From Demequina sp. (lineage in GTDB: Bacteria > Actinomycetota > Actinomycetes > Actinomycetales > Demequinaceae), in contig JANQAD010000001.1 of assembly GCA_024707205.1 (NCBI GenBank), positions 2,073,979 to 2,137,978 of the forward strand: a stretch of 64,000 bases of DNA, written 5' to 3'. Position 1 is the first letter of the stretch; every line of letters begins with the position of its first letter. Below the pieces are notes generated by a model, which made no database searches, had not been told where the DNA came from, and was given only the letters and a program-made list of their open reading frames with translations. Made by a program: the position numbers and the translations under genes. Below, piece after piece: positions 1-64,000 of the stretch.

Positions 1-668
1 AATCGGCGCTGGTACTTGAAGCATGCGAGGTCCGGGGTGTTGAGCACCGTGCGCGCGCCGACGTACTCGAGCCAGCTGTGCATGCCGTTGTGAAGGTGGG
101 CGAGGAATGCGAGGAATCGTCGCCGACCTTTGACTCGGGGGTAGTAGGAGAGTGCGTCGCGGATCTTTGCCACGGTGGTCTTGCCCTCTCTCAGCGCGGC
201 GAAGATGGCCTCGCGGGCGCCTCCGGTCGGGTCTTCTTCCCATGCGTGGATGATTGCGTGCGACACGGTGGCGACTCGGATGCCGTCAATCTCTGTGGTG
301 GTTGCTGCCCGGGTGCAGCGCCGCAGCGTGAGCCACCGTGGGGATCTCACATGCAGCGGCGAGGGCGCGGCAGCGCGGAGATGCTGGGGCTCGTCTTCCA
401 GCAGTCCGTGCACGGCGCATGCGGCCAGCCCCGTCAGCGCGACGGTACTTGGCAGCCACTCCATTGCCGCATGTGCCCTGGTAGTGAACGCCTCGGCGGT
501 CCGGTGGTGCGCGAAGATGCGCGGCAGGAGTGCGTGGACCGCCCCGTCGCGCCGAGCCTCGTTCAGCGCGGCACGTCCATGCTTCCGTGACAGGTGACCC
601 TGCCGTTGGGGAGCCTCCTCGCGCTCGAGGTCCGCGAGGAGGTCAAGGGTTCTGGCGATCCGAGGCAT
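1..668 (-). CDS. AbiEi-like / DUF559-type protein, 3' part cut by window edge
   Basis: Reading the minus strand from an ATG at 668 gives an open frame of about 222 codons that runs off the left edge. Residues 20-60 (HLSRKHGRAALNEARRDGAV onward) look like a small winged-helix domain. The middle, up to about residue 150, resembles the AbiEi-type antitoxin fold common in actinobacterial orphan proteins. From about residue 195 the pattern SWLEYVGARTVLNTP...KYQRR matches the entry into a DUF559 (Vsr-like) nuclease domain. The catalytic part lies outside the window, so nuclease activity cannot be judged. No convincing Shine-Dalgarno sequence precedes the ATG. It is divergent from dgt, with a palindromic repeat between them. 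Such genes usually stand alone, and their function is not established. Confidence 0.55.
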   Translation of the reverse strand, partial: MPRIARTLDLLADLEREEAPQRQGHLSRKHGRAALNEARRDGAVHALLPRIFAHHRTAEAFTTRAHAAMEWLPSTVALTGLAACAVHGLLEDEPQHLRAAAPSPLHVRSPRWLTLRRCTRAATTTEIDGIRVATVSHAIIHAWEEDPTGGAREAIFAALREGKTTVAKIRDALSYYPRVKGRRRFLAFLAHLHNGMHSWLEYVGARTVLNTPDLACFKYQRR

Positions 669-779
669 CCCGCGAGGATGGCGTGAATCGAGTGTGGGCG
701 TCGGGTGCGCTAGCGGCAGCGGTGGATAACTGCGTCGGCGGGCTCTCCTGGGGACACAGCTCCGCCCCGCCCCATCCTG

Positions 780-834
780 CTGTCGGTACAGCCGCGTCGC
801 TTCGCGCGCGGAAACACCCTGTATGTACCGACAG
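780..834. repeat. Palindromic repeat, copy 1
   Basis: Outer arms CTGTCGGTACA (780-790) and TGTACCGACAG (824-834) are perfect inverted repeats, and the interior is a degenerate GC-rich palindrome. It lies in the divergent gap between the AbiEi-like gene and dgt. Same family as copies at 25384, 35307, 50344 and 63935. Confidence 0.85.
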
Positions 835-869
835 GAGGTGGGGTTGGGAGGTGGGGCGGGTTGGCCCGC

Positions 870-875
870 TAGCAT
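870..875 (+). promoter_or_regulatory. -10 box of dgt, leaderless
   Basis: TAGCAT ends 6 nt before the GTG at 882. That spacing would put the transcription start on the start codon, and it supports choosing GTG 882 even though the frame is then broken. Confidence 0.5.
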
Positions 876-881
876 CGAAGG

Positions 882-2148
882 GTGAGCGCGCTTCCCCCCC
901 GGGTACTCGGACGCGGACGCGGAGCGTTTTGTCGATGAACCTCCAAAGCGACCCGGGCGCACTCCCTTTGAGCGTGACCGCGCGCGGATCGTCCACTCGA
1001 GCGCCCTTCGGCGCCTCGGCGCGAAGACGCAGGTGCTTGGCGCCGGCAGCGGCGACTTCGTGCGTACCCGCCTCACCCACACTCTTGAGGTGGCGCAGGT
1101 TGGTCGTGGCCTGGCCAAGGTCTTCGGCAGCGACGAGGACATCGTCGACGCGGCGTGCTTGGCCCACGACCTCGGTCATCCGCCGTTCGGCCATAACGGC
1201 GAGCGGGCGCTCGATGAGGTGTCGAGGGACATCGGCGGATTCGAGGGCAACGCGCAGACGCTGCGGCTGCTCACGCGACTCGAGCCCAAGTCTCTTGACC
1301 CGCGAACTGGCGCCAGCGTCGGGCTCAATCTCACCCGGGCCGTGCTTGACGCGTCCATCAAGTACCCGTGGCCCGAACCGGAGGCCCCGCACCGCGCGGA
1401 CGGCGCGCCAACCCGCAAGTTCGGCTTCTACGAGGACGATCGCCCGGTCTTCGAGTGGGCGCGCGCGGGAGCGGAGCCGCGTTCCCAGAGTTTCGAGGCG
1501 CAGCTCATGGACTTCGCGGACGACGTGGCGTACTCGGTTCACGACGTCGAAGACTCGGTGGTGCACAACGACGTGGCGCTGTCCGTGCTGCGGGACCCGG
1601 GCCAGGCGGCGGCCGTCGCCCAGCACGTCCTCGAGTGGTACGGCCGGGGCGACGAGGCGGAGCTCCTCGCCGCTCTCGAGCGGTTGCGCGCGGAGCCGTG
1701 GTGGATGGACGAGTACGACGGCTCGCACCGCGCGCTCGCGAGCCTCAAGGACATGACGAGCCAGCTCATCGGCAGGCTCTGCGACGGAGTGGTCACGGCG
1801 ACCCAGGACCGGCACGGGACCGGACCGCTCACGCGCCACAACGCCAACCTCGTGATCTCGCCCCAGGCGGAGGCGGAGATGCTCATCCTCAAGGGCATCG
1901 CAGTGCACTTCCTGATGGCGCCGCGCGAGAAGCGGGGCGGCTACCGGCAGCAGCGCGAGCGCCTAGCCGCGCTCGTGCTCGCGCTCGAGGCCAGGGGAGC
2001 GGCCGCCATGGAGCCCCACTTCGCGGAGTTCTACGAGGCGGCGGACAGCGACGCCGCGCGCAAGCGAGTGGCGGTAGACCAGGTGGCGTCGCTTACGGAC
2101 AAGTCCGCTCACGACTGGTTTCACCGGTTCGTTGCGGCCCGACGCTGA
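882..2148 (+). CDS. dgt: dGTP triphosphohydrolase-like protein, frameshifted near N-terminus
   Basis: HD-superfamily hydrolase that converts dGTP (and probably other dNTPs) to the deoxynucleoside and triphosphate. Metal-binding histidines and aspartates are visible in RLTHTLE (about residue 66) and AHDLGHPPFGHNGE (about 94-107). The family's usual N-terminus, GYSDADAERFV then PPKRPGRTPFERDRARI, is encoded upstream of 1033, but no start codon exists in that frame. GTG 882 reads MSALPP and enters the correct frame only if one C is removed from the C7 tract at 894-900. The repaired protein has 421 residues, normal for the family. A GTG at 1033 would start inside the conserved core. I read this as one gene with a homopolymer indel, more likely a sequence error than a true pseudogene. 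The 3' end overlaps the convergent membrane gene by 28 bp. Confidence 0.85.
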
Positions 2149-2510
2149 CGCCCCTTGAGCAGGAAGAAGAGGGCTGCGAGGGGCAACAGGACGGGCACCC
2201 AGCCGTAGCCGCTGCCGTAGCCGGTCCAGACGGTCGCATCCGGCCACAGGTCGGAGTCCACGATGCCGAGCGTGCCGACGATGAGCACGCCCGCGAGCTC
2301 CACCGAGGATCCCACGAGCGCCACGTTCTCCCACCGGCGCCACAGCGCCACGGCGATCAGCACGTACAGAGCGGCCGAGATCGCGGACACCGTGTAGGCG
2401 ATGGGCGCGTCGGAGAACTTCTCGATGATCTGGTAGCTCGCGCGGCCCACGGCGGCGAGTCCGAGGATCGAGTACACGACGATGAGCACGATGCGGGCGA
2501 TGGGGTTCAC
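2121..2510 (-). CDS. Small four-helix membrane protein
   Basis: A 129-residue protein starting at GTG 2510 (VNPIARIVL), chosen because the sequence before it is not conserved-looking and the gene then follows the upstream gene by 5 bp. Four hydrophobic segments lie near residues 4-21, 34-55, 62-82 and 98-116, and the C-terminus is basic (KGRQRR). It is probably the last gene of a three-gene minus-strand operon (DUF6941-like gene, membrane protein, this gene). No catalytic motif is visible and I do not recognise a family. Its 3' end overlaps the end of dgt. Confidence 0.7.
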   Translation of the reverse strand: MNPIARIVLIVVYSILGLAAVGRASYQIIEKFSDAPIAYTVSAISAALYVLIAVALWRRWENVALVGSSVELAGVLIVGTLGIVDSDLWPDATVWTGYGSGYGWVPVLLPLAALFFLLKGRQRRAATNR

Positions 2511-2515
2511 GGTGG

Positions 2516-2932
2516 CTATCCTCCCAGGACCACGGTGATGCGCCACGACGCCACGGCCAAGGCGATGCCGACGGCGATGGCCGCCCCAGCGTCGACTCGC
2601 GCGATCTGGTCTGGCGCAAGTACCGGCCGGTCCGGATCGGGATCGGCGGCGGCCGCCTCAGGGGTGCCGAGCCGCCCAATCCCGAGCAGCGGAAGCAGCG
2701 CCAGCGTCGCGAGCAGGTAGCCGATGGAGAGCACGAGGTCGGCGGAGGCGCCGCTCACAAGCAGCACCACCACCGCGCCGGCCTGCAGCACAACAGCCAC
2801 ATACGCCGCCGTCACCACCCACTGAAGCGACCTGTGTGTACCGACAGCGAGCAGGGTGACGATGCCGTGGAGCACGAGCGCGGCGCTCACCAGGAGCACC
2901 AGCGGATAGATGAAGTGGAGGTAGACGCCCAC
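2516..2932 (-). CDS. Small four-helix membrane protein
   Basis: A 138-residue integral membrane protein. The GTG start at 2932 overlaps the TAG stop of the upstream gene by one base, which implies translational coupling. Hydrophobic segments lie near residues 6-30, 38-60, 66-86 and 118-132, with an acidic/proline loop (PDPDRP) before the last. A half copy of the palindromic repeat (TGTACCGACAG, 2837-2847) lies inside the coding sequence near THRSLQW. Function unknown; its partner genes suggest a shared membrane role. Confidence 0.7.
   Translation of the reverse strand: MGVYLHFIYPLVLLVSAALVLHGIVTLLAVGTHRSLQWVVTAAYVAVVLQAGAVVVLLVSGASADLVLSIGYLLATLALLPLLGIGRLGTPEAAAADPDPDRPVLAPDQIARVDAGAAIAVGIALAVASWRITVVLGG
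2827..2847. repeat. Half copy of the palindromic repeat inside a gene
   Basis: GCGACCTGTGTGTACCGACAG matches the right half of the 55-56 bp repeat family, compare 63970-63990. No left arm is present. Confidence 0.6.
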
Positions 2933-3381
2933 TACTGCTGGGCGTTCTGCACGCGCATGGGAAGGCGCGCGAGCTCCTCGCCATCCACGGAGATCACCCA
3001 TGCGAGGAGGCGCTGCCTGTCGAACCGCAGCCCGTCGAAGGTGAACGCGAAGCACGCGACCTGCTCAAAGCCGTCTGCCAGGTGGGCCGGGCGGCCGAGC
3101 GTGAACTCGCCGCCCATGGCGCGCACCGGCTGCGGGTTGCCGTCATCGTCGGGGCGCAGGCCGATCGGGTACGTCTCCCCGTCCTCGGTGACCAGCTTGA
3201 CCTCGAGGTTGTGCTGCAGATTGGTCTCGTTGAACGGCACGTGCGCCGTGACCGCTACCGCGAGGCGACGGTGCTGTGCGGGGAACTGCCGCACGAAGAT
3301 GGTGTTCCACCCGCCTCCGAGCGCGTAGATCTTGCCATTCACAACCTCGGCGGTGTCGGCGAGGAACGCATCGACTCTCAC
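2932..3381 (-). CDS. DUF6941-like protein
   Basis: A 149-residue protein starting at GTG 3381, preceded by AAAGGA 8 nt upstream. The N-terminus VRVDAFLADTAEVVNGKIYALGGG and the order of beta-rich motifs (VPFNETN, AHLADGFEQVACFAF) match a family of short actinobacterial proteins annotated DUF6941. These look like soluble beta-sandwich proteins with no known catalytic residues. It is first in a minus-strand operon with two small membrane proteins. A 799-codon antisense frame continues upstream through dnaG, but everything before GTG 3381 is shadow. Function unknown. Confidence 0.7.
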   Translation of the reverse strand: MRVDAFLADTAEVVNGKIYALGGGWNTIFVRQFPAQHRRLAVAVTAHVPFNETNLQHNLEVKLVTEDGETYPIGLRPDDDGNPQPVRAMGGEFTLGRPAHLADGFEQVACFAFTFDGLRFDRQRLLAWVISVDGEELARLPMRVQNAQQ

Positions 3382-3429
3382 GTTCGCAATCCTTTCAACA
3401 GACTGCCCCAAGCCTAACGGCCAGCGAAC

Positions 3430-3435
3430 TAGAGT
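3430..3435 (+). promoter_or_regulatory. -10 box of dnaG, leaderless
   Basis: TAGAGT ends exactly 6 nt before the GTG at 3442, and there is no Shine-Dalgarno sequence between. Confidence 0.55.
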
Positions 3436-3441
3436 GAGCAC

Positions 3442-5313
3442 GTGCCAGGGACCATCAACCGTGAGGACATCGCGGCGGTTCGCGAGCGCGCTCCCATCGA
3501 GGAAATCATCGGCCAGCACGTGGCGCTGAAGTCCGCGGGCGTAGGCGCGCTCAAGGGGCTGTGCCCCTTCCACGACGAGCGGTCGCCCTCGTTCACCGTG
3601 CGGCCCGCGGTTGGGCGGTGGCACTGCTTCGGTTGCGGCGAGGGCGGGGACGTCATCGAGTTCGTGATGCGCATGGACGGCCTGCCGTTCACGGAGGCCG
3701 TCGAATACCTGGCAGAACGCGCTGGGGTCACGCTGCGGTATGAGTCCGGGGGAGCGCGCTCCGGCCCGACGCCGGGGCAGCGCAAGCGCCTCATCGACGC
3801 TCATCGCGTGGCCCAGTCCTTTTACGCCGAGCAGTTGGCCTCGGACGAGGCGCGCACCGGTCGCGACTTCCTGCGGGAGCGCGGATTTGACCGCGCGGCG
3901 GCGGAGCAGTTTGGCGTCGGATACGCACCCAAGGGCTGGTCCTCGCTCACCGACCACCTGCGAAAGTCGGGCTTCACGGAGGACGAACTCAAAGCGTCGG
4001 GCCTGGTAAGCGAGGGTCAGCGGGGCGTGTATGACCGATTCCGCGGGCGGCTCGTGTGGCCCATCCGGGAGGTCACCGGGGACGTGATCGGCTTTGGCGC
4101 GCGCCGCCTCTATGACGACGACCAAGGCCCCAAGTACCTCAACACTCCCGAGACGCAGCTCTACAAGAAGGCGCAGGTGCTCTACGGACTGGACCTCGCG
4201 AAGGGCGCGATCCGCAGCGAGCGCACCACCGTGGTGGTCGAGGGCTACACGGACGTAATGGCGTGCCACCTCGCGGGCGTGACCAACGCGGTCGCGACGT
4301 GCGGCACCGCGTTCGGCGAGGACCACGTGAAGATGGTGCGCCGCCTCATGGGCGACACCACTCAGCTCAAGGTGGGCGCTACGGGCGCGCGCGTGATCTT
4401 CACGTTCGACGGCGACGAGGCCGGCCAGAACGCCGCGCTCAAGTCCTTCAACCTGGACGGTCAGTTCCTCGCGCAGACGTTCGTGGCCGTGGACCCCAAC
4501 GGCGAGGACCCGTGCGAGATCCGCCAGCGACATGGGGACGCGGCCGTGGTCGCTCTCATGGCCAATCCGGTGCCGCTGTTCGAGTTCGTCATCCGCGCGT
4601 CCCTCGCCTCCCACAATCTCGCGACCCCAGAGGGTCGCGTGGCTGCGCTGCGCGGCTCCGCGCCGGTGGTGGCGGGAATCCGCGATGCCGCGATTCGCCC
4701 GGAGTACGCGCGCAAGCTCGCGGGCTGGCTGGGGATGGAGCCGGAACAGGTGGCTGCTGCGGTGGCCTCCGCTCACGCCGGGCCCAAGAGCCGGCCCGAC
4801 GCTGGGGCGGCTCCCGCGCCAGAGGCGAGTGGGGCGTCGGCCAGGCCCAATCCCAAGGATCCGGTGACGCGCGCGCAGGCGCTCGCGCTCGGAGTGCTGC
4901 TGCAGGCGGCGCCCCAGGTGGTCGACGACCCCTCCGCGCTCGCGCTGTACGGCGCGATCTCGCCGGAGGCGTTCACCGTGCCGCAGTACCGTGCGGTGTT
5001 CGAGGCGGTCCGCGCGGCGGGGAGGCCGGCCGCGGGCACCGCTGACTGGGTGGGCGACGTGAGCCGGGAGGCGGGCGAGGCGCTCGCGGGCGTCGTGTCG
5101 CAGCTCGCGGTTACGCCCTTGCCAACGGATCGCGCGGACGGGGACTATGCGAGGTCGGTGCTTTCGCGCATGCTTGACCTTGATTTGACGCGGCAGATCG
5201 CGGAGCTGCGCGGGGCCATGCAGCGTGCGGGGGAGGGCAGCGACGAGGCCGCCACGGCCTTCGTGGGACTCATCGCGCTCGAGACGCGTCGACGCGCGCT
5301 GCGGGAGGAGTGA
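3442..5313 (+). CDS. dnaG: DNA primase DnaG
   Basis: Synthesises RNA primers at the replication fork in partnership with DnaB. The 623-residue protein has the full primase layout: a CHC2 zinc finger with C41, H44, C62 and C65 (CPFHDERSPSF...WHCFGCG), the primase core, a TOPRIM domain with the VVVEGYTDVMA glutamate near residue 265 and the TFDGDEAG aspartates near 321-325, and an alanine/proline-rich linker from about 455 leading to a C-terminal helicase-binding region (480-623). Length is normal for actinobacteria. The start is GTG 3442, with a leaderless-type -10 box. A VOC-family gene follows after 3 bp. Confidence 0.97.
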   Translation: MPGTINREDIAAVRERAPIEEIIGQHVALKSAGVGALKGLCPFHDERSPSFTVRPAVGRWHCFGCGEGGDVIEFVMRMDGLPFTEAVEYLAERAGVTLRYESGGARSGPTPGQRKRLIDAHRVAQSFYAEQLASDEARTGRDFLRERGFDRAAAEQFGVGYAPKGWSSLTDHLRKSGFTEDELKASGLVSEGQRGVYDRFRGRLVWPIREVTGDVIGFGARRLYDDDQGPKYLNTPETQLYKKAQVLYGLDLAKGAIRSERTTVVVEGYTDVMACHLAGVTNAVATCGTAFGEDHVKMVRRLMGDTTQLKVGATGARVIFTFDGDEAGQNAALKSFNLDGQFLAQTFVAVDPNGEDPCEIRQRHGDAAVVALMANPVPLFEFVIRASLASHNLATPEGRVAALRGSAPVVAGIRDAAIRPEYARKLAGWLGMEPEQVAAAVASAHAGPKSRPDAGAAPAPEASGASARPNPKDPVTRAQALALGVLLQAAPQVVDDPSALALYGAISPEAFTVPQYRAVFEAVRAAGRPAAGTADWVGDVSREAGEALAGVVSQLAVTPLPTDRADGDYARSVLSRMLDLDLTRQIAELRGAMQRAGEGSDEAATAFVGLIALETRRRALREE

Positions 5314-5316
5314 GCG

Positions 5317-5760
5317 ATGCCGGGCGGACACAAGCAGCGCGTGACCCTGGTCACGCTCGGGGTGACGGATCTGGGCCGTGCGCGGGAGTTCTACGAGGCC
5401 TGGGGGTGGGTGCCGGAGTTCTCCAATGACGGCGTGGTCTTCTTTCAGGGCAACGGGCTGGTCATCGCCCTCTTTGGGCTATCCGAACTTGCGGCCGACC
5501 AGGGCAGGCCCGGGGAGGTGCTCGGGTTCGGCGCGATGACCCTGGCCCAGAACTACGGCACAGTGGCCGAGGTCGACGAGCGGTTCCGTGCGGCGCTCGC
5601 CGCGGGCGCCACGATGCTCAAGCGGCCGGAGGAGACCAACTGGGGCGGCTACAGCGGATACGTCGCGGATCCCGATGGGCACGTGTGGGAGCTCGCGATG
5701 AACCCGTTCTGGACCCTCGACGAGTGGGGGTCAACGGACCTGCGGGACCCCGCGGCCTAG
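5317..5760 (+). CDS. VOC-family (glyoxalase-like) protein
   Basis: A 147-residue vicinal-oxygen-chelate protein. It opens with the typical strand VTLVTLGVTDLGRAREFYEAWGW, has a central FFQGNG strand, and ends with the paired motif GYSGYVADPDGHVWELAMNPF. The metal-ligand glutamate in VWELA is present. The substrate cannot be deduced: the family covers glyoxalases, dioxygenases and antibiotic-binding proteins. It starts at ATG 5317, three bases after the dnaG stop, so it is probably co-transcribed. The stop codon sits in the loop of a GC hairpin (5749-5769). Confidence 0.85.
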   Translation: MPGGHKQRVTLVTLGVTDLGRAREFYEAWGWVPEFSNDGVVFFQGNGLVIALFGLSELAADQGRPGEVLGFGAMTLAQNYGTVAEVDERFRAALAAGATMLKRPEETNWGGYSGYVADPDGHVWELAMNPFWTLDEWGSTDLRDPAA

Positions 5761-5769
5761 GGCCGCGGG
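5749..5769 (+). terminator. GC hairpin at the VOC gene stop codon
   Basis: A perfect 9-bp stem, CCCGCGGCC (5749-5757) with GGCCGCGGG (5761-5769). The 3-nt loop is the TAG stop codon itself. No T-tract follows, so it may act as a weak or Rho-assisted terminator. Confidence 0.45.
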
Positions 5770-5781
5770 CGGACATAGAAA

Positions 5782-5807
5782 GCTCCCCCGACTGGACTCG
5801 AACCAGT
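5782..5807. other. Attachment site attL (26-bp tRNA-Asn duplicate)
   Basis: Identical over 26 bases to 22195-22220, the T-arm and acceptor 3' part of tRNA-Asn. Sequence identity stops at 5808 versus 22221. It is not a tRNA gene: the anticodon half is missing. Confidence 0.9.
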
Positions 5808-5826
5808 TCGGCCAGAATACCCCACG

Positions 5827-5878
5827 ACTGGATAGCACCAGGCGAATCGCATATATACCTGGTATTACGGTATCCAGT
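5827..5878. repeat. Nested inverted repeat near attL
   Basis: ACTGGATA (5827-5834) pairs with TATCCAGT (5871-5878), and inside it ACCAGG (5837-5842) pairs with CCTGGT (5858-5863) around an AT-rich centre. Its place between attL and the integrase start suggests integrase arm sites or the integrase promoter/operator. Confidence 0.55.
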
Positions 5879-5922
5879 GCGGAGAGACACGAATAGCCAC
5901 AACTGGCCACGCGTGTACTCTG

Positions 5923-5940
5923 GGATCGCACACAGATAGC
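5923..5940 (+). other. Putative integrase arm-type site, left
   Basis: GGATCGCACACAGATAGC resembles GGATCGCACATAGATCGC at 22115-22132 (16 of 18 identical). One copy sits just inside each end of the element. Confidence 0.45.
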
Positions 5941-5961
5941 ACGCGGGAGAGTGGTTCACGT

Positions 5962-7071
5962 ATGGCAGGCAAGGCGGGGCGACGCGACTGGGGATTCGTT
6001 CGCAAGCTCCCAAGCGGGCGCATCCAAGCCTCGTACCAAGGCCCAGACGGCGCCCGACACACCGCGCCCAACACCTTTGGCGCGAGGATCGACGCCGACG
6101 CGTGGCTAGTGGGCGTCCGCAAGCAGATCGACAAGGGGGAGTGGAAGCCCGCCACGGGCCGCGCTGATGACGAGATTCGCTTCGGTGCGTACGCCGACGC
6201 GTGGCTTGCCGGGCGTGACCTCAAGCCCCGGACGCGGGCGCACTATCGCTCGTTGCTCGACGCGCGACTGTTGCCGACGTTCGGACACCAACGCCTCGCA
6301 GACATCAGCCCCGCCGCTGTGCGCCTCTGGCACTCGTCGCAGGACGCGACGACACCAACGATGCGCGCGCATGCCTATGCGTTACTGCGGACCATCTTCA
6401 CGATGGCCGTTGCCGACGAGGTTGTGCCCTCGAATCCCTGTCGCGTCGCAGGTGCTGGGACAACCAAGCGGGCAAAGACAATCCGCCCCGCGACCCTCGC
6501 GGAACTTGAGACGATCACGGCGGCGATGCCCGAGCGCTTGCAAGCAATGGTGCTGATCGCCGCCTGGGGCGCGCTGCGGTTTGGCGAGCTTGCAGAATTG
6601 CGGCGCGGGGACATCGACGTGAAGCGCGGATTGATTCGCATCCGCAGGGGAGTTGTGCGCGTCAACGGCGAGGTATTGGTCGGCACTCCCAAGACGACCG
6701 CGGGGCAGCGCGACGTGAACATTCCTCCGCACCTGATGCCCATGCTCGAAGAGCACCTGCGCCTTTACGTGGCGCCCGGAAAGGACGCACTACTGTTCCC
6801 TGCCACCGATGGTCGCAACTACTCGCCGAGCGCGCTCGACTGGCACTTCCGCAGGGCACGCGCGGCAGCAGGCCGGCCCGACCTTCGCTTCCACGACTTG
6901 CGGCACACGGGCGCAGTGCTCGCGGCCTCGACGGGCGCGACTCTTGCAGAACTCATGGCCCGCCTTGGGCACACGTCACCAGCGGCGGCGTTGCGGTATC
7001 AGCACGCTGCGGCAGATCGCGACCGGGCGATCGCTGAGGCTCTCTCAAGCCTCGTCACAGGACGCAACTAG
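5962..7071 (+). CDS. Tyrosine recombinase / integrase
   Basis: A 369-residue site-specific recombinase that would catalyse integration at, and excision from, the tRNA-Asn site. An N-terminal arm-binding segment (about 1-60) precedes a SAM-like core-binding domain (72-155) and the catalytic domain (175-360). The catalytic residues are all visible: R206 in WGALRFGEL, K244 in GTPKTT, H311 and R314 in HDLRHTG, H337 in LGHTSP, and the nucleophile Y346 in LRYQH. It starts at ATG 5962, preceded by GGGAGA. It lies 155 bp from attL and points inward. An excisionase and replication gene follow after a 278-bp leader. Confidence 0.96.
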   Translation: MAGKAGRRDWGFVRKLPSGRIQASYQGPDGARHTAPNTFGARIDADAWLVGVRKQIDKGEWKPATGRADDEIRFGAYADAWLAGRDLKPRTRAHYRSLLDARLLPTFGHQRLADISPAAVRLWHSSQDATTPTMRAHAYALLRTIFTMAVADEVVPSNPCRVAGAGTTKRAKTIRPATLAELETITAAMPERLQAMVLIAAWGALRFGELAELRRGDIDVKRGLIRIRRGVVRVNGEVLVGTPKTTAGQRDVNIPPHLMPMLEEHLRLYVAPGKDALLFPATDGRNYSPSALDWHFRRARAAAGRPDLRFHDLRHTGAVLAASTGATLAELMARLGHTSPAAALRYQHAAADRDRAIAEALSSLVTGRN

Positions 7072-7088
7072 AAACACCAGGAAACGGA

Positions 7089-7138
7089 TTGACACAGGCT
7101 GTTACAACGGTGTAGTTCTGGGCGTACAAGTTCAGAAC
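7089..7138 (+). promoter_or_regulatory. Promoter with overlapping operator for the xis/replication genes
   Basis: TTGACA (7089-7094) is followed after 18 bp by TAGTTC (7113-7118). A dyad GTTCTG (7115-7120) / CAGAAC (7133-7138) overlaps the -10 region, as expected for a repressor site. Transcription from here would leave a long leader (about 225 nt) before xis. Confidence 0.5.
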
Positions 7139-7349
7139 ATCGAACCTGTCAGGTAGGAGCAACCGGGCGAACCCGGAGGTCGGCGCGATGCCGGGCTTCT
7201 AGCGAGGCGGTGCAACGGGCGGCGCGAGGCCCCCAAGTGGAGCGCGATGCTCCGATCACGGCATGAAGGTGCCGGGCACACCGAGGACACGACGACTCAT
7301 TGCTGAGTCTTGTGCGCCTCGGTGTTCGTGTTTCCGAAGGGAAGACGCG
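7139..7349 (+). other. Long untranslated leader before xis
   Basis: About 210 bp with no convincing gene. It has short GC dyads (for example ACCGGGCGAACCCGG near 7160) and a good Shine-Dalgarno, GAAGGGAAG, just before ATG 7350. The length suggests post-transcriptional control, but I see no known riboswitch. Confidence 0.35.
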
Positions 7350-7562
7350 ATGACCCTCGCACCTGTATTGCCGCGGATGCTCTCTCTACAGCAGGCCGCC
7401 GAGTACCTAGGCGTTGACGAGAGATCGGTACGCCGCTACATCTCCACCGGAGCAATCCGTGCCCGCCGGCTCCCCAACGGGCGGCTCATCAGGATCGCTC
7501 TGGCGGACCTTGACGCGGCCCTCAAGCCCATCCCCGTTGGCGGTGATCAGGATGACGACTAG
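7350..7562 (+). CDS. Excisionase-type helix-turn-helix protein
   Basis: A 70-residue DNA-binding protein of the excisionase/MerR-like HTH family. It reads LSLQQAAEYLGVDERSVRRY followed by ISTGAIRARRLPNGRLIRI, with a wing and a C-terminal acidic tail. It probably directs integrase toward excision and may regulate the downstream replication gene. I start it at ATG 7350, which has GAAGGGAAG upstream, rather than at 7263, which lies in a non-conserved leader. It overlaps the next gene by 11 bp, so the two are translationally coupled. Confidence 0.85.
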   Translation: MTLAPVLPRMLSLQQAAEYLGVDERSVRRYISTGAIRARRLPNGRLIRIALADLDAALKPIPVGGDQDDD

Positions 7563-9829
7563 CGCCAATTCCAACGCCCCGGCGGATGGCCGGGGCGGGG
7601 CTTCAAACAGTCAGCAGGGCGACGCTGAGAACACCAGGCTATACGGCGCGAACTCCCACGTCACGCCTTTCGCTGATGCGTGGAGCACCTACCTCGATGG
7701 CGGCTGGGGAGTGCTCCCGCTAGACCCGCGGTCGAAGGGCACCCCGCCCGCTGGCACGACCGGCGGCAGCGGCGTTGACTTGACGCCCGACCAACTGGCG
7801 AGGTGGGCGAACGTCAACGCGGACGGCAACATCGCGGTGCGCCTGCCCCCCAATGTCGTCGGTCTCGACGTAGACGACTACGGCGACAAGCACGGCGCAG
7901 CCAACCTTGAGGCATACCGGCAGGCGCGCGGCCTCCCCGTGCTGCCGCAAGAGTCGTACTCCACTGCGCGCGGGCCAGGTGCTTCCGGCATTCGTTTCTT
8001 CCGCGTCCCTGACGGCTGGGAGCCGGTCGGCAGTGGTCCGTGTGACGGCGTTGACTACATTCGCCACAGCCACCGTTATGCCGTCGTTCACCCCTCAATC
8101 CACCCTGATGGCGGCATGTATCAGTGGTATGACCCTCACGGGCTGCCTACGTCACCGCCACGCGTGGCTGACCTTCCTTTTCTGCCCGACGCGTGGGTTG
8201 ACGCCCTCGGCACGCGCCCTGAGGCGGCACCGACGAGACCGGCTGCGACGCGCAGCGACATCGACGCGTGGATGGCGAAGCACGGTGGCCAGGCGGCTTC
8301 CACGCACGCGTATGGCCGTACGGCGCTTGACGAGCGTGTGCGAGCGATTCTCGGCGCTGGCGGTGGGAGCCGACACGACACGACCGCTGCGGCGGTGAAC
8401 CGCGTGTCCGAACTGATCGCCGCAGAGTGTCTTCCGGTGCGCGCTCTTGACGAGCTCCGTGCCGCGTTCGAGGCCGTGAAGCCTGAGGCGCGCGCCACTG
8501 AATTTGATGAACTGATCGCGTGGGCGGTGGTGAACACCACAGCGAAGACAGGCTGCCACCTGCATGGCGCGGCACCAACACTCGCCGATCTTCGTGTGCC
8601 GGCGCCGGTCGGCGTCGTGAAGGCCACCGTGACGGCGACGGCCATCGCCGATCCGGCAATGATCCTCGACGCGGTTCACGCATTCCTTGGTCGATTCGTT
8701 GCGTACCCGGAGCCGTGGACAAGGGTCGCCCACACCCTGTGGGTGGCGCACACGCACTTCATTGACTCGTTCGAATCGACGCCGCGTATCGCGTTCCTGT
8801 CGCCCGAGCCGGGCTCTGGCAAGTCGCGGGCGCTCGAAGTGACCGAGTCGCTTGTGCCCCGACCGGTCCACGCGGTGAACGCGACGCCCGCTTACCTGTT
8901 CCGAAAAGTTGCGGCGCCGGAAGGCCGTCCGACGATCCTGTTTGACGAGATCGACACCATCTTTGGCCCGAAGGCGAAAGACAACGAGGACGTGCGGGGG
9001 ATGCTCAACGCCGGCCACCGTAAGGGCGCGATGGCGGGTCGCGCCGTGGTGCGCGGCAGGGAAGTTGTGACGGAGGAACTTGAGGCGTTCAGCGCCGTTG
9101 CTCTCGCTGGGCTCAACGACCTGCCCGACACCATCATGACCCGGTCGGTGATCGTCCGGATGAAGCGTCGGGGTCCGAGGGAGAAGATCGAACCGTGGCG
9201 TCATCGTGTCAACGCGCCGGAGGGCAACCTGCTCCGCGATCAACTCTCAGTGTGGGCCGCTGCCATCGGCAACCGTGCCACGGATCACTGGCCCCAAATG
9301 CCGGACGGAGTTGAGGACCGCAATGCTGACGTGTGGGAGGCGCTGCTGACGGTCGCGGAGCTCGCGGGCGGTGACTGGCCTGCGCGTGCGCGCGCGGCAG
9401 CTGTATCGGCTGTGACGGCTTCTCAGGAAGGTGCTGGGGAGAGTCTGGGGGATCACGTTGCTGCGCGACCTCAGAAGGGTGTTCGGTACGAAGCGGTACA
9501 TGTTCAGTGAGGACCTGGTGAGCGCTCTGTGTGCCATTGAGGATGCACCGTGGTCAAACCTCAGAGGCTTGCCTCTCGGGAAGAACAAGTTGGCTGGGAT
9601 GCTCAAGAAGTACGAAGTGTCTCCGAAGCCGGTGCGGATTGGGGCAGGTACACGGCGCGGGTATGACGTGTCTGACTTCCATGATCCATGGAGTCGCTAC
9701 CTCCCACCCCCCGAGCAAGACGTTACAGACGAAACAGACGAAACAGACGAAACAGACGAAACAGAGGGCGCACCCCCTGAGCAAGCCGTGACACCCGATA
9801 CAGGCGTTGCAGGGGGGCAGTTGTGGTGA
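7552..9829 (+). CDS. Prim-pol/DUF3631 replication protein, frameshifted near 3' end
   Basis: Element replication protein. The N-terminal prim-pol domain (residues about 25-215) shows the acidic motif NVVGLDVDDYGD near 100-108 and HRYAVVHPS. The C-terminal P-loop ATPase of the DUF3631 type has Walker A SPEPGSGKS near 417 and Walker B TILFDEID near 462. The frame opened at ATG 7552 ends early at 9510. The expected C-terminus (ITLLRDLRRVFG ... LHDPWSRYLP-like, here SDFHDPWSRYLP) continues in the +1 frame to 9829. Removing one G from the G5 tract at 9447-9451 joins them into a 758-residue protein. Whether this is sequence error, decay or a programmed shift is open. The tail carries a DET tandem repeat. 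Such proteins define RepPP-type actinomycete integrative elements. Confidence 0.85.
9728..9763 (+). repeat. Tandem 9-bp repeat encoding Asp-Glu-Thr
   Basis: Four perfect units of GACGAAACA encode a DETDETDETDET stretch near the C-terminus of the replication protein. Perfect identity at third positions points to recent slippage. Confidence 0.9.
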
Positions 9830-10170
9830 CGACCGCATCCAAAGAACCCGCTCGCGTCATCTTTGAGCCGAGCGCTTGGCTCCGTGCCGCGTTCCGGCGA
9901 CGCGTCATCGGCTTGTCGCGTCGTCACGCGACGGTTAGTCCACTGCCCGGGACGCCGGTCGTGGTTGCCTACCTGACTCACGGCGACGTGGAACCCGGCT
10001 CTCGTGAGGACCGGACCTGTGATCGCTGCAGGAGTTACTGCCCGCCCGGCGCCGACTACTGCGTGTCGATGATCGTGGCCGACTACTGGGAGCGCCGCTA
10101 TCACATCGTGTTTGGACTGTGCCCGGCGTGCGCGCGGCTCGAGCACCCCAACGACGTGCGCCTCCCATGA
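9826..10170 (+). CDS. Orphan protein with zinc-ribbon-like cysteines
   Basis: A 114-residue protein starting at GTG 9826, which overlaps the preceding stop as GTGA (an alternative GTG lies one codon earlier). The C-terminal half holds four spaced cysteines, CDRCRSYC around residue 60-68 and CPAC near 100, consistent with a treble-clef or zinc-ribbon. The N-terminal half (PSAWLRAAFRRRVIGL) is basic. It forms a chain with the replication gene and the next HTH gene through 4-bp overlaps. I do not recognise the family; similar short zinc proteins are common on phages and integrative elements. Confidence 0.6.
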   Translation: MTTASKEPARVIFEPSAWLRAAFRRRVIGLSRRHATVSPLPGTPVVVAYLTHGDVEPGSREDRTCDRCRSYCPPGADYCVSMIVADYWERRYHIVFGLCPACARLEHPNDVRLP

Positions 10171-10538
10171 CCCGGAGAGGCGTGCTTCCGGGCAACGTGG
10201 TCGCGGTACCCGGCCGTGTTGCTGCCGCAATCATTGCGTTGCCAGGTTTCACGACCTTGCGGGCCCGGGCGCGTGGCACGAACTACTACGAGCCGTTGAT
10301 GTCGTTGTACCGGCTCGGCCTTGAAAACTCGGTTCCGCCGGATGGAACTAGCGACATCGCTCGAGCCGTCGCGGCCCCAAACTGGCTAACAACCGAACAA
10401 GCATCGGAGTTCCTCGGTATCGGGCAAAGGGCGGTCGTGAAGCGGCTCTCGAAGGGCCAACTCGGAGGACACAAAGTAGCGCGCCGGTGGCGTGTCGATC
10501 GCCAGCACGTTGAAGCACTGATCCAGCCAAGGACCTAG
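10167..10538 (+). CDS. Helix-turn-helix DNA-binding protein
   Basis: A 123-residue protein whose C-terminal half is an excisionase/MerR-like helix-turn-helix (WLTTEQASEFLGIGQRAVVK then RLSKGQLGGHKVARRWRVDR). The N-terminal half (VVAVPGRVAAAIIALPGF) resembles a small structured domain of unknown role. The start at ATG 10167 overlaps the upstream stop as ATGA. This is a second HTH protein in the element besides xis at 7350, so it may be a copy-number or transfer regulator rather than the excisionase. Confidence 0.7.
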   Translation: MTRRGVLPGNVVAVPGRVAAAIIALPGFTTLRARARGTNYYEPLMSLYRLGLENSVPPDGTSDIARAVAAPNWLTTEQASEFLGIGQRAVVKRLSKGQLGGHKVARRWRVDRQHVEALIQPRT

Positions 10539-10553
10539 GGAGGCACCACCACG

Positions 10554-11090
10554 ATGGGACGCACACAGCAGGAGATCCTCGACATGGCTCTGGCCCTCCG
10601 GACTCGTTGTATGGATGACGCCGGTGTCATTCGTGCCGACGCGCAGCTCACATCCGCCGGGAAGCAGGAGAGAATCGCCGAGTTGCAGGACGACGCGAAT
10701 CGTAAGCTTCAGCAGTTCCGCGAGGACTACGTCGCAGCCGGAACCGCGGCGGTTGCGGAGTCGATGAAGCAAGCGTTCAGCCACTCGTCGAACTCGGACG
10801 TGCTGCTGCTCCGCGATGCAGCACTCCGCGCCCAACAACTCGAAAGCGAAGGCGACGCCTCCGCCCTCCTCGCGACAGCGCTTCGCCAGAACGACGATGC
10901 ACTCGCCAAGGAGGTGGTGCTACGCGCAATTGACCAGCGGTGGTCCAAGCCGGTGAACGAGTACGCGGCTGCAAAGCCCGGCTACGCCGACGACATCAGG
11001 GCCGTGTGGGACGCAGCCGCACCCTCGTCCTGGCGAGACGGCTTCAGCACCGTGGCGATGGCCTTCTCGGACGTCAGTTTGCGAAGTTGA
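10554..11090 (+). CDS. Orphan alpha-helical protein
   Basis: A 178-residue soluble, helix-rich protein starting at ATG 10554 behind a good Shine-Dalgarno (AGGGAGG). Its sequence (IRADAQLTSAGKQERIAELQ ... LRDAALRAQQLESEGDASAL) has long amphipathic stretches that could form coiled coils. Phage-derived elements often encode comparable small proteins near a head-tail region, but no other virion gene is present here. It ends 20 bp before the convergent aquaporin gene. Function unknown. Confidence 0.65.
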   Translation: MGRTQQEILDMALALRTRCMDDAGVIRADAQLTSAGKQERIAELQDDANRKLQQFREDYVAAGTAAVAESMKQAFSHSSNSDVLLLRDAALRAQQLESEGDASALLATALRQNDDALAKEVVLRAIDQRWSKPVNEYAAAKPGYADDIRAVWDAAAPSSWRDGFSTVAMAFSDVSLRS

Positions 11091-11110
11091 CGGGTCGCGG
11101 CGACGTCGCG

Positions 11111-11806
11111 TTAGGCGGGAGTGACGACCACTCTGGACAACGAGGTCGGCGCTAGGTACGCCGCCGCCGTCGCGCCGAGGGCCGCACCCGCGAGCTGTGC
11201 TGCGATAAACCACAACGCCGAAGTCGGCGCAATGCCCGCGAAGGTGTCGGTGAACACGCGGGCGACGGTGACGGCAGGGTTGGCGAAGCTTGCCGAGGAC
11301 GTGAACCAGTACGCCGCGCCGATGTACGCACCCACGGCAGGTGCCACCCACGCGCCGCGTCCTGTCCGGACCATGACCACGATGAGGCCCACCAGGCCCG
11401 CTGTGGCCACAACCTCGGCGAGCACGGTGCCGACGCTTGCCCGGTCGGTCGTGGAGACCGCGAGGGGCGCGTGGAACATGGCGACGGCGACTGCCGTGCC
11501 GGCGATGCCTCCCGACACCTGCGCGGCGATGTAAGTCGCCTGGGTGCGGCGCTCGGCGGGTTCGAGGACTCGCGCGCTCGCGAGCGTCACGACGGGGTTG
11601 AAGTGCGCACCCGAGATCGGCTGTAGCACTGCGATCAAGACCGCCAACCCCAGCGCCGTGGCGAGGGAGTTCTCGAGCAGTTGTAGCCCGACGTCTTGGG
11701 GTGAAAGCCGAGACGCGGCGATGCCGGAGCCGACGACGACGGCGACGAGGCCCGCCGTGCCAAGCAACTCGGCGACGGCGCGGCGTGGAAGTGAGGCGGT
11801 GTCCAT
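11111..11806 (-). CDS. Aquaporin / aquaglyceroporin (MIP family) in arsenic cluster
   Basis: A 231-residue MIP-family channel with the two half-helix signatures, NPV at residues 70-72 (GAHFNPVVTL) and NPA at 176-178 (FANPAVTVAR), the conserved arginine at about 183, and six hydrophobic segments. The start ATG 11806 is chosen over an upstream codon at 11836. It is divergent from an ArsR-phosphatase fusion and shares an operator region with it. Known family precedent: in AqpS-type ars operons an aquaglyceroporin replaces an ArsB pump, so that arsenite made from arsenate leaves by diffusion. No ArsB/Acr3 is seen here, which fits that model. Confidence 0.9.
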   Translation of the reverse strand: MDTASLPRRAVAELLGTAGLVAVVVGSGIAASRLSPQDVGLQLLENSLATALGLAVLIAVLQPISGAHFNPVVTLASARVLEPAERRTQATYIAAQVSGGIAGTAVAVAMFHAPLAVSTTDRASVGTVLAEVVATAGLVGLIVVMVRTGRGAWVAPAVGAYIGAAYWFTSSASFANPAVTVARVFTDTFAGIAPTSALWFIAAQLAGAALGATAAAYLAPTSLSRVVVTPA

Positions 11807-11818
11807 GGTGGACGCATC

Positions 11819-11866
11819 TTGACAGACCCAGAACACTCAGTCAATATTGACTCAATCATGATTGAG
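11819..11866. promoter_or_regulatory. Divergent ars promoter and ArsR operator
   Basis: A consensus -35 TTGACA (11819-11824) precedes two dyads, TCAATATTGA (11841-11850) and CTCAATCATGATTGAG (11851-11866). The ATTGA/TCAAT dyad is typical of ArsR-family operators. The second covers the ATG at 11858, so binding would block transcription of the fusion gene and probably the aquaporin gene. Confidence 0.6.
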
Positions 11867-12538
11867 CAACTGACGCTAGAGACTCGCGCGGCGCGGCACT
11901 CCGCTCTCGCCGAGCCGACCCGCCTGCGCATCGTGGACCTGCTCCAACTCGGAGACGCCTCGCCCGCCCTCTTGCAGCGTCACCTCGGCATTTCATCGAA
12001 CCTGCTGGCGCACCACCTCGCCCAACTGGCCGACGCGGGGATCATCGCGCGGCACCGCTCCGAAGGCGACCGCCGACGCACCTACATTCGGCTCGTGCCG
12101 GGCACGCTGGATTTCCTTGGGGGAGCGCCGACGCTAGCTGCCGAGCGGGTGCTGTTCGTCTGCACAGGCAACTCGGCGCGCTCTCAACTCGCGGCCGCAC
12201 TATGGAGCCAGGCGAGCGACGTCCCCGCACTGTCCGCAGGCACCCACCCCGCGCCCGGTGTTTCCCCGGGAGCCGTCGCTGTCGCCGAGCGCCACGGGCT
12301 ATCCCTCGCCGACGCCCGTCCCCGTCGCATCGCCGACGTAACCACCGGAGGCGAACTGATCGTGACCGTGTGCGACTCGGCATTCGAGGAAATCGGCGAT
12401 GATGCACGGCTCCACTGGTCTATCGGCGACCCCGTACCCCTCGGCTCCCAGCGCGCGTTCGATGAGGCCTTCGCGCAGATCGCCGCCCGCGTAGAACAAC
12501 TTGCCCCACACGTCACCAAGGAAGGCACCCCAACATGA
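11858..12538 (+). CDS. ArsR repressor fused to LMW-phosphatase/arsenate reductase domain
   Basis: A 226-residue fusion. Residues 10-82 form an ArsR-type winged helix (EPTRLRIVDLLQLGD, LLQRHLGISSNLLAHHLAQL). Residues 96-220 form a low-molecular-weight phosphatase domain with the P-loop C102-TGNSA-R108 followed by SQLAAALW, and a DPVPLGS motif near the general-acid region. Such fusions occur in actinobacterial ars operons and may couple sensing with arsenate reduction. The ATG at 11858 is preferred: a TTG at 11819 would place the operator inside the gene. The next gene overlaps by ATGA. Confidence 0.88.
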   Translation: MIEQLTLETRAARHSALAEPTRLRIVDLLQLGDASPALLQRHLGISSNLLAHHLAQLADAGIIARHRSEGDRRRTYIRLVPGTLDFLGGAPTLAAERVLFVCTGNSARSQLAAALWSQASDVPALSAGTHPAPGVSPGAVAVAERHGLSLADARPRRIADVTTGGELIVTVCDSAFEEIGDDARLHWSIGDPVPLGSQRAFDEAFAQIAARVEQLAPHVTKEGTPT

Positions 12539-13179
12539 CCACCGACCAGACTCCCAGCATCGCCGTCCACTTCGAACGGGACCTCACCGACATCACCGAC
12601 CGCCTGCACAACGAGTTCGCGGGCCTCGCGCCCGACTTCATCGCCGGCATCGTCCGCTCCTCCTACGAGGAACTTGCCTCGCGCGCGACCGTGACCACGT
12701 TCGTCCCCACCCTGACGGAGCGGTTCGCCAGACAGCGCCTCACGGCACTAGAGATGGTCGAGGGCGACAAGGCGACCGTGCCGACCGTCCTGTTCCTCTG
12801 CATCCACAACGCAGGGCGCTCGCAGATGGCCCTTGGGTTTTTCGAGCACCACGCCCAGGGTCGCGCCATCGCGTGGTCGGGCGGCTCGGAGCCGGGCGAC
12901 AAGGTCAACCCGTCCGCTGTCGAGGCGATGGCCGAGCGCGGCATCGACATCTCTGGCGCGTACCCCAAGCCCTGGACCACTGAGATCCTCCGCGCGGCCG
13001 ACGTCGTCATCACCATGGGATGCGGCGACACCTGCCCGTATTACCCCGGCAAGCGCTACGAGGACTGGGTTCTCGAGGACCCCGCTGGCCGGGGCGTCGA
13101 CGCCGTGCGACCCATCCGCGATGACATCGAACGCCGCGTGCTCGAACTGCTCGGGTCGCTCGGAGTTGCCGCAGCCTGA
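12535..13179 (+). CDS. arsC: Arsenate reductase ArsC, LMW-phosphatase type with N-terminal helical domain
   Basis: A 214-residue arsenate reductase. Residues 14-75 form a three-helix domain (FERDLTDITDRLHNEFAG ... LTERFARQRL) found in actinobacterial ArsC proteins that use mycothiol/mycoredoxin. The catalytic P-loop is C89-IHNAG-R95 followed by SQMALGFFEHHA. The later motif TMGCGDTCPYYPGKRYEDW contains the cysteines typical of this group, and DPAGRGVDAVRPIRDDI closes the active site. It would reduce arsenate to arsenite in the cytoplasm. It is coupled to the preceding ArsR fusion (ATGA overlap at 12535). Confidence 0.93.
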   Translation: MTTDQTPSIAVHFERDLTDITDRLHNEFAGLAPDFIAGIVRSSYEELASRATVTTFVPTLTERFARQRLTALEMVEGDKATVPTVLFLCIHNAGRSQMALGFFEHHAQGRAIAWSGGSEPGDKVNPSAVEAMAERGIDISGAYPKPWTTEILRAADVVITMGCGDTCPYYPGKRYEDWVLEDPAGRGVDAVRPIRDDIERRVLELLGSLGVAAA

Positions 13180-13181
13180 CC

Positions 13182-13532
13182 CTATGGGGCGACGAGCAGC
13201 GACGACACCTGGCCGAGTGTTTCCGGCACGAGCCGGTAGTACGCCCACGTGCCTCGCTTGGAGCGCGTCAGGAAGCCTGCGTCGGTCAGCACCTTGAGGT
13301 GATGCGAGACGGTGGGCTGGGAGAGTCCGATCGACTCGGTCAGGTCGCACACGCATGCCTCGTCGTCGTCGTGGGCCGCGACCATCGACAGCAACCGGAG
13401 ACGTGCGGGGTCGGCGAGCGCTTTGAGAGCGCGGGCCAGCATGTCGGCGTCCTGGCCACTCATGGCGTCCCCAGTCGCGACGGTGCAGCAAGCGTCGAGC
13501 TGGATGACGGGAAGCAGTTCACGCGTGGGCAT
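13182..13532 (-). CDS. ArsR-family metalloregulator
   Basis: A 116-residue repressor starting at ATG 13532 with GAGGATG upstream. It has the ArsR winged helix (LKALADPARLRLLSMV, SIGLSQPTVSHHLKVLTDAG). Candidate metalloid ligands are C60 and C62 in ACVCDLTE, the classic alpha-3 site of arsenite sensors, plus an N-terminal C15-C16 pair. It is convergent with arsC, with only 2 bp between the stops. It is divergent from the cysteine-rich micro-ORF at 13631, and the operator between them suggests it controls itself and that peptide. Confidence 0.9.
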   Translation of the reverse strand: MPTRELLPVIQLDACCTVATGDAMSGQDADMLARALKALADPARLRLLSMVAAHDDDEACVCDLTESIGLSQPTVSHHLKVLTDAGFLTRSKRGTWAYYRLVPETLGQVSSLLVAP

Positions 13533-13550
13533 GGGGCCATCCTCGCACGA

Positions 13551-13606
13551 ATATTGACAGGCGTCGATATAGCCAGGCAGACTGCACGCATCGATATCCA
13601 TCGATG
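13551..13606. promoter_or_regulatory. ArsR-type operators between arsR and the cysteine-rich peptide
   Basis: ATATTGACAGGCGTCGATAT (13551-13570) is an imperfect inverted repeat of the ArsR kind. CATCGATATCCATCGATG (13589-13606) contains two ATCGAT palindromes as direct repeats. Both lie between divergent starts at 13532 and 13631. Confidence 0.5.
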
Positions 13607-13630
13607 TTCATCAATGGAAGGAGGACGGCC

Positions 13631-13672
13631 ATGTGTAACGACACCGGTTGTTGCCCGCCCGGCTGCTGCTGA
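13631..13672 (+). CDS. 13-residue cysteine-rich micro-ORF
   Basis: ATG 13631 opens MCNDTGCCPPGCC and stops at TGA 13670-13672. Five of the 13 residues are cysteine (C2, C7, C8, C12, C13), with two CC pairs separated by PPG. A consensus AAGGAGG (13618-13624) lies 6 nt before the ATG, an unusually good ribosome site for this window. It is flanked by an ArsR repressor (divergent) and a CmtR repressor downstream. It could be a metal(loid)-binding peptide, or a cysteine/metal-responsive leader whose translation affects downstream expression. The sequence shows only the ORF; the roles are inference. Confidence 0.55.
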   Translation: MCNDTGCCPPGCC

Positions 13673-13794
13673 CGCCGCCAAGCCGCTCCTGAGTGCACCA
13701 GGGGCGGCTCCGCAAGACCTCGAAAGGCAATTGAGACCTTGGCGTCAGCGGCGACCACAGCGTCGTCCCGCAGTCGACGAAGCCCACTCCTCAA

Positions 13795-13818
13795 TTGATA
13801 CAGCAAAGGCTGTATTAT
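13795..13818 (+). promoter_or_regulatory. CmtR promoter/operator
   Basis: The dyad ATACAGC (13798-13804) / GCTGTAT (13809-13815) overlaps a strong -10 box TATTAT (13813-13818), which ends 6 nt before ATG 13825. A leaderless, self-repressed promoter is likely. Confidence 0.6.
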
Positions 13819-13824
13819 CGCGTC

Positions 13825-14154
13825 ATGCCCGTCGCCACTCTGGCCCATGCGAGCGCCTTGGCTCGTCTCGGACACGCGTTGTCTGACGACACGCGGACGC
13901 GCATCCTGTTGGCCCTGAGGGATGCGCCAAGCTATCCGTCCGAGCTTGCGGAGGCGCTCGACGTCTCCCGTCAAGTGATGTCCAACCAGCTCGCATGCTT
14001 GCGAGGATGCGGCCTCGTCACAGCGGAGGCCGAGGGGCGGCGCACTCAGTATCGGTTGGCGGACCCGGCAATCTCCCACGCGCTGGGCGACATGCTCGGC
14101 CTCGTACTCACGGTCGACCCTGCCTGCTGCGGACCAGATTGCACATGCTCATGA
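13825..14154 (+). CDS. cmtR: CmtR-type ArsR/SmtB metal sensor
   Basis: A 109-residue winged-helix repressor. Cysteines C58 and C62 fall in the recognition helix (VMSNQLACLRGCGLVT), and a C-terminal cluster C101, C102, C106 and C108 ends the protein (CCGPDCTCS). Known for mycobacterial CmtR: Cd(II)/Pb(II) is bound by C57, C61 and C102, almost the same positions. It starts at ATG 13825 next to a leaderless-type -10 box. It overlaps the first CDF transporter by ATGA, so cadmium/lead relief of repression would directly induce export. Confidence 0.92.
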   Translation: MPVATLAHASALARLGHALSDDTRTRILLALRDAPSYPSELAEALDVSRQVMSNQLACLRGCGLVTAEAEGRRTQYRLADPAISHALGDMLGLVLTVDPACCGPDCTCS

Positions 14155-14861
14155 GCGCCGTCATGCCGGGTGGTTCACCGCTCGACCCTGAGCGTCGGGC
14201 GGTGTTGCACCGCAGGGTGCGCTGGATCGTCGCATTCACGATCAGCTACAACGTGATCGAAGCAGTCATTGCCATCGTCGCCGGGACCAAGGCGTCATCC
14301 ACCGCGTTGATCGGCTTCGGTCTGGACTCAACCATCGAGGTCGCTTCCGCCGCGGCTGTCGCGTGGCAGTTCACCCGCAAAGACCCCGAGCGGTGGGAGA
14401 AGGTCACCGTTCGCGCCATCGCGGTCGCGTTCTTTGCTCTCGCCGCATACGTGACGGTTGACGCGGTGCTGGCGCTCACCGGTCAGGTCGAGGTGGAGCA
14501 CAGCCCGTTGGGGATCGCCATCACGGTCGCGAGCCTGGTCATCATGCCAGTGCTCGCTTGGGTCGAGACGCGAACAGGCCGTGAGCTCGGCTCGAGGTCC
14601 GTGCTGGCCGACGCGAAGCAACTGCTCCTTTGTGTCTACCTCTCAGGCACAGTCTTGCTCGGCCTGCTGGCCAATTCCCTGTTCGGATGGACCTGGGCGG
14701 ACTCCGTTGCCGCACTTGTCGTCGCCTACCTTGCGCTCCGCGAGGGCATCGAGGCGTGGAACGGGGACGTTGAGTCGCCCTTCGAGGTCTTCGAGGATCT
14801 TGAATCTGAGGCCGAGGACGCGGAGAGCGCACCCAGTGAGGCGACAGGGGCAGACGAGTGA
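14151..14861 (+). CDS. Cation diffusion facilitator-like transporter (TMEM163-type)
   Basis: A 236-residue membrane protein with about six hydrophobic segments (near residues 20-40, 48-64, 82-102, 112-132, 155-175, 180-195). The motif STALIGFGLDSTIEV carries the metal-binding aspartate position of the CDF family in the short TMEM163-like form. A strongly acidic tail (EVFEDLESEAEDAE) replaces the usual C-terminal domain. Start ATG 14151 overlaps the cmtR stop. It is the first of two exporters under CmtR. Substrate is likely Cd, Zn or Pb, inferred from the regulator. Confidence 0.85.
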   Translation: MSAVMPGGSPLDPERRAVLHRRVRWIVAFTISYNVIEAVIAIVAGTKASSTALIGFGLDSTIEVASAAAVAWQFTRKDPERWEKVTVRAIAVAFFALAAYVTVDAVLALTGQVEVEHSPLGIAITVASLVIMPVLAWVETRTGRELGSRSVLADAKQLLLCVYLSGTVLLGLLANSLFGWTWADSVAALVVAYLALREGIEAWNGDVESPFEVFEDLESEAEDAESAPSEATGADE

Positions 14862-15778
14862 GCGGCCCTGGTCACACCCATCAAGCAGCGAGCGAATCGC
14901 AAGGGCGCAGACTAAAAGTCGCGCTCGGCATCACCTCCACGATCCTGGTCGCAGAACTCATCGGCGCAGCGATCACGGGCTCCCTCGCGCTTCTCGTCGA
15001 TGCCGCACACATGGTCACCGACGCCGCTGGGCTAGCCCTGGCCGTTTTCGCCGCCTCGATATCCATGCGCCCAGCGACAGCACGACGCACCTGGGGCTAC
15101 CAGCGGGCCGAGGTGCTCGCGGCGCTCGCGCAATCCGCGTTGCTGCTCGCCGTAGGCGTCTACGTCGTCGTAGAAGGCATCAGGCGTCTCGCGAGTCCAC
15201 CGGAGATCGCCTCCGGCCAGCTCGTGTTCTTCGGGGTCGTAGGTCTCGTGGGAAATATCGCCTCGATGCTTGTCCTGGCGGGCCACCGCGACGCCAACTT
15301 CAACCTCCGCGCCGCATTCCTGGAGGTCGTCAACGACGCGCTTGGGTCCGTGGCAGTGATTGTCGCGGCGGTCGTGATTGCGGTCACCGGTTGGCTACAG
15401 GCGGATGCTGTCGCAGGCTTGCTCATCGGGGCGTTGATACTGCCTCGAGCACTCAAGCTCTTGTGGCAGACGAGTTCGGTGCTCCTAGAGACCACGCCCA
15501 CTGGCCTAGACCTTGATGACGTGAGGAACCACCTGCTCGGAGTGGATCACGTGCGGGACGTCCACGACCTACACGCCTCGCTCATCGCCACCGGACTTCC
15601 CGTGTTGAGTGCCCATGTGGTGGTCGACGACGCGTGCTTCGGCGACGGCCACGCCGGCGCAATCCTTCATGAGCTTCAGGAGTGCGTGGCCGAGCACTTC
15701 GATGTGCCAGTGGAACATTCGACGTTCCAGATTGAGCCCACTACCCACCGAGAGCGCGAACACCTCACTCACGACTAG
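14858..15778 (+). CDS. CzcD-type cation diffusion facilitator
   Basis: A 306-residue cation/proton antiporter. Six transmembrane segments include the metal site DAAHMVTD (about 43-50), with a second site in VNDALGS where HD is replaced by ND. A cytoplasmic CDF C-terminal domain follows (about 205-300), with HDLHASLIATGLPVLSAHVV and FQIEP. A short His-containing N-terminus (GHTHQ) could bind metal. GTG 14858 overlaps the stop of the preceding transporter gene, so cmtR and both exporters form one translationally coupled operon. Confidence 0.92.
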   Translation: MSGPGHTHQAASESQGRRLKVALGITSTILVAELIGAAITGSLALLVDAAHMVTDAAGLALAVFAASISMRPATARRTWGYQRAEVLAALAQSALLLAVGVYVVVEGIRRLASPPEIASGQLVFFGVVGLVGNIASMLVLAGHRDANFNLRAAFLEVVNDALGSVAVIVAAVVIAVTGWLQADAVAGLLIGALILPRALKLLWQTSSVLLETTPTGLDLDDVRNHLLGVDHVRDVHDLHASLIATGLPVLSAHVVVDDACFGDGHAGAILHELQECVAEHFDVPVEHSTFQIEPTTHREREHLTHD

Positions 15779-16016
15779 ACACGTCCGTGAGGGTGCCGTC
15801 AGCACTCGCGCGAGACGTGCAGCGCCCCGTTCGGCTCCACGCGCGCGGCACTGCGGCTCAACCCTTGAGCGACCTCAGCCGTGGTGAAAAAAGACCGCCG
15901 GGGAGAGATGTCGCTATGCCCCGGGGGGCGCGCTCGAGTCGAGGGGGAGGGGGCCTCCCCGCCCGGCTAGCCTGCCGGCGTCGCGTGATGGCGTGGCGTG
16001 CCCGCCGCTGCCCGGC
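15779..16016. other. Gap after the metal operon
   Basis: I see no gene or clear hairpin with a T-tract in these 238 bp. It is rich in G and C runs (15925-15965) and may hold the remnant of a lost gene. Confidence 0.4.
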
Positions 16017-16403
16017 CTAGGCCTTAGTGCTTCGCCAGAAGGTCGGGCGCCACCAATACAGTTGCGTCATGTCGTCGGGCCACGGCGCGCGCTCTTCGCC
16101 GGTGGGTTCGAACGAGTCCGTCAGCAGGTCGATGGGTCTCCAACCCACGTCGACCTGCTCCGAGGGTGCTGGTCGGCGCACCTTCTTCACAAACTCTTCT
16201 TGCATCGCACCGAAGGTCGCGTAGGTGATTTGGCTTTGCGCAAGCGAAGGGCCGTTCGCCCCGCCAACCCACCTCGGCCAGCGCAATTGCACTGCGTCGT
16301 CTTCCCAGAAGCAAATGCTGCACAACTCGTAGTTGCCAGGCGGCTCGACGAAGGTCAGGTAGCCACAGCACGGGCACGGGTAGGTACCTTGAGGGCGGGT
16401 CAT
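16017..16403 (-). CDS. CPCC-family cysteine-rich protein
   Basis: A 128-residue protein starting at ATG 16403 (MTRPQGTYPCPCCGYLTF). It has the CPCC signature near residues 10-13 and a second pair C32/C35 (YELCSICFWEDD), giving a likely zinc site. The remainder, with QSQITYATFGAMQEEFVKKV, matches the small CPCC domain family, whose function is unknown and which is often found next to mobile or toxin genes. The start was chosen because the 63 upstream codons are low-complexity. Confidence 0.8.
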   Translation of the reverse strand: MTRPQGTYPCPCCGYLTFVEPPGNYELCSICFWEDDAVQLRWPRWVGGANGPSLAQSQITYATFGAMQEEFVKKVRRPAPSEQVDVGWRPIDLLTDSFEPTGEERAPWPDDMTQLYWWRPTFWRSTKA

Positions 16404-16479
16404 GGGACCTACCGTACCGAGGAGGACACGCGACACGCTTTGTTGCTGAACAGGCGACACGTAGTCGTCTTCACCGCGC

Positions 16480-16692
16480 CTAGCGCCGCCCGTCGCGTAT
16501 CTGGTAGACGCGGGGAATGCTGAGCCCAAAGATGGCGGCGAGCTCGGTGACGGCGGTGCCGCCGGCGAGTGCGTCACGGATCGCGGCGTCACGCGCTGCG
16601 GTGAGTTGCTCGAGTTGCGCGGTGGTTGTGCGGATCCGTTTTGCGAGCGCGCTCAGTTCCTTGGCTTCCATGGCCGGAAGTGTAGGCCGCAT
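16480..16692 (-). CDS. Small helix-turn-helix protein
   Basis: A 70-residue protein from ATG 16692 (63 residues if ATG 16671 is used). The N-terminal half is a helix (KELSALAKRIRTTTAQLEQL) and the C-terminal half a simple HTH (GGTAVTELAAIFGLSIPRVY) like sigma-70 region 4 or Trp-repressor-type domains. It faces the palindromic promoter at 16707-16720 and is therefore a candidate regulator of itself and of the rightward orphan operon. Confidence 0.7.
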   Translation of the reverse strand: MRPTLPAMEAKELSALAKRIRTTTAQLEQLTAARDAAIRDALAGGTAVTELAAIFGLSIPRVYQIRDGRR

Positions 16693-16706
16693 GCAGCCAT
16701 CTTGTC

Positions 16707-16722
16707 TATAGCGCGCTATAAT
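16707..16722. promoter_or_regulatory. Divergent promoter with perfect 14-bp palindrome
   Basis: TATAGCGCGCTATA (16707-16720) is a perfect palindrome whose right end forms a consensus -10 TATAAT (16717-16722) for the plus strand, while the left end gives a -10-like TATAGA for the minus strand. A dimer bound here would block both directions. Confidence 0.6.
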
Positions 16723-16795
16723 AGGAAGACACAAGAAACCCCGGCGAGGCGGCAACCTCCCGGGGCGCGGACCCAGTTCGGAAGGAACTAGGACA

Positions 16796-16999
16796 ATGCA
16801 AAGTTACACCACCATTGACGAGGCGCTCAGCGTCTACGACGAGGCACTAGACGAGGCTTACGGCGAGCCGATGGGCTACCAGGCTTCGCGCGTTCTCAAG
16901 GCCGTTGACCCCATCGCCTACCGATGCGGCTTTCATGACTGGCTAGACGGCGAGGGCGTGGTCAGCGACACGCTTGAGGGCGATTGGGCCGCGCTGTGA
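16796..16999 (+). CDS. Orphan acidic protein, 67 residues
   Basis: Starts at ATG 16796 behind GGAAGGAA. It is strongly acidic (IDEALSVYDEALDEAYGE; DWLDGEGVVSDTLEGDW) with no membrane segment. Small acidic proteins of this type are frequent early genes of plasmids and phages (anti-restriction or inhibitor proteins are one option), but no homology is recognised. It is first in a chain of three genes linked by 4-bp overlaps, transcribed from the TATAAT promoter about 75 bp upstream. Confidence 0.65.
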   Translation: MQSYTTIDEALSVYDEALDEAYGEPMGYQASRVLKAVDPIAYRCGFHDWLDGEGVVSDTLEGDWAAL

Positions 17000-17379
17000 G
17001 CGGCTACACGCTCGACGGCACCTCCGCGACACTGACGACTGCCGCCCCCGATGGGACCTACTCGCATCCCAGCGGCGAGCGCGGCACCTGGAATGGGTTC
17101 GCGGTGCCCAACGCCACCTTTGCCGAGTTGCTCGAGTTCAGCGATGCGGCGTGCGCTGAGGGTGCGCGCTGGGTATTCCGCCCCGTGCTGATCGACGGCG
17201 AAATGCTCGTGTTGTTCTTCCCGTGCGACGGGGACTGCCACGCGATGTCGTCGGGCGACTTTTGGCCGCTCGGTGACGGTGAGCACGCCCACCATGACGA
17301 CGCGTACGAATGGATGGTTCACGGCGAGCATGACCCCGAGTACGTTGACGGGCTGATGTGGGATTGCGTGGAACCGTGA
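16996..17379 (+). CDS. Orphan protein, 127 residues
   Basis: Starts at GTG 16996, overlapping the previous stop (GTGA). It is soluble, with beta-rich N-terminal sequence (SGYTLDGTSATLTTAAPDGT) and an acidic, histidine-rich C-terminal region (GEHAHHDDAYEWMVHGEHD) that could bind a divalent metal. Two cysteines occur in FPCDGDC. Function unknown. It is translationally coupled on both sides. Confidence 0.6.
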   Translation: MSGYTLDGTSATLTTAAPDGTYSHPSGERGTWNGFAVPNATFAELLEFSDAACAEGARWVFRPVLIDGEMLVLFFPCDGDCHAMSSGDFWPLGDGEHAHHDDAYEWMVHGEHDPEYVDGLMWDCVEP

Positions 17380-17444
17380 GCACCGTCACGCTCGCGATCA
17401 TCGTCGCCGTGGCGACCATCGCCAACGCGCTCAGCGGCGACTAG
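17376..17444 (+). CDS. 22-residue membrane micropeptide
   Basis: GTG 17376 overlaps the preceding stop as GTGA and opens MSTVTLAIIVAVATIANALSGD, ending at TAG 17442-17444. Almost the whole peptide is one hydrophobic helix. The overlap pattern repeats that of the two upstream genes, and a hairpin with a T run follows at 17463, which supports it as the last gene of the operon. It could equally be a chance frame. Confidence 0.4.
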   Translation: MSTVTLAIIVAVATIANALSGD

Positions 17445-17462
17445 ACGAAGCGCGCGTAGAGG

Positions 17463-17490
17463 GGACCGGGGTGACGTCCGGTACCTTTTT
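17463..17490 (+). terminator. Rho-independent terminator
   Basis: ACCGG (17465-17469) pairs with CCGGT (17478-17482), extended by two G-C pairs across a mismatch, and is followed by TTTTT (17486-17490). It lies 19 bp after the micropeptide stop. Confidence 0.6.
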
Positions 17491-17625
17491 GCCTACCCGG
17501 CGCGGAGCACCCTGCCGGCCGTATCAGGCATGACATTGTCACCAGCGGGGCGCCTTCGACGCGGCGATGCCGACGTTTACGTCTATGTAGTCGATGGTGC
17601 CGTTCAGGGCGGCGTTATCTGGCGG

Positions 17626-17859
17626 TCAGGTGAGGCCGTCGAGGTATTCCTCAACTTGCTGCAAGGTGTACCCGTGTACGGTCTCGTGGTTGCCGGCCAC
17701 GATCCAGGTGTCGGCGTTCACGAGCTCGTAGGGTCCTGCGGTCCTCCATCCGCCGAGGGACTTTTCGAGGCGCAGTCCATGCTGTTCGGCGCGGCGTCGC
17801 ACACGGTCCTCGTCGGCGTCGGCGGTGTTCTCGCGCGGGTCGCTGGGTGTGGTGCTCAT
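17626..17859 (-). CDS. Orphan protein, 77 residues
   Basis: Starts at ATG 17859, overlapping the stop of the upstream gene by ATGA. A charged N-terminal helix (REN TADADEDRVRRRAEQH) leads to a compact C-terminal part (GGWRTAGPYELVNADTWIVA, GYTLQQVEEYLDGL) that resembles small phage/plasmid proteins annotated as hypothetical. No motif is recognised. It is the second gene of a two-gene minus-strand operon. Confidence 0.6.
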   Translation of the reverse strand: MSTTPSDPRENTADADEDRVRRRAEQHGLRLEKSLGGWRTAGPYELVNADTWIVAGNHETVHGYTLQQVEEYLDGLT

Positions 17860-18287
17860 GCGTGCCCCCGAGTCAGTGTTTCGACCGCGGCGCGAATCGT
17901 CAGCGCCCCGGACACGTTCATGAGGGTCACGAGTTTCGTGACCGCGCTGTCGAACTTCTTCGCCTCCGCCTTTGCGGCCTCCGCCTCCCGCTGGCGTGTA
18001 ATCGCAAGGGTGCGGAGGTGGTCGACCGTCCAATTGCCAAGTGGTGCGACCCTCTCGGCGTCAAGGGAGCGTGGGGAAGCCAGGATTTCTTCCATGCGCG
18101 TGTGGTCGTCGGAGTTCGTTACGTGGTCCAGAACCCATGTGAGGTCGTCGGGTAGTTGGCGGTCCAGCTCGTCTGCCACGCGGTTGAGTTCCGCCACGAT
18201 GGTCAGACGGACCAAGGCCTCTCGGGCTGTGGCTTCGTTATCGGCGCGGTTCTCTGGGTCGGCGGTGTCGTCGGGTGCGTCGCTCAT
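17856..18287 (-). CDS. Orphan helical protein, 143 residues
   Basis: Starts at ATG 18287 behind AGGAGG. It is entirely soluble and helix-rich, with a long charged helix near residues 90-115 (QREAEAAKAEAKKFDSAVTK) that may be a coiled coil. The N-terminal part (REALVRLTIVAELNRVADEL) looks like a four-helix-bundle entry. It is preceded by the AT-rich region 18310-18545, which should hold its promoter. No recognised family. Confidence 0.65.
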   Translation of the reverse strand: MSDAPDDTADPENRADNEATAREALVRLTIVAELNRVADELDRQLPDDLTWVLDHVTNSDDHTRMEEILASPRSLDAERVAPLGNWTVDHLRTLAITRQREAEAAKAEAKKFDSAVTKLVTLMNVSGALTIRAAVETLTRGHA

Positions 18288-18309
18288 GCCTGCCTCCTGT
18301 TACGTGAAA

Positions 18310-18545
18310 TGACCCCCTCAGCGGGGACCGGTGTATATCGAGCCTGGCGCGAAAGGCGATATTCCGCAACCGCTCTGAAAAATAACCGTGATTTGCGGGA
18401 TTATCAGCGGTTTCGATGTTTGACGACATTTTCAAAAATGTGTAGCCAAATCGACCGCTGTGATACGAAGCGGCGACAATGTGTCGTGGAATTCAACAAT
18501 GTTTGGTCGAATAGCGATGGGTGGCTGCGGGAACCGATTTCAAAG
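18310..18545. other. AT-rich region with serial inverted repeats
   Basis: No gene is visible. In a GC-rich neighbourhood this stretch is clearly AT-richer and holds consecutive dyads: ATATCG/CGATAT (18335-18340, 18357-18362), AACCGCT/AGCGGTT (18368-18374, 18406-18412) and ACATTTT/AAAATGT (18426-18432, 18435-18441). It could be the promoter of the leftward operon, a replication or transfer origin for the element, or simply foreign DNA. Confidence 0.5.
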
Positions 18546-18549
18546 CACG

Positions 18550-18768
18550 TCAGCCCTTCGCTTCCCACTCACTCCATGCCGCGACTGCGGCTTCAGCGCT
18601 CGCCGCACGGATGACGGGCGTTCGGCGCCCCGGTGAGTGCAGCGGAGACACCGACCACGTGAGGCGCCCATCGGTGCGTGTGAGGGTTGCCCACCCGAAG
18701 AGCTCGGTGCCGCGCCAGAGAACGGCCATGCCGGGCGTCGTGTGCTCGATGCGGAGCGGTTCGGTCAC
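18550..18768 (-). CDS. Orphan 72-residue protein, intact paralogue
   Basis: Starts at GTG 18768 (VTEPLRIEHTTPGMAVLWRG). It is a short protein with predicted beta strands and a C-terminal helix (IRAASAEAAVAAWSEWEAKG). A second copy of identical length lies at 20165-20383 in the same orientation but contains an in-frame stop. Between the two copies sits the PIN toxin/partner pair. The family is unknown to me. Confidence 0.65.
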   Translation of the reverse strand: MTEPLRIEHTTPGMAVLWRGTELFGWATLTRTDGRLTWSVSPLHSPGRRTPVIRAASAEAAVAAWSEWEAKG

Positions 18769-18874
18769 GCGGTGACGGTACGGACGGGGTCGGACAATGA
18801 GTGCCTGGCTCCGCTTCCCCCTGCGTCGAGACGGAGACGCCCGCGCGGCACGGTGGCGCAAACGCCGTGGACGG

Positions 18875-19339
18875 CTAGGGGGCCGAGAACAGCTTGTCGT
18901 CGTCGATGTCGTACGGCTCGCTCACGTAGACGCCTTCGCAGTCGCCATCGGGGAAACGGTGATCGCGCACAATTACGACGTCCACGTTGGCGACGATGGC
19001 GGTAGCTAGGTGAACCGCGTCCCACGTCTTGAGGCTGTGCTTGACTCGCAACTCTCCGGCTTTCCGCGCGACAGCGATGGACACGTCCACCAGTTGCGTG
19101 TCAGGGGACTCGAGCATGCTGAGAACCGCTTGGCGGGCAACATCGTGCTCTGGGGAGTCCTGTGGGTGTTGATACAGGAACTCGGCGAGGATCGCGGTGG
19201 ACTCGACGAGTTGGATTTCTCCGCGGTCCACAGCGGCGAGCAGGTTCCGCAGGCAAAGGAACTGCTCGTCGCCCCGGATGACACCGATCAGCGCCGATGC
19301 GTCCAGCAGTACCGACCGGATCTTCTCAGGCCTGCCCAC
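18875..19339 (-). CDS. PIN-domain toxin (VapC-like RNase)
   Basis: A 154-residue PIN-domain protein, expected to be a Mg-dependent ribonuclease. The acidic residues are in place: D13 in VLLDASALIGVI, a glutamate in TAILAEFLYQ (about 52), D104 in TWDAVHLATAIV and D122 in VIVRDHRFPDGD. Length is slightly above the VapC average. It overlaps the 3' end of the upstream partner gene by 14 bp, the arrangement of a toxin-antitoxin pair with the antitoxin first. The partner is not a usual small VapB. Confidence 0.88.
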   Translation of the reverse strand: MGRPEKIRSVLLDASALIGVIRGDEQFLCLRNLLAAVDRGEIQLVESTAILAEFLYQHPQDSPEHDVARQAVLSMLESPDTQLVDVSIAVARKAGELRVKHSLKTWDAVHLATAIVANVDVVIVRDHRFPDGDCEGVYVSEPYDIDDDKLFSAP

Positions 19340-20093
19340 GATTTGCCTCCAACCACTCGTCGACGGACATGCCGTCTAGGTAGTTGGGATCGATCCCTAT
19401 GAGGTCGACCCAGCGCGTCGTCGGCTTGACGAGAACGTCGATTCGTTCGGCTCGCACGTGGAACGCGTGGCCGTCGTCATCCTGGCGCACCAGCCCCGCC
19501 ACCTCTACGTGCTGGTATAGCGCGTTCTTGAGTTCGTCCCTCAGAGCACTCTCGAACGCGACGCGCACGATCCGCTTGTTTTGCAACCGCAACGAGGCGC
19601 GGTTGCCCCGCGACACGTTGAGTCCGACGAGTTCGCCACGCACGACGCCGGGCATCTTGCGCTCGAACGGTTGAAGGTCCGCGAGTCGGTCGCCGAGTTC
19701 TTTATTAAGTGTCACGCTGGGGTCGTGCTTCCCACCCACGAGGTAGAGGCGTGGCGGCACCCAATCGGATTCGTCGTCGTTCGGCTGGCCGTGTTCGACG
19801 AAGCGGTGGGCGACCTTAACGGCGTCTGGGCTCCAATCCGCAGGCAACCCGCCGCCCGCCTGCACAGCGCTCAAAGAGTTCACGGCGAGGCGCAACCACG
19901 TCGATGCGTCGGGGGCGTCGGGCGGTGCGGCAACTTTGGCAACAGCGGAACCGGTTCGCAGTTCGGTGATTTGCCAGGAGATAGGCACGTCGGAGAGTTC
20001 GTCCAGGAGCGCGAGCAGGTCAGCGCCCATCGCGAAGAAACGCCCCGCATTGGCCGGGCGACCTTCGTCAACGATGAGTTCGAGCTCTTGCAT
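19326..20093 (-). CDS. Large putative antitoxin/partner of the PIN toxin
   Basis: A 255-residue protein from ATG 20093 (262 if GTG 20114 is used). It is translated just ahead of the PIN gene and overlaps it. The bulk is soluble (PLYLVGG-like PPRLYLVGGKHDPS, MPGVVRGELVGLNVSRGN, LRLQNKRIVRVAFESALRDE). The C-terminal tail LDGMSVDEWLEANRGQA looks like the toxin-wrapping peptide of PIN antitoxins. No ribbon-helix-helix, AbrB or Phd domain is evident. Upstream, direct repeats GATATT about 13 bp apart could be an operator. Role as antitoxin is inferred from position and tail only. Confidence 0.65.
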   Translation of the reverse strand: MQELELIVDEGRPANAGRFFAMGADLLALLDELSDVPISWQITELRTGSAVAKVAAPPDAPDASTWLRLAVNSLSAVQAGGGLPADWSPDAVKVAHRFVEHGQPNDDESDWVPPRLYLVGGKHDPSVTLNKELGDRLADLQPFERKMPGVVRGELVGLNVSRGNRASLRLQNKRIVRVAFESALRDELKNALYQHVEVAGLVRQDDDGHAFHVRAERIDVLVKPTTRWVDLIGIDPNYLDGMSVDEWLEANRGQA

Positions 20094-20164
20094 GGCACCA
20101 TCATGCTCGCCCACCCTGATATTTCAGCCGATATTCGGTGAAGAGGCGGCGTTGTCGTGCGCGG

Positions 20165-20383
20165 TTAGGGTCTCGCTTCCCACTGCGTCCACGCCTCGGC
20201 CGCCGCCTCAGCGCTAGCGGCGCGTATCTGGGGTGTTGGGCGTCCGGGCGAATGCAGGGGGGATACGGACTACGTGAGGCGCCCATCTGTGCGTGACACG
20301 GTTACCCATCCGAAGGGTTCGACTCCCCGCCAGAGGATCGCCGTGCCAGCCGACTTATGTTCGATGCGGAGAGGCCCGGTCAT
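20165..20383 (-). pseudogene. Paralogue of the 72-residue orphan with amber stop
   Basis: Reading from ATG 20383 gives MTGPLRIEHKSAGTAILWRG and, after DGRLT, a TAG (20270-20272) at the position where the copy at 18550 has TGG (Trp). Beyond the stop the frame continues with the matching sequence (SVSPLHSPGR, then IRAASAEAAAEAW) to a normal TAA at 20165. Total length equals the intact copy exactly (219 bp). A single G-to-A change explains the loss. Confidence 0.85.
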
Positions 20384-20429
20384 GGCGCCGACGCTTACTC
20401 GCAGGTCGCGCGTGGCCTCGCCAGGATTC

Positions 20430-21137
20430 CTAGCGCCGCGAGTCGCCAGTCTCGTTGCGGTGATTCGCCTCCGCGACAGGCGTTGCCTGCCAGCGCTCGA
20501 GGAGCAGTGCGAACACATCGCCGGGGTTGGGTGGATCAGGAATATTGAAGTGATCCCGCAACTCCTCGTCAGTACGCGTACCTATGGTGCGATCCGACCC
20601 CAGCTCCGCGACCGCGCTAGACAGCGCGGCGGCCAGCCGGTAGGACTCGAGCTCCACGAGGTGAGCTTTCTCGAAACGACGCTTGAGGACGTTGAACCCG
20701 ATCACCATGACCAGAGGTAGGAAGAAACCCCGAATGCGTTCTTCACGCTCGAGGCTCGCAGCAGATCGGCCCTGCAACCACCCGTCGTGCCCGGCCCGCA
20801 CTACGCCCGCCAGTGACCCTTCGAGGTCCGCAACCGTCTCGGCCGTGATCTCGAAGTGGAGAGTGTGCGCCATAGAGTTGCGGACCCGATTCACTGCACG
20901 AAGTGCCGCCACCTCGTCATGCGACACGAACCCGAAGCCGGCACACACGTTGACCTTCTGCGCGAACGACATGCGGCCGATTCCGAGTGCGCTCGCATCC
21001 TCGGCGTTGTCTTCGAGAATCGCCTCAAGGAAACTCTCGAGAATCAGGTGGCACTTTAGGAACGAGGCGCTCGCGCCGTCACCAGCGAGTATCTGGTTGA
21101 AAAGTTCGAATCCTGGGTTCTTCTCGTCATTGGGCAC
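20430..21137 (-). CDS. HEPN-like protein
   Basis: A 235-residue protein from GTG 21137. The helical N-terminal two thirds contain FLKCHLILESFLEAIL followed by LRAVNRVRNSMAHTLHFEIT. The RNSMAH element fits the Rx4-6H signature of HEPN ribonucleases and of related DUF4145-type proteins. A hydrophobic stretch (GFFLPLVMVIGFNVL, about 150-165) may be a membrane anchor or buried helix. HEPN proteins serve in TA and phage-defence systems, but many are inactive. The neighbouring divergent gene 21321 has an N-terminal membrane helix and could be a partner. Confidence 0.55.
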   Translation of the reverse strand: MPNDEKNPGFELFNQILAGDGASASFLKCHLILESFLEAILEDNAEDASALGIGRMSFAQKVNVCAGFGFVSHDEVAALRAVNRVRNSMAHTLHFEITAETVADLEGSLAGVVRAGHDGWLQGRSAASLEREERIRGFFLPLVMVIGFNVLKRRFEKAHLVELESYRLAAALSSAVAELGSDRTIGTRTDEELRDHFNIPDPPNPGDVFALLLERWQATPVAEANHRNETGDSRR

Positions 21138-21320
21138 CAAGCAATCCTGGCAGAGGGCGCGGTCTTGGCGCCGTCCGGCACCCCGAACTCCGTGGCGGCG
21201 GGCGATCGCCGGTAGCGGTGGACCTTTGTTCGTACGGGGAGCGCCGGGACCACTCGCGCGTCTGACCCTTTCCGTACCATCTAGTTCCAGGCAACGACCT
21301 GCACAACAAGGGGGTGGACC
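21138..21320. other. Divergent intergenic region
   Basis: 183 bp separate the HEPN-like gene and the rightward membrane-anchored gene. It must contain both promoters, but I see no clear -35/-10 pair. The minus frame stays open through it, so a longer HEPN gene start cannot be fully excluded. Confidence 0.35.
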
Positions 21321-21983
21321 ATGAAGGACTGGGCTTGGGTGTGGGGCTTGGTCGGAGTGCTCGGCGTGATAGCCGGATTCCTGGCGTTCTGGAAGGCGCG
21401 GTCCAGCGATGCCGCTGCGAAATTGTCCCTGAAAGCCGCGCAGGAGTCTGTGACTATCGCCAAGCGCACCGAGGAGCGCGAGACCGAAGCGCACTTTGTC
21501 GACTGGGCGGGGATATGGAAAGGCCCCGGCGTATTCATGTTGCACAACACCGGCGACGACACGGCCAACGACGTGAAGTTGGTCCTATACATCGACTACC
21601 AGCCGTACAACTTCTACGTGGAGACGCTGGACGGCGACGAGGCAACCGACATTGACGTGCCGAAGGCGTTGCAGCTGTGGGAACAGGGCCGGGATGATCT
21701 GGCAGCGCGCCGGTGGAATCGCAAGCAGGAGCGAATCGAAGCGGCCGCGCAGCGTCGCGCTGGGAAGGACGCAACCGGTGCCGCCAAGACGATGAGTGCG
21801 CTCGCTGGCTTCGGGATGGATTCGCGGCACCGGACCGAAGAGATGTTTGACCACAAGGTGGGCTTGTACGACGTGCGCTATCGGGTGTTCTGGCGAACAG
21901 ACCTGGGGACGCCGAAGGATTCAGACTATCGCAAGCACGGCGACGAACTGCTCGGGCCCGCGTACGGCGACACGGACGAGTAG
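21321..21983 (+). CDS. Membrane-anchored orphan protein
   Basis: A 220-residue protein from ATG 21321 (GGGGG tract and GGTGG upstream). One N-terminal transmembrane helix (residues 4-24, WVWGLVGVLGVIAGFLAF) is followed by a charged helix (25-55), a beta-rich domain (WKGPGVFMLHNTGDDTANDV, about 65-105), a basic linker and a C-terminal domain. This layout (TM-helix-immunoglobulin-like strand) is common in bacterial proteins of unknown role. It is the last gene of the element before attR. Confidence 0.65.
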   Translation: MKDWAWVWGLVGVLGVIAGFLAFWKARSSDAAAKLSLKAAQESVTIAKRTEERETEAHFVDWAGIWKGPGVFMLHNTGDDTANDVKLVLYIDYQPYNFYVETLDGDEATDIDVPKALQLWEQGRDDLAARRWNRKQERIEAAAQRRAGKDATGAAKTMSALAGFGMDSRHRTEEMFDHKVGLYDVRYRVFWRTDLGTPKDSDYRKHGDELLGPAYGDTDE

Positions 21984-22114
21984 GCGCCCCGCAATGGTGG
22001 CCCAGAACGAGACCAGGATGAGACGCCGGGCGGTCGCCGCGAGGCGCACAGCGCGATCTTCCTGGTCTAGATAAGCGGGCGAAGCGCATCGCACGACCCA
22101 ATCGGAAAGGTTTC

Positions 22115-22132
22115 GGATCGCACATAGATCGC
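22115..22132 (+). other. Putative integrase arm-type site, right
   Basis: GGATCGCACATAGATCGC, 16 of 18 identical to 5923-5940, lies about 60 bp inside attR. Confidence 0.45.
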
Positions 22133-22150
22133 ATGGTGAGAAACACGAAA

Positions 22151-22184
22151 GGCCACCTAGCAGGAAAGTTCCTGGTAAATGGCC
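22151..22184. repeat. Hairpin just inside attR
   Basis: GGCCA (22151-22155) pairs with TGGCC (22180-22184), and inside CAGGAA (22161-22166) pairs with TTCCTG (22169-22174). It lies 11 bp before attR, so it may be a terminator or part of the integrase complex. Confidence 0.45.
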
Positions 22185-22192
22185 TAGTGCAT

Positions 22193-22268
22193 TGGCTCCC
22201 CCGACTGGACTCGAACCAGTAACCTGCCGATTAACAGTCGGCTGCTCTGCCAATTGAGCTACGGAGGA
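22193..22268 (-). tRNA. tRNA-Asn (GTT), host of the integrated element
   Basis: A full cloverleaf on the minus strand: acceptor TCCTCCG/CGGGGGA, anticodon loop CTGTTAA with anticodon GTT, T-loop GGTTCGAGTCC, discriminator G and an encoded CCA (22193-22195). Its 3' 26 bases (22195-22220) are the attR copy, so integration kept the tRNA intact. Confidence 0.95.
22195..22220. other. Attachment site attR (within tRNA-Asn)
   Basis: 26 bases identical to 5782-5807, covering the T arm, the acceptor 3' strand and the first base of CCA. Confidence 0.9.
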
Positions 22269-22369
22269 TCGCGCTCGAATACTGTACCCGATCACGGGAC
22301 CGTCCTGGGACACGGAAACGGGTCCGCGCAGGCCTCGCTAGACTTGCGGGCGGCCCGTTCGCGGGCCCA

Positions 22370-22446
22370 GGGGCGGTAGCTCAGCCGGTTAGAGCAGTGG
22401 ACTCATAATCCATCGGTCGCGGGTTCAAGTCCCGCCCGCCCCACCA
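22370..22446 (+). tRNA. tRNA with CAT anticodon, probably elongator Met
   Basis: Acceptor GGGGCGG pairs with CCGCCCC, anticodon loop CTCATAA, T stem GCGGG/CCCGC, discriminator A, encoded CCA. The first base pair G-C and the intact acceptor rule out initiator Met. A lysidine-modified tRNA-Ile cannot be excluded from sequence alone. Confidence 0.93.
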
Positions 22447-22449
22447 CAA

Positions 22450-22656
22450 CTACTTGTCGTCGCGGTCCGTCACGTCGTTGAACTTCTCTGCGGCCCAGTC
22501 CTTGACGTCCTCGACCTTGTCCTTCACGGCGGACTTGGCCTGGTCCATCTTGCCTTCGGCCTCCATCTGCTCGTCGCCAGTCGCGGAGCCAACGGCCTCC
22601 TTGGCCTTGCCCGCCAGGTCCTCGGCGGCGTTCTGCATCTTGTCTTCCGTACCCAT
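22450..22656 (-). CDS. CsbD-family stress protein
   Basis: A 68-residue, highly charged, helix-forming protein from ATG 22656 with GGAGG upstream. It has the CsbD pattern MGTEDKMQNAAEDLAGKAKE followed by EGKMDQAKSAVKDKVEDVKD. The family is induced by general stress in many bacteria and is mostly disordered or helical; the biochemical role is unknown. It ends 3 bp from the 3' end of the tRNA on the other strand. Confidence 0.88.
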   Translation of the reverse strand: MGTEDKMQNAAEDLAGKAKEAVGSATGDEQMEAEGKMDQAKSAVKDKVEDVKDWAAEKFNDVTDRDDK

Positions 22657-22739
22657 GATTCCCACCTCCAGTGGTGTTGAGGGTCACTAAAGACCACGCC
22701 AAAGGCTTGGCATCTATTCCCCCTGCCCAACGGGTTGGC

Positions 22740-23591
22740 TCAGCCCGCGAGCACGTCGCCTATCGCGATGGGCAGGTTCTCGGCGATGTCGAGCGCCGCC
22801 AGAGGACCCCCGGCTGAGGCGAGCAGCCCTGCCCGCGCGTGGATCCACGCGGCGCACGCTCCAGCTTCGGCCGCGGGCAGACCGGCGGCAAGCAAAGACC
22901 CAGCAATACCAGCCAGGACGTCGCCGGAACCAGCCGTCGCGAGCCACGCGGGCGCCTCCGGAAGCCAGATCAGCGCGCCGCCAGGGGAGGCGATCACGGT
23001 GACCGAGCCCTTGAGCAGCACGGTCGCCCGAGCGGTCTCAGCGAGGAGGCGCGCGTGACCGCCGCGGTCGTGCTCAACGTCGGCGCGGGTCACGTCGTGG
23101 CGCAGCGCGCCGAGCGTGCGGATCAGCTCACCTGCGTGAGGAGTCAGGAGCACGCGATCCGCCGAGGCCTCGCGCGCGCCAGCGGCCCTCGACACGGCAA
23201 CGGACTCGAGCGCGCCGGCGTCCACCACCATGGGCAGCCCGGACGCGGCCACGGACCCGATCGCGGCGTCCTGTTCCGGGTAGTCGGCCACGCCGGGCCC
23301 CACCACCCACGCCCGCGCACGAGGCAGGGTCTCCGCAGCGTCGGCGCTGTCGTGGACGATGGCTTCTGGGCGGGCGGCTAGCACCAGGTCCTGTGCCCGC
23401 CGGGGGCCCACGTAGCGCACCATCCCGGCGCCCGCGCGGATCGCGCCAGAGACAACCAGCACGGCCGCGCCTGGGTACGCCTCGGAACCCGCGACCACGC
23501 CCAAGGTGCCGCGCGAGTACTTGTCGTCCCCAGCGTCGGGCACGGGCCAGCGTTCCGCGACGTCCTCAAGCGCCCACTCCACCGAGCTCAC
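22740..23591 (-). CDS. nnrD: ADP/ATP-dependent NAD(P)H-hydrate dehydratase
   Basis: Repairs hydrated NAD(P)H (the S-form) to NAD(P)H using ADP or ATP. The 283-residue protein has the ribokinase-like carbohydrate-kinase fold of the YjeF C-terminal domain: GTLGVVAGSEAYPGAAVL near 29-46, LTPHAGELIRTLG near 150, VLLKGSVTVIASPGGALIW and the nucleotide-binding TAGSGDVLAGIAGSLLA near 230-246. The start is GTG 23591. The partner epimerase is encoded separately at 24731, so the two activities are split rather than fused. Confidence 0.93.
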   Translation of the reverse strand: MSSVEWALEDVAERWPVPDAGDDKYSRGTLGVVAGSEAYPGAAVLVVSGAIRAGAGMVRYVGPRRAQDLVLAARPEAIVHDSADAAETLPRARAWVVGPGVADYPEQDAAIGSVAASGLPMVVDAGALESVAVSRAAGAREASADRVLLTPHAGELIRTLGALRHDVTRADVEHDRGGHARLLAETARATVLLKGSVTVIASPGGALIWLPEAPAWLATAGSGDVLAGIAGSLLAAGLPAAEAGACAAWIHARAGLLASAGGPLAALDIAENLPIAIGDVLAG

Positions 23592-23619
23592 GCCCCTAGC
23601 GTGACACAGGCACGGCCCG

Positions 23620-24177
23620 CTATTGGGGAATGAGCAGGCGGTATATCTCGGAGTCGGCCGGCTCGCCGCGCACGATGACGTCGTCGGGGATGCGCTCCAC
23701 GTACGTCATTCCAACGTGCTCCATGACGCGCGAGGACGCGCGATTCTGGGGTCGGCAGCGGGCCGTGAACTCGACGATGCCGTGCTCGGCGACGAGGTGA
23801 TCGAGGAACGTGCCGACCGCCTCCGTGGCGATGCGCTGGCCCCACAGGTCGCGGCGCACCACCCAGCCGAGCTCCCGGACCGTGGGGTTGGCGTCCACGG
23901 GTCCACGCAGCGCGCCGAACGCGCTCAGGCCACCGACGACCGTTCCCGCAGGGACCGTTCCGGATGCACCGAGCAGGTCCTTGGCGAGCGTGATCGCCAC
24001 GTTGAGGGGCGGGCCGGAGGCGACGGCCTCGGCGACGAACGCCTCGGTGTCCTCGAGGGAGTTAGGGCCCCAGTCGGTGAAGAAGCACACGGCCGGGTCC
24101 GAGGCGTAGACGTGGACGTGCTCCACGTCGCTCTCGGCGAAGGGACGCAGTACCAGGCGCTCGGACACGACTTCCAT
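23620..24177 (-). CDS. GNAT-family N-acetyltransferase
   Basis: A 185-residue RimJ/RimL-like acetyltransferase: [20 protein letters not shown] at the start, an acceptor strand region [20 protein letters not shown] holding the acetyl-CoA pyrophosphate loop, and [20 protein letters not shown] near the end. This group acetylates ribosomal protein N-termini, antibiotics or amino acids; the substrate here is unknown. The start ATG 24177 is supported by a leaderless-type -10 box, TATCGT, 6 nt upstream. It is divergent from def. Confidence 0.88.
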
Positions 24178-24183
24178 GTACTG

Positions 24184-24189
24184 ACGATA
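24184..24189 (-). promoter_or_regulatory. -10 box of the GNAT gene, leaderless
   Basis: TATCGT on the minus strand ends 6 nt before ATG 24177. Confidence 0.5.
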
Positions 24190-24236
24190 CTCGGGTGAGT
24201 TCACCGTGGCATACGCGCCCATGGGAGAATCCCGCC

Positions 24237-24734
24237 ATGGCCTTTCGTGACATCCGGACCATTGGCGACCCCGTGCTGCGCACCCCATGCGCCCCCATCG
24301 AGACCATCGACGACGCGGTGCGTCAACTCGTCGAGGACCTTGTCGAGACCGTGGACCACGACGGGCGCGCGGGCCTCGCAGCCAACCAGATCGGCGTGAG
24401 CCTGCGAGCGTTCTCGTGGAACATCGACGGCGACATCGGCTACATCCTCAACCCCGTCATCACTGAGCGGGCGGAGGAGCTGCAGGAGCTCGGCGACGAG
24501 GGCTGCCTCTCTGTTCCGGGGCTCTGGTATCCGTGCGAGAGGCCGTCCTTCTCGCGCGCCGAGGGCACCGACCTCGACGGCAACCTCGTGATCGTCGAGG
24601 GCGAGGAGATCTGGGCGCGCCTCATCAACCACGAGGTGGACCACCTCGACGGGCACCTGTTCCTCGACCGGCTCAAGAAGGACGTGCGCAAGCAGGCGAT
24701 GCGGGAGCTGCGCGAGTCGCTGGAGCAGGGCTAG
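24237..24734 (+). CDS. def: Peptide deformylase
   Basis: Removes the formyl group from nascent polypeptides using a catalytic metal. The 165-residue protein has all three motifs: [14 protein letters not shown] (motif 1, about 44-57), [12 protein letters not shown] with the metal cysteine (motif 2, about 88-99) and [11 protein letters not shown] with the HExxH-like site. Here the helix reads [11 protein letters not shown], giving both metal histidines and the glutamate. Start ATG 24237 has GGGAGA upstream. The 3' end overlaps nnrE by 4 bp on the other strand. Confidence 0.95.
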
Positions 24735-25348
24735 AGCGTCACCCCGACGTCCACGATCACCACGCGCCCGGCCGCCGCCTTGGCCGGGTCGAGCGTCAGG
24801 CACAGCTTTGGCGCGGTGAACGTGACGGTGGTGTCTGCGGTGACGTGAGGTGCGCCCGCATCGCCGGAGTCTGGGTCTAGGCCGCTCGGAAGATCCACGG
24901 AAATGACCCGGGTACCAGGGGTGATCGCTTCCACCGCAGTTTGCGCGTCCGCTCGCAGACCTCCCGTGCCGCCGATGCCGACAATCCCGTCGATGACCAC
25001 GTCGGCGGACGCGATCGCGTTCGCCGAACCCTCGGGGTTGACCGCCCACTCGAGAACCTGGCCACCGGCCTCGGCGAGGGCGAGGAGGCCCCTCTTGTGA
25101 GCGTCGGGCGACAGCAGTACGGCCGCGACGGGCACGCCGCGCCCGGCGAGCAGCGCTCCGGCGAGCAGGGCGTCGCCGCCGTTGTTGCCGCGGCCAATGA
25201 GGAGCGCGACGGAACTCGCGCCCGTGGCCTCTCCGGCCACCGCGGCAGCCGCGCGGTCCATGAGCACCGGCTCAGGGGTGTGCAGCATCGTCACGCGCTC
25301 GGCTGCCCTCAGTGCGGACGCGGTCATGGGCTCTGGCTGCGACGCCAT
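24731..25348 (-). CDS. nnrE: NAD(P)H-hydrate epimerase
   Basis: Interconverts R- and S-NAD(P)HX so that the dehydratase can repair both. The protein has about 205 residues with the YjeF N-terminal Rossmann-like fold: [20 protein letters not shown] near 46-65, [17 protein letters not shown] near 113-130, [18 protein letters not shown] near 147-164 and [11 protein letters not shown] near 172. The start is uncertain: ATG 25348, ATG 25327 and GTG alternatives exist. It is convergent with def. nnrD lies 1.1 kb away on the same strand. Confidence 0.9.
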
Positions 25349-25383
25349 GCCCCACTGTCCCACTCACCCCCTCCTTCCGCACG

Positions 25384-25439
25384 CTGTCGGTACAAGCGGG
25401 TCGTTTCCGCGCGCGGAAACGACCGCTATGTACCGACAG
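25384..25439. repeat. Palindromic repeat, copy 2
   Basis: The best-preserved copy. Outer arms CTGTCGGTACA and TGTACCGACAG are perfect. Inside lies a perfect 26-bp palindrome whose left half is GGTCGTTTCCGCG (25399-25411). It lies in the divergent gap between nnrE and the DUF3145 gene. Confidence 0.9.
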
Positions 25440-25566
25440 GAAGTTGGGGGAGAGGCGCGGCGGAACTTCCGTTTTTCCGCACGGTGAGGCACGATAGGAG
25501 CACATCGCGCGCCGTGCGCAACCTTCGAGGCCGTTGGGGAAGACGAACCTCATGGAAGGAAGGGAC

Positions 25567-26064
25567 ATGGCAGCAATCACCCGCGGTGTCATTTTCGTGC
25601 ACTCGGCGACCCGTGCAATGTGCCCCCACATCGAGTGGGCCGTGCGCAACGTGCTGGGTCCGCGCGCATCCTTCGACTGGACCGATCAGCCCGCGGGCAC
25701 CGGCCTGCTGCGTGCCGAAGTTGCCTGGCAGGGTCCGCAGGGCACGGGGGCCACGCTCGCGTCCGCCCTCAGGGGTTGGGAGCACGTGCGCTACGAAGTG
25801 ACCGAGGACCCGTCCTTCGGCTGCGACGGCGGACGCTGGTCGCACACGCCATCGCTCGGCATCTTCCACGCCGTCACCGATGTCCACGGCAACATCGTGG
25901 TGCCCGAGGACCGCATCCGCGCGGCGCTCGACGCCGGCGGCTCGCTCGCCGACATGCAGCGCGCGATGGACCTCGCACTCGGCACCTCATGGGACGACGA
26001 GCTCGAGCCCTTCCGCTACGCGGGGCACGGGGCGCCCGTGCGCTGGCTGCACCGGGTGGGGTAG
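25567..26064 (+). CDS. DUF3145 family protein
   Basis: A 165-residue member of an actinobacteria-specific conserved family. It reads AAITRGVIFVHSATRAMCPH, later RGWEHVRYEVTEDPSFGCDG, HTPSLGIFHAVTDVHGNIVV and DDELEPFRYAGHGAPVRWLH. No enzyme motif is known. The invariant histidines and cysteines are present. The ATG at 25567 is chosen for its AGGAAGGGAC ribosome site. It is followed directly by a DUF4440 gene, overlapping by one base. Confidence 0.88.
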   Translation: MAAITRGVIFVHSATRAMCPHIEWAVRNVLGPRASFDWTDQPAGTGLLRAEVAWQGPQGTGATLASALRGWEHVRYEVTEDPSFGCDGGRWSHTPSLGIFHAVTDVHGNIVVPEDRIRAALDAGGSLADMQRAMDLALGTSWDDELEPFRYAGHGAPVRWLHRVG

Positions 26065-26429
26065 TGGCGCTCGACGCGACCGCAGTCCTCACGCTGCAGG
26101 CCCTCGAGGAGTCGATGTGGCGCGCGGAGACGCGCTTCGATCGCGCCTACATGAACGCCGTGGTGCACCCGGAGTTCACCGAGGTGGGCCGTTCGGGGCG
26201 CGTGTTCTCGCGGGACGAGGTCCTCGGCATGCCCCCCGTGCCGATCGCCGTCGACATCCCGCGGGAGACGTTCTCGGTGGCCGAGATCGCGCCGGGAGTC
26301 GCTCTCGTGAGCTACGAGACCGTCCCCACGGACTCGAGGCACGGTGCGGCGCACCGGGGTTCGGTGTGGGTGCTCGACGGCTCGCGCTGGCTCTTGCGGT
26401 ACCACCAGGGCACGCCTGCGGCCCTCTAG
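26064..26429 (+). CDS. DUF4440 (NTF2-like) protein
   Basis: A 121-residue NTF2-fold protein. LQALEESMWRAETRFDRAYM forms the first helix, and the sheet follows with VALVSYETVPTDSRHGAAHRG and WVLDGSRWLLRYHQGTP. GTG 26064 overlaps the preceding TAG by one base, so it is coupled to the DUF3145 gene. Members are small-molecule-binding or enzyme-like proteins of unknown substrate. It is convergent with fabF, with 7 bp between. Confidence 0.85.
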   Translation: MALDATAVLTLQALEESMWRAETRFDRAYMNAVVHPEFTEVGRSGRVFSRDEVLGMPPVPIAVDIPRETFSVAEIAPGVALVSYETVPTDSRHGAAHRGSVWVLDGSRWLLRYHQGTPAAL

Positions 26430-26436
26430 CGGGGGC

Positions 26437-27672
26437 TCAGGCGGTGCCGAAGACCAGCGCCACGTTGTGGCCGCCGAAGCCGAACGAGTTGTTGATCGCC
26501 GCGAGATCTCCGGACGCGGGGAGCGCGCCCGGCGTGTTGCGCACGAGGTTGATCGCGAGGTCGGGATCGGGGTTGTCCACGTTGATGGTCGGGGGAGCCT
26601 TGCGGTCCTCGAGCGCCTTGATCGTGAAGACGGACTCGAGCGCGCCCGCCCCCCGAGTAGGTGCCCGGTCATGGACTTGGTGGCCGAGACGAGCACGTCG
26701 TCGGTGTGGGGGCCGAGCAGGTCGCGGATGCCGCGGGCCTCAATGGGGTCGCCAACAGGCGTCGAGGTCGCGTGCGCGTTGATGTGGCAGATGTCGGCGA
26801 GCGTGAGGCCCGCCTGCTCCACCGCGGCGAGCATGGCCCGCTTCTGGCCGTCGCCCGTGGGCTCTGGCGCGGCGATGTGGTACCCGTCCGCGGTGCGGCC
26901 GGTTCCCAGCAGTCGCGCGCGAATGCGCGCGCCGCGGGCCACCGCGTGCTCCTCGGACTCCAGCACCATGACGGCCGCGCCCTCGCCAAGCACAAAGCCG
27001 TCGCGGTCGATGTCATAGGGGCGTGATGCGCGCTCGGGGTCATCGAGCCGCTTGGACAGCGTCTTCATGGCCGCGAAGGTCGAGATCGGCAGCGGGTGAA
27101 TCGCCGCCTCCGTGCCTCCGGCAACCACGATGTCGGCGCGTCCAGACTGGATCATGTCGTAGGCGAGCGCGAGGGCCTCGGCGCCGGACGCGCACGCGGA
27201 AACCACCGCGTGCGCGCCCGCCTTCGCGCCGAGCTCAAGCTCGACGTACGCCGTTGCCGAGTTGGGCATGAGCATCGGCACGGACAGCGGGAGCACCCGC
27301 TCGGGGCCGCGATCGCGCACCGTGTCCCACGCGTCGAGCATGGTCCAGACGCCGCCGATTCCCGTGGACACCACGGTGCCGAGGCGAAGCTTGTCCACCT
27401 CGGGCGAGCCAGCGTCCGCCCAAGCCTCGCGCGTGGCGACGATCGCATACTGCGACATCGGGTCCATGCGCTTCATCTCGGGCCGCGTGAGGACCTCATC
27501 GGGCCTCACCACGAGCTGGCCCGCGATCGTGATCGGCACGTGGTACTTCTCCACCCAGTCGTACTCGAGAGTGCGCACTCCGGACCTCCCGGCGAGAGCC
27601 GACTCCCACGTGCTGGGCACGTCCCCGCCAAGCGGGGTGGTGGCGCCCTAGGCCAGTGACGACGACATTCAT
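26437..27672 (-). CDS. fabF: Beta-ketoacyl-ACP synthase II, two frameshifts
   Basis: Elongating condensing enzyme of type II fatty acid synthesis. The catalytic triad is recognisable: Cys in VVSACASGAEALALAYD, His in CHINAHATSTPVGDP, and His in the final FGFGGHN. The frame is broken twice. Near the start, MNVVVTGLG then ATTPLGGDVPSTW fits only if one base is removed from GGG (plus-strand CCC 27646-27648). Near residue 340, MTGHLLGG then AGALESVFTIKALEDRK fits only if one base is added to the 6-base tract 26649-26654. Repaired length is 411 residues, normal for FabF. Opposite-sign indels in homopolymers of an essential gene suggest sequence errors. Start ATG 27672, with GGAGA upstream. Confidence 0.9.
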
Positions 27673-27717
27673 GGGGATTCTCCGAAAGTGATGTGGGTGG
27701 GACAGACGGGGGAGTTA

Positions 27718-27963
27718 CTACTCCTGGTTGGCGATGAACGTGACCGCGTCGCCGACCGTGACGAGGTTCTTGACCTCTTCGTCGGGGATGCGGACGTCGA
27801 ACTTCTCCTCGGCAAGCGTGACGATCGTCATCATCGACAGCGAGTCGATGTCGAGGTCGTCGGTGAAGGACTTGTCCATCTGGATCTCAGCGGTGTCGAT
27901 GCCGGTCTCCTCGGACACGATCTCGGCCAGGTGGGCGAGGACCTCGTTCTCGGGCAGTGCCAT
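27718..27963 (-). CDS. acpP: Acyl carrier protein
   Basis: An 81-residue acidic carrier of growing acyl chains. The phosphopantetheine serine lies in DLDIDSLSMMTIV (S42, in the DSL motif). It lies between fabH and fabF in the FAS II cluster, 45 bp before fabF and 80 bp after fabH. The C-terminal helix (VTVGDAVTFIANQE) is typical. The start ATG 27963 has AAGGAGC upstream. Confidence 0.96.
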   Translation of the reverse strand: MALPENEVLAHLAEIVSEETGIDTAEIQMDKSFTDDLDIDSLSMMTIVTLAEEKFDVRIPDEEVKNLVTVGDAVTFIANQE

Positions 27964-28043
27964 GCGGTGCTCCTTAGCGGGTTGGGTGATGCGAGCGCAT
28001 CAGGTTCAGTGTGAACGTGTACGAATCTAGTCTCTGGGTCCGG

Positions 28044-29045
28044 TCACGGCAGTTCCACGACCTGCGCGGCGTAGACCAGGCCGGCCCCGAAGCCGATCTG
28101 CAGGGCGAGGTCGCCGCTCTTGACGAGCCCCTCGCGGTACAGCCGCTCCGTGGCCAGCGGGATGGACGCCGCGGACGTGTTGCCAGAGTCGGCGATGTCG
28201 CGCGCCACGGCCACGGAGTCCGGCAGGCCGATCTGCTTGATCATCTGATCGATGATCCGCATGTTCGCCTGGTGGGGGATGAAGGCCGCGATGTCTGCAG
28301 GCGTGAGGCCCGCCGCGGTGATCGCCTCGGACGCTACGGGACCCATCTGGAACGACGCCCACTTGAAGACGGACGGCCCCTCTTGGCGCAGCGTGGGGAA
28401 CGGCAGCGTGGGGTCGTCGCGCAGCTCGAGCCACGAGTTGGTCTGGCGAATGAGGTCCGCGCCCGAGCCGTCCGAGCCCCAGATGGTGGGGCCGATGGCC
28501 GCGTGGTCGGAGGCACCGATGACGACCGCGCCCGCGCCATCGCCCAGCAGGAACGAGATGGAGCGGTCCGTGGGGTCGATGAAGTCGCTCATCTTCTCGG
28601 CGCCGATCACGAGCACGTTGCGGCTCTGGCCCGAACGGACCAGCGCGTCCGCCTGCGCGATCGCGTAGCAGTAGCCCGCGCACGCGGCCGAGATGTCCCA
28701 CGCGGCCGGAGCCTCGATGCCGAGCCGGGTCGCGAGCGTTGGCGCACCGCCGGGCGTCATGTGCGGGAACGAGATCGTCGAGAGGATGACGGCATCCACC
28801 TCGGAAGCGTCAAGGCCGGCGTGGGCCAACGCGTCGCGAGAGGCCGCCTCGGCCAGGTCGAGCAGCGAGGTGTCCGCTCCGGCGCGCACGCGCGTGATCA
28901 TGCCGGTGCGCTGACGGATCCACTCGTCGGAGGACTCGATGGGGCCGGCGATGTCGTCGTTCGTGACGACGTTCTCGCCGCGTGCCACGCCGAGCCCTCG
29001 AATGCGAGAGAACTCCGGGCCTCGCCGGATGGTCATCTTGGTCAC
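28044..29045 (-). CDS. fabH: Beta-ketoacyl-ACP synthase III
   Basis: Starts fatty acid synthesis by condensing acyl-CoA with malonyl-ACP. In actinobacteria it normally prefers branched primers. The 333-residue protein has the active-site Cys in WDISAACAGYCYAI (about 120), the His in FIPHQANMRIIDQM (about 258) and the Asn in DSGNTSAASIPLA (about 288). The usual GTG start 29045 overlaps the fabD stop by 4 bp. A second start (ATG, four codons in) is possible. Confidence 0.95.
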   Translation of the reverse strand: MTKMTIRRGPEFSRIRGLGVARGENVVTNDDIAGPIESSDEWIRQRTGMITRVRAGADTSLLDLAEAASRDALAHAGLDASEVDAVILSTISFPHMTPGGAPTLATRLGIEAPAAWDISAACAGYCYAIAQADALVRSGQSRNVLVIGAEKMSDFIDPTDRSISFLLGDGAGAVVIGASDHAAIGPTIWGSDGSGADLIRQTNSWLELRDDPTLPFPTLRQEGPSVFKWASFQMGPVASEAITAAGLTPADIAAFIPHQANMRIIDQMIKQIGLPDSVAVARDIADSGNTSAASIPLATERLYREGLVKSGDLALQIGFGAGLVYAAQVVELP

Positions 29046-29962
29046 GCGTGCTCCTCCACCAGTTCGCGGGCGGACGCAAGGTCGTCTGGCGTCTTGAGCG
29101 CCACCGCCGGTACGCCCTTCATGACGCGCTTGGCGAGCCCGGTGAGGACGCCGCCCGGCGCCACCTCAATGATGCCCGTCACGCCGAGTTCCAGCATCCG
29201 CTCCATGCAAAGGTCCCAGCGCACGGGGTTCGCCACCTGGCGCACGAGCCGTGCGAGCGCCTCGTCGCCGCTGCCGACCGCCGTGCCGTCTGCGTTCGAA
29301 AGCAGGGTGGCGGTGGGCTGGCTTGGGCTTATGCCCGACGCTGCCGCGGCCAGGGCGTCGACGGCCGGGGCCATGAAGTGGGTGTGGAAGGCGCCGGCGA
29401 CCTGCAGCTCGATCACGCGGGCGCGAGCGGGCGGGTTCGCCACGAGCTCGCCGATGGCGGCCTTCGAGCCCGCAGCGACCACCTGGCCGCCGCCGTTGAC
29501 GTTGGCCGGGGTGAGGCCAAGGGCGGCGAGCGCGGCGTCGACCTCTGTGGTCTCGCCTCCAAGGACCGCGGCCATCGAGGTGGGCTCCGCAGCGGCCGCG
29601 GCGGCCGCCATGGCGGCCCCGCGGGTCGTGACAAGCGAGAGGGCCTCCGCGTCCGTGAGGACGCCTGCCAGCGCCGCGGCTCCGAACTCGCCGACAGAGT
29701 GACCCGCCACGACCGATCCGGCGGGTACGCCGTCGGCCAGCAGGGCGCGGGCGGTGAGGAGGGCCGTCGCCACGAGGAGCGGCTGGGCGATCGCGGTGTC
29801 GCGGATGGTGTCCGCGTCGGACGTGGTGCCGTGGGCGGCAAGGTCTACGTTGGTGGCTTCCGACAACGCGGCGAGGTGTGCGGCGACCGCGTCAATCTCG
29901 AGCCATGGGCTCAACATTCCGGGGGTCTGCGCACCCTGGCCAGGGCACAGGACGGCAAGCAT
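29042..29962 (-). CDS. fabD: Malonyl-CoA:ACP transacylase
   Basis: Loads malonate from CoA onto ACP. The 306-residue protein shows PGQGAQTPGMLSPW at the start, the nucleophilic serine in VVAGHSVGEFGAAAL (about S90), a GAFHTHFM histidine (about 196) and the late motif VIEVAPGGVLTGL. It is first in the minus-strand order fabD-fabH-acpP-fabF, downstream of fasR. ATG 29962 is the start. A TTTGT/ACAAA dyad 70-90 bp upstream may be the FasR site. Confidence 0.95.
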   Translation of the reverse strand: MLAVLCPGQGAQTPGMLSPWLEIDAVAAHLAALSEATNVDLAAHGTTSDADTIRDTAIAQPLLVATALLTARALLADGVPAGSVVAGHSVGEFGAAALAGVLTDAEALSLVTTRGAAMAAAAAAAEPTSMAAVLGGETTEVDAALAALGLTPANVNGGGQVVAAGSKAAIGELVANPPARARVIELQVAGAFHTHFMAPAVDALAAAASGISPSQPTATLLSNADGTAVGSGDEALARLVRQVANPVRWDLCMERMLELGVTGIIEVAPGGVLTGLAKRVMKGVPAVALKTPDDLASARELVEEHA

Positions 29963-30029
29963 GGTTACTAGCGTGCCTCACTTCCGGGGTTCGTGGCGGG
30001 TTCGGCGGGCACCGATTCGGTACGCGCCC

Positions 30030-30048
30030 TTTGTCGATATCCTACAAA
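30030..30048. promoter_or_regulatory. Candidate FasR operator/promoter of fabD
   Basis: TTTGT (30030-30034) and ACAAA (30044-30048) form an inverted repeat around the AT-rich centre CGATATCCT, spanning the fasR stop. On the minus strand TAGGAT could be the fabD -10 box. The link to FasR is inferred from position only. Confidence 0.35.
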
Positions 30049-31211
30049 ACTGTGCGTGAGGAGTCTCTCAGCCTGCCGAGCGCAAAGGCGGTCTCGAGGA
30101 CGTGAGCGTCGCGAGTGGACAAGACGTCCCAGCCCGTCAGCTCCGCGACCTTCTTGAGGCGATAGCGCACGGTGTTGGCGTGCACGAACATCGTGCGGGC
30201 GGCCAGCTCCAGCGATCGCCCGCAGTCGAGGTAGGTGGCCACGGTCTCGGCGAGGGAGCCGCCGGCCTTCACGATGGGGTCGTATGCCACCGCGATGAGT
30301 CGATCTCGCGCCGAGGTGTCGCCGATCAGCACGCGCTCGGGGAGCAGGTCGTCGGCGGACGCCGGACGTGGCGCGAGAGCCCAGGCGGGCGCGGCGCTGC
30401 GTCCCGAGAGCGCCGCCCTCGTTGACCGTGCCACCTCGAGCAGCGTGACCGCGGGCGGTCCGGTGACGACGGGCCCGGCGCCGAAGCACGCGAGGAGCTG
30501 CGTCGCGAGATCGGACACCGCGAGGTCGCTGCGGGCGATGATCACGAGGTCCTCGCCGTGGATCCCCACGAGGGCCCCCGGGGCGGCGCGGCGAATGGAG
30601 CGGCGCAACTCTGCCGACTGGACCTCACCCAAAGGCCCGTCCGTGCTGCCAACCATCGCGAGCGTCGGGCCTGGCTTCCACCCAAGCGCCGCCGCGCGCG
30701 AAGGCAGGTCGTCGTCAACCTCGCCGCGAACGAGCGCATCGACAACCAGCGCCTCGAGCCGCGCGTCCCACGCCCCTCGCGTCTCCGCGGCCCTGGCGTA
30801 GACCTCCGCGGCCGAGAACGCGATCTCGCGCGAGTAGCGCAGGATGGCCTCGCGAAGCGCCTGCTCCGAACCTGGTGAAGCGAAGTCGTCAGACTGCTCC
30901 TCGACGATCCGCACGAGCGTGCGCACGATCGCGAGAGTGTGCTGCAGCGAGATGGAGCGCGTGAGCTCCGGAGGGGCGGCGGCGAACACCTCCGCCGCGC
31001 CCCGCGTGTGCGCGGCGGGATTCTCATACCAGCCGATGAACGCGTCCACCCCGGCCTGGGCGACCGTTCCGACCCACGACCGCTCCTGCGCCGGCAGATC
31101 GGAGAACCACTTGTAGTTCTCGTCGAGGCTCTTGAGGGCCGCCGTGGTGAGGCGGCCGCTGCCTGCGCGGAGCTTGCGCAGGGTCTGCGCTCGCATCTCC
31201 GCCGTGACCAT
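30042..31211 (-). CDS. fasR: PucR-type fatty-acid biosynthesis regulator FasR
   Basis: A 389-residue regulator encoded just upstream of fabD, the position held by FasR in streptomycetes, where it activates the fabD-fabH-acpP-fabF operon. The N-terminal 250 residues form a sensory domain (DENYKWFSDLPAQERSWVG; DDDLPSRAAALGWKPGPTLA). The C-terminal PucR-type helix-turn-helix reads GRSLELAARTMFVHANTVRY followed by RLKKVAELTGWDV (about 330-362). ATG 31211 has a -10 box TATGCT 6 nt upstream. The nearby ORF on the other frame (30542-31924) is shadow. Confidence 0.9.
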   Translation of the reverse strand: MVTAEMRAQTLRKLRAGSGRLTTAALKSLDENYKWFSDLPAQERSWVGTVAQAGVDAFIGWYENPAAHTRGAAEVFAAAPPELTRSISLQHTLAIVRTLVRIVEEQSDDFASPGSEQALREAILRYSREIAFSAAEVYARAAETRGAWDARLEALVVDALVRGEVDDDLPSRAAALGWKPGPTLAMVGSTDGPLGEVQSAELRRSIRRAAPGALVGIHGEDLVIIARSDLAVSDLATQLLACFGAGPVVTGPPAVTLLEVARSTRAALSGRSAAPAWALAPRPASADDLLPERVLIGDTSARDRLIAVAYDPIVKAGGSLAETVATYLDCGRSLELAARTMFVHANTVRYRLKKVAELTGWDVLSTRDAHVLETAFALGRLRDSSRTVL

Positions 31212-31217
31212 GGCGCC

Positions 31218-31223
31218 AGCATA
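31218..31223 (-). promoter_or_regulatory. -10 box of fasR, leaderless
   Basis: TATGCT on the minus strand ends 6 nt before ATG 31211. Confidence 0.5.
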
Positions 31224-31301
31224 CGGGCGCCACCTCGCCGCGCTTGGCCGTGCGGCGATCGAGCCCAGCCGATACGGTGGACGGGACGCGAAGGAGTCGC
31301 C

Positions 31302-32447
31302 ATGAAGCCACGCCCAAAGCCGCTGCTCGGTCTGCTTCTAGGTCTGCTGCTGGGAGCCGTCATCGTCGCCCTGCTCTGGCAGCTGGGCGTCGCACCCCCA
31401 GACCGGTTCATCCTGTTCGGCGTGCTCGCGCTGTCGATCGCGCTCGTTGAGCTGCTGCTGACGCAGACCACACGGCGCGGCAAGAAGCGATTCGTGACGA
31501 CGATGGTGATCGCCGGTGTGTTCGGCGGGGTCGCGCTCACGGGCATTCCGGAGACGTTCATGGATGCCGGCTCCATCAGCGATGGCTGCACGCTCACCAT
31601 GACGTCGGCGACCGACGAGGCCAGCCCCACAGACACCAGCGCGTTCGATCCCTTCGACACCACGCCCGACGACACCGTGAGCTTCACCTCCTCGACCGAC
31701 GAGGTGCTCACCAACTGGGACAGCGGGCTTGGTATCTCCATTGGCGGTGTTCCGATCACGCTGTTCACCGCGGAGCGCGACAACGCGGCCGGCGCCACGG
31801 AATTCTTCGGCGAGGAGAAGGTGCAGAAGTACCTCGACGACATCGAGGACCAGATCGGGCTCCAGTTGCGCGGCACGTACCAGGTGTTCGGGTACATCAA
31901 CGCGGACGAAGGCGATTGCGACATGGCCGGCTACCTGCGAATCAACGCCGAAGGCGTGTTCGCGACCGGACTCATCGTGGCGCTGTGGATCACCGGTGCG
32001 CTGCTGCTCGTCATCGTCATCGCGCTCGCCGTCTCGGTTGGGCGCTCCATCAGGGAGGCGAAGCAGTACGCGGCGAACTCGGGGACGGCAACGCCAACGG
32101 GCACCGCGGCCACGGGTGGCTCCGCCGCGCCGGATCTCGAGCCGGTTGGGGCGTTCACGCCAACGGAGCCGGCGCCCTCAGAAAAGCCCGCCGACAAGCC
32201 CTCCCAGGCTGGCGGGAGCGATCGGGCCGCAAGCGACCGCGATTCGGGCGGCGGGAAGGCCGCCGCGGCCGGGTCGGCGGCGTGGCTCTCGTCTCAGGAC
32301 GACGACGCGGTCCCCGAGACGCAGGTCATGCCCGCGGCCGCGGAGACCGAAGTGCTTCCGGTGACAGAGGACGCCGAACTCGAGCCCGTGGAAGACCCGG
32401 AGGCGACCCAGCCCGTCGAGAAGCCGGAGGAACCGAACACTCCCTAG
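31302..32447 (+). CDS. Membrane protein with acidic/Pro tail
   Basis: A 381-residue protein from ATG 31302 behind AAGGAG. Helices lie near residues 8-28, 36-54, 66-82 and 222-246, enclosing an extracellular domain (about 85-220) with two cysteines (SDGCTLTM and [10 protein letters not shown]) that could form a disulfide. The cytoplasmic tail from about 260 is disordered and rich in A, S, E and P. No known family. Its 3' end overlaps the aceE end by 4 bp on the other strand. The acidic tail resembles those of actinobacterial envelope proteins, which is only suggestive. Confidence 0.65.
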
Positions 32448-35155
32448 GCGTCGCCGCCCGCGTTGCCCGAGGCGCCCTTGCGGACGTCGTGGAGCTCGTA
32501 CTTGGCGATCGCGGAAGCGGTGGTGCCCGGTGCCACCTGTCCGCGCCTCTCGAGCGCGTACAGCACGCGGCAGGCCGTTGAGGGCCCGTCGATCAGGAAG
32601 AACCTGCGGGCGGCGGCACGAGTGTCGCTGAACCCGAACCCGTCGGCGCCGAGCACCGCGTAGTCGCCGGGCACCCACGCGCGGATCTGGTCCGGCACCA
32701 GGTGGTCGTAGTCGGTGGTCGCCACGAACGGGCCCGACGCTCCCTGCAGCTTCGCGGTGACGTACGGCACTCGCGGTTCCTCGCCTGGATTGAGGAAAGC
32801 GGCCTTCTCGGCGGCGAGGGCGTCGCGGCGCAGCTCGTTCCACGACGTCACGGACCACACGCCCGCGCGAACTCCGAAGTCGTGCTCCAGCAGCTCGGCC
32901 GCCTCGAGCGCCCAGGGCAGGGCAACGCCGGAGGCGAGAATCTGCGCCTCTGGTCCCGGCCCGTCGGGTGCGGCGGCCACGCGGTGGATGCCGCGCAGGA
33001 TGCCCTCGACGTCAACGTCCTCCGGCTCCGCCGGCTGGTGAATCGGCTCGTTGTACACCGTGAGGTAATACATGACGTTGGGGTCGCGGCCGTCGTCGCC
33101 GTACATGCGCTTGAGTCCGTCGCGCACGATGTGCCGGATCTCGTACCCGAACGCGGGGTCGTACTGAACCACAGCCGTATTGGTGCCGGCAAGCAGAGGC
33201 GAGTGGCCGTCGGCGTGCTGCAATCCCTCCCCCGTGAGCGTGGTGCGGCCCGCGGTGGCGCCGATGATGAAGCCGCGCGTGAGCTGGTCTCCCGCCGCCC
33301 AGAACTGGTCGCCGGTGCGCTGGAAGCCGAACATCGAGTAGAAGATGTAGAACGGCACGAGCGGCTCGCCGTGCGTCGCGTACGACGTGCCGACGGCCTG
33401 GAACGCGGCGGCGGAGCCGGCCTCGTTGATGCCGGTGTGCATGATCTGGCCGGCCTCTGACTCCTTGTAGGAGAGCATCAGCTCGCGGTCCACCGGCAGG
33501 TAGTTCTGGCCCTGGGTGTTGAAGATCTTGGCGCTCGGGAAGATCGCGTCGAGGCCGAAGGTGCGGGCCTCGTCGGGAATGATCGGGACCAGGCGGTTGC
33601 CGAACTCGGGGTCGCGGATGAGGTCCTTGAACAGGCGCACGAACGCCATCGTCGTGGCGACCTCCTGCTTGCCGGAGCCCTTCGCCAGCAGCTCATAGGT
33701 CCTGTCGTCGGGGAGCTTGACCTCGGTGTGCGTGGTGCGCCGCTCGGGGACGAACCCGCCGAGGATGCGGCGGCGCTCGAGCATGTACTGGATCGCGGGA
33801 TCGTCGTTGCCCGGGTGGAAGTACGGCGGGTTGTACGGGTCGGCCTCGAGCTGCTCGTCGGTGAACGGGATGTCGAACGTGTCGCGCAGCACCTTGAGGT
33901 CGGCCGCGGCGAGCTTCTTCATCTGGTGCGTCGAGTTGCGGGCCGCGAAGTTCGTGCCCAGTCCGTAGCCCTTGATCGTCTTCGCGAGGATGACGGTGGG
34001 CTTGCCGTTCTGGCTGGTGGTGGCCTTGAGGTAGGCGGCGTAGAGCTTGCGGTAGTCGTGGCCGCCGCGCTTGAGCGCCCAGATCTCGTCGTCAGTCATG
34101 TCCTTGACGAGTTCCTTGGCGCGCGGGTCGCCGCCGAAGAACTGGTCGCGGATGAACGCCCCAGACTCAGCGCGGAAGGTCTGGAAGTCGCCGTCGGGGA
34201 CGGTGTTCATGAGGTTCACGAGGGCGCCGCTGTCGTCCTTGGCGAGCAGCGGGTCCCAGTTGCGGCCCCAGATCACCTTGATGACGTTCCAGCCGGCGCC
34301 GCGGAAGAACGCCTCGAGCTCCTGGATGATCTTGCCGTTGCCGCGGACGGGGCCATCGAGGCGCTGCAGGTTGCAGTTGACCACGAAGGTGAGGTTGTCG
34401 AGCTGCTGGTTTGCCGCAAGCTGCAGCATGCCGCGGCTCTCCGGCTCGTCCATCTCGCCGTCGCCGAGGAACGCCCACACGTGCTGCTCGGACGTGTCCT
34501 TGATGCCGCGCAGGTGCAGGTAGCGGTTGGTCCATGCCTGGTAGATCGCCGATGCGGGGCCCAGACCCATTGACACCGTTGGGAACTCCCACAGCTCGGG
34601 CATGAGCCGCGGGTGGGGGTAGGAGGACAGGCCGCGGCCGGGTCCCGACTTCTCCTGGCGGAACGAGTCGAGGTCGTCCGCGCTCAGCCGTCCCTCGACG
34701 AAGCCCCGCGCGTACACGCCCGGAGCCGCATGGCCCTGGAAGTAGACCTGGTCACCGCCACCGGGGTGGTCCTTGCCCTTGAAGAAGTGGTTGAGGCCAA
34801 CCTCGTACAGCGTCGCCACCGACGCGTAGGACGAGATGTGACCGCCAACTCCCTTGCCCGCCGCCTGCGCGCGCGTCACCATGACCGCCGCGTTCCAGCG
34901 GATCCACCCGCGGTAGCGGCGCTCGATCTCCTCGTTGCCAGGGAACTCGGGCTCGTCGTTCACGTCGATCGTGTTGACGTACGGGGTGTTGAGGGTCAGG
35001 GGCAGCGAGAGCTGCTTGGACGCCGCATGGTCCACGAGCTGCTCAAGGATGTATTCCGCGCGGCTCTCGCCGCCGGTCTCGATGAGCCCGTCGAGCGACT
35101 CGAGCCATTCCTCGGTCTCGTTCGGGTCCTTGTCGACTGCGCCGAATGTGTCCAC
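32444..35155 (-). CDS. aceE: Pyruvate dehydrogenase E1 component (homodimeric)
   Basis: Decarboxylates pyruvate and passes the acetyl group to lipoyl-E2. The 903-residue protein has the homodimeric AceE layout. The thiamine-diphosphate motif begins with [16 protein letters not shown] (about 225), and the transketolase-like pyrimidine-binding and C-terminal domains follow, with [20 protein letters not shown] and [20 protein letters not shown] at the end. GTG 35155 starts [20 protein letters not shown], with AAGGAC 9 nt upstream. The upstream antisense-looking extension to 35572 is rejected. It is divergent from the DUF3052/peroxiredoxin genes, an order shared with streptomycetes. Confidence 0.95.
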
Positions 35156-35495
35156 GGATGACCGTCCTTGCTGGCGCGGGGGTATGCGCCGTGTCGGTGA
35201 GGGCTCGCGCGGTTGCGCGCATCTGCCATTTATCTTGTCACAGCCTTGGAGGGCCGTGGGGCGTCCCAGCCACAGCGTCGGGCCGCACGCCCTCCGCTTT
35301 CGCATCCTGTCGGTACAAGGAGGTCGAATCCCGCGCGTTAGCGACCTGTTTGTACCGACAGGATGCGGGGGTGGGCGAGTTTGGCGAGATGTGGGCCCGA
35401 CGCTGTGGCTGGCTCGTTGCGAAGGCCGCCCGCGTGCCTCTACTGTGGGCGGAACGGCTCGACGAGCTGACCTCAACGAAAGGAGCGGCGCCACC
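35156..35495. other. Divergent intergenic region aceE / DUF3052
   Basis: A 340-bp gap holding a symmetric composite repeat (35265-35412) and, beyond it, the AAGGAG ribosome site of the DUF3052 gene. No gene is seen. Confidence 0.7.
35265..35412. repeat. Nested composite repeat: 19-bp outer arms around palindromic repeat copy 3
   Basis: Outer arms CCAGCCACAGCGTCGGGCC (35266-35284) and GGCCCGACGCTGTGGCTGG (35394-35412) are perfect inverted repeats of 19 bp. Centred within them is palindromic repeat copy 3 (35307-35361), whose arms are here extended to CGCATCCTGTCGGTACA (35301-35317) and TGTACCGACAGGATGCG (35351-35367). The whole 148-bp unit is symmetric. Confidence 0.9.
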
Positions 35496-35924
35496 GTGGC
35501 CACTACCGACGGTGCGACCACCGGAGAATCCGGAACGATCGCGCGGCTTGGCCTCAGGCCCGGCTTTGTCATCCAGGAGTTCGGCTACGACGACGACTGC
35601 GATGAGGGCTTCAGGGACAGCATCGAGTCGGCCACCGGCGAGAGCCTGGTGGACGAGGACTACGGCGACGTGACCGACGGTGCGATCGTCTGGTACCGCG
35701 AAGGCGATGACGACCTCGCCGACCTCCTCATGGACGTGCAGAGCCTCCTCGATGACGGCGCGTGCGTGTGGCTGCTGACCCCCAAGAAGGGCGTGTCCGG
35801 GCACGTCGACGCTCGCGAGGTGGGCGAGGCTGCCTCTCTCGCGGGACTGCACGCCACCTCGACCTTCGTGATCGGCGAGAGCTGGACCGCGACCCAGTTG
35901 CTGGAGAAGGGCCGGTCCAAGTGA
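35496..35924 (+). CDS. DUF3052 family protein
   Basis: A 142-residue actinobacterial conserved protein. GTG 35496 follows AAGGAGC. The characteristic segments [40 protein letters not shown] and [20 protein letters not shown] are present. Members are small, acidic and of unknown function, and often sit between aceE and a peroxiredoxin gene, as here. It overlaps the next gene by GTGA. Confidence 0.9.
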
Positions 35925-36388
35925 CCAACGCGCTCGACGGCCGCCCGGCCCCGGCGTTCACCCTTACAGACCAGCACGGCCGCGCCTTCTCCCTTCAAGA
36001 CCACAAGGGAACGGCGATACTCCTGGTATTCGTGCCCTTCGCGTTCAGCGACGTGTGCACGAACGAGCTCGTGGAACTGCGCAATGCCGTGGACCTGCAG
36101 GGCCGGGATGACCTCATCGTCGTGGTCGCGTCGTGCGACTCGATCTACACGATGAAGGCGTGGGCGGACACCCACTCCTATCGGTCCCCGCTCCTCAGCG
36201 ACTTCTGGCCGCACGGTGATGTCGCGCGCGACTACGGGGTGTTCAATCCGCGCGAGGGCCTCGCGACCCGCGGCACGTTCCTCATCGACGCCGACGGCGT
36301 TGTGCGGTGGTCCGTGGTCAACCCCAAGGGCCAGGCGCGAGACATCGAGGATTACCGCCGCGAGGTGAGCACCCTTCTCGGTGGGTGA
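35921..36388 (+). CDS. Peroxiredoxin (AhpE/Prx type)
   Basis: A 155-residue thiol peroxidase. The peroxidatic cysteine lies in PFAFSDVCTNELVELRNAV (about C48), with the usual upstream strand ILLVFVPF and the arginine in the late TRGTFLIDADGVVRW strand. No second conserved resolving cysteine is seen at the AhpC/2-Cys position (only SCDSIYT, about 70), so it is close to the 1-Cys AhpE type. Overlaps the DUF3052 gene by GTGA at 35921. Confidence 0.9.
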   Translation: MTNALDGRPAPAFTLTDQHGRAFSLQDHKGTAILLVFVPFAFSDVCTNELVELRNAVDLQGRDDLIVVVASCDSIYTMKAWADTHSYRSPLLSDFWPHGDVARDYGVFNPREGLATRGTFLIDADGVVRWSVVNPKGQARDIEDYRREVSTLLGG

Positions 36389-36960
36389 TGATTGAGGGCA
36401 TGACCCTCTCGCTCGCCGTCATCATCGCATCCACCCGCCCCGGCCGCGTGGGCCCGAGCGTCGCAGCATGGGCACTGCAGGCGGCCCAAGACCACGGCGG
36501 CTTCGAGCCCACGCTCGTCGATCTCGCGGACTTCGACCTCCCGCTCCTCGACGAGCCCGAGCACCCGAGCCTCAAGAAGTACCAGCACGAGCACACCAAG
36601 CGCTGGTCCGAGGCGATCGGCGCCGCCGACGCCTTCCTGTTCGTCACCCCCGAGTACGACTTCTTCGCTCCAGCGGCGCTCGTGAACGCGATCCAGTGCC
36701 TCTCGCAAGAGTGGGGGCACAAGGCGGCGGGAATCGTGAGTTATGGCGGGATCTCCGGCGGGCTGCGATCCACCCAGTCGCTGCGACTGCTGTTGAGCAA
36801 TGTCAACGTGCACGCCATCCCCGCGTCCGTGCCGATTCAGTTCGTGAAGGGGCACATCCACGACGGGGTGTTCACGCCGCCGGAGAGCGCGCCGGGGCTC
36901 GCGAACAGGATGCTTGACGAACTGCTCAAGTGGTCTCAGGCGCTCGCGACCATCCGCTAG
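36388..36960 (+). CDS. NADPH-dependent FMN reductase family protein
   Basis: A 190-residue flavodoxin-like reductase. LSLAVIIASTRPGRVGPSVA has the FMN phosphate loop, FLFVTPEYDFFAPAALVNAI the second site, and GIVSYGGISGGLRSTQSLRL the third. The start is ATG 36388 (or 36400), and its first base is the last base of the preceding stop. It closes an operon with DUF3052 and peroxiredoxin genes, which suggests a redox or flavin-supply role. A 19-bp repeat follows before the convergent M16 gene. Confidence 0.88.
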   Translation: MIEGMTLSLAVIIASTRPGRVGPSVAAWALQAAQDHGGFEPTLVDLADFDLPLLDEPEHPSLKKYQHEHTKRWSEAIGAADAFLFVTPEYDFFAPAALVNAIQCLSQEWGHKAAGIVSYGGISGGLRSTQSLRLLLSNVNVHAIPASVPIQFVKGHIHDGVFTPPESAPGLANRMLDELLKWSQALATIR

Positions 36961-36961
36961 C

Positions 36962-36980
36962 GGCCCGACGCTGTGGCTGG
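36962..36980 (+). repeat. 19-bp repeat GGCCCGACGCTGTGGCTGG
   Basis: Exact copy of the outer arms of the composite at 35265-35412. It fills the gap between two convergent genes (stops at 36960 and 36983). Confidence 0.9.
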
Positions 36981-36982
36981 GT

Positions 36983-38542
36983 TCAGTGCCAGGGCGTGTG
37001 TTCGATGGGGTACCGGACGGCGGTGGGCACCTTGGCCTCGAGCTTGGCGATGAGCTTGTCTCCGCCCCTCCACAGCGACGGCCTGAGCACGAATCCACCG
37101 CCGGTGAGGTCGGTGATGTCCCAGAAGCCGCACTCCCTGCAGCGACCCGCGAGGACGATCTCGTCCCAGCGGCATTCGATGACGCCGAAGTCGGATCCGG
37201 TCCACGTGACCCTCTCACTGTCGACGATGATCTGCTGACCGCGGAGCTTCGAGAACATCTTGGGGTCGAACGTGTCGGCGTCTGACTTCATCAGCGCCTT
37301 GAAGATCTGGGTGCCGGACATCGACTCGTAGTGGCCCTGGGGCTCGCGCGCCCAGGGGAGGCCGAGCCGCTCCGTCACCTGCTCGGGGGTGAGATTGGTG
37401 TCGAAGTCGCCGAGCGATATCAGGATCGAGTCGAGCGCGGCGGCCACGGTCGCCCGGACCGAGTCAGCGTCGACCTTGGCGACGGGCTCGTGTTCGATGC
37501 CAAGCGGCTCAACGCCGGCGCGCACCCATCGCGTAGCGCCCCCAATGAGGTTCGCGTAGAGGGCATCGGAGTCTTCCTCGAGATTGCGCTCCTCCGTCAC
37601 CATGCGGTCGAGCAGCCGTTGGGAGGGGCCCTCCGCTGCGAGACGGCGAAGCACCTGAAGCACGCCCTCCGCCGTGGCCAGGATGTCAGCGGGCTGCGGG
37701 TCGAGCACAAATGTGATGGCGGAGGTCTCCACATCGGTGGGGAATCCGGCGCCATCCACGCTGTAGACGAGGTGCCTCTCCATGCGCAGGTCATCGAGGA
37801 GCGCCCGGCTGATAGCCGCGCCGGTGACGTACTTCACGTTGCGATCGGGGTTTGAGATCTCGATGGTTGCCGCGAGCGGCAGCCTCCCGCCCGCGACCCA
37901 CCCGTGTCGCCGGTACGGCAGCGCCGTTGGCGTGGCGCGCACCGGCGTGGTCCGCGCGTCGGGCAGGTGAACGTCGAGGCTCTCGGGAACGGGCCCGGAG
38001 AAGGCGAGAACGGCGTTGCCGGCGTGGAGCCAGTTTGCGGCCCAGTCGAGCGCCTGCTCGCGCGTGAGCGACCTGTGCGCTGGGAAGCCGAGGTCAAGCA
38101 GTCCGAGCGTTGCCGCGCCGTAGCGCTCCAGCAACGGGCCGGTGCCCGTGCGCTCGTTGCCGTCGCCGAGCTCGGCGGCGATGTGCGAGGTCTCCGCGGC
38201 GATGGCCTCGTTCGTGACCGCGGCGATCTCGGCGATCGAGGTGCCGACCCTGTTCAGGAAGTCCGCGACGAGCGCGGCCGGACCCTGCGCGTAGAACGAC
38301 AGGCTCTCGCCGTCGGTCGACGCGTTGTGGTTGATAGTCACTTCGCCCACCTGGCTCATGACCAGGTGCTCAAGCAGGTGCGACACCCCCGACGTCCGCG
38401 CGAGCTCGTCCTGCACGCCAACCCCGAAGATGAGGGCTCCGCTGAAGGTGGTCCGAATGTCGGACCAGAGGACCGGGACGCCGTTGTGCTCGGTGCGATT
38501 GATGATCTGCGCTGCCACGCACGAATCATCGCACCAGTTCAC
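36983..38542 (-). CDS. M16-like zinc peptidase homologue with C-terminal extension
   Basis: A 519-residue protein. Near the N-terminus it has the inverted zinc motif HxxEH in SGVSHLLEHLVMSQ (H55, E58, H59). The distal glutamate of M16 enzymes would fall about 70-80 residues later (NEAIAAETSHIAAELGD, about 135). Two half-domains of the M16 fold can be followed to about residue 400. The last 100 residues (SERVTWTGSDFGVIECRWDE, then CRECGFWDITDLTGG) form an unusual cysteine-containing domain. It starts at GTG 38542, overlapping the upstream gene by GTGA. The substrate is unknown. Confidence 0.75.
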   Translation of the reverse strand: MNWCDDSCVAAQIINRTEHNGVPVLWSDIRTTFSGALIFGVGVQDELARTSGVSHLLEHLVMSQVGEVTINHNASTDGESLSFYAQGPAALVADFLNRVGTSIAEIAAVTNEAIAAETSHIAAELGDGNERTGTGPLLERYGAATLGLLDLGFPAHRSLTREQALDWAANWLHAGNAVLAFSGPVPESLDVHLPDARTTPVRATPTALPYRRHGWVAGGRLPLAATIEISNPDRNVKYVTGAAISRALLDDLRMERHLVYSVDGAGFPTDVETSAITFVLDPQPADILATAEGVLQVLRRLAAEGPSQRLLDRMVTEERNLEEDSDALYANLIGGATRWVRAGVEPLGIEHEPVAKVDADSVRATVAAALDSILISLGDFDTNLTPEQVTERLGLPWAREPQGHYESMSGTQIFKALMKSDADTFDPKMFSKLRGQQIIVDSERVTWTGSDFGVIECRWDEIVLAGRCRECGFWDITDLTGGGFVLRPSLWRGGDKLIAKLEAKVPTAVRYPIEHTPWH

Positions 38543-39594
38543 GTGACGGAGGGGTCAGGTGTGGAGGAATCGACAGCGCGCGACGTGGCCTTCCACCAGG
38601 CCATCGCGAGGGCTCCGAGCGCGAGGGTGCCCCCAAGCGTGATCACGCGCCACACCATCGTGGCTCCCACGAGGGCCGACTCGTATTCGACGCCCGCGAC
38701 ATCCACGATCGACGCGATGACCACCGCATCCATGACGCCCAGCCCGAACATCGGAAGGATCGTCAGCGGGTAGGCAAGCAGCGTCGCGCCGATCACGACG
38801 GGCCACGGCGCAACGTCGCCGCCGATCCCGACGAAGCGCACCGCGGCGAGCAGGATCCCCGCGTCTACCACGATCCCCGCGATCATCGCGGCGAGGGATG
38901 GAGCGAGGTTGCGGTTCAGCGTTGTGCCGATCCGCCGCCGGAAGTCGACCACGGCGTCCACCCAGCGCCGCTCGTCCACCGCAGCGCCAACGACCGCGGC
39001 CCCGCGCGCGGCGCGCCGAGCGAGCCGCTCAGCCACAGCGTCGGACTGAAGCACGCCGACCAACACGGCGACGATGACTACCGCGATGATGAGGGAGATC
39101 ACGCCCGTGACGACGCGGCCCGACTCGAAAGAGTAGATGCAGAAGATCGCGGCGCCGAGCGCGGGCGCCGCGAAGCGGGCGCCGTAGAAGATCAGCATGT
39201 TGAGCGTGGCGCCTGCCATGCCGTCGACCGGGTTGATTCCCCATGTGCGGAACTGGGCTATGCGCACCACGACGTCGCCGGGCGGGGGCGCGATGGTGCC
39301 GGCGAGGTTGGCGCTGAGGTCGCTCACGACCGCGCGGGGCGTGCCGAGCCCCGGGGTGAAGCGCGCAATGGGCATGGCGTTGACGAGCTGGCGCACGAGC
39401 AGCAGGCCGATGAGCGCGAGGAGCTCCGCGAAAGACACCGACCGGATCGCGTCACCAACGGCGGACCACGAGATCTTGCCGACGAACCGGATGATGAACC
39501 AGCCCACGACGATGCTGATGAGGAGGATCGCGGTGGGCTTCACCCAGCGTCGGCGCAGGAGGGAGCGCACCTTGGACTCGTTTGCGGTCGTCAC
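38539..39594 (-). CDS. Lysylphosphatidylglycerol-synthase-type flippase-like membrane protein
   Basis: A 351-residue membrane protein with about 8 helices of the AglD/MprF TM (UPF0104) family: AILLISIVVGWFIIRFVGKI at the start, GTIAPPPGDVVVRIAQFRTW in the middle (the PxPGGxG-like element) and LTILPMFGLGVMDAVVIASI later. Such proteins act in lipid or glycolipid translocation; no synthase domain is fused. It starts at GTG 39594 with TACGCT 6 nt upstream, and the M16 gene downstream overlaps by 4 bp. Confidence 0.85.
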   Translation of the reverse strand: MTTANESKVRSLLRRRWVKPTAILLISIVVGWFIIRFVGKISWSAVGDAIRSVSFAELLALIGLLLVRQLVNAMPIARFTPGLGTPRAVVSDLSANLAGTIAPPPGDVVVRIAQFRTWGINPVDGMAGATLNMLIFYGARFAAPALGAAIFCIYSFESGRVVTGVISLIIAVVIVAVLVGVLQSDAVAERLARRAARGAAVVGAAVDERRWVDAVVDFRRRIGTTLNRNLAPSLAAMIAGIVVDAGILLAAVRFVGIGGDVAPWPVVIGATLLAYPLTILPMFGLGVMDAVVIASIVDVAGVEYESALVGATMVWRVITLGGTLALGALAMAWWKATSRAVDSSTPDPSVT

Positions 39595-39600
39595 GAGCCC

Positions 39601-39606
39601 AGCGTA
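39601..39606 (-). promoter_or_regulatory. -10 box of the flippase-like gene, leaderless
   Basis: TACGCT on the minus strand ends 6 nt before GTG 39594. Confidence 0.5.
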
Positions 39607-39653
39607 TTCGTCTCCGGTTTGGCGACAGCGGCGCGCGCCGGGAGAATGGGCGC

Positions 39654-39727
39654 GGGCCCTTAGCTCAGTTGGTTAGAGCACTGCGTTTACACCGCAGGTG
39701 TCATCGGTTCGAGTCCGGTAGGGCCCA
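39654..39727 (+). tRNA. tRNA-Val (TAC)
   Basis: Acceptor GGGCCCT pairs with AGGGCCC. The anticodon stem CTGCG/CGCAG encloses TTTACAC with anticodon TAC, and the T arm is ATCGG-TTCGAGT-CCGGT. Discriminator A; CCA is not encoded. Confidence 0.95.
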
Positions 39728-39841
39728 CTCTCGATGCCGTTGTCATGGAGTAGGTCCCCTATAGGGCGGTCATGTTCGTTTCGCGCGGGCGGGGAGGCCC
39801 TGCAGGGCACTGAGGTTCGGCACGGCCCGGCCCGCGTCGGC

Positions 39842-41404
39842 TCACGGTGTGAGCAGGGCCATCGCCGCATCGCGGCCCCCGATGCCGCTCACCCCGCCCC
39901 CGCGCCGTGTGCCGGCACCCGCGAGCAGCACCCGCGGGAACTCGGTCGCGACGCCCCACGTGCCTGAGTCCTCTTCGCACTTCGCCCAGGGCCAGCTCAG
40001 GTCGCCGTGGAAGATGTGACCGCCGGGCATCGCGAGATCGTCCTCGAGGTCCACCGGCGAGCGTGCCTCGATGCACGGGGTCCCGTCGGGCGCGGTGGAG
40101 AGGCAGTCGCTGATGGGCTCGGCGAGAACGGAGTCGAGGGAGGCGAGGGTCGCCGCCACCGCTGCCGCGCGTGCCGACTCGGGGTCGTCGCGGAAGAGCC
40201 GCGCCGGCTGGTGCAGCGCGAACAGCGTCAGCGTATGGGCGCCGCCGGCTCGGAGTTCGGGCCCAAGGATCGTGCGATCCGTGAGCGTGTGGCAGTAGAT
40301 CTCCGCGGGCGGCAGCGAGGGCACGGCTCCCGCCGCGGCCTCCTCGTACGCGGCGGCGAGTTGGGTCTGAGTCTCGTTGATGTGGAACGTGCCGGCGAAC
40401 GCCGCTGCGGGGTCCGCCGCGCTGCGCAGCCGCGGCAGCCGATCCAGGAGCATGTTCACCTTCAGCTGGGCGCCCTCCGGCCAGTCCGGCTCGCGGCCGA
40501 GCAGCCGATCGAGCACCGCGGGCGCACACGCGGCGAGCACGCGCCCCGCCGATATCTCGTGTTCGCCACCGTCTGCGTCGGTCCACGCGACGGTCGCCTC
40601 GGCGGCGGGGGAGCCCGGGTCGATCGCGGTCACGGTGGCCCCGATGCGCACCTCCGCACCCGCGCCGCGGGCGGCGCGTTCCAGTTCCCCGATCACGGCC
40701 CCCATGCCGCCGACGGGGACGTCCCAGTCTCCCGTTCCGCCGCCGATCACGTGGTACAGGAAGCAGCGATTGGCAAGCCCGTCGAGGGCGTCCGGCCTGG
40801 CAAACGTCCCGATGAGGCTGTCGGTGAGCACCACGCCGCGAACGAGGTCGGAGCCGAAGGTGCGGTCCACGAGTTCACCGATGGGCCGCTTGACGAAGTC
40901 GCGCCAGTCCTCAGGGCCGAGGAGCGAGCGTGCCTCGCCGGGGCTCAGCAGGGGCTCGGTCATCGTGGGGAACACCCGACGGGCGAGCGCGCCGGTTCGC
41001 GAGTAGAACTCCGCCCATGCTGCGCCATCGCGTCCGGCGCCCACCGAGGCGAACGAGTCCTGGGTGCCCTGGAGGTCCTGCGTGTCGACGAGAAGGGCGC
41101 GAGCAGGGTCCGAGGGGTCGGGAGTGAACGAGGAGAACCGCCGGCGCCGCAGCTCGAAGCGCAGGCCCAACTCGCTGCGGAGCACGGACGGCATGAGCGA
41201 CACGAGGTATGAGTAGCGGCTCAAGTGCGCGTCGACACCGGGAAAGACCTGGGCAGACACGCTCGCGCCGCCAACGTGATCGGCTCGTTCGAGGACCAAC
41301 ACGGTCTTTCCAGCCTTCGCCAGGTACGCGGCTGCGGTAAGCCCGTTGTGTCCGGCTCCCACGACAACGACATCGACACGCGAAGGGTCCGGGTGTGCTC
41401 GCAC
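39842..41404 (-). CDS. FAD-dependent NAD(P)-oxidoreductase of the phytoene-desaturase type
   Basis: A 520-residue flavoprotein. It starts at GTG 41404 and has the Rossmann dinucleotide fold VDVVVVGAGHNGLTAAAYLA (about 11-30), the usual E in VLVLERADHVGGAS, and the family C-terminal signature GGHIFHGDLSWPWA followed by GVSGIGGRDAAMALL. This group (CrtI-like) includes desaturases, FAD-dependent amine oxidases and many uncharacterised enzymes. No carotenoid genes lie nearby, so the substrate is unknown. A TAGATT box 7 nt upstream suits leaderless expression, which helps choose this start over longer frames. Confidence 0.85.
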   Translation of the reverse strand: MRAHPDPSRVDVVVVGAGHNGLTAAAYLAKAGKTVLVLERADHVGGASVSAQVFPGVDAHLSRYSYLVSLMPSVLRSELGLRFELRRRRFSSFTPDPSDPARALLVDTQDLQGTQDSFASVGAGRDGAAWAEFYSRTGALARRVFPTMTEPLLSPGEARSLLGPEDWRDFVKRPIGELVDRTFGSDLVRGVVLTDSLIGTFARPDALDGLANRCFLYHVIGGGTGDWDVPVGGMGAVIGELERAARGAGAEVRIGATVTAIDPGSPAAEATVAWTDADGGEHEISAGRVLAACAPAVLDRLLGREPDWPEGAQLKVNMLLDRLPRLRSAADPAAAFAGTFHINETQTQLAAAYEEAAAGAVPSLPPAEIYCHTLTDRTILGPELRAGGAHTLTLFALHQPARLFRDDPESARAAAVAATLASLDSVLAEPISDCLSTAPDGTPCIEARSPVDLEDDLAMPGGHIFHGDLSWPWAKCEEDSGTWGVATEFPRVLLAGAGTRRGGGVSGIGGRDAAMALLTP

Positions 41405-41411
41405 CTTGTCG

Positions 41412-41417
41412 AATCTA
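41412..41417 (-). promoter_or_regulatory. -10 box of the FAD oxidoreductase gene, leaderless
   Basis: TAGATT on the minus strand ends 7 nt before GTG 41404. Confidence 0.45.
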
Positions 41418-41489
41418 CGGCAGTCCTCAGTCGGCGGCGATGCCTTCGCGGATAGTGTTGGCTCGTGAAAAGTGCTCGGAGGGCCGCCG

Positions 41490-42099
41490 GTGTTTGACGT
41501 CGAAGCGCTCATCACTCCACCCACTCCAACCGCGGCCCGCGCACTTGAGGCGTCGCGCGAGTGGTGTTCGCCGGATCTCGTCAACCACTGCCTGCGCTCC
41601 TGGGTGTGGGCGGGCGCCCTCGCGGAGCGGAACTCCATCGAGTACGACGCCGAACTGCTGTACGTGGCGACGATGCTGCACGACGCCGGGGTCGCGCCCC
41701 ACTTCGACGCCACCGAGGTGCCCTTCGAACTGGCAGGAGGCGCCGTGGGTTGGACGTTCGCTGCGGGCGCCGGTTGGCCGACTGAGCGCCGCCAGAGGGT
41801 GTTCGAGATCATCGAGCGCCACATGTGGCTCTCCGTGGATCCCGCAGTAGATGCCGAAGGTCATCTCCTCGAGGCCGCCACGAGCATCGACGTGGCCGGC
41901 GCCGGCATCGACCAACTCGACGCGGCATTCCTGCGCGAGGTGACCGCCGCGCTGCCGCGAGGCGAGTTCTCCGCCGACTTCGCGCTCGCGATCCACCAGC
42001 AGGCCACGCGGAAGCCGACGTCGAGCGCCGCCCGCCTGGATGCCGCCGGCAGGGTGGACGCTGGGGCGGCGCGTGGGAGCGGGTGCTCACGGGAGGTGA
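41490..42099 (+). CDS. HD-domain protein, frameshifted near C-terminus
   Basis: An HD-type phosphohydrolase-like protein of about 202 residues (repaired). The metal-binding motif reads LLYVATMLHDAGVAPHF (H-D about residue 62-63), preceded by LVNHCLRSWVWAGALAERNS with the first histidine and followed by EIIERHMWLSV. GTG 41490 follows GGAGGG. From about 42036 the annotated frame would run on into the next gene by more than 250 bp. Removing one C from 42035-42036 gives KPTSSAARWMPPAGWTLG and a stop at 42097-42099, 6 bp before the next ATG. A single-base indel is therefore likely. Confidence 0.75.
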
Positions 42100-42105
42100 A
42101 ATCGC

Positions 42106-42864
42106 ATGACGTCCCAGCGACTCACGCGAGAGGAGCGCGGTCACGCCTATGCGAACCGCGCGGACACGCTCATGGTGTGGCTCTCGGTCATCTTTCTGGC
42201 CGTGTTCACGGCGGTCGTGGTGTGGCAGGACATGCCGCGCTGGCTCCGCGTGGTGTGCGCGGTGCTGCAGGTGGTCATCTGGCTCGTGTTCGTGGTGGAC
42301 CTCACCATTCGGGTGAGCCTCGCGGACCGGCGGCTGCGCTGGCTCCTCACCCATCCACTTGACGTCCTCGCAGTGCTGTGGCCCGCCTTCCGCCCCCTCA
42401 AGATCCTCGCCGTGATCGGCGACAGGCGCTTCCGCGCGGACAAGCAGGTGGTGCGCACGACTCGGGCGGTGGTCGTCGCGTCGGTGCTCCTCATCTGGGT
42501 GTGCTCCGTCGCGGTTCTCGCCACCGAGCGCGGCAAGGCAGGGTCGAGCATCGAGACCATCGGCGACGCCGTCTGGTGGGCCTTCGTCACGATCGCCACC
42601 GTCGGCTACGGCGACATGGTCCCCGTCACCATGGCGGGCCGTGTCATCGGCATCGTGCTCATGGTGGTGGGGCTCGCGCTCGTGGCGATCATCACGGCCT
42701 CCGTGGCTTCCTGGTTTGTGGCGAACAGCCGTGGCGAGGACGTGGAGGGCATCACCGCCCGCGATGCCGAGGATCGGCACCGCATCATGGAGCTCGAGCG
42801 CAAACTCGACGTCCTGCTCGAGGCGCACCTCAAGCGGGAGGAGAACGAGGACAAGCCCGGGTAG
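42106..42864 (+). CDS. Voltage-gated-type potassium channel
   Basis: A 252-residue ion channel. The selectivity filter is TIATVGYGDMVPVTMAGRVI (about 163-182), flanked by two pore helices. Three or four further helices precede it (about 22-44, 50-70, 78-92, 120-140), with arginines in the region of a voltage-sensor-like segment (DRRFRADKQVVRTTR). A C-terminal coiled coil (RHRIMELERKLDVLLEAHLK) may assemble the tetramer. ATG 42106 follows GGGAGGTG. It acts in the inner membrane. Confidence 0.92.
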   Translation: MTSQRLTREERGHAYANRADTLMVWLSVIFLAVFTAVVVWQDMPRWLRVVCAVLQVVIWLVFVVDLTIRVSLADRRLRWLLTHPLDVLAVLWPAFRPLKILAVIGDRRFRADKQVVRTTRAVVVASVLLIWVCSVAVLATERGKAGSSIETIGDAVWWAFVTIATVGYGDMVPVTMAGRVIGIVLMVVGLALVAIITASVASWFVANSRGEDVEGITARDAEDRHRIMELERKLDVLLEAHLKREENEDKPG

Positions 42865-42867
42865 GTT
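42862..42867 (+). promoter_or_regulatory. -10 box of the Nif3 gene, leaderless
   Basis: TAGGTT ends 6 nt before ATG 42874 and overlaps the stop codon of the channel gene. Confidence 0.5.
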
Positions 42868-42873
42868 TAGGGC

Positions 42874-43701
42874 ATGCCTTTGGTCCGCGACGTGCTCGCC
42901 TCCCTCGAGGCGCGCTTTCCGGCCGGGCTCGCCGAGGACTGGGACGTCAATGGCCTCACCGTCGGGTCTCCCGAAGCCGAGGTCTCGCTCGTGCACCTCG
43001 CCGTGGACCCGACTCTCGCCGTCGCGCGAGAGGCCGTCGCGGCCGGGGCGCAGCTGCTCGTCACGCACCATCCGCTCATGCTCCGCGGCGTCAACACCGT
43101 TGCCGCAGACACCGCCAAGGGCGCCGTGGTCCACACCCTCGTGAGCGGCGGGGTCGCGCTCGCGAATGCCCACACCAACGCCGACCACGCCGCCGGCGGG
43201 GTGGCAGACGCCCTCGCCAGGGCCGTCGGGCTGCGGGTGACAGGCCCGCTGGTTCCCGACGCCGCCGAGCCTTCGCTTGGCACCGGCCGCGTCGGCGAGC
43301 TTGCTGACGGCCCGACGCTGCGCGAGTTCGCGCGGGCGGTCGCCTCGGCGCTTCCCCAGACGGCGCATGGCGTGCGCGTGGCCGGAGACCTGGAGGCCGC
43401 GGTCCGCACCGTCGCCGTCGTCGGAGGGGCGGGCGACTCGTTCCTTGAGGCGGCGCGTGCGGCGGGAGTCGACGCGTACGTCACCGCCGACCTGCGCCAC
43501 CACCTCGCCCTCGATGCTCGCGAACTCGCCGAGCTTGGCGACGGGCGCCCGTTCCTCGTGGACGTCTCGCACTTCGCGTCCGAGTGGGCGTGGCTCGCGG
43601 ACGCCGCGTCATACCTGGCAGATCAGCTTGGCGTCGAGACGTTTGTCTCGACCATCAACACCGACCCCTGGACCGCGCGCGTAGGCGCGCAAGAGGAGTA
43701 G
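42874..43701 (+). CDS. Nif3-like dinuclear metal-centre protein
   Basis: A 275-residue NIF3 family protein (Rv2230c-like). The metal-ligand motifs are LVTHHPLMLRGVNTV (two histidines, about 68-69), the ANAHTNADHA histidines and aspartates (about 103-109), and SHFASEWAWL (about 232). The family is widespread and binds two metals; the enzymatic activity is disputed. It is followed 2 bp later by the zinc-ribbon gene and then the RNase H gene, an order also seen in mycobacteria (Rv2230c-Rv2229c-Rv2228c). Confidence 0.93.
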   Translation: MPLVRDVLASLEARFPAGLAEDWDVNGLTVGSPEAEVSLVHLAVDPTLAVAREAVAAGAQLLVTHHPLMLRGVNTVAADTAKGAVVHTLVSGGVALANAHTNADHAAGGVADALARAVGLRVTGPLVPDAAEPSLGTGRVGELADGPTLREFARAVASALPQTAHGVRVAGDLEAAVRTVAVVGGAGDSFLEAARAAGVDAYVTADLRHHLALDARELAELGDGRPFLVDVSHFASEWAWLADAASYLADQLGVETFVSTINTDPWTARVGAQEE

Positions 43702-43703
43702 CC

Positions 43704-44432
43704 GTGGACGCACCCGCAGCCGACCAGAGACGCCTGCTCGACGTGCAGGCGGCAGACCTGCGCGCCCAGCAGGCTCGCCACCGTCGCGCGACCCTTCCCG
43801 TGCTCGCTCAGCTCGATGAGCTGACCGGCCGGGTCGTCGATCTCGGAGACGAGCGCGCGGCCCGCTCCGCGATCGTCGGCGACATCCGGCGAGAAGTCAC
43901 CAAGGTCGAGGACGACGTCACCGCCGTCCGCGCCCGTGCGGAGCGCGACAACAAGCGCCTGCTGTCCGGAGAGGGGACGCCCCGCGATCTGCAGGCCCTG
44001 AGCGGCGAGCTCGAGGTGCTGCAGCGGCGCAAGAACGAGCTTGAGGACGTCGAGCTCGAGGCGATGGAGCGGCTCGAGGCGGCGGAGGCCGATCTCGCGT
44101 CCGCCGAGACCCAGCATGCCGAGATAGCAGGGCAGATCGCAGAACTGGAGACCCAGCGCGACGCCGAGTTCGCCGAGATCGACGCCGAGCTCTCCGTTAT
44201 CTCGGGGGAGCGGACCGCCGCCGCGGAGGGTCTGGACGCCGGCCTGCTCGCGCTCTACGAGAAGCTGCGTGACCAGCGCGGCGGCATTGGAGCCGCGCCG
44301 CTAGTGCACGGCCAATGCCAGGGCTGCAACATGAAACTCAACGCGGGGGACCTCGCGGCGATCGTCGGCGCCCCTGCGGACCGGGTGGTGCGGTGTGAGG
44401 AGTGCGGCCGCATCCTGGTGCGCGAGGGATGA
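43704..44432 (+). CDS. Coiled-coil zinc-ribbon protein (CT398-like)
   Basis: A 242-residue protein. A long antiparallel coiled coil (about 10-180, for example RRKNELEDVELEAMERLEAA) ends in a C4 zinc ribbon, CQGCNMKLN ... RCEECGRILV (about 203-238). This matches the conserved actinobacterial partner of Nif3 and RNase H (Rv2229c). GTG 43704 follows AGGAG. It overlaps the next gene by ATGA. Proposed roles include nucleic-acid or secretion-associated scaffolding, none proven. Confidence 0.9.
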   Translation: MDAPAADQRRLLDVQAADLRAQQARHRRATLPVLAQLDELTGRVVDLGDERAARSAIVGDIRREVTKVEDDVTAVRARAERDNKRLLSGEGTPRDLQALSGELEVLQRRKNELEDVELEAMERLEAAEADLASAETQHAEIAGQIAELETQRDAEFAEIDAELSVISGERTAAAEGLDAGLLALYEKLRDQRGGIGAAPLVHGQCQGCNMKLNAGDLAAIVGAPADRVVRCEECGRILVREG

Positions 44433-45625
44433 CCCACGCTCGACTCATCGTCGAGGCCGATGGAGGTTCTCGGGGTAACCCGGGCGAGGCCGGCTTCGGG
44501 GCGGTGGTGCGGGACGAGTCGGGCGCCGTGCTCGCCGAGCGCGCGGGATACCTTGGCATCGCGACGAACAATGTCGCCGAGTACTCCGGCCTCATCGCGG
44601 GCCTCGAGGCCGCGGCGGCGATAGCGCCCCACGCGGCCGTCGAGGTGCGGATGGACTCGAAGCTCGTCATCGAGCAGATGAACGGCCGCTGGAAGATCCA
44701 GCACCCGGACATGCGCAGCCTCGCCGCGCGGGCCCGCGAAGTCGTGGGGGACCGCGAGGTCACGTTCGACTGGATACCGAGAGAGCGCAACAAGGCCGCG
44801 GACGCGCTCGCGAACGAGGCCATGGATACCAAGGACCAGGAGATCGTCCGGGGATTCGGGACCACTGGGCCCAGCGTCGGGCCCGAATATGACGATCCGG
44901 AGCCCGGGCCCAAGGCGAAGTCGCCGAAGGACATGTCATCTCGGCCGCTCGTCTCCACCCTGGCGCTCGTGCTCGTGAGGCATGGCGTGACCGACATGAC
45001 CACGTCGCACAAACTTTCCGGGGGCGGGGTTGTGGGGCCGCCGCTCAATGCCGCCGGTCGCGTCCAGGCGGCGCAGGCGGCCGACGCGGTGTACCGGGTA
45101 GGGCGCGAGACCTGGGCGCCGCTCGCTCCCGTTTCGCGCGTTCTTGCCTCGCCCATGCAGCGGACCCAAGACACGGCCGGCGCGCTCGGTCGCAGGCTGG
45201 GGATTCGCGTCGAGGTTGACGAGCGCGCACGCGAGGTGGACTTCGGCGAGTGGGAGGGGCTCACCGCCCCCGAGGCGCTCGAGCGCGACGGCGAGCTCAT
45301 TCGCCTCTGGGACGAGGGCGAGGTCCGGGCGCCCGGCGGTGAGTCGCTCAGCGACGTCGTGGAGCGCATGCGCGGCTTCATCCAGGACCTCGCAGCCGAG
45401 CAGGCGCGGCTGTGCGCGGACGACGACGTGCCGCGGACCATCGCGATTGTGTCGCACTCGGTCGCGATCAAGTCACTTGTCGCCGCCGCGATGGGATTCG
45501 CGCCCGGCACCGTGGCGAAGATCTGGCCCACTCCGGCATCCCTGTCCCTGGTGCAACTACGCGTGACGCCCGAGGGGGAGATTCACGACGGGCACCTCCT
45601 CGCCCTTGGCGTGCCGTCGGCCTGA
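44429..45625 (+). CDS. Bifunctional RNase HI / histidine phosphatase
   Basis: A 398-residue fusion. The N-terminal RNase HI domain (about 1-135) has the acidic residues in LIVEADGGSRGNPGEAG (D10), NVAEYSGLIAG (E48) and EVRMDSKLVIEQM (D72), and removes RNA from hybrids. A linker leads to a histidine-phosphatase domain (about 170-398) with LALVLVRHGVTDM (RHG), the E in VDFGEWEGL, and IAIVSHSVAIKSL (SH). Known precedent: Rv2228c has RNase H and CobC-like phosphatase activities. ATG 44429 overlaps the upstream stop. It is the third gene of the nif3 operon. Confidence 0.94.
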   Translation: MTHARLIVEADGGSRGNPGEAGFGAVVRDESGAVLAERAGYLGIATNNVAEYSGLIAGLEAAAAIAPHAAVEVRMDSKLVIEQMNGRWKIQHPDMRSLAARAREVVGDREVTFDWIPRERNKAADALANEAMDTKDQEIVRGFGTTGPSVGPEYDDPEPGPKAKSPKDMSSRPLVSTLALVLVRHGVTDMTTSHKLSGGGVVGPPLNAAGRVQAAQAADAVYRVGRETWAPLAPVSRVLASPMQRTQDTAGALGRRLGIRVEVDERAREVDFGEWEGLTAPEALERDGELIRLWDEGEVRAPGGESLSDVVERMRGFIQDLAAEQARLCADDDVPRTIAIVSHSVAIKSLVAAAMGFAPGTVAKIWPTPASLSLVQLRVTPEGEIHDGHLLALGVPSA

Positions 45626-45644
45626 ACCGCCTGGTTGCGGTCGG

Positions 45645-45650
45645 TAGGCT
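45645..45650 (+). promoter_or_regulatory. -10 box, leaderless
   Basis: TAGGCT ends 7 nt before ATG 45658 and so gives this membrane gene its own promoter inside the gene chain. Confidence 0.45.
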
Positions 45651-45657
45651 CTGGGGC

Positions 45658-46185
45658 ATGTCCACCGCGTGGAGAGGTTCCGTTGTGCTCCTGCGCGAGC
45701 CGCCGTCGGCCTTCTGGTCCCGCTTTGGGTATCGGCTGTTCATCGCCGCGGCCCTCGCGCTGGCCGCGTACGTCCTGCCGTGGGCGTGGCTCGCCGTTCC
45801 CGTGTGGATCTTCGCCGGGCTCATGGCGCTGCTCGCGGTGCTCGCGATCGCGAACATCATCAAGAACAGGCGCGCGCTGCTGGTGCTTACGGGCGCCGGT
45901 TCCATCGAGTGGCCCAAGTCCATCCAGGAGATCGTGCTGCGACGCCCCGTCGACTGGGTCGCCGCGCGCGAGATCGTGGTCACCCACCCGCCCATCGCGG
46001 CCATGCCCGGCCAGGCCGACCCCCGAATCACCCTGAGCGACGGCGAGCGGAGCATCGAGCGAGTGCCGCTGTACGGGAAGGCGCCGGCGGAGTTCGTGGA
46101 CGAGGCGAACGCGCTGCTCGTTGGTCGCGGCGTCACGCTGCGTTTCGAGGCGCCGCCTACGCCCGACGCCGAGGCGGCCGAGTGA
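45658..46185 (+). CDS. Membrane protein with PH-like tail
   Basis: A 175-residue protein with two membrane helices (about 28-46 and 50-67, RLFIAAALALAAYVLPWAWL...), followed by a cytoplasmic beta-rich domain (VLTGAGSIEWPKSIQEIVLR, RITLSDGERSIERVPLYGKA) that resembles a bacterial PH-type domain. Not firmly recognised. It overlaps the next gene by GTGA, so it is coupled to the nitroreductase-like and ANL genes. Confidence 0.7.
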   Translation: MSTAWRGSVVLLREPPSAFWSRFGYRLFIAAALALAAYVLPWAWLAVPVWIFAGLMALLAVLAIANIIKNRRALLVLTGAGSIEWPKSIQEIVLRRPVDWVAAREIVVTHPPIAAMPGQADPRITLSDGERSIERVPLYGKAPAEFVDEANALLVGRGVTLRFEAPPTPDAEAAE

Positions 46186-47204
46186 CGCAAGTCGCCCAGC
46201 CATGGGGTCGGGTTCTCGAGGGTGCGCGCGGATACCCGTCGCCCCACAATTCGCAGCCCATCCGAGTGCGGATCGTCGACGACACCACGGCCCAGGTCTT
46301 TTACGACCTGGATCGAGGCCTTCCGGCGGAGAGCTTCGGGATTCCCTTTGGGCACGTGTGCGCAGGGGTGTTCCTCGAGTCGGTGGCCGTGGTCGCCGCG
46401 TCCGAGGGATACGAGGTGCGCGAAGAGCTCGCGCTCACGGAGATGGACTTCGACGCCGCCGACCGCCTGCACCCTCTCGGTACATTGGCGCTGTTTCCGC
46501 GCCCGGCCAGCGCCGTTGATCTGGCGCGCCGCGCGGCCTTTGACGCACGCCGCACCAACCGGAGGCCGTACGACAACCGAGCGGTCCCGTCGGGCGACCT
46601 TGAGGCAGTGGCGCGGCTTGCAGGTGAAGCCGGCCACACGTTCGCCGCCTCTACGGATCCGGCGGTTGTCGCGGACATCATCCGCGTCAACCAGGAGACG
46701 CTCTTCGACGACCTCCGCAACGACGCGGTGCACCACGAGATCATGACGTGGCTGAGGTTCAGCGACGCCCAAGCACGATCGACCGGGGACGGACTCAGCG
46801 CCGACGCGATGCTCATGCCCGGGCGGCTGCTGCGGTTCGCGATGGGCCACCGCGGGCTGTGGGAGGCGCCGGTGATCGGCCGCGTCATCAAGGGCGTGTA
46901 CCTGCGGACCATGCGCGGCGTGGCGCAGGTCGCGTGGTTCGAGGGGCCGTTCGCCGGCCCGAGCGACTATGTAGAGGCGGGCCGGCTCTTCATGCGCTCG
47001 TGGCTCGAGCTCACCAGGGTTGGCGTCTCGCTGCACCCGCTCGGCACGGTCATCACCAACCCGCGCTCGCACGCGCGGTTCGCCGAGGCCGCGGGAGTTG
47101 CGGAAGAGGACGGGCGGATGGCGTGGATGCTCGTCCGGCTCGGGTATGCGAAGGAGCCGCCGGTCGCGTATCGCAGGCCGCTCGAGGAGATGATCGTGGC
47201 ATGA
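46182..47204 (+). CDS. Nitroreductase-family protein (Acg-like)
   Basis: A 340-residue protein of the nitroreductase superfamily. GYPSPHNSQPIRVRIVDD is the usual N-terminal FMN-site segment, RRTNRRPYDNRAVPSGDLEA the second, and VSLHPLGTVITNPRSHARF the third. Two half-domains as in Acg/Rv3127-type proteins are likely. The fold usually binds FMN, but some members are inactive storage proteins. Coupled upstream by GTGA and downstream by ATGA, in one operon with a membrane protein and an ANL-type enzyme. Confidence 0.8.
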   Translation: MTQVAQPWGRVLEGARGYPSPHNSQPIRVRIVDDTTAQVFYDLDRGLPAESFGIPFGHVCAGVFLESVAVVAASEGYEVREELALTEMDFDAADRLHPLGTLALFPRPASAVDLARRAAFDARRTNRRPYDNRAVPSGDLEAVARLAGEAGHTFAASTDPAVVADIIRVNQETLFDDLRNDAVHHEIMTWLRFSDAQARSTGDGLSADAMLMPGRLLRFAMGHRGLWEAPVIGRVIKGVYLRTMRGVAQVAWFEGPFAGPSDYVEAGRLFMRSWLELTRVGVSLHPLGTVITNPRSHARFAEAAGVAEEDGRMAWMLVRLGYAKEPPVAYRRPLEEMIVA

Positions 47205-48799
47205 GGAACGCGTTCAAGTACCTGCTATTCGGCCTGCTGTGGGCGTTCGACCTGCTCATCCGGCAGCTCACGCGATCCGTGCGAACGCACCGGTTCCTGC
47301 TGGGGCCGGGCATCGAGCCGGCGCGGTGGTTCGGGGGCCGCATGCGTGCCTGGCGGACCTTCGACAAGGCGACGAAGAAGGTGCCCGCGTACGCCACGTT
47401 CCTCGAGGCACAGGGCGCCAAGCCAACCATCCCGTCGGGCCTCAAACTGGCCGACGCGCTCGCAACCATTCCCGAGATGGACAAGGCGGGCTACATCAAG
47501 CAGTACTCGGTGCTCGAGCGCTCTATCGGTGGGAAGCTGCCGCGGCGCGGGGTGGTGGTGGACGAGTCGTCCGGTTCCTCTGGGGTGCCGACGAGCTGGG
47601 TGCGGGGGCCCGACGAGCGGCTCGCGACGCGGCAACTGCTGCAGATGGGCTTCTGGCGCACGCAGCGCGAGTTCCCCGACCGCCAGCCGTTCGTGCTGAA
47701 CTGCTTCTCGCTCGGCGCGTGGGCCACGGGGATGAACGTCTCCGCGTCCCTCACCGAGATCACGATGATCAAGTCGATCGGGCCGGATCGCGACAAGGTC
47801 ATCCAGACGATGCAGGAGTTCGGGCCGCAGTTCACCTACGTCATCACGGGCTATCCGCCGTTCCTCAAGGCGCTGTTTGAGGACACCCGCCTCGACTGGA
47901 CGCAATACGAGGTCGTGACCGCGTTCGGGGGTGAGGGCATCTCCGAGAACATGCGGGCGCTCATCCTTGAGAATGCGCGCGCCGCGTACGGCTCTTATGG
48001 GGCATCGGATCTTGAGATCAACGTGGCGATCGAGACCGACTTCTCCATAGCGCTGCGGCAGGCGATCGCCGCTTCCCCCGATCTCAGCGCCCGCCTCACC
48101 AGGCAGCGCGAGTACGGGGTGCTGCCGATGGTGTTCCAGTTCAACCCGTTCGACTACCTCATGGAGACGAATGAGGCGGGCGAGCTGCTCGTGACCATCA
48201 CGCGCGCTACCAACATCAACCCTCGTATTCGGTACAACATCCACGACCGGGGCCACGTGCTGCGCATTCGCGACCTGGATCCCGTGCTGCGGGAGTTTGG
48301 GCTGGACGGACTGCGCGAGGAGCGGATCACGGACCTGCCACTGCTGTTCCTCTACGGCCGATCCGACATGTCCGTTGACTACAACGGCGCCGTGGTCGCT
48401 CCCGACTCTGTGCGCGACGCGGTGTTCCGCGATCCCGCGCTCGCGGACCTCATTGAGAATCATCGGCTCATCTCCTACGAGGACGGAGCCGGCGACCGGC
48501 AGCTGCACATCGCGCTCCAGCTGGTCGAGGGGGCGGACGCGGCGAGCGTCGACGAGGCCGCCGTGGGGGAGCTGGTGTTCTCTCACCTGCGCACGGCAAA
48601 CGGCGACTTCTCCAACGCGATCCGGACCGCCCCGGAGGGCACCGCGCCGTCCCTAGGCGTCTACGAGTACCGCACGGGACCGTTCGCGGAGGACGGCAAG
48701 AAGCTCAAGAACGAGTACGTGTGGGTCCTCGGTGTGGGTGAGATTGGGCAATGGCGGCTGCACGCGGGGTACGCGCCGCCGCGTCACCTCAGGCGGTGA
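47201..48799 (+). CDS. ANL-superfamily adenylating enzyme-like protein
   Basis: A 532-residue protein resembling PaaK/CapK-type adenylate-forming enzymes. It has a glycine-serine P-loop, VVDESSGSSGVPTSWVRGP (about 118-136), a region FNPFDYLMETNEAGELLVTI (about 312-331), and YRYNIHDRGHVL-like IRYNIHDRGHVLRI with the aspartate that contacts ATP/ribose (about 345). An N-terminal amphipathic/hydrophobic helix (FKYLLFGLLWAFDLLI) may tether it to the membrane. It forms an operon with a nitroreductase-like gene; the biosynthetic product is unknown. It overlaps yaaA at the 3' end by 11 bp. Confidence 0.75.
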   Translation: MRNAFKYLLFGLLWAFDLLIRQLTRSVRTHRFLLGPGIEPARWFGGRMRAWRTFDKATKKVPAYATFLEAQGAKPTIPSGLKLADALATIPEMDKAGYIKQYSVLERSIGGKLPRRGVVVDESSGSSGVPTSWVRGPDERLATRQLLQMGFWRTQREFPDRQPFVLNCFSLGAWATGMNVSASLTEITMIKSIGPDRDKVIQTMQEFGPQFTYVITGYPPFLKALFEDTRLDWTQYEVVTAFGGEGISENMRALILENARAAYGSYGASDLEINVAIETDFSIALRQAIAASPDLSARLTRQREYGVLPMVFQFNPFDYLMETNEAGELLVTITRATNINPRIRYNIHDRGHVLRIRDLDPVLREFGLDGLREERITDLPLLFLYGRSDMSVDYNGAVVAPDSVRDAVFRDPALADLIENHRLISYEDGAGDRQLHIALQLVEGADAASVDEAAVGELVFSHLRTANGDFSNAIRTAPEGTAPSLGVYEYRTGPFAEDGKKLKNEYVWVLGVGEIGQWRLHAGYAPPRHLRR

Positions 48800-49535
48800 C
48801 GAGCGTGATGCTGGACTCCCCGAGTTCCACCGCGGCGACGGTGGGAAGCTCGGCGGCGAGTTCGGCGAGCGCCTCAGCGGATTCCGGCGCTTTGGGCGCC
48901 CTGACGAGGGCCCCAGTGAGCAGTCCGCGCGCGTACTTGGCGGTGTGGCTCGCGATCTTGCGCTTTCCGCCCTGCTCGTACGCGACGCGCACCGCGAGAG
49001 CGCCCGGCGGCGGCTTCCAGACGGTGGCGTAGTCGCTGCTGCGGCAGTCGACGATGAGCTGTTCGGCGGCGATCGGGTCCAGTGACTTCGCGAGACTCGC
49101 GCGCCAGAGGGCCGTCAGAGGGCCCACGCGGGGGAGCGCGACGCACATGTTGAGGCGATACGGGGGGATGAGGTCGGCGGGGGAGACGGCGCCCCACAGG
49201 CCCGAGATGATGCGGACCCGGTCGTGCGCGCGGACAAGCTCATCCGCGGACCACGTCGCCGAGCCCGCGGCGTCATACAGGACGCCCGTGTAGACGTGCG
49301 CCGCAGGCGCGGTGGGATTGCTCCACAGCGTGGTGTTTCCGGCCACCTGCGGCGCGAGCGAAGGCCCGACGCCGAGCATGGCGAGGGCGTCGCGCCGCGA
49401 ACTCGCCGCGACGAGCGCCTTGCCCACCCTGGCGCGGACCGCGGTCAACTCTGGGTGACTGAGGTCCGCGAGCTCAACGGGTGCGCCCGACGTGGGTGCG
49501 GTCTTTCCCTCGGACGGCGGCAGCAGGATCAGCAC
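48789..49535 (-). CDS. yaaA: Peroxide-stress YaaA/DUF328 family protein
   Basis: A 248-residue protein of the YaaA family, which in E. coli lowers free iron and DNA damage under peroxide stress. It reads ILLPPSEGKTAPTSGAPVEL at the start, YTGVLYDAAGSATW and RIISGLWGAVSPADLIPPYR in the middle, and VIDCRSSDYATVWKP-like VDCRSSDYATVWKPPPGALA later. I choose GTG 49535 because a -10 box, TAGGGT, ends 7 nt upstream. Starts at 49541 or 49544 would lie almost on that box. Confidence 0.88.
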   Translation of the reverse strand: MLILLPPSEGKTAPTSGAPVELADLSHPELTAVRARVGKALVAASSRRDALAMLGVGPSLAPQVAGNTTLWSNPTAPAAHVYTGVLYDAAGSATWSADELVRAHDRVRIISGLWGAVSPADLIPPYRLNMCVALPRVGPLTALWRASLAKSLDPIAAEQLIVDCRSSDYATVWKPPPGALAVRVAYEQGGKRKIASHTAKYARGLLTGALVRAPKAPESAEALAELAAELPTVAAVELGESSITLVTA

Positions 49536-49542
49536 GGCCATC

Positions 49543-49548
49543 ACCCTA
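49543..49548 (-). promoter_or_regulatory. -10 box of yaaA, leaderless
   Basis: TAGGGT on the minus strand ends 7 nt before GTG 49535 and decides between three possible starts. Confidence 0.45.
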
Positions 49549-49584
49549 CGATGCCCTGCGCCCCACCTCCACCACCCTCACTTC

Positions 49585-49606
49585 CTGTCGGTACATAGCG
49601 GTCGCT
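49585..49606. repeat. Half copy of the palindromic repeat
   Basis: CTGTCGGTACATAGCGGTCG (49585-49604) matches the left half of the repeat family, best with the copy at 50344. The right half is absent. It lies in the divergent gap yaaA / DJ-1-like gene. Confidence 0.75.
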
Positions 49607-49618
49607 AAGGTGGGCGGC

Positions 49619-50302
49619 GTGGACGTGAATGGGCGCCGGACCGTGGCTTTCGCGTTGTTCCCCGGGGTGACCCAACTGGACCTGACTGGGCCGGCGCAGG
49701 TGATGTCCAGATGGCCGGAGACGGACGTGCACTTGGTCGCTGCATCGCTCGACCCCGTGGCCACCGACGCGGGATTCTCCCTGGTACCAACGGCCACCTT
49801 CGCGGAGTGCCCTCGCGTCGACGTGCTGTGCGTGCCTGGCGGCGACGGTGTGTTCACGCACCTCGAGGACGAGGATCTGCTTGGGTTCGTTCGCCGCGCC
49901 GCCAGTGAGGCGACGTGGGTGACATCCGTGTGCACGGGCGCGTTCGTTCTTGCCGCCGCCGGCCTGCTTACTGGGCGTAGGGCCGCGACGCACTGGGCGT
50001 CCCAGGGGCTGCTTGAGCGCCTTGGGGTTGAGGTGGTCGCGGAACGAGTGGTGTTCGATGGGAACGTCGTCACCGGCGGGGGAGTGACGGCGGGGATCGA
50101 CTTCGCGCTGACGCTTACAGCTGCCGAGCTGGGTGAGGACTTCGCCAAGCGACTCCAGTTGCAGTTTGAGTACGACCCCGCGCCCCCATTCGACGCCGGC
50201 TCCCCTGACAAGGCCGATCCGGATCTCGTTGCCGGAATCCGAGCGTTTGTCGAGAGCAGCCGCGCTGAAGCGGTCTCTCGCCTCGCCGCCCGCCTCGCCT
50301 GA
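49619..50302 (+). CDS. DJ-1/PfpI family protein (isonitrile-hydratase-like)
   Basis: A 227-residue protein with the nucleophile-elbow cysteine in WVTSVCTGAFVLAAAGLLTG (C101) and the preceding motif VDVLCVPGGDGVFTHLED with the acidic partner. HWASQGLLERLGVEVV and GGGVTAGIDFALTLTAAELG follow the pattern of isonitrile hydratase and related amidotransferase-like proteins. The start is either GTG 49619 or GTG 49625; no clear ribosome site helps. It is the only plus-strand gene between two palindromic repeat copies. Confidence 0.85.
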   Translation: MDVNGRRTVAFALFPGVTQLDLTGPAQVMSRWPETDVHLVAASLDPVATDAGFSLVPTATFAECPRVDVLCVPGGDGVFTHLEDEDLLGFVRRAASEATWVTSVCTGAFVLAAAGLLTGRRAATHWASQGLLERLGVEVVAERVVFDGNVVTGGGVTAGIDFALTLTAAELGEDFAKRLQLQFEYDPAPPFDAGSPDKADPDLVAGIRAFVESSRAEAVSRLAARLA

Positions 50303-50343
50303 CCCCGGCCGCGCTCCGTTCCGCCGCATCCCCACCTGACCTG

Positions 50344-50398
50344 CTGTCGGTACATAGCGGTCGTTTCCGCGCGCGAAGCGACGCGGCTGTACCGAGAG
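50344..50398. repeat. Palindromic repeat, copy 4
   Basis: Arms CTGTCGGTACA and TGTACCGAGAG (one mismatch). The interior resembles copy 2 (GGTCGTTTCCGCGCGCGAAG). It lies between the DJ-1-like gene and the padR promoter. Confidence 0.85.
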
Positions 50399-50414
50399 GG
50401 TGCAAGGGCAGGGG

Positions 50415-50443
50415 TTGACAAGAGACTGTGACGCGATATATCG
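50415..50443 (+). promoter_or_regulatory. padR promoter with palindromic operator
   Basis: TTGACA (50415-50420), 16-bp spacer, TATATC (50437-50442). A perfect palindrome CGATATATCG (50434-50443) covers the -10 box, as expected for an autorepressed PadR gene. Confidence 0.65.
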
Positions 50444-50470
50444 TGACCGTGTCGACGAAAGGAGACAGTC

Positions 50471-51052
50471 ATGAAAGACATGAAGCGAGGCGGCAATCGC
50501 CGCCATCACAGCTTTGACCCGCGGCCTGAGGGATTCGGCCGCCACCCCGGGTATGGACTCGGCGGGTTTGGTCCCGAGTTTGGGCCGGGTCGTGGGCCGG
50601 GCCGCGGACCGCGCGGCGGCCGCAACCGCGGCGACGTCCGCGCCGCCGTGCTCGTGCTGCTCGCCGAGCAACCCCGTCACGGCTATGACCTGATGCGCGC
50701 CATCGAGGAGCGCTCGGGAGGCATCTGGTCCCCGAGCCCGGGCTCGATCTACCCGACGCTGCAGGCGCTCGAGGACGAGGGTCTCATCACCTTCGAGACC
50801 GTCGAAGGTCGCAAGACCGCGTCCATCACCGACGCGGGCCAGCAGTGGCTCACCGAGCACGGCCCTGAGGCCGACGGCGTGTTCAAGCAGCCAGAGGGCG
50901 CAGGCAAGGCCATCGCCCTGCGCCAAGAGATGCACCAGCTGCGTGACGTCGTCATGCTTGCCACCCGTCAGGGTGGCGACACTGCCGACGAGGCGGTGAA
51001 GATCCTCGCGCAGGCGCGCAAGGACCTGTACGCACTTCTCGCCGGTCAGTAA
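50471..51052 (+). CDS. PadR-family transcriptional regulator
   Basis: A 193-residue regulator. Residues 1-55 form an unusual Gly/Arg-rich head (GFGPEFGPGRGPGRGPRGGR). The PadR winged helix follows (about 57-130) with VRAAVLVLLAEQPRHGYDLM, SPSPGSIYPTLQALEDEGLI and TITDAG-like ASITDAGQQWLTEHGPEA. The C-terminal helical dimer arm is complete. ATG 50471 follows AAAGGAGA. No efflux gene lies next to it in this window, so only self-regulation is evident. Confidence 0.92.
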   Translation: MKDMKRGGNRRHHSFDPRPEGFGRHPGYGLGGFGPEFGPGRGPGRGPRGGRNRGDVRAAVLVLLAEQPRHGYDLMRAIEERSGGIWSPSPGSIYPTLQALEDEGLITFETVEGRKTASITDAGQQWLTEHGPEADGVFKQPEGAGKAIALRQEMHQLRDVVMLATRQGGDTADEAVKILAQARKDLYALLAGQ

Positions 51053-51083
51053 CACCCGAGGCCGCCTGGCTACACTTGTCCCG

Positions 51084-51464
51084 CGGATGAGTTGGCCAGG
51101 CGGCCGCGTTCTCGGGAAACCGAGACCGAGGAACGTCCGGGCTCCATAGGGCAGGGTGGTGGCTAACGGCCACCCGGGGTGACCCGCGGGAAAGTGCCAC
51201 AGAAAGCAAACCGCCGCTCGCAGCGTCGGGCGGTAAGGGTGAAAGGGTGAGGTAAGAGCTCACCGCGTCCCTGGTGACAGGGGCGGCACGGCAAACCCCA
51301 CCCGGAGCAAGGCCAGACAGGAAGCGCTTGAGGGCTGCCCGCCCGAGCTTCCGGGTAGGTCGCTAGAGGCGTGCGGCAACGTACGTCGTAGATGGATGGC
51401 CGCCCGGCCCGACGCTGTGAAGAGTCGGGCTAGACAGAACCCGGCGTATCGGCCAACTCATCCG
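51084..51464 (+). ncRNA. rnpB: RNase P RNA (type A)
   Basis: The catalytic RNA of RNase P, which matures tRNA 5' ends. The terminal P1 helix is explicit: CGGATGAGTTGGCC (51084-51097) pairs with GGCCAACTCATCCG (51451-51464). Conserved core elements are visible: GAGGAACGTCCGGGCTCCAT (J3/4-P4), ACAGAAAGCAAACCGCC, GGTAAGGGTGAAAGGGTGAG and the 3' part of P4, AGACAGAACCCGGCGTA. Total about 381 nt, usual for actinobacteria. The 3' part contains the core GGCCCGACGCTGTG of the 19-bp repeat (51406-51419). Confidence 0.95.
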
Positions 51465-51566
51465 CCCTCGCCGATCACCGGTGGGCTCTTGGCGAACTCC
51501 CAGGATTCTGGGAGCCGCCTGTGGACTTCGCGCGTTGGAATCGAGTTGAGACCAACGGAGGCTGAC

Positions 51567-52865
51567 ATGGACGACCCCAACGAGATCACGATGAGCGCAA
51601 CCGCGACCAAGCCGCGGCGCCGACGCGCGCTTATGGGCGCGCTCGCGTTTGCGAGCCTCCTGGCGGTCGGTGCGATCGGCACCGGCATCGCCGCGGCACA
51701 CGAGGCCAGCAACGAAGCAGTGACGGCCGCGCAGGTCCAGACGCAGGATGACTTCGGCGGATGGGGCGACCAGTGGTCACTCGATGACCTGCAGTCGCTC
51801 TACGACCAGTTCGAGCAGTACTGGGGCGGCTCCGGCGGCTACGACCCGCACCAAGACCCGTACCAAGACCCGTACCAAGGCACCGACCCCTACCAAGGCA
51901 CCGACCCCTACCAGGGCCAGCAGACCCCCGGCGCGTCCCAGGACGAGGCCACCCAGGCCAGCGCGAGCGAGTCCACGGGTGTGGTGATCATCAACACCGA
52001 GCTCGGGTACTCGGGCGGCGAGGCCGCAGGCACGGGGATGATCCTCTCGAGCGATGGCTACGTGCTCACGAACAACCACGTGATCGCGAGCTCCACGGAG
52101 ATCACCGTGACCGACCCGAGCACGGGAAAGACCTACACCGCGACCCTCGTGGGTGCCGACCCCACGCATGACGTCGCGCTCCTCAAGCTCAACGGCGCCT
52201 CCGGTCTTGCCACCATCACCGTGGACCAGGACGACACCGAGGCCGTTGGCGACGCGATCACCGCGGTCGGCAACGCGAGCGGCGGCGGCGTGCTCATGGC
52301 CGCCGACGGCACCATCACCAACCTCGACGCGTCTGTGACGACCTCAACCACCCAGTACGAGACCGGCGAGACACTCACCGGAACCATCGAGATCTCCGCC
52401 GACGTGGTCCCCGGAGACTCCGGAGGCGCGCTGCTCGACAGCGACGGCGAGGTCATCGGCATGAACACCGCAGCCTCGAGTGGCTCCACGGCCACGACCG
52501 CCTACGCGATCACCATCGAGGACGCCCTCGCGATCGCCAAGCAGATCAAGGCCGGAGACGAGAGCGGCACCGTGGTGCTCGGATACCCGGCCTTCCTCGG
52601 CATCGGGCTCGCGCAGTCCGGCTACCAGGCCGTGAGCGGCGCCTCCGTGGGCGCCGTGTACGACGGCACCCCCGCCGCCAAGGCGGGAATCGAGGCCGGC
52701 GACACGATCACCGCGGTCAACGGCACCAAGGTCGCGAGCGGCGACGCACTGGCCGCGGCCCTCGCCAAGAAGGACCCGGGCGACAAGGTGAAGATCACCT
52801 GGACCGACACGAACGGCACCAGCCACTCGAAGACCGTGACTCTCGCGGAGGGACCGGCGAAGTAA
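51567..52865 (+). CDS. HtrA/DegP-like trypsin protease with PDZ domain
   Basis: A 432-residue membrane-anchored serine protease. An N-terminal signal anchor (about 23-45, ALMGALAFASLLAVGAIGTG) is followed by a Gln/Tyr/Asp-rich linker with repeated DPYQ units (about 93-118). The trypsin-like domain has H in VLTNNHVIASSTE (about 172), D in THDVALLKL (about 202) and S in VVPGDSGGALL (about 285), and a PDZ domain follows (about 335-425, AGIEAGDTITAVNGTKVASG). It would act outside the membrane in quality control. ATG 51567 has CGGAGG upstream. Confidence 0.92.
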   Translation: MDDPNEITMSATATKPRRRRALMGALAFASLLAVGAIGTGIAAAHEASNEAVTAAQVQTQDDFGGWGDQWSLDDLQSLYDQFEQYWGGSGGYDPHQDPYQDPYQGTDPYQGTDPYQGQQTPGASQDEATQASASESTGVVIINTELGYSGGEAAGTGMILSSDGYVLTNNHVIASSTEITVTDPSTGKTYTATLVGADPTHDVALLKLNGASGLATITVDQDDTEAVGDAITAVGNASGGGVLMAADGTITNLDASVTTSTTQYETGETLTGTIEISADVVPGDSGGALLDSDGEVIGMNTAASSGSTATTAYAITIEDALAIAKQIKAGDESGTVVLGYPAFLGIGLAQSGYQAVSGASVGAVYDGTPAAKAGIEAGDTITAVNGTKVASGDALAAALAKKDPGDKVKITWTDTNGTSHSKTVTLAEGPAK

Positions 52866-52868
52866 CCC

Positions 52869-53300
52869 CTACAGCTCCTGCGCCAGGGCCACGATGATGC
52901 CGTCTGGCCCGCGCAGGTAGCACAGGCGGTAGGCGTCCTCGTAGCGCGCGATATCGCGCATCAGCGAACCGCCAAGCGGGGCGAGGCGCGCAACGGTCGC
53001 ATCGATGTCGTCGACCGCGAACATCATCCTGGTGAGCCCAAGGGTGTTGGGCGCCGGAGCCGGCACCGGCACGGCTTCCGGCGAAACGTAGTGGGCGAGC
53101 TCCACGCGGCCGTGGCCGTCAGGGGTCACGAGCACCGCGATCTCTGAGGTGACTTCCTCCAGCCCCAGCACCTCGGACACCCACGGCCCGCTCACCGTGT
53201 CGCGCCCTTCAACGGCGAGCCCCAGCGCCTCGAAGAACGCCACCGCGGCCTCCAGGTCAGAGACGGTGACGGCGACATTGTCCAAGCGATTGACGGCCAT
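52869..53300 (-). CDS. VOC-family (glyoxalase-like) protein
   Basis: A 143-residue vicinal-oxygen-chelate protein. NRLDNVAVTVSDLEAAVAFF opens the first beta-alpha-beta module, and LGLTRMMFAVDDIDATVARL the second. It ends with YLRGPDGIIVALAQEL, which holds the terminal metal-ligand position but with A-Q-E. Not closely related to the VOC protein at 5317. Substrate unknown. ATG 53300 has TATTGT 7 nt upstream. Confidence 0.85.
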   Translation of the reverse strand: MAVNRLDNVAVTVSDLEAAVAFFEALGLAVEGRDTVSGPWVSEVLGLEEVTSEIAVLVTPDGHGRVELAHYVSPEAVPVPAPAPNTLGLTRMMFAVDDIDATVARLAPLGGSLMRDIARYEDAYRLCYLRGPDGIIVALAQEL

Positions 53301-53307
53301 AACCTCG

Positions 53308-53313
53308 ACAATA
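53308..53313 (-). promoter_or_regulatory. -10 box of the VOC gene, leaderless
   Basis: TATTGT on the minus strand ends 7 nt before ATG 53300. Confidence 0.45.
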
Positions 53314-53336
53314 GACAGCCCAGCGCGCCGCCACCG

Positions 53337-53352
53337 GCCCGACGCTGGGGCA
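53337..53352 (+). repeat. Degenerate 19-bp repeat core
   Basis: GGCCCGACGCTGGGGC, 13 leading bases identical to the 19-bp repeat. It lies in the divergent gap between the VOC and LCP genes, just before the LCP -10 box. Confidence 0.6.
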
Positions 53353-53355
53353 GGT

Positions 53356-53361
53356 TACGCT
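53356..53361 (+). promoter_or_regulatory. -10 box of the LCP gene, leaderless
   Basis: TACGCT ends exactly 6 nt before GTG 53368. Confidence 0.55.
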
Positions 53362-53367
53362 CACCGC

Positions 53368-54531
53368 GTGAGCACGGCTGGGGGTTCGGGAAGGCCCGAC
53401 CAACACGGCGCCCCCGGCGCGCGGCGGCCCATGCCGCCGTCGATCCAGCCGCGAAAGCCCACCACGCCGCAGGCGCCACCCCCCACCAGGGCGCCAAGCC
53501 AGCGTCCCGCAACCAAGCCGGCGCCAGCGTCGGGCACGCCAAAGGGACCGCCGCAGGGACCGCAGAAGCCGGCGCAGAAGCCAAGGAAAAAGCGCCGCTG
53601 GGGGCGGCGGCTGGGCGTCGCCGCAATCGCGCTGCTGCTCGTCGCGCTGACCCTCGCGTTCCTCAGCTATACCTGGATCAACGCCCGCATTCAGCACGTG
53701 GACGCGCTGAGCGGCGCGGCGAACACGGCGGGGGAGACGTACCTCATCGTCGGCTCCGATTCGCGCGAGGGCTGGAAGTACGACGACGGGACATCGGGCG
53801 CGCGCACCGACACGATCATGGTGCTGCACAAGGCGCCGAACGGCGTCACGAGCCTCATCTCGATCCCACGCGACTCCTACGTCACCATCCCCGGGCACAA
53901 GAAGAACAAGATCAACGCGGCGTTCGCGATCGGGGGAGCGCAGCTGCTCGTCGAGACGGTCGAGGAGCTCACCGGGCTCACGATCGACGCCTACATGGAG
54001 GTGGGCCTCACCGGCGTTGCGGATCTCGTGGACTCCCTCGGTGGCGTGAAGCTTTGCTACAAGGAGGACGTCGACGACTGGCGCTCCAAGCTCAAGTGGG
54101 AGGCCGGCTGTCACGTCGCGGACGGCGACACGGCTCTCGCCTTCGCGCGCATGCGGTACAGCGATCCACTCGGCGATATCGGGCGCGCGGCGCGGCAGCG
54201 TCAGCTTGTCGCGGCCGTCGTTGACGGCGTGTTTACCAGGGCCGTTGTCGCGAACCCATTCAAGGCCATGGACGTCGCGGGCGCAGGACTGCAGGCCTTC
54301 CGCGTGAGCGACGGCACGGGCCCCTTCGACCTGCTGCAGATAGCGCGCACGTTCCGCTCCGCGCAGGGCGATCAGGCTGTCACGGGCACGCCGCCCATCA
54401 AGGACTGGGGCTATCACGTCAAGGGCGTGGGCTCCACGGTGCTCCTCGATCCCGACAAGCTGGACCAGTTCTGGGAGGACGTCGCCACGGGCGCCTTCGA
54501 GCCGGGAAGCCAGGTGGGCGGGCTCGAGTAG
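53368..54531 (+). CDS. LytR-CpsA-Psr (LCP) cell-wall ligase
   Basis: A 387-residue membrane protein that attaches anionic glycopolymers to peptidoglycan outside the cell. A proline/lysine-rich cytoplasmic head (1-75) leads to one helix (about 80-105, GVAAIALLLVALTLAFLSYT) and the LCP domain (about 125-330). The conserved residues sit in LIVGSDSREGW (D, R), ARTDTIMVLHKAP (RTDT), SIPRDSYVTIPGHKKNKINA (PRD, K..KIN) and ALAFARMRYSDPLGDIGRAA (RxRxxxxDxxR). The start is GTG 53368; longer frames cover the VOC gene's promoter. Confidence 0.93.
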   Translation: MSTAGGSGRPDQHGAPGARRPMPPSIQPRKPTTPQAPPPTRAPSQRPATKPAPASGTPKGPPQGPQKPAQKPRKKRRWGRRLGVAAIALLLVALTLAFLSYTWINARIQHVDALSGAANTAGETYLIVGSDSREGWKYDDGTSGARTDTIMVLHKAPNGVTSLISIPRDSYVTIPGHKKNKINAAFAIGGAQLLVETVEELTGLTIDAYMEVGLTGVADLVDSLGGVKLCYKEDVDDWRSKLKWEAGCHVADGDTALAFARMRYSDPLGDIGRAARQRQLVAAVVDGVFTRAVVANPFKAMDVAGAGLQAFRVSDGTGPFDLLQIARTFRSAQGDQAVTGTPPIKDWGYHVKGVGSTVLLDPDKLDQFWEDVATGAFEPGSQVGGLE

Positions 54532-54532
54532 G

Positions 54533-55399
54533 TCAGTGCCCGCTGAAGCCGCGCTCGCGCCGCCTTTGCGCATCACCCATGCCCCAGCGCACCGCCTTGG
54601 TGGCGATGGCTCCGGCAAGCGGCCCGACGGCGCGGTTGAGCGGCCCTCCAAGGTTCAGTTCCGCTCGCGCCCAGTCGGGCAGCAGCGCCACCGCGCCCGA
54701 CGCTATGAGGCGGTACGGCTGCCGCGCGGCCCAGGGGAGGGGTGGCTCCTTCAGGAGGAAGGCCGCGGTGTCGAGCGCCGCGGGGCTCGACTCGAGCTCC
54801 GGCCTGTAGGCGTCGATGAACTGCTCCAGCTCCGCGACCGTGCGCGGCACGTCCACGGCGCCCAGCGCCATCGCCACCCGCCCGGACTGGGCCACGTACT
54901 CGTCGGCCCCTGCCGCGTCGAGGGGCCGTTCCCCGTACCGCTGGTGGGCGGCGAGGAAGGAGTCCGCCTCCGCGATGTGCACCCAGGTCAGCAGGTGCGG
55001 ATCGCTCGCGCGGTAGGGACGGCCGTCGGCGGTCTTTCCGCGCACCCGGTCATGCGCGGCCCGCACGCGGTCCACCATGGCCTGCGCGTCTTCGGCCGCC
55101 CCAAAGGTGGTGAACGCGAGGAACGTCGAGGTGCGCGCGAGGCGCCCCCACGGGTCGCCGCGATACCCGGAATGCCCGGCGACCCCCGCCATCGCGAGCG
55201 GGTGCAGCGACTGCAGCAGCAGCGCGCGCAGGCCGCCAACATACGCAGACGCATCCCCGTGAACGCGGCGAATGGCGCTACCGGGTTCGAACCAGCGCGG
55301 CCCAGGCGTGCCGTGGACGCGCGCCCGCGCAGCGGGCCCCTCGGGGCCCGCGACGCGCTCAAAGAGCGCCTCGCCCAACCGGTCCCGAAGTCTTGTCAC
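54533..55399 (-). CDS. DUF2236 / MpaB-type oxygenase-like protein
   Basis: A 288-residue protein of the family that includes latex-clearing (Lcp) and MpaB-type haem enzymes. It has LRALLLQSLHPLAMAGVAGH (about 58-77) followed by the histidine-containing GYRGDPWGRLARTSTFLAFT, then LLTWVHIAEADSFLAAHQRY with the second histidine. Both candidate haem ligands are present. Substrate unknown; the family often occurs singly in actinobacteria. GTG 55399 is the start. It converges with the LCP gene, with 1 bp between. Confidence 0.85.
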   Translation of the reverse strand: MTRLRDRLGEALFERVAGPEGPAARARVHGTPGPRWFEPGSAIRRVHGDASAYVGGLRALLLQSLHPLAMAGVAGHSGYRGDPWGRLARTSTFLAFTTFGAAEDAQAMVDRVRAAHDRVRGKTADGRPYRASDPHLLTWVHIAEADSFLAAHQRYGERPLDAAGADEYVAQSGRVAMALGAVDVPRTVAELEQFIDAYRPELESSPAALDTAAFLLKEPPLPWAARQPYRLIASGAVALLPDWARAELNLGGPLNRAVGPLAGAIATKAVRWGMGDAQRRRERGFSGH

Positions 55400-55430
55400 A
55401 CAGCCAGTATCGCCCGTGGAACCGCGCGCG

Positions 55431-56923
55431 TTAGAACTCCTTCGCCACCTGCGCCAGCAGCCGCGCGCCGTAGCCGGTCGCGCCCGTCGTGCGCCACGAC
55501 TCGTCGGCCTCGGCCTGCATTGTTCCTGCTATATCCACATGCGCCCACGGCGTGTCGCCAACGAACTCGTTGAGGAACAGCGCGGCCGTGGTCGCTCCGG
55601 CGAAGGTTCCGCCAAGGTTGGCGATGTCGGCAATGTCGGAGTCCAGCTGCTTGCGGTACTTCTTCTCGAGAGGCATCTGCCAGACGGGCTCGTCCACAAC
55701 TTCCGCCGCCGCCTTCACCTGATCCACGAGGTCCTGGTCGTTTCCGAACAGGGCCGCGCGCGACTTGCCGAGCGCCATCAGCGCCGCCCCGGTGAGCGTC
55801 GCGATGTCGATGACCGCATCCACCTCGTCCTCGGTGGCGAGCACGAGGCCGTCCATCATCACGAGGCGACCCTCAGCGTCGGTGTTCTTGACCTCAACGG
55901 TCTTGCCGCCGCGCGCAACGAGCACGTCGCCGAGCTTGGTGGCGGAGCCGGACGGCATGTTGTCCGTGCACATGAGCCAGCCGGAGACGTTCGCCGTGAC
56001 GCCGAGATCGCGCAGCGCGGTGAATGCGCCGAGCACGGCCGCGGCACCGCCCATGTCGATTTTCATGAGCAGGTGCATCGGGTCCGACGGCTTGAGCGAG
56101 ATGCCGCCGGAGTCATACATGATGCCCTTGCCCACGAGCCCCAAATGGCGGTCACCGCCTCCGCGATAGCGCAACACCACCATCCGCGGCTCCTCTGTGC
56201 TGCCCGCGTTGACGCCCAGCAGCCCGCCGCAGCCGAGCTCGATCAGAGCCGCCTTGTCGAACACCTGCACCTCGAAGCCGTACGCGGCGCCGAGGCGTTG
56301 GGCCTCCTCGCCGATGTTCGTGGCCGTGAGGAAGCCGGCGGGGGTGTTCGCGAGGTCGCGAGCGATGATCGCCGCTCGCACGCCCGGTTCGGCGGCCGCT
56401 ATACCCGACGCTGTGGTCGCCTCATCCGCCCCCCTCACCACGATCGTGAGCGCGCCAAGCGAGCGATCCTTGGGCTCGGCCTGCAGCGAGCGGTAGCGGT
56501 ACCGCGCCAGCTGAGCCCCTCCGCGACAGCCTGCGCCACGGCGGCGTCGTCGAAGCCGAGCCCGTCGGTCACGATGGCGAGGTTGGTGCCCTTCTTGGCG
56601 GTCGCCCGCGACGCCGCTGCCGCGGCGTCGCGAATTCCGTCGATCGTGACATCGTCGCTGGAACCGAGCCCAACGAGCACCACCGGCGTGCCGCCGGAGG
56701 CGAAGACGAAACTGGACCCGGCGTCGGCCTCAAACCCCGCGGCGGTGAGGTCGGAGCGAGAGGCGCCAATGCCGTCGGGCAGGTCACCGTCAGAGGTGAC
56801 GAGGTGAGCCACGCTGTCCACCGAGTCGGGGACCGCGGTTGCCACGGCCACCTGGGGGAGAGCCGCGAGCCCCTGAAGGGGAGTGAAGCCTTCCGGAACG
56901 AGTTTGTGAGGTGCGTAGGTCAT
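55431..56923 (-). CDS. pepA: Leucyl aminopeptidase, single frameshift
   Basis: M17 zinc aminopeptidase that removes N-terminal residues from peptides. The catalytic domain shows GLVGKGIMYDSGGISLKPSD (metal-binding K and D), MKIDMGGAAAVLGAFTALRD and the signature NTDAEGRLVMMDGLVLATED. The start codon ATG 56923 follows AAGGGAG. The frame breaks near residue 135: AEGLSW runs into unrelated sequence, while the true continuation (ARYRYRSLQAEPKDRSLGAL) is in another frame. Adding one base at about 56520 joins the halves into 497 residues, normal for PepA. A sequence error is the simplest explanation. Confidence 0.9.
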
Positions 56924-56991
56924 GACGACTCCCTTGCCGGTCAATTCTTCAATTGCGAGCCTAGTCGCTGCGGCTGCACCGTGGCGCCCGC

Positions 56992-56997
56992 TACTGT
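56992..56997 (+). promoter_or_regulatory. -10 box of the SLC13-type permease, leaderless
   Basis: TACTGT ends 7 nt before GTG 57005. Confidence 0.45.
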
Positions 56998-57004
56998 GGC
57001 CAGT

Positions 57005-58564
57005 GTGACGCCGATCGAGATCACCTTCATCATCTTGGGGCTCGCGGTGGTTGCGTTCATGACCGGCAGAATTCCGATCGCGATCGTCGCCGTCGGCGTG
57101 TCCGTCGCCCTGTGGGCTACCGGGGTGCTCGAGCTCAACCAGGCTCTCGCCGGCTTTGGCGATCCCACGGTGATCTTCATCGCGAGCCTGTTCATCGTCA
57201 GCGACGCCCTCGATGCGACCGGCGTGACCGCGTGGGCGGGGCAGCAGGCCGTCACGCGGGGCGGCACCAAACGCGTCCCGCTGCTCATCACGGTCAGCCT
57301 GCTCGTTGCTCTGCTCACCGCCCTGATCTCGGTGAACGGCGCGGTCGCGGCCCTGGTGCCGCTCGTCGTGGTCGTCGCCGTTCGCGCGGGCCTTTCGCCC
57401 TCGCAGCTGCTCATGCCCATGGCGTTCGCGGCGCACGCGGGATCCCTGCTTGCGCTGACCGGAACTCCGGTCAACATCATCGTGTCCGAGGCGGCGGTCG
57501 ATGCCGGCGAGCGGCCCTTCGGCTACGTCGAGTTCGCGTGGGTCGGCATCCCGCTCGTCGTGGGCTCGATCCTCATCATGGCGCTGTTCGGCGGCAAGCT
57601 CTTGCCGCACCACAACCCGGCCGAGCTGCCTGCGGACATCGCGGCGCTCACGCTTGCGCTGCGGGCGGAGTACGTCGTTCCCGACGAGCAGGAGCTCATC
57701 GGCACGGTCAAGGGCGTGACGGAGGTGGTGATCCCGCCGCGCTCCGAGCTCATCGGCACGCATCTCTTCGCGGGGCAGGCGACGCCATCCGGCGACCTCG
57801 TGGTGCTCGGCGTCAACCGGGGAGGCGAGCCCGTTGACGGCCCCAGCGCCGTGCTCGCGGCCGGCGATTCCGTGCTCGTGCGCGGGACGTGGGCGCACCT
57901 GGAGCAGCACACGTCCGGCCCAGACGTTCTCGTGGTCAACGACCCCGTCAGCCTGCGCAAGTCGGTCCCGCTGGGCCCGGGAGCCAAGCGCGCGATCGTC
58001 ATCCTCGTGGCGATGGTGCTGCTGCTCGTCACCAACGCGGTGCCGCCCGTGATGGCGGGCCTGCTCGCCGCCGGCGCCGTCATCCTCTCGGGTGTCTTCA
58101 CGCCCCTCCGCGCGTACAAGGCGGTGCAGTGGACCACCGTGCTGCTCGTCGCCGGCATGATTCCGCTGTCCACGGCCTTCACCTCAACGGGAGCCGCGGA
58201 CCTCATCGCGACCCACCTGATGGACGCCATCGGCAACGCCCCCGCGCAGGTGGCGCTGCTCGCTATCTGCCTGCTCACCATGGTGCTCGGCCAGCTCATC
58301 TCCAACATGGCCACCGTGCTCATCATGCTGCCTATCTCGGTGGCGCTCGCCCACGACCTGAACCTGTCCGTGCTCCCGTTCCTGATGGCGCTCACGGTCG
58401 CGGGGGCAGCGGCCTTCCTGACGCCCGTCGCGACCCCGGCGAACACGATGATCTATGAGCCGGGCAACTACAAGTTCGGCGATTACTGGAAGCTCGGCCT
58501 CCCTTTGCTCTTGCTGTTCCTCGCAGTCGCAGTGCTGCTCGTGCCGGTCATCTGGCCCTTCTAG
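57005..58564 (+). CDS. SLC13/ArsB-NhaD-type permease with RCK_C domains
   Basis: A 519-residue anion or sodium-coupled carrier with about 10-11 helices in two halves. Each half carries the family's inverted hairpin motif (SVNGAVAALVPLVVVVAVRA with LTGTPVNIIV; ISNMATVLIMLPISVALAHD with TPVATPANTMIYEPG). A cytoplasmic insert (about 210-310, EVVIPPRSELIGTHLFAGQA) is a TrkA-C/RCK_C regulatory domain. The substrate could be sulfate, dicarboxylates or arsenite. It is followed 9 bp later by a second transporter-like gene. Confidence 0.88.
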   Translation: MTPIEITFIILGLAVVAFMTGRIPIAIVAVGVSVALWATGVLELNQALAGFGDPTVIFIASLFIVSDALDATGVTAWAGQQAVTRGGTKRVPLLITVSLLVALLTALISVNGAVAALVPLVVVVAVRAGLSPSQLLMPMAFAAHAGSLLALTGTPVNIIVSEAAVDAGERPFGYVEFAWVGIPLVVGSILIMALFGGKLLPHHNPAELPADIAALTLALRAEYVVPDEQELIGTVKGVTEVVIPPRSELIGTHLFAGQATPSGDLVVLGVNRGGEPVDGPSAVLAAGDSVLVRGTWAHLEQHTSGPDVLVVNDPVSLRKSVPLGPGAKRAIVILVAMVLLLVTNAVPPVMAGLLAAGAVILSGVFTPLRAYKAVQWTTVLLVAGMIPLSTAFTSTGAADLIATHLMDAIGNAPAQVALLAICLLTMVLGQLISNMATVLIMLPISVALAHDLNLSVLPFLMALTVAGAAAFLTPVATPANTMIYEPGNYKFGDYWKLGLPLLLLFLAVAVLLVPVIWPF

Positions 58565-58573
58565 GAGAAGCTC

Positions 58574-59782
58574 ATGAATCCCATCGTCGCCTTCGTGATC
58601 GTCATGGCCGTGTGGACCGTCGCTGAGTTCGTCTCGCGAAAGTCGAAGGGCCTGCTCTCGAGCCTGCTGATCGCCTCCGTCATCTTCCTCGTGGGATTCA
58701 TGACCGGCGTGTTCCCCGACGACCTGCTCACGGCGTCGTCCCTGCTTGCCCTCGCGGGCGTCGTGGTGGGCTTCATCATCGTCCACCTGGGTACGATGAT
58801 CAGCCTCGATGACTTCAAGAAGCAGTGGCGCACGTTCGTCATCGGCGTCGCAACCGTGGCCGGCATCGCGGCGTTGCTGTTCGTCGCCTTCGCCATCTTC
58901 GGCATCGACGGCACCGAGGGAGCGTACGACGGCCTCGTCTCGACCGGCCGTGACTACATGATCGCGGGTATCGGCGCGCTGTCCGGCGGCACGATCTCCG
59001 TGATCATCGTGCAGGACGCCGCGCTCGGGGCTGGCCTCACGACAGTGGCGGCGTTCCCCGTGCTGATCGTCGCCATCCAGGGGCTCATCGGCTTCCCGCT
59101 GACGTCGGTACTGCTGCGCAGGGAGGCCAAGCGGCTCAAGGGCGAGTACGCGGAGGGCGCCCTCGTGGCCCCCGAGGAGCCGGACGAGTCCGCGCCGGCA
59201 CCCACGATCCTGCCCAAGGCCTTCCTCAACACGCCCGGAACCCTCCTCGTCACGGGGATCGTGGTGCTCATCAGCCTGGGGATCAACAACCTCACGAACG
59301 GGTACCTCAACACCTTCGTGATCGCGCTGATCTTCGGCGTGCTGCTGCGCACCACCCGCGTGTTCAAGCCCATGGTGCTTGCGGGAATTGACTCGTTCGG
59401 CCTGATGATGCTCGCCATCCTGATCCTGGTGTTCGGCCCGCTCGCCACGCTCGAGCCGAACGACCTCGTGTCACTCGCCAAGCCCCTGATCATCGTATTC
59501 GTGTTCGGTCTGGTGGGGATCTTCGCGGTGGCCGGGCTGGTTGGCAAGCTTCTCGGCTACTCCACAGCGATGGCGATCTCGATCGGCCTCTCGGCGCTGT
59601 ACGGCTTCCCCGGAACGATGGTCCTCTCGCAAGAGGCGGCCCGCGCGGCCGCTGACGATGAGGACGAGCGCAAGGCGATCGAGGGCTCGATCCTGCCCAA
59701 GATGATCGTCGCCGGCTTCTCGACCGTCACGATCACGTCGGTGGTGGTCACCGGCATCATCGCCTCCGGTATCGGCTCGTGA
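58574..59782 (+). CDS. Multi-pass membrane protein, secondary-transporter-like
   Basis: A 402-residue protein with about 11 helices and two pseudo-repeats separated by an acidic loop (VAPEEPDESAPAP, about 197-209). Motifs such as IGALSGGTISVIIVQDAALG and YGFPGTMVLSQEAARAA suggest a symporter fold close to the glutamate:sodium or 2-hydroxycarboxylate type, but I cannot assign it. ATG 58574 follows TAGGAGAAG. Co-transcribed with the SLC13-type permease, so they may handle related substrates. Confidence 0.7.
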   Translation: MNPIVAFVIVMAVWTVAEFVSRKSKGLLSSLLIASVIFLVGFMTGVFPDDLLTASSLLALAGVVVGFIIVHLGTMISLDDFKKQWRTFVIGVATVAGIAALLFVAFAIFGIDGTEGAYDGLVSTGRDYMIAGIGALSGGTISVIIVQDAALGAGLTTVAAFPVLIVAIQGLIGFPLTSVLLRREAKRLKGEYAEGALVAPEEPDESAPAPTILPKAFLNTPGTLLVTGIVVLISLGINNLTNGYLNTFVIALIFGVLLRTTRVFKPMVLAGIDSFGLMMLAILILVFGPLATLEPNDLVSLAKPLIIVFVFGLVGIFAVAGLVGKLLGYSTAMAISIGLSALYGFPGTMVLSQEAARAAADDEDERKAIEGSILPKMIVAGFSTVTITSVVVTGIIASGIGS

Positions 59783-59790
59783 TCGACCGG

Positions 59791-59796
59791 TAGGCT
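59791..59796 (+). promoter_or_regulatory. -10 box of the ligase-like gene
   Basis: TAGGCT ends 8 nt before GTG 59805. Confidence 0.4.
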
Positions 59797-59804
59797 TGAC
59801 GGTC

Positions 59805-61151
59805 GTGAACCTCACGTCCGGCCGATCGCGCGATCTGCTGACGATCTGGACCGTGCTGCTGCTCGTGTCCGGGCAGGGGTTTCGCTACCTCATGGGCGTG
59901 GCGGGCTACGCCGCACTGGCCGTTCTCACCGTGGTCGCCCTGTTCCTGGCCTTCCGCCCAACGTGGACCAAGCTCAAGCCCCCGCTGCTCATCGGCTGCT
60001 TCGTGGGTCTCGCCGCTCTCACGATCCTGTGGTCGGGGACGCGCGCCATCACGGCGCTTGCGGTCGGGACCCTCGTTCTGACGACCGCGATCGCGCTCAT
60101 GACCGCACGGGGCACCACGAGCGGCCACTTTATGGTGCTGCTATACCGCGGCCTCCAGGCGAGCCTCGCCGCCGGGATCGCATTCGAACTCGTCGTCGCG
60201 ATCTTTGTTCGCCACCCCATCCCTCCGCTCGTGAGCGACTTCGCCAAGGTCGCCTCGGAGCACGCCTCCGACACGGACAGATGGTGGTCGGAGAACCTGC
60301 TGTTCGAGGGCGGCCCCATCCAAGGCTTCGTGGGCAACCGCAACCCGTTCGGCGCGATCGCGCTGCTTGCGGGGATCATGGCCGTGATCATGCTCTTTGA
60401 GCGGCGGGTGAGGAGGGCCGACGCTCTCGTCACCGTTGTCGCCGCCCTTGCCGTTCACCTCTTGACGCGTTCGGCGACGGTGACGGTGGCCATCCTCTAC
60501 GTGTTGGTGCTCTCGGGCGCCGCGATCGCGATCCGGCGGGCTCCCGTGCGGTGGAAGCGACCCATCTCCTTCACCACCCTGGCGCTCACGGCCGCGGGCG
60601 CCGTCCTCACGATCAAGTACAGGGACCTGATCTTCGAGGCGCTCGACCGTTCGCCTGATGCCACGCATCGTGCCGACATCTGGGAGCAGGTGGTCCACTT
60701 TGCGATCCAGCGCCCAGAAGGGTGGGGCTACGTGGGGTACTGGCCCATCTGGGACGAACCCTATAAGTCCATCGTCGACTCGACGGGGGTCGTCGCCGCC
60801 CACGCGCACAACGCCTACCTCGACGCGTGGCTCCAGACCGGGCTGATCGGGATGGTGCTGTTCCTCGTCATCATGGTGCTGCTGTTCGGCGGGACGTGGC
60901 GTCTGGTGGAGCGCGCCTCGCGCGGCGACACCTACATCCCGCTCGCGTGGGCGCTGCTAGCTGCCGCGATGGCCATTCAGGGGCTCACCGAGTCGCGCCC
61001 GCTCGTGGAGGGCGGGTGGTACCTGATCGTCGCCCTGTTCTGCCTTGGCCCGCAGCTGTTCACCCTGACCATCGTGGACGAGGAACTCGTGCACTACGGC
61101 TCACGGGATCGCGAGCCCGCGCCGAAGTGGTGGACCCGCGATCAGTCCTGA
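59805..61151 (+). CDS. O-antigen ligase-like membrane protein
   Basis: A 448-residue protein with about 11-12 helices and one large external loop (about 270-345) carrying [40 protein letters not shown] and [16 protein letters not shown]. The loop with conserved Arg and the HNAYLD histidine is the Wzy_C/WaaL signature of glycan polymerases and ligases. It may ligate or polymerise a surface polysaccharide. No glycosyltransferase is adjacent. The GTG 59805 start is preferred to the TTG at 59796. Confidence 0.85.
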
Positions 61152-61948
61152 GGCGTGGACTTCTTGGCCTGCTTCTTGTGGTGCTCCTCCTCCGCCTTCA
61201 CGCGCGCGGCGGCGTAGGCCGCCGCGCCGCTGATGCCGGCGGAGTTGAAGAGCTCCGCGGGGATGATGGGCGCGCGCAGCCGCAGCTTGGGCAGGAACAT
61301 CTCATGCTCCTTGGAGACGCCGCCGCCCACGATGATGAGGTCCGGCCACAGGAGCTTCTCCATCTCCGTGTAGTACGCCTGCAGCTTCGCGATCCACTGA
61401 TCGTCGGTGAGGTTGTGGCGCTCGCGAGCCGACTCCGCCGCGTACTCCTCCGCATCCGCGCCATCGATCTGGAGGTGGCCCAGCTCGGTGTTGGGCACCA
61501 GCACGCCGTCGACGATGAGGGCGGTGCCTATCCCCGTGCCGAGCGTCGTCATCAGCACCACGCCTTCGCGCTTGTGCGCCGCCCCATAGAGGAACTCGGC
61601 GTATCCGGCGGCGTCTGCGTCGTTCAGCACGTGAACGTCATGCCCCGCGTAGTCACGGACGATGCGACGCAGGTCCGTGCCGATCCACGACGGGTCCACG
61701 TTCGCCGCAGTCTTCACGATGCCGTTCTGGACCACGCCGGGGAACGTCACGCCAACCGGCGTCTTCTTGCTCGGCTCAAAGACGGCTATCACCTGCGCGA
61801 CCACCCTGGCCACAGCGTCGGGCGTCGAGGGCTGGGGCGTGGGAATGCGGTGCCTGTCGTGGAGGAACTCGCCGGTCTTGAGGTTGACGGGCGCCCCCTT
61901 GATGCCCGATCCGCCAATGTCGACACCCAATGCGATGTGCTTGCTCAT
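61142..61948 (-). CDS. ppgK: Polyphosphate glucokinase
   Basis: A 268-residue ROK-fold kinase that phosphorylates glucose with polyphosphate or ATP. It has the phosphate loop [16 protein letters not shown] (about 6-21), [12 protein letters not shown], the catalytic aspartate in [14 protein letters not shown] (about 108-121), [20 protein letters not shown] and a final [15 protein letters not shown]. The lysine-rich tail is short. ATG 61948 overlaps the map stop as ATGA, so it is coupled to methionine aminopeptidase. PpgK is typical of actinobacteria. Confidence 0.94.
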
Positions 61949-62826
61949 GGCAGCGTCAGAACCTCCGGTCCGTTCTCCGTGATGTGAATCGTGTGCTCAA
62001 ACTGGGCCACCCACGAACCGTCGTCGGTGACGACCGTCCAGCCGTCGTCCCACTCGTGGTTGGCCTGAGAGCCCATGCACAGCATGGGCTCGACGGTGAA
62101 GACCATGCCCACCTCGATGACGTCCGCGTGGTACGGCGCGGCATCGTAATGCGGGATGACGAGTCCGGTGTGGAACGCGGGCCCAACGCCGTGACCGGTG
62201 TAGTCGCGCACGGACTCGAGGCCATTGCGTGCGGCGAACTTCTCGATGACCCGGCCGATGATGTTGACCTCGCGGCCGGGCTGGGCGGCATTGATGCCGC
62301 GCATCGTCGCCTCGCGTGCGACCTCGACGAGCCGGCGAGACTCCTCGGTACCCTCGCCCGCGATGAAGGTGCCGCAGTTGTCGCCGTGCACGCCGTCGAG
62401 GAAGGCCGTGATGTCCACCTTGACGACGTCGCCGTCCTCGATCACCGTGGAATCCGGGATGCCGTGGCAGATGACCTCGTTCACCGAGGTGCACACGGAC
62501 TTGGGGAAGGGCGGGCGGCCGGCGGAACCGGGATAGCCCAGCGTGGACGGGTACGCCCCATGCTCGAGCATGTACTCGTGGCCGATTCGGTCCAGCTCGT
62601 CCGTCGTGACGCCCGGACGCACGTTCTCGCCCACAAGCGCGAGCGCCTGCGCGGCCACGTGCCCGGCCGCACGAATCCGCTCAACGGTGTGAGCGTCGTG
62701 CACGTCCCCGCCCTGCCAGCGGTCCGCGCGCTTCTGGCCAACGTAGGGCGGCCGCGCGATCGAGTTCGGCACCGGCCTGACCGGCGAGACGACACCCTTG
62801 GTGATCATTGCGCGTACTGAAGCCAC
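61945..62826 (-). CDS. map: Methionine aminopeptidase
   Basis: Removes the initiator methionine. The 293-residue protein of the M24 family has the metal ligands in [20 protein letters not shown] (D, D), [20 protein letters not shown] (H), [10 protein letters not shown] (E) and [10 protein letters not shown] (E). The N-terminal 35 residues contain [17 protein letters not shown], an extension seen in actinobacterial MetAP1 forms. GTG 62826 is chosen because TAGACT ends 7 nt upstream; ATG 62808 is an alternative. Confidence 0.94.
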
Positions 62827-62833
62827 ACCTGGC

Positions 62834-62839
62834 AGTCTA
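62834..62839 (-). promoter_or_regulatory. -10 box of map, leaderless
   Basis: TAGACT on the minus strand ends 7 nt before GTG 62826. Confidence 0.5.
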
Positions 62840-62851
62840 TTCATGGAGGCG

Positions 62852-63061
62852 ATGACCGTGACAGATGCGACCGAAGGCAAGACCGAGTACTACTTCAACA
62901 CGAGCACGCAGATGGTGGAGAAGGGCCGGCAGAGCTCCTGGGAGCACCTCATGGGCCCCTACGACACCCCTGAAGAGGCGGCAAACGCCATGGAGATCGC
63001 GAAGAAGCGGTCCAAGGCGTGGGATGACGACGACAAGGCGTGGGGCGGCGAGGACTCCTAG
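62852..63061 (+). CDS. Small acidic conserved protein (SPOR-like annotation)
   Basis: A 69-residue protein (67 if GTG 62858 is used, which has better spacing to GGAGG). It reads TEGKTEYYFNTSTQMVEKGR, then SSWEHLMGPYDTPEEAANAM and an acidic tail DDDDKAWGGEDS. This is a short protein conserved next to map in actinobacteria, often annotated SPOR domain-containing. The aromatic YYFNT and the MGPYDTPEEA repeat fit that label, but it is too short for a full SPOR domain. Function unknown. Confidence 0.75.
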   Translation: MTVTDATEGKTEYYFNTSTQMVEKGRQSSWEHLMGPYDTPEEAANAMEIAKKRSKAWDDDDKAWGGEDS

Positions 63062-63076
63062 CCCCGGTTTCGCGAG

Positions 63077-63091
63077 GCCCGACGCTCTGGT
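63077..63091 (+). repeat. Degenerate 19-bp repeat core
   Basis: GGCCCGACGCTCTGG lies in the 33-bp gap between two convergent genes, like the perfect copy at 36962. Confidence 0.6.
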
Positions 63092-63094
63092 CGG

Positions 63095-63895
63095 CTACTC
63101 GTCGAAAGTGTGGCTGGGTGCGGGGAACGCGCCGCCCTTGACCTCGGCGACGTAGCCGGCCGCAGCGTCGGACATTGCCTGGCCCACCGCGCCGAACTGC
63201 TTGGAGAAGCTGGGGTGCCAGTCGCCGACCCCGGCGGCGTCGAGCCACACGAGCACCTGCCCGTCCGTGTGCGGGCCCGCGCCGATGCCGATCGTGGGGA
63301 TGTCGAGCGCGACCGTGAGCTTCTCCGCGACGGGAGCGATGACCATCTCGAGCACGATCGCGAACGCTCCCGCCTCCTGCAGCGCGAGCGCATCGGCGAG
63401 CATCTCGTCGTACGCGCCGTCGCCGCGGCCCTGAATGCGGCGGCCGCCGAGCGCGTTCTCGCTCTGCGGCGTGAATCCGAGGTGGCCCATGAACGGGATG
63501 CCGGCGTCGGTCACCGCCTTGACCTGGCGCGCAATGCGGCGGCCGCCCTCGAACTTCACGGCGGTGGCGCCCGTGCGCTTGACCATGTCGACCGCGCTCG
63601 CGACCGCCTGCTCGGGCCCCTGCTCGTAGGAGCCGAACGGCAGGTCCGCGACCACGAAGGCACGCTCGGCGCCGCGGGCGACCGCGCGCACGAACGGCAC
63701 CATCTCGTCCACGGTGAGCGGCTGGGTGGAGTCGTAGCCGAGGATGTTGTCCGCGAGCGAGTCGCCAACGAGCAGCACGTCAACGCCTGCCGCGTCGAAT
63801 GCCCGGGCGGTGGGGTAGTCGTACGCCGTGAGCATGGTGATCTTCTCGCCGCGCTGCTTCATCTCGCGGAAGTGGTGGATGCGGACCTTGGCCAT
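63095..63895 (-). CDS. panB: 3-methyl-2-oxobutanoate hydroxymethyltransferase
   Basis: First step of pantothenate synthesis: transfers a hydroxymethyl group from methylene-THF to ketoisovalerate. The 266-residue TIM-barrel protein has MLTAYDYPTARAFDAAGVDV, the metal aspartates in LLVGDSLADNILGYDST and VVADLPFGSYEQG, KFEGGRR, MGHLGFTPQ and the catalytic glutamate in IVLEMVIAPVA. Length is normal. ATG 63895 has TAAGGT 7 nt upstream. A longer frame that starts inside the palindromic repeat is rejected. Confidence 0.94.
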   Translation of the reverse strand: MAKVRIHHFREMKQRGEKITMLTAYDYPTARAFDAAGVDVLLVGDSLADNILGYDSTQPLTVDEMVPFVRAVARGAERAFVVADLPFGSYEQGPEQAVASAVDMVKRTGATAVKFEGGRRIARQVKAVTDAGIPFMGHLGFTPQSENALGGRRIQGRGDGAYDEMLADALALQEAGAFAIVLEMVIAPVAEKLTVALDIPTIGIGAGPHTDGQVLVWLDAAGVGDWHPSFSKQFGAVGQAMSDAAAGYVAEVKGGAFPAPSHTFDE

Positions 63896-63902
63896 GCGCA
63901 CA

Positions 63903-63908
63903 ACCTTA
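63903..63908 (-). promoter_or_regulatory. -10 box of panB, leaderless
   Basis: TAAGGT on the minus strand ends 7 nt before ATG 63895. Confidence 0.5.
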
Positions 63909-63934
63909 CGGCCCGCGCCACCCGCTCTCACTTC

Positions 63935-63990
63935 CTGTCGGTACATAGGGGCCGCTTCGCTGGCGTGAAACGACCTGTGTGTACCGACAG
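63935..63990. repeat. Palindromic repeat, copy 5
   Basis: Perfect arms CTGTCGGTACA (63935-63945) and TGTACCGACAG (63980-63990) with a diverged interior. It lies upstream of panB at the window edge; the neighbour on the right is outside. Confidence 0.88.
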
Positions 63991-64000
63991 GGTGATGGGC

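Follow-up and report, generated by a model that had tools for sequence, protein, structure and literature searches.

A very small cysteine-rich gene divergent from arsR in Demequina sp. and its relatives, which probably encode arsenic-binding peptides

Between an arsR gene and a cmtR-like regulator gene in Demequina sp. lies an open reading frame of only 13 codons, five of them for cysteine. The locus raises the question of whether so short a reading frame is a gene at all and, if it is, whether it works through the peptide it encodes or through the act of its translation.

The micro-ORF, its surroundings and a second copy in the host

Direct reading of the window (the whole stretch of 64,000 nucleotides that was analysed) places the micro-ORF at 13631-13672 on the forward strand, from the ATG at 13631-13633 to the stop codon TGA at 13670-13672, with MCNDTGCCPPGCC as the encoded product. 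The Shine-Dalgarno (SD) sequence AAGGAGG (13618-13624, forward strand) is separated from the ATG by the 6-nt spacer ACGGCC, so that the preliminary description of this DNA, which had reported a 13-residue ORF with five cysteines and this SD 6 nt upstream, was accurate. No other ORF of up to 30 residues on either strand of the window combines at least five cysteines with a strong SD; dinucleotide shuffling of the window, repeated 20 times, produced one such ORF in total. That it is more than a product of chance follows mainly from its recurrence, since an equivalent ORF was found in 28 of the 99 Microbacteriaceae arsR loci scanned. The micro-ORF is real, is most likely a very small protein-coding gene, and belongs to a family.

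No ORF comes before it on the divergent side of arsR, which occupies 13182-13532 on the reverse strand and encodes an ArsR/SmtB metalloregulator (HTH_5, E 2e-15; HTH_metalloreg, 96.7 bits, above the cut-off of 55; Rv2640c-family model, 89.3 bits, under the cut-off of 155). A promoter-like pair on the forward strand (13554-13583), TTGACA at 13554-13559 and CAGACT at 13578-13583, is spaced by 18 nt and holds a GTCGAT half site (13563-13568) within this spacer; it was absent from the output of a generic promoter scan of the window. The repeats ATCGAT-NNNN-ATCGAT-NNNN-ATCAAT (13590-13615), detected by motif scan, form two overlapping ArsR-type sites, ATCGATATCCATCGAT at 13590-13605 and a further one at 13600-13615, to which ArsR would bind; with the half site, they correspond to the operators previously placed beside the start of the micro-ORF. 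The element ATCGAT-NNNN-ATCGAT is not rare on its own (2 matches against 1.5 expected, two mismatches being allowed). Three plasmid-borne arsR loci (Rathayibacter, Clavibacter and Amnibacterium) have the same layout of promoter and operator; there, TTGAC and the operator sites lie ahead of a gene for an oxidoreductase or ACR3, and a micro-ORF was not seen.

Downstream, a cmtR-like gene (13825-14154, forward strand, assigned by family models) begins 152 nt past the micro-ORF and reads in the same direction, behind an inverted repeat of its own (ATACAGC-AAAG-GCTGTAT, 13798-13815), which is probably an operator. It is followed by genes for two CDF transporters, assigned by family models as well (14151-14861 and 14858-15778, forward strand). 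The ORF at 13795-14154 scored 118.7 bits with the CmtR model, under its cut-off of 150; the cmtR operon announced in the preliminary description is right as a neighbour. The operon probably constitutes a separate transcription unit lying outside the micro-ORF module, and its connection with the micro-ORF is one of neighbourhood only; the suggested link to cadmium and lead found no support, the relatives found through the peptide or its motif being situated next to arsR.

A second divergent arsR module is present in the host genome (G000:C1 2,513,783-2,514,259; loci L128 and L258). It consists of an arsR that appears frameshifted because it reads in two frames, a divergent micro-ORF encoding MLNCDDGCCPPGCCS, a 10-bp hairpin 9 nt past the stop codon, and arsC (low-molecular-weight phosphatase fold). 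This second peptide ends in CCS, unlike the window copy with its Cys-Cys-stop end. Aligned over 454 positions, the two modules are 67% identical in DNA sequence and are therefore not the outcome of a recent duplication. Among 47 genomes of the family, codings for CCPPGCC were confined to these two host copies, the exact motif being absent from the other 46.

Relatives at arsR loci and the distribution of CCPPGCC

The arsR loci scanned (n = 142) were searched on the divergent side for a short SD-led ORF with at least four cysteines, the CCPPGCC motif not being required. A Cys-rich ORF of 17-27 residues stood first after the operator in the 28 Microbacteriaceae loci mentioned above, at an offset of 164-189 nt in 27 of them and of 249 nt in one, and five further Microbacteriaceae loci had such an ORF 20-40 nt past the stop codon of arsC. 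Per 142 loci, the controls gave 1.0 (shuffles) and 3 (opposite strand) for the first position, and 0.1 and 1, respectively, for the position behind arsC. The distribution is patchy, as 66 of the 99 Microbacteriaceae loci had no such ORF at either position, and none was found in 42 other arsR loci (27 from the genus of the window, many of these coding for distant paralogues of ArsR, and 15 from other families). The 99 loci represent 123 Microbacteriaceae matches minus 27 of the weaker ones and the short L136, plus four Microbacteriaceae loci from another arsR search, of which only the top matches entered the scan. The 142-locus scan further excludes the short L037 as well as L016 and L024, whose orientation was not recognised, while L020 passed it and was not counted, as its ORF lies in a coding region and has no CC end. 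The family in question (f19) is Microbacteriaceae, to which Agrococcus belongs, one of its genomes (G813) being identical over 3078 bases to an Agrococcus contig.

Searches led by the peptide pointed to the same genomic setting. In genus g162, 27 matches were obtained, of which the 16 strong ones (E 0.0011 or better), from 15 of 28 genomes, gave the ORF, unlike the 11 weaker ones; arsR lay divergently upstream in all 16. Genus g87 showed the same arrangement for 8 of 9 matches, the exception being L255. Conservation of the ORF in related islands, which the preliminary description had named as a check, was accordingly observed, relatives being present in many genomes beside arsR. A class-wide profile search of 394 genomes returned one weak match without a short Cys-rich ORF, and this search was insensitive because it missed the ORF of the window itself. 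Against plasmids, blastn with the micro-ORF stretch (E up to 10) returned at least 50 records, the matches listed having E values of 2 or worse, and tblastn with one 22-residue relative gave no match. Viral contigs contained ten CCPPGCC+TRR stretches (a pattern in which TRR admits Trp besides stop), none of which resembled an SD-led micro-ORF in the frames inspected.

The motif CCPPGCC followed by a stop codon was found in 56 stretches of genome contigs, five of which (L075, L078, L082, L091 and L098) are micro-ORFs divergent from arsR, all actinobacterial. They include MRIDGPCCPPGCC and MRVDDPCCPPDCCPPGCC from two actinobacterial metagenome-assembled genomes (MAGs) and 26-residue peptides such as MDTNTLCIELGCPPELDQECCPPGCC from two Microbacterium genomes and one Agrococcus. 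Thirteen others form the C-termini of Bacteroidota ArsM proteins, recognised by sequence motif (L074, L084, L085, L087, L090, L096, L101, L107, L112, L114, L115, L123 and L127), with L084 being the one confirmed by a family model (arsenite methyltransferase, 370 bits). One more, from a Saprospiraceae MAG (L093:5007-5473), ends a 26-residue ORF, MLLTILMGILGFACSCGTECCPPGCC, located 68 nt behind an ArsR-family gene. In total, 19 of the 56 stretches stand in an arsenic or ArsR-family context, the other 37 being without a shown arsenic context. Two Planctomycetota DUF6428 proteins (L099:1355-1810 and L113), which end in NACCPPGCC-stop, were considered and not counted as arsenic context because their neighbours are aroB-like and succinate dehydrogenase-like rather than ars genes. 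As a separate observation, the Saprospiraceae product may be membrane-anchored.

Taken with the window copy and the five copies found by pattern, which lie outside the 99 and the 142 loci, the 28 Microbacteriaceae ORFs make up a set of 34 first-position peptides, 33 of them distinct, with 13-27 residues and 4-10 cysteines. All 34 end in Cys-Cys-stop, a feature that was no selection criterion for 29 of them, the remaining five having come from the CCPPGCC-stop pattern; at least two CC pairs are present in 31. TTGAC occurs upstream of 32 of the 34 micro-ORFs and degenerate ATCGAT-like sites upstream of all of them. The next gene is arsC in 20 of the 28 Microbacteriaceae loci. In the MAG copies L075 and L082, the divergent arsR, the micro-ORF and a hairpin are followed by a convergent gene for tRNA pseudouridine synthase. 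The features of the family are hence an arsR-divergent promoter, an SD, a length of 13-27 residues, a Cys-Cys-stop end and a hairpin, and the window copy has all five. These very small arsenic-regulated genes, present in several bacteria, appear to form a family that has not been described before. Six relatives of 21-27 residues matched no NCBIfam family and no Pfam family above its cut-off, the only Pfam match being Keratin_B2_2 (E 0.16, below its cut-off). Literature searches, including one for the string CCPPGCC, gave no description of such peptides, in agreement with the preliminary description, which had known of none; subscription literature was mostly outside these searches.

Coding selection and the hairpin past the stop codon

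Purifying selection of a protein-coding kind is shown for one subfamily, that of genus g162, and not for the window's own sequence. Among 13 distinct g162 sequences, pN/pS was 0.255, compared with 1.71 and 1.72 in the other two frames, and none of 200 column shuffles gave a value as low; since the sequences are related, the pairs compared are not independent. The set comprised the 13 distinct sequences among 14 of equal length out of 16, the shorter L234 and L239 being left out. Of 22 positions each, 6 first, 5 second and 14 third codon positions were variable, and residues besides cysteine are kept. A first set of nine loci had given 0.264. In the CPPEL subfamily (seven sequences, five of genus g87), pN/pS was 0.97 with pS only 0.18, which is too little divergence to judge; this value reflects either that or a constraint at the RNA level. 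There the DNA stretch GAGCTGGGCTGCCCGCCCGAGCTC is unchanged in five of the seven sequences (L131, L137, L142, L205 and L091), possibly as an RNA hairpin inside the ORF. The preliminary description had also proposed to compare synonymous with non-synonymous changes, and this comparison spoke for coding in g162, the CPPEL sequences being too similar to speak either way.

A GC hairpin, AGCCGCUCCUG-AGUGCAC-CAGGGGCGGCU (13681-13709, forward strand), begins 8 nt past the stop codon of the window micro-ORF; it has a folding z of -2.43 and no U-tract, and a scan for canonical terminators found none. Its loop element is found again in L078, L098 and L133 and, with one base different, in L142. Across these five hairpins, which were picked for their common loop with the window's included and the shorter-loop L137 left out, 55 of 55 pair cells are kept and 3 of 11 pairs have changed on both sides; the AGTGCAC-type hairpin of L133 has a stronger competitor. 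More generally, the best hairpin within the next 110 nt begins no more than 9 nt past the stop codon in 26 of the 34 loci, in a scan run without a shuffle control. The 60 nt past the stop codon fold with a mean z of -2.8 (below -2 in 25 of 34), compared with -1.9 (17 of 34) for the 60 nt upstream that hold the operator repeats, and because this operator-bearing stretch folds too, the evidence from post-stop folding is modest. The hairpin signal is absent past the stop codon in L149 and L160, and the tails inspected had no U-tract. One report (PMC4562236) describes a hairpin inside the ars operon of Bacillus CDB3 that lowers the downstream transcript, a precedent for partial termination.

Proposed function and competing explanations

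The explanation that fits best, and that is held to be rather more probable than all the others, is that of an arsenite-induced micropeptide that binds As(III) in trans; judged from sequence, the peptides of the family are probably made to bind arsenic. Arsenite would free ArsR from the common operator, a transcript would begin about 40 nt upstream of the micro-ORF, and the strong SD would drive translation of the 13-residue peptide. Its paired cysteines (CC-PPG-CC, together with Cys2) could then bind As(III) in trans and sequester it, for instance as ArsC makes it, or pass it on, and the peptide would act in the manner of a minimal arsenic metallothionein or chaperone. Past the stop codon, the hairpin might terminate a short, abundant mRNA for the peptide or make it more stable, some read-through reaching arsC where that gene comes next. 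Induction by arsenite, the transcript start, the stability of the peptide, As(III) binding and the roles in resistance and of the hairpin are all predictions of this scheme. A product acting in trans is favoured because the modules of L075 and L082 end at a hairpin and a convergent gene, because the ORF lies behind arsC in five loci, and because residues other than cysteine are kept in the subfamily tested. The chemistry points to As(III) because CCPPGCC-stop also ends ArsM in the 13 Bacteroidota loci and the Saprospiraceae ORF behind an ArsR-family gene. Against a trans-acting peptide counts that a chain of 13 residues may be short-lived.

The chief competitor is a cis-acting leader, in which ribosomes delayed at the two final Cys codons, as cysteine or thiols are depleted by arsenite, would disrupt the hairpin and allow read-through into arsC; the window copy would then be a relic without arsC or a controller of cmtR. 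The Cys-Cys-stop end of all 34 peptides and the close hairpin in 26 of these loci fit ribosome stalling geometrically, arsC comes next in most of the first-position Microbacteriaceae loci, cysteine-responsive leaders of a comparable kind are reported from mycobacteria, and the codirectional cmtR of the window is compatible with control by read-through. However, L075 and L082 have nothing downstream to control because their next gene is convergent, and the five copies behind arsC also speak against a leader, although they could lead genes further on; so do the SD-led rather than leaderless start, the missing U-tract and the low pN/pS of g162. The leader alternative of the preliminary description is weakened by these two convergent loci, by the copies behind arsC and by the SD, and it is considered unlikely. 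Somewhat less likely again is a dual element, namely a functional peptide whose translation, in addition, adjusts how much transcription continues beyond the hairpin into arsC. Such a combination would account for amino-acid conservation in one subfamily together with the kept and doubly changed hairpin pairs in five sequences and the scarcity of synonymous change in CPPEL, but the folding signal is modest and the five covarying hairpins had been chosen beforehand for their loop, without L137.

It is improbable that the peptide serves another thiophilic metal (Cd, Pb or Zn) or forms a Cys-rich redox buffer with incidental ArsR control. The adjoining cmtR-CDF operon would suit that reading, but the position of the relatives beside arsR and the return of the motif as the tail of an arsenite methyltransferase do not. 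Least probable is that the ORF arose by chance or is a remnant left when an ars gene was deleted; in favour of this reading, most relatives lack the micro-ORF, and in the three plasmid relatives a matching promoter serves an oxidoreductase or ACR3 gene. Against it stand the recurrence, the selection in one subfamily, the second host copy and the shuffles; the remnant was rejected, as the N-termini of the three plasmid genes, compared by eye, do not resemble the peptide.

Returning to the As(III)-binding micropeptide, its nearest designed counterpart is the tetracysteine tag. CCPGCC is given as the minimal biarsenical-binding tag, of the form CCXXCC with a two-residue spacer (PMC6273389). In the FlAsH/CrAsH tag, as in the present peptide, a Pro-Gly turn is flanked by two pairs of cysteines, which in the tag bind arsenic; the tag was designed for biarsenical dyes, whereas the present motif belongs to a natural gene and has the three-residue spacer PPG. 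This likeness and the recurrence of CCPPGCC led to the proposal of an arsenite-induced As(III)-binding peptide. Compared with the Bacteroidota ArsM proteins, which carry CCPPGCC-stop as an enzyme tail, the peptide is free.

Bacterial metallothioneins such as MymT and SmtA are very small Cys-rich proteins that are controlled by metalloregulators and induced by toxic elements. The present peptides are likewise very small and Cys-rich, with regulator-controlled induction suggested by their operators, but they differ in their length of 13-27 residues, in the Cys-Cys-stop end of first-position members and in the ArsR-type operator. In mycobacteria, Canestrari and colleagues are said to have described in 2020 polycysteine leader ORFs that are leaderless and cysteine-responsive. 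As a class, polycysteine leaders have Cys codons near a downstream RNA element, as do the present ORFs (Cys-Cys-stop in 34 of 34, followed within 9 nt by a hairpin in 26), and both are short Cys-rich ORFs at the 5' end of an operon. In contrast to them, the present family is SD-led, with AAGGAGG and a predicted 5' UTR of about 40 nt in the window copy, possesses an ArsR-type operator, includes copies before a convergent gene or behind arsC, and keeps residues other than cysteine. The gene downstream is arsC in 20 of 28 loci and cmtR, 152 nt on, in the window, and there is no downstream operon gene in L075 and L082.

There is close to an even chance that arsenic-binding micropeptides of 13-27 residues are an unrecognised component of arsenic resistance and that CCPPGCC is a portable As(III)-binding C-terminal module, free or attached to ArsM, which would make it nature's equivalent of the FlAsH tag. 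Gene finders usually pass over reading frames of this size, and part of the well-studied ars machinery may for that reason have escaped notice. Should the peptides bind As(III), they would be among the smallest ribosomally made detoxification agents and would offer natural templates for sensing or adsorbing arsenic, and the chaperoning of free As(III) after reduction by ArsC in Actinomycetota would become testable. The copies before, behind and without arsC are natural experiments for separating a peptide function from a leader function.

As to other arsenic genes of the host, a search of its genome for ACR3 found none, and a match to the ArsB model at 57026-57478 of the window was marginal (23.3 bits, cut-off 22.2). 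The window also contains an aquaporin-family gene (11111-11806), a gene in which an ArsR-type HTH is fused to a low-molecular-weight phosphatase (ArsC-like) domain (11819-12538) and, directly after this fusion, a separate arsC-like gene (12535-13179).
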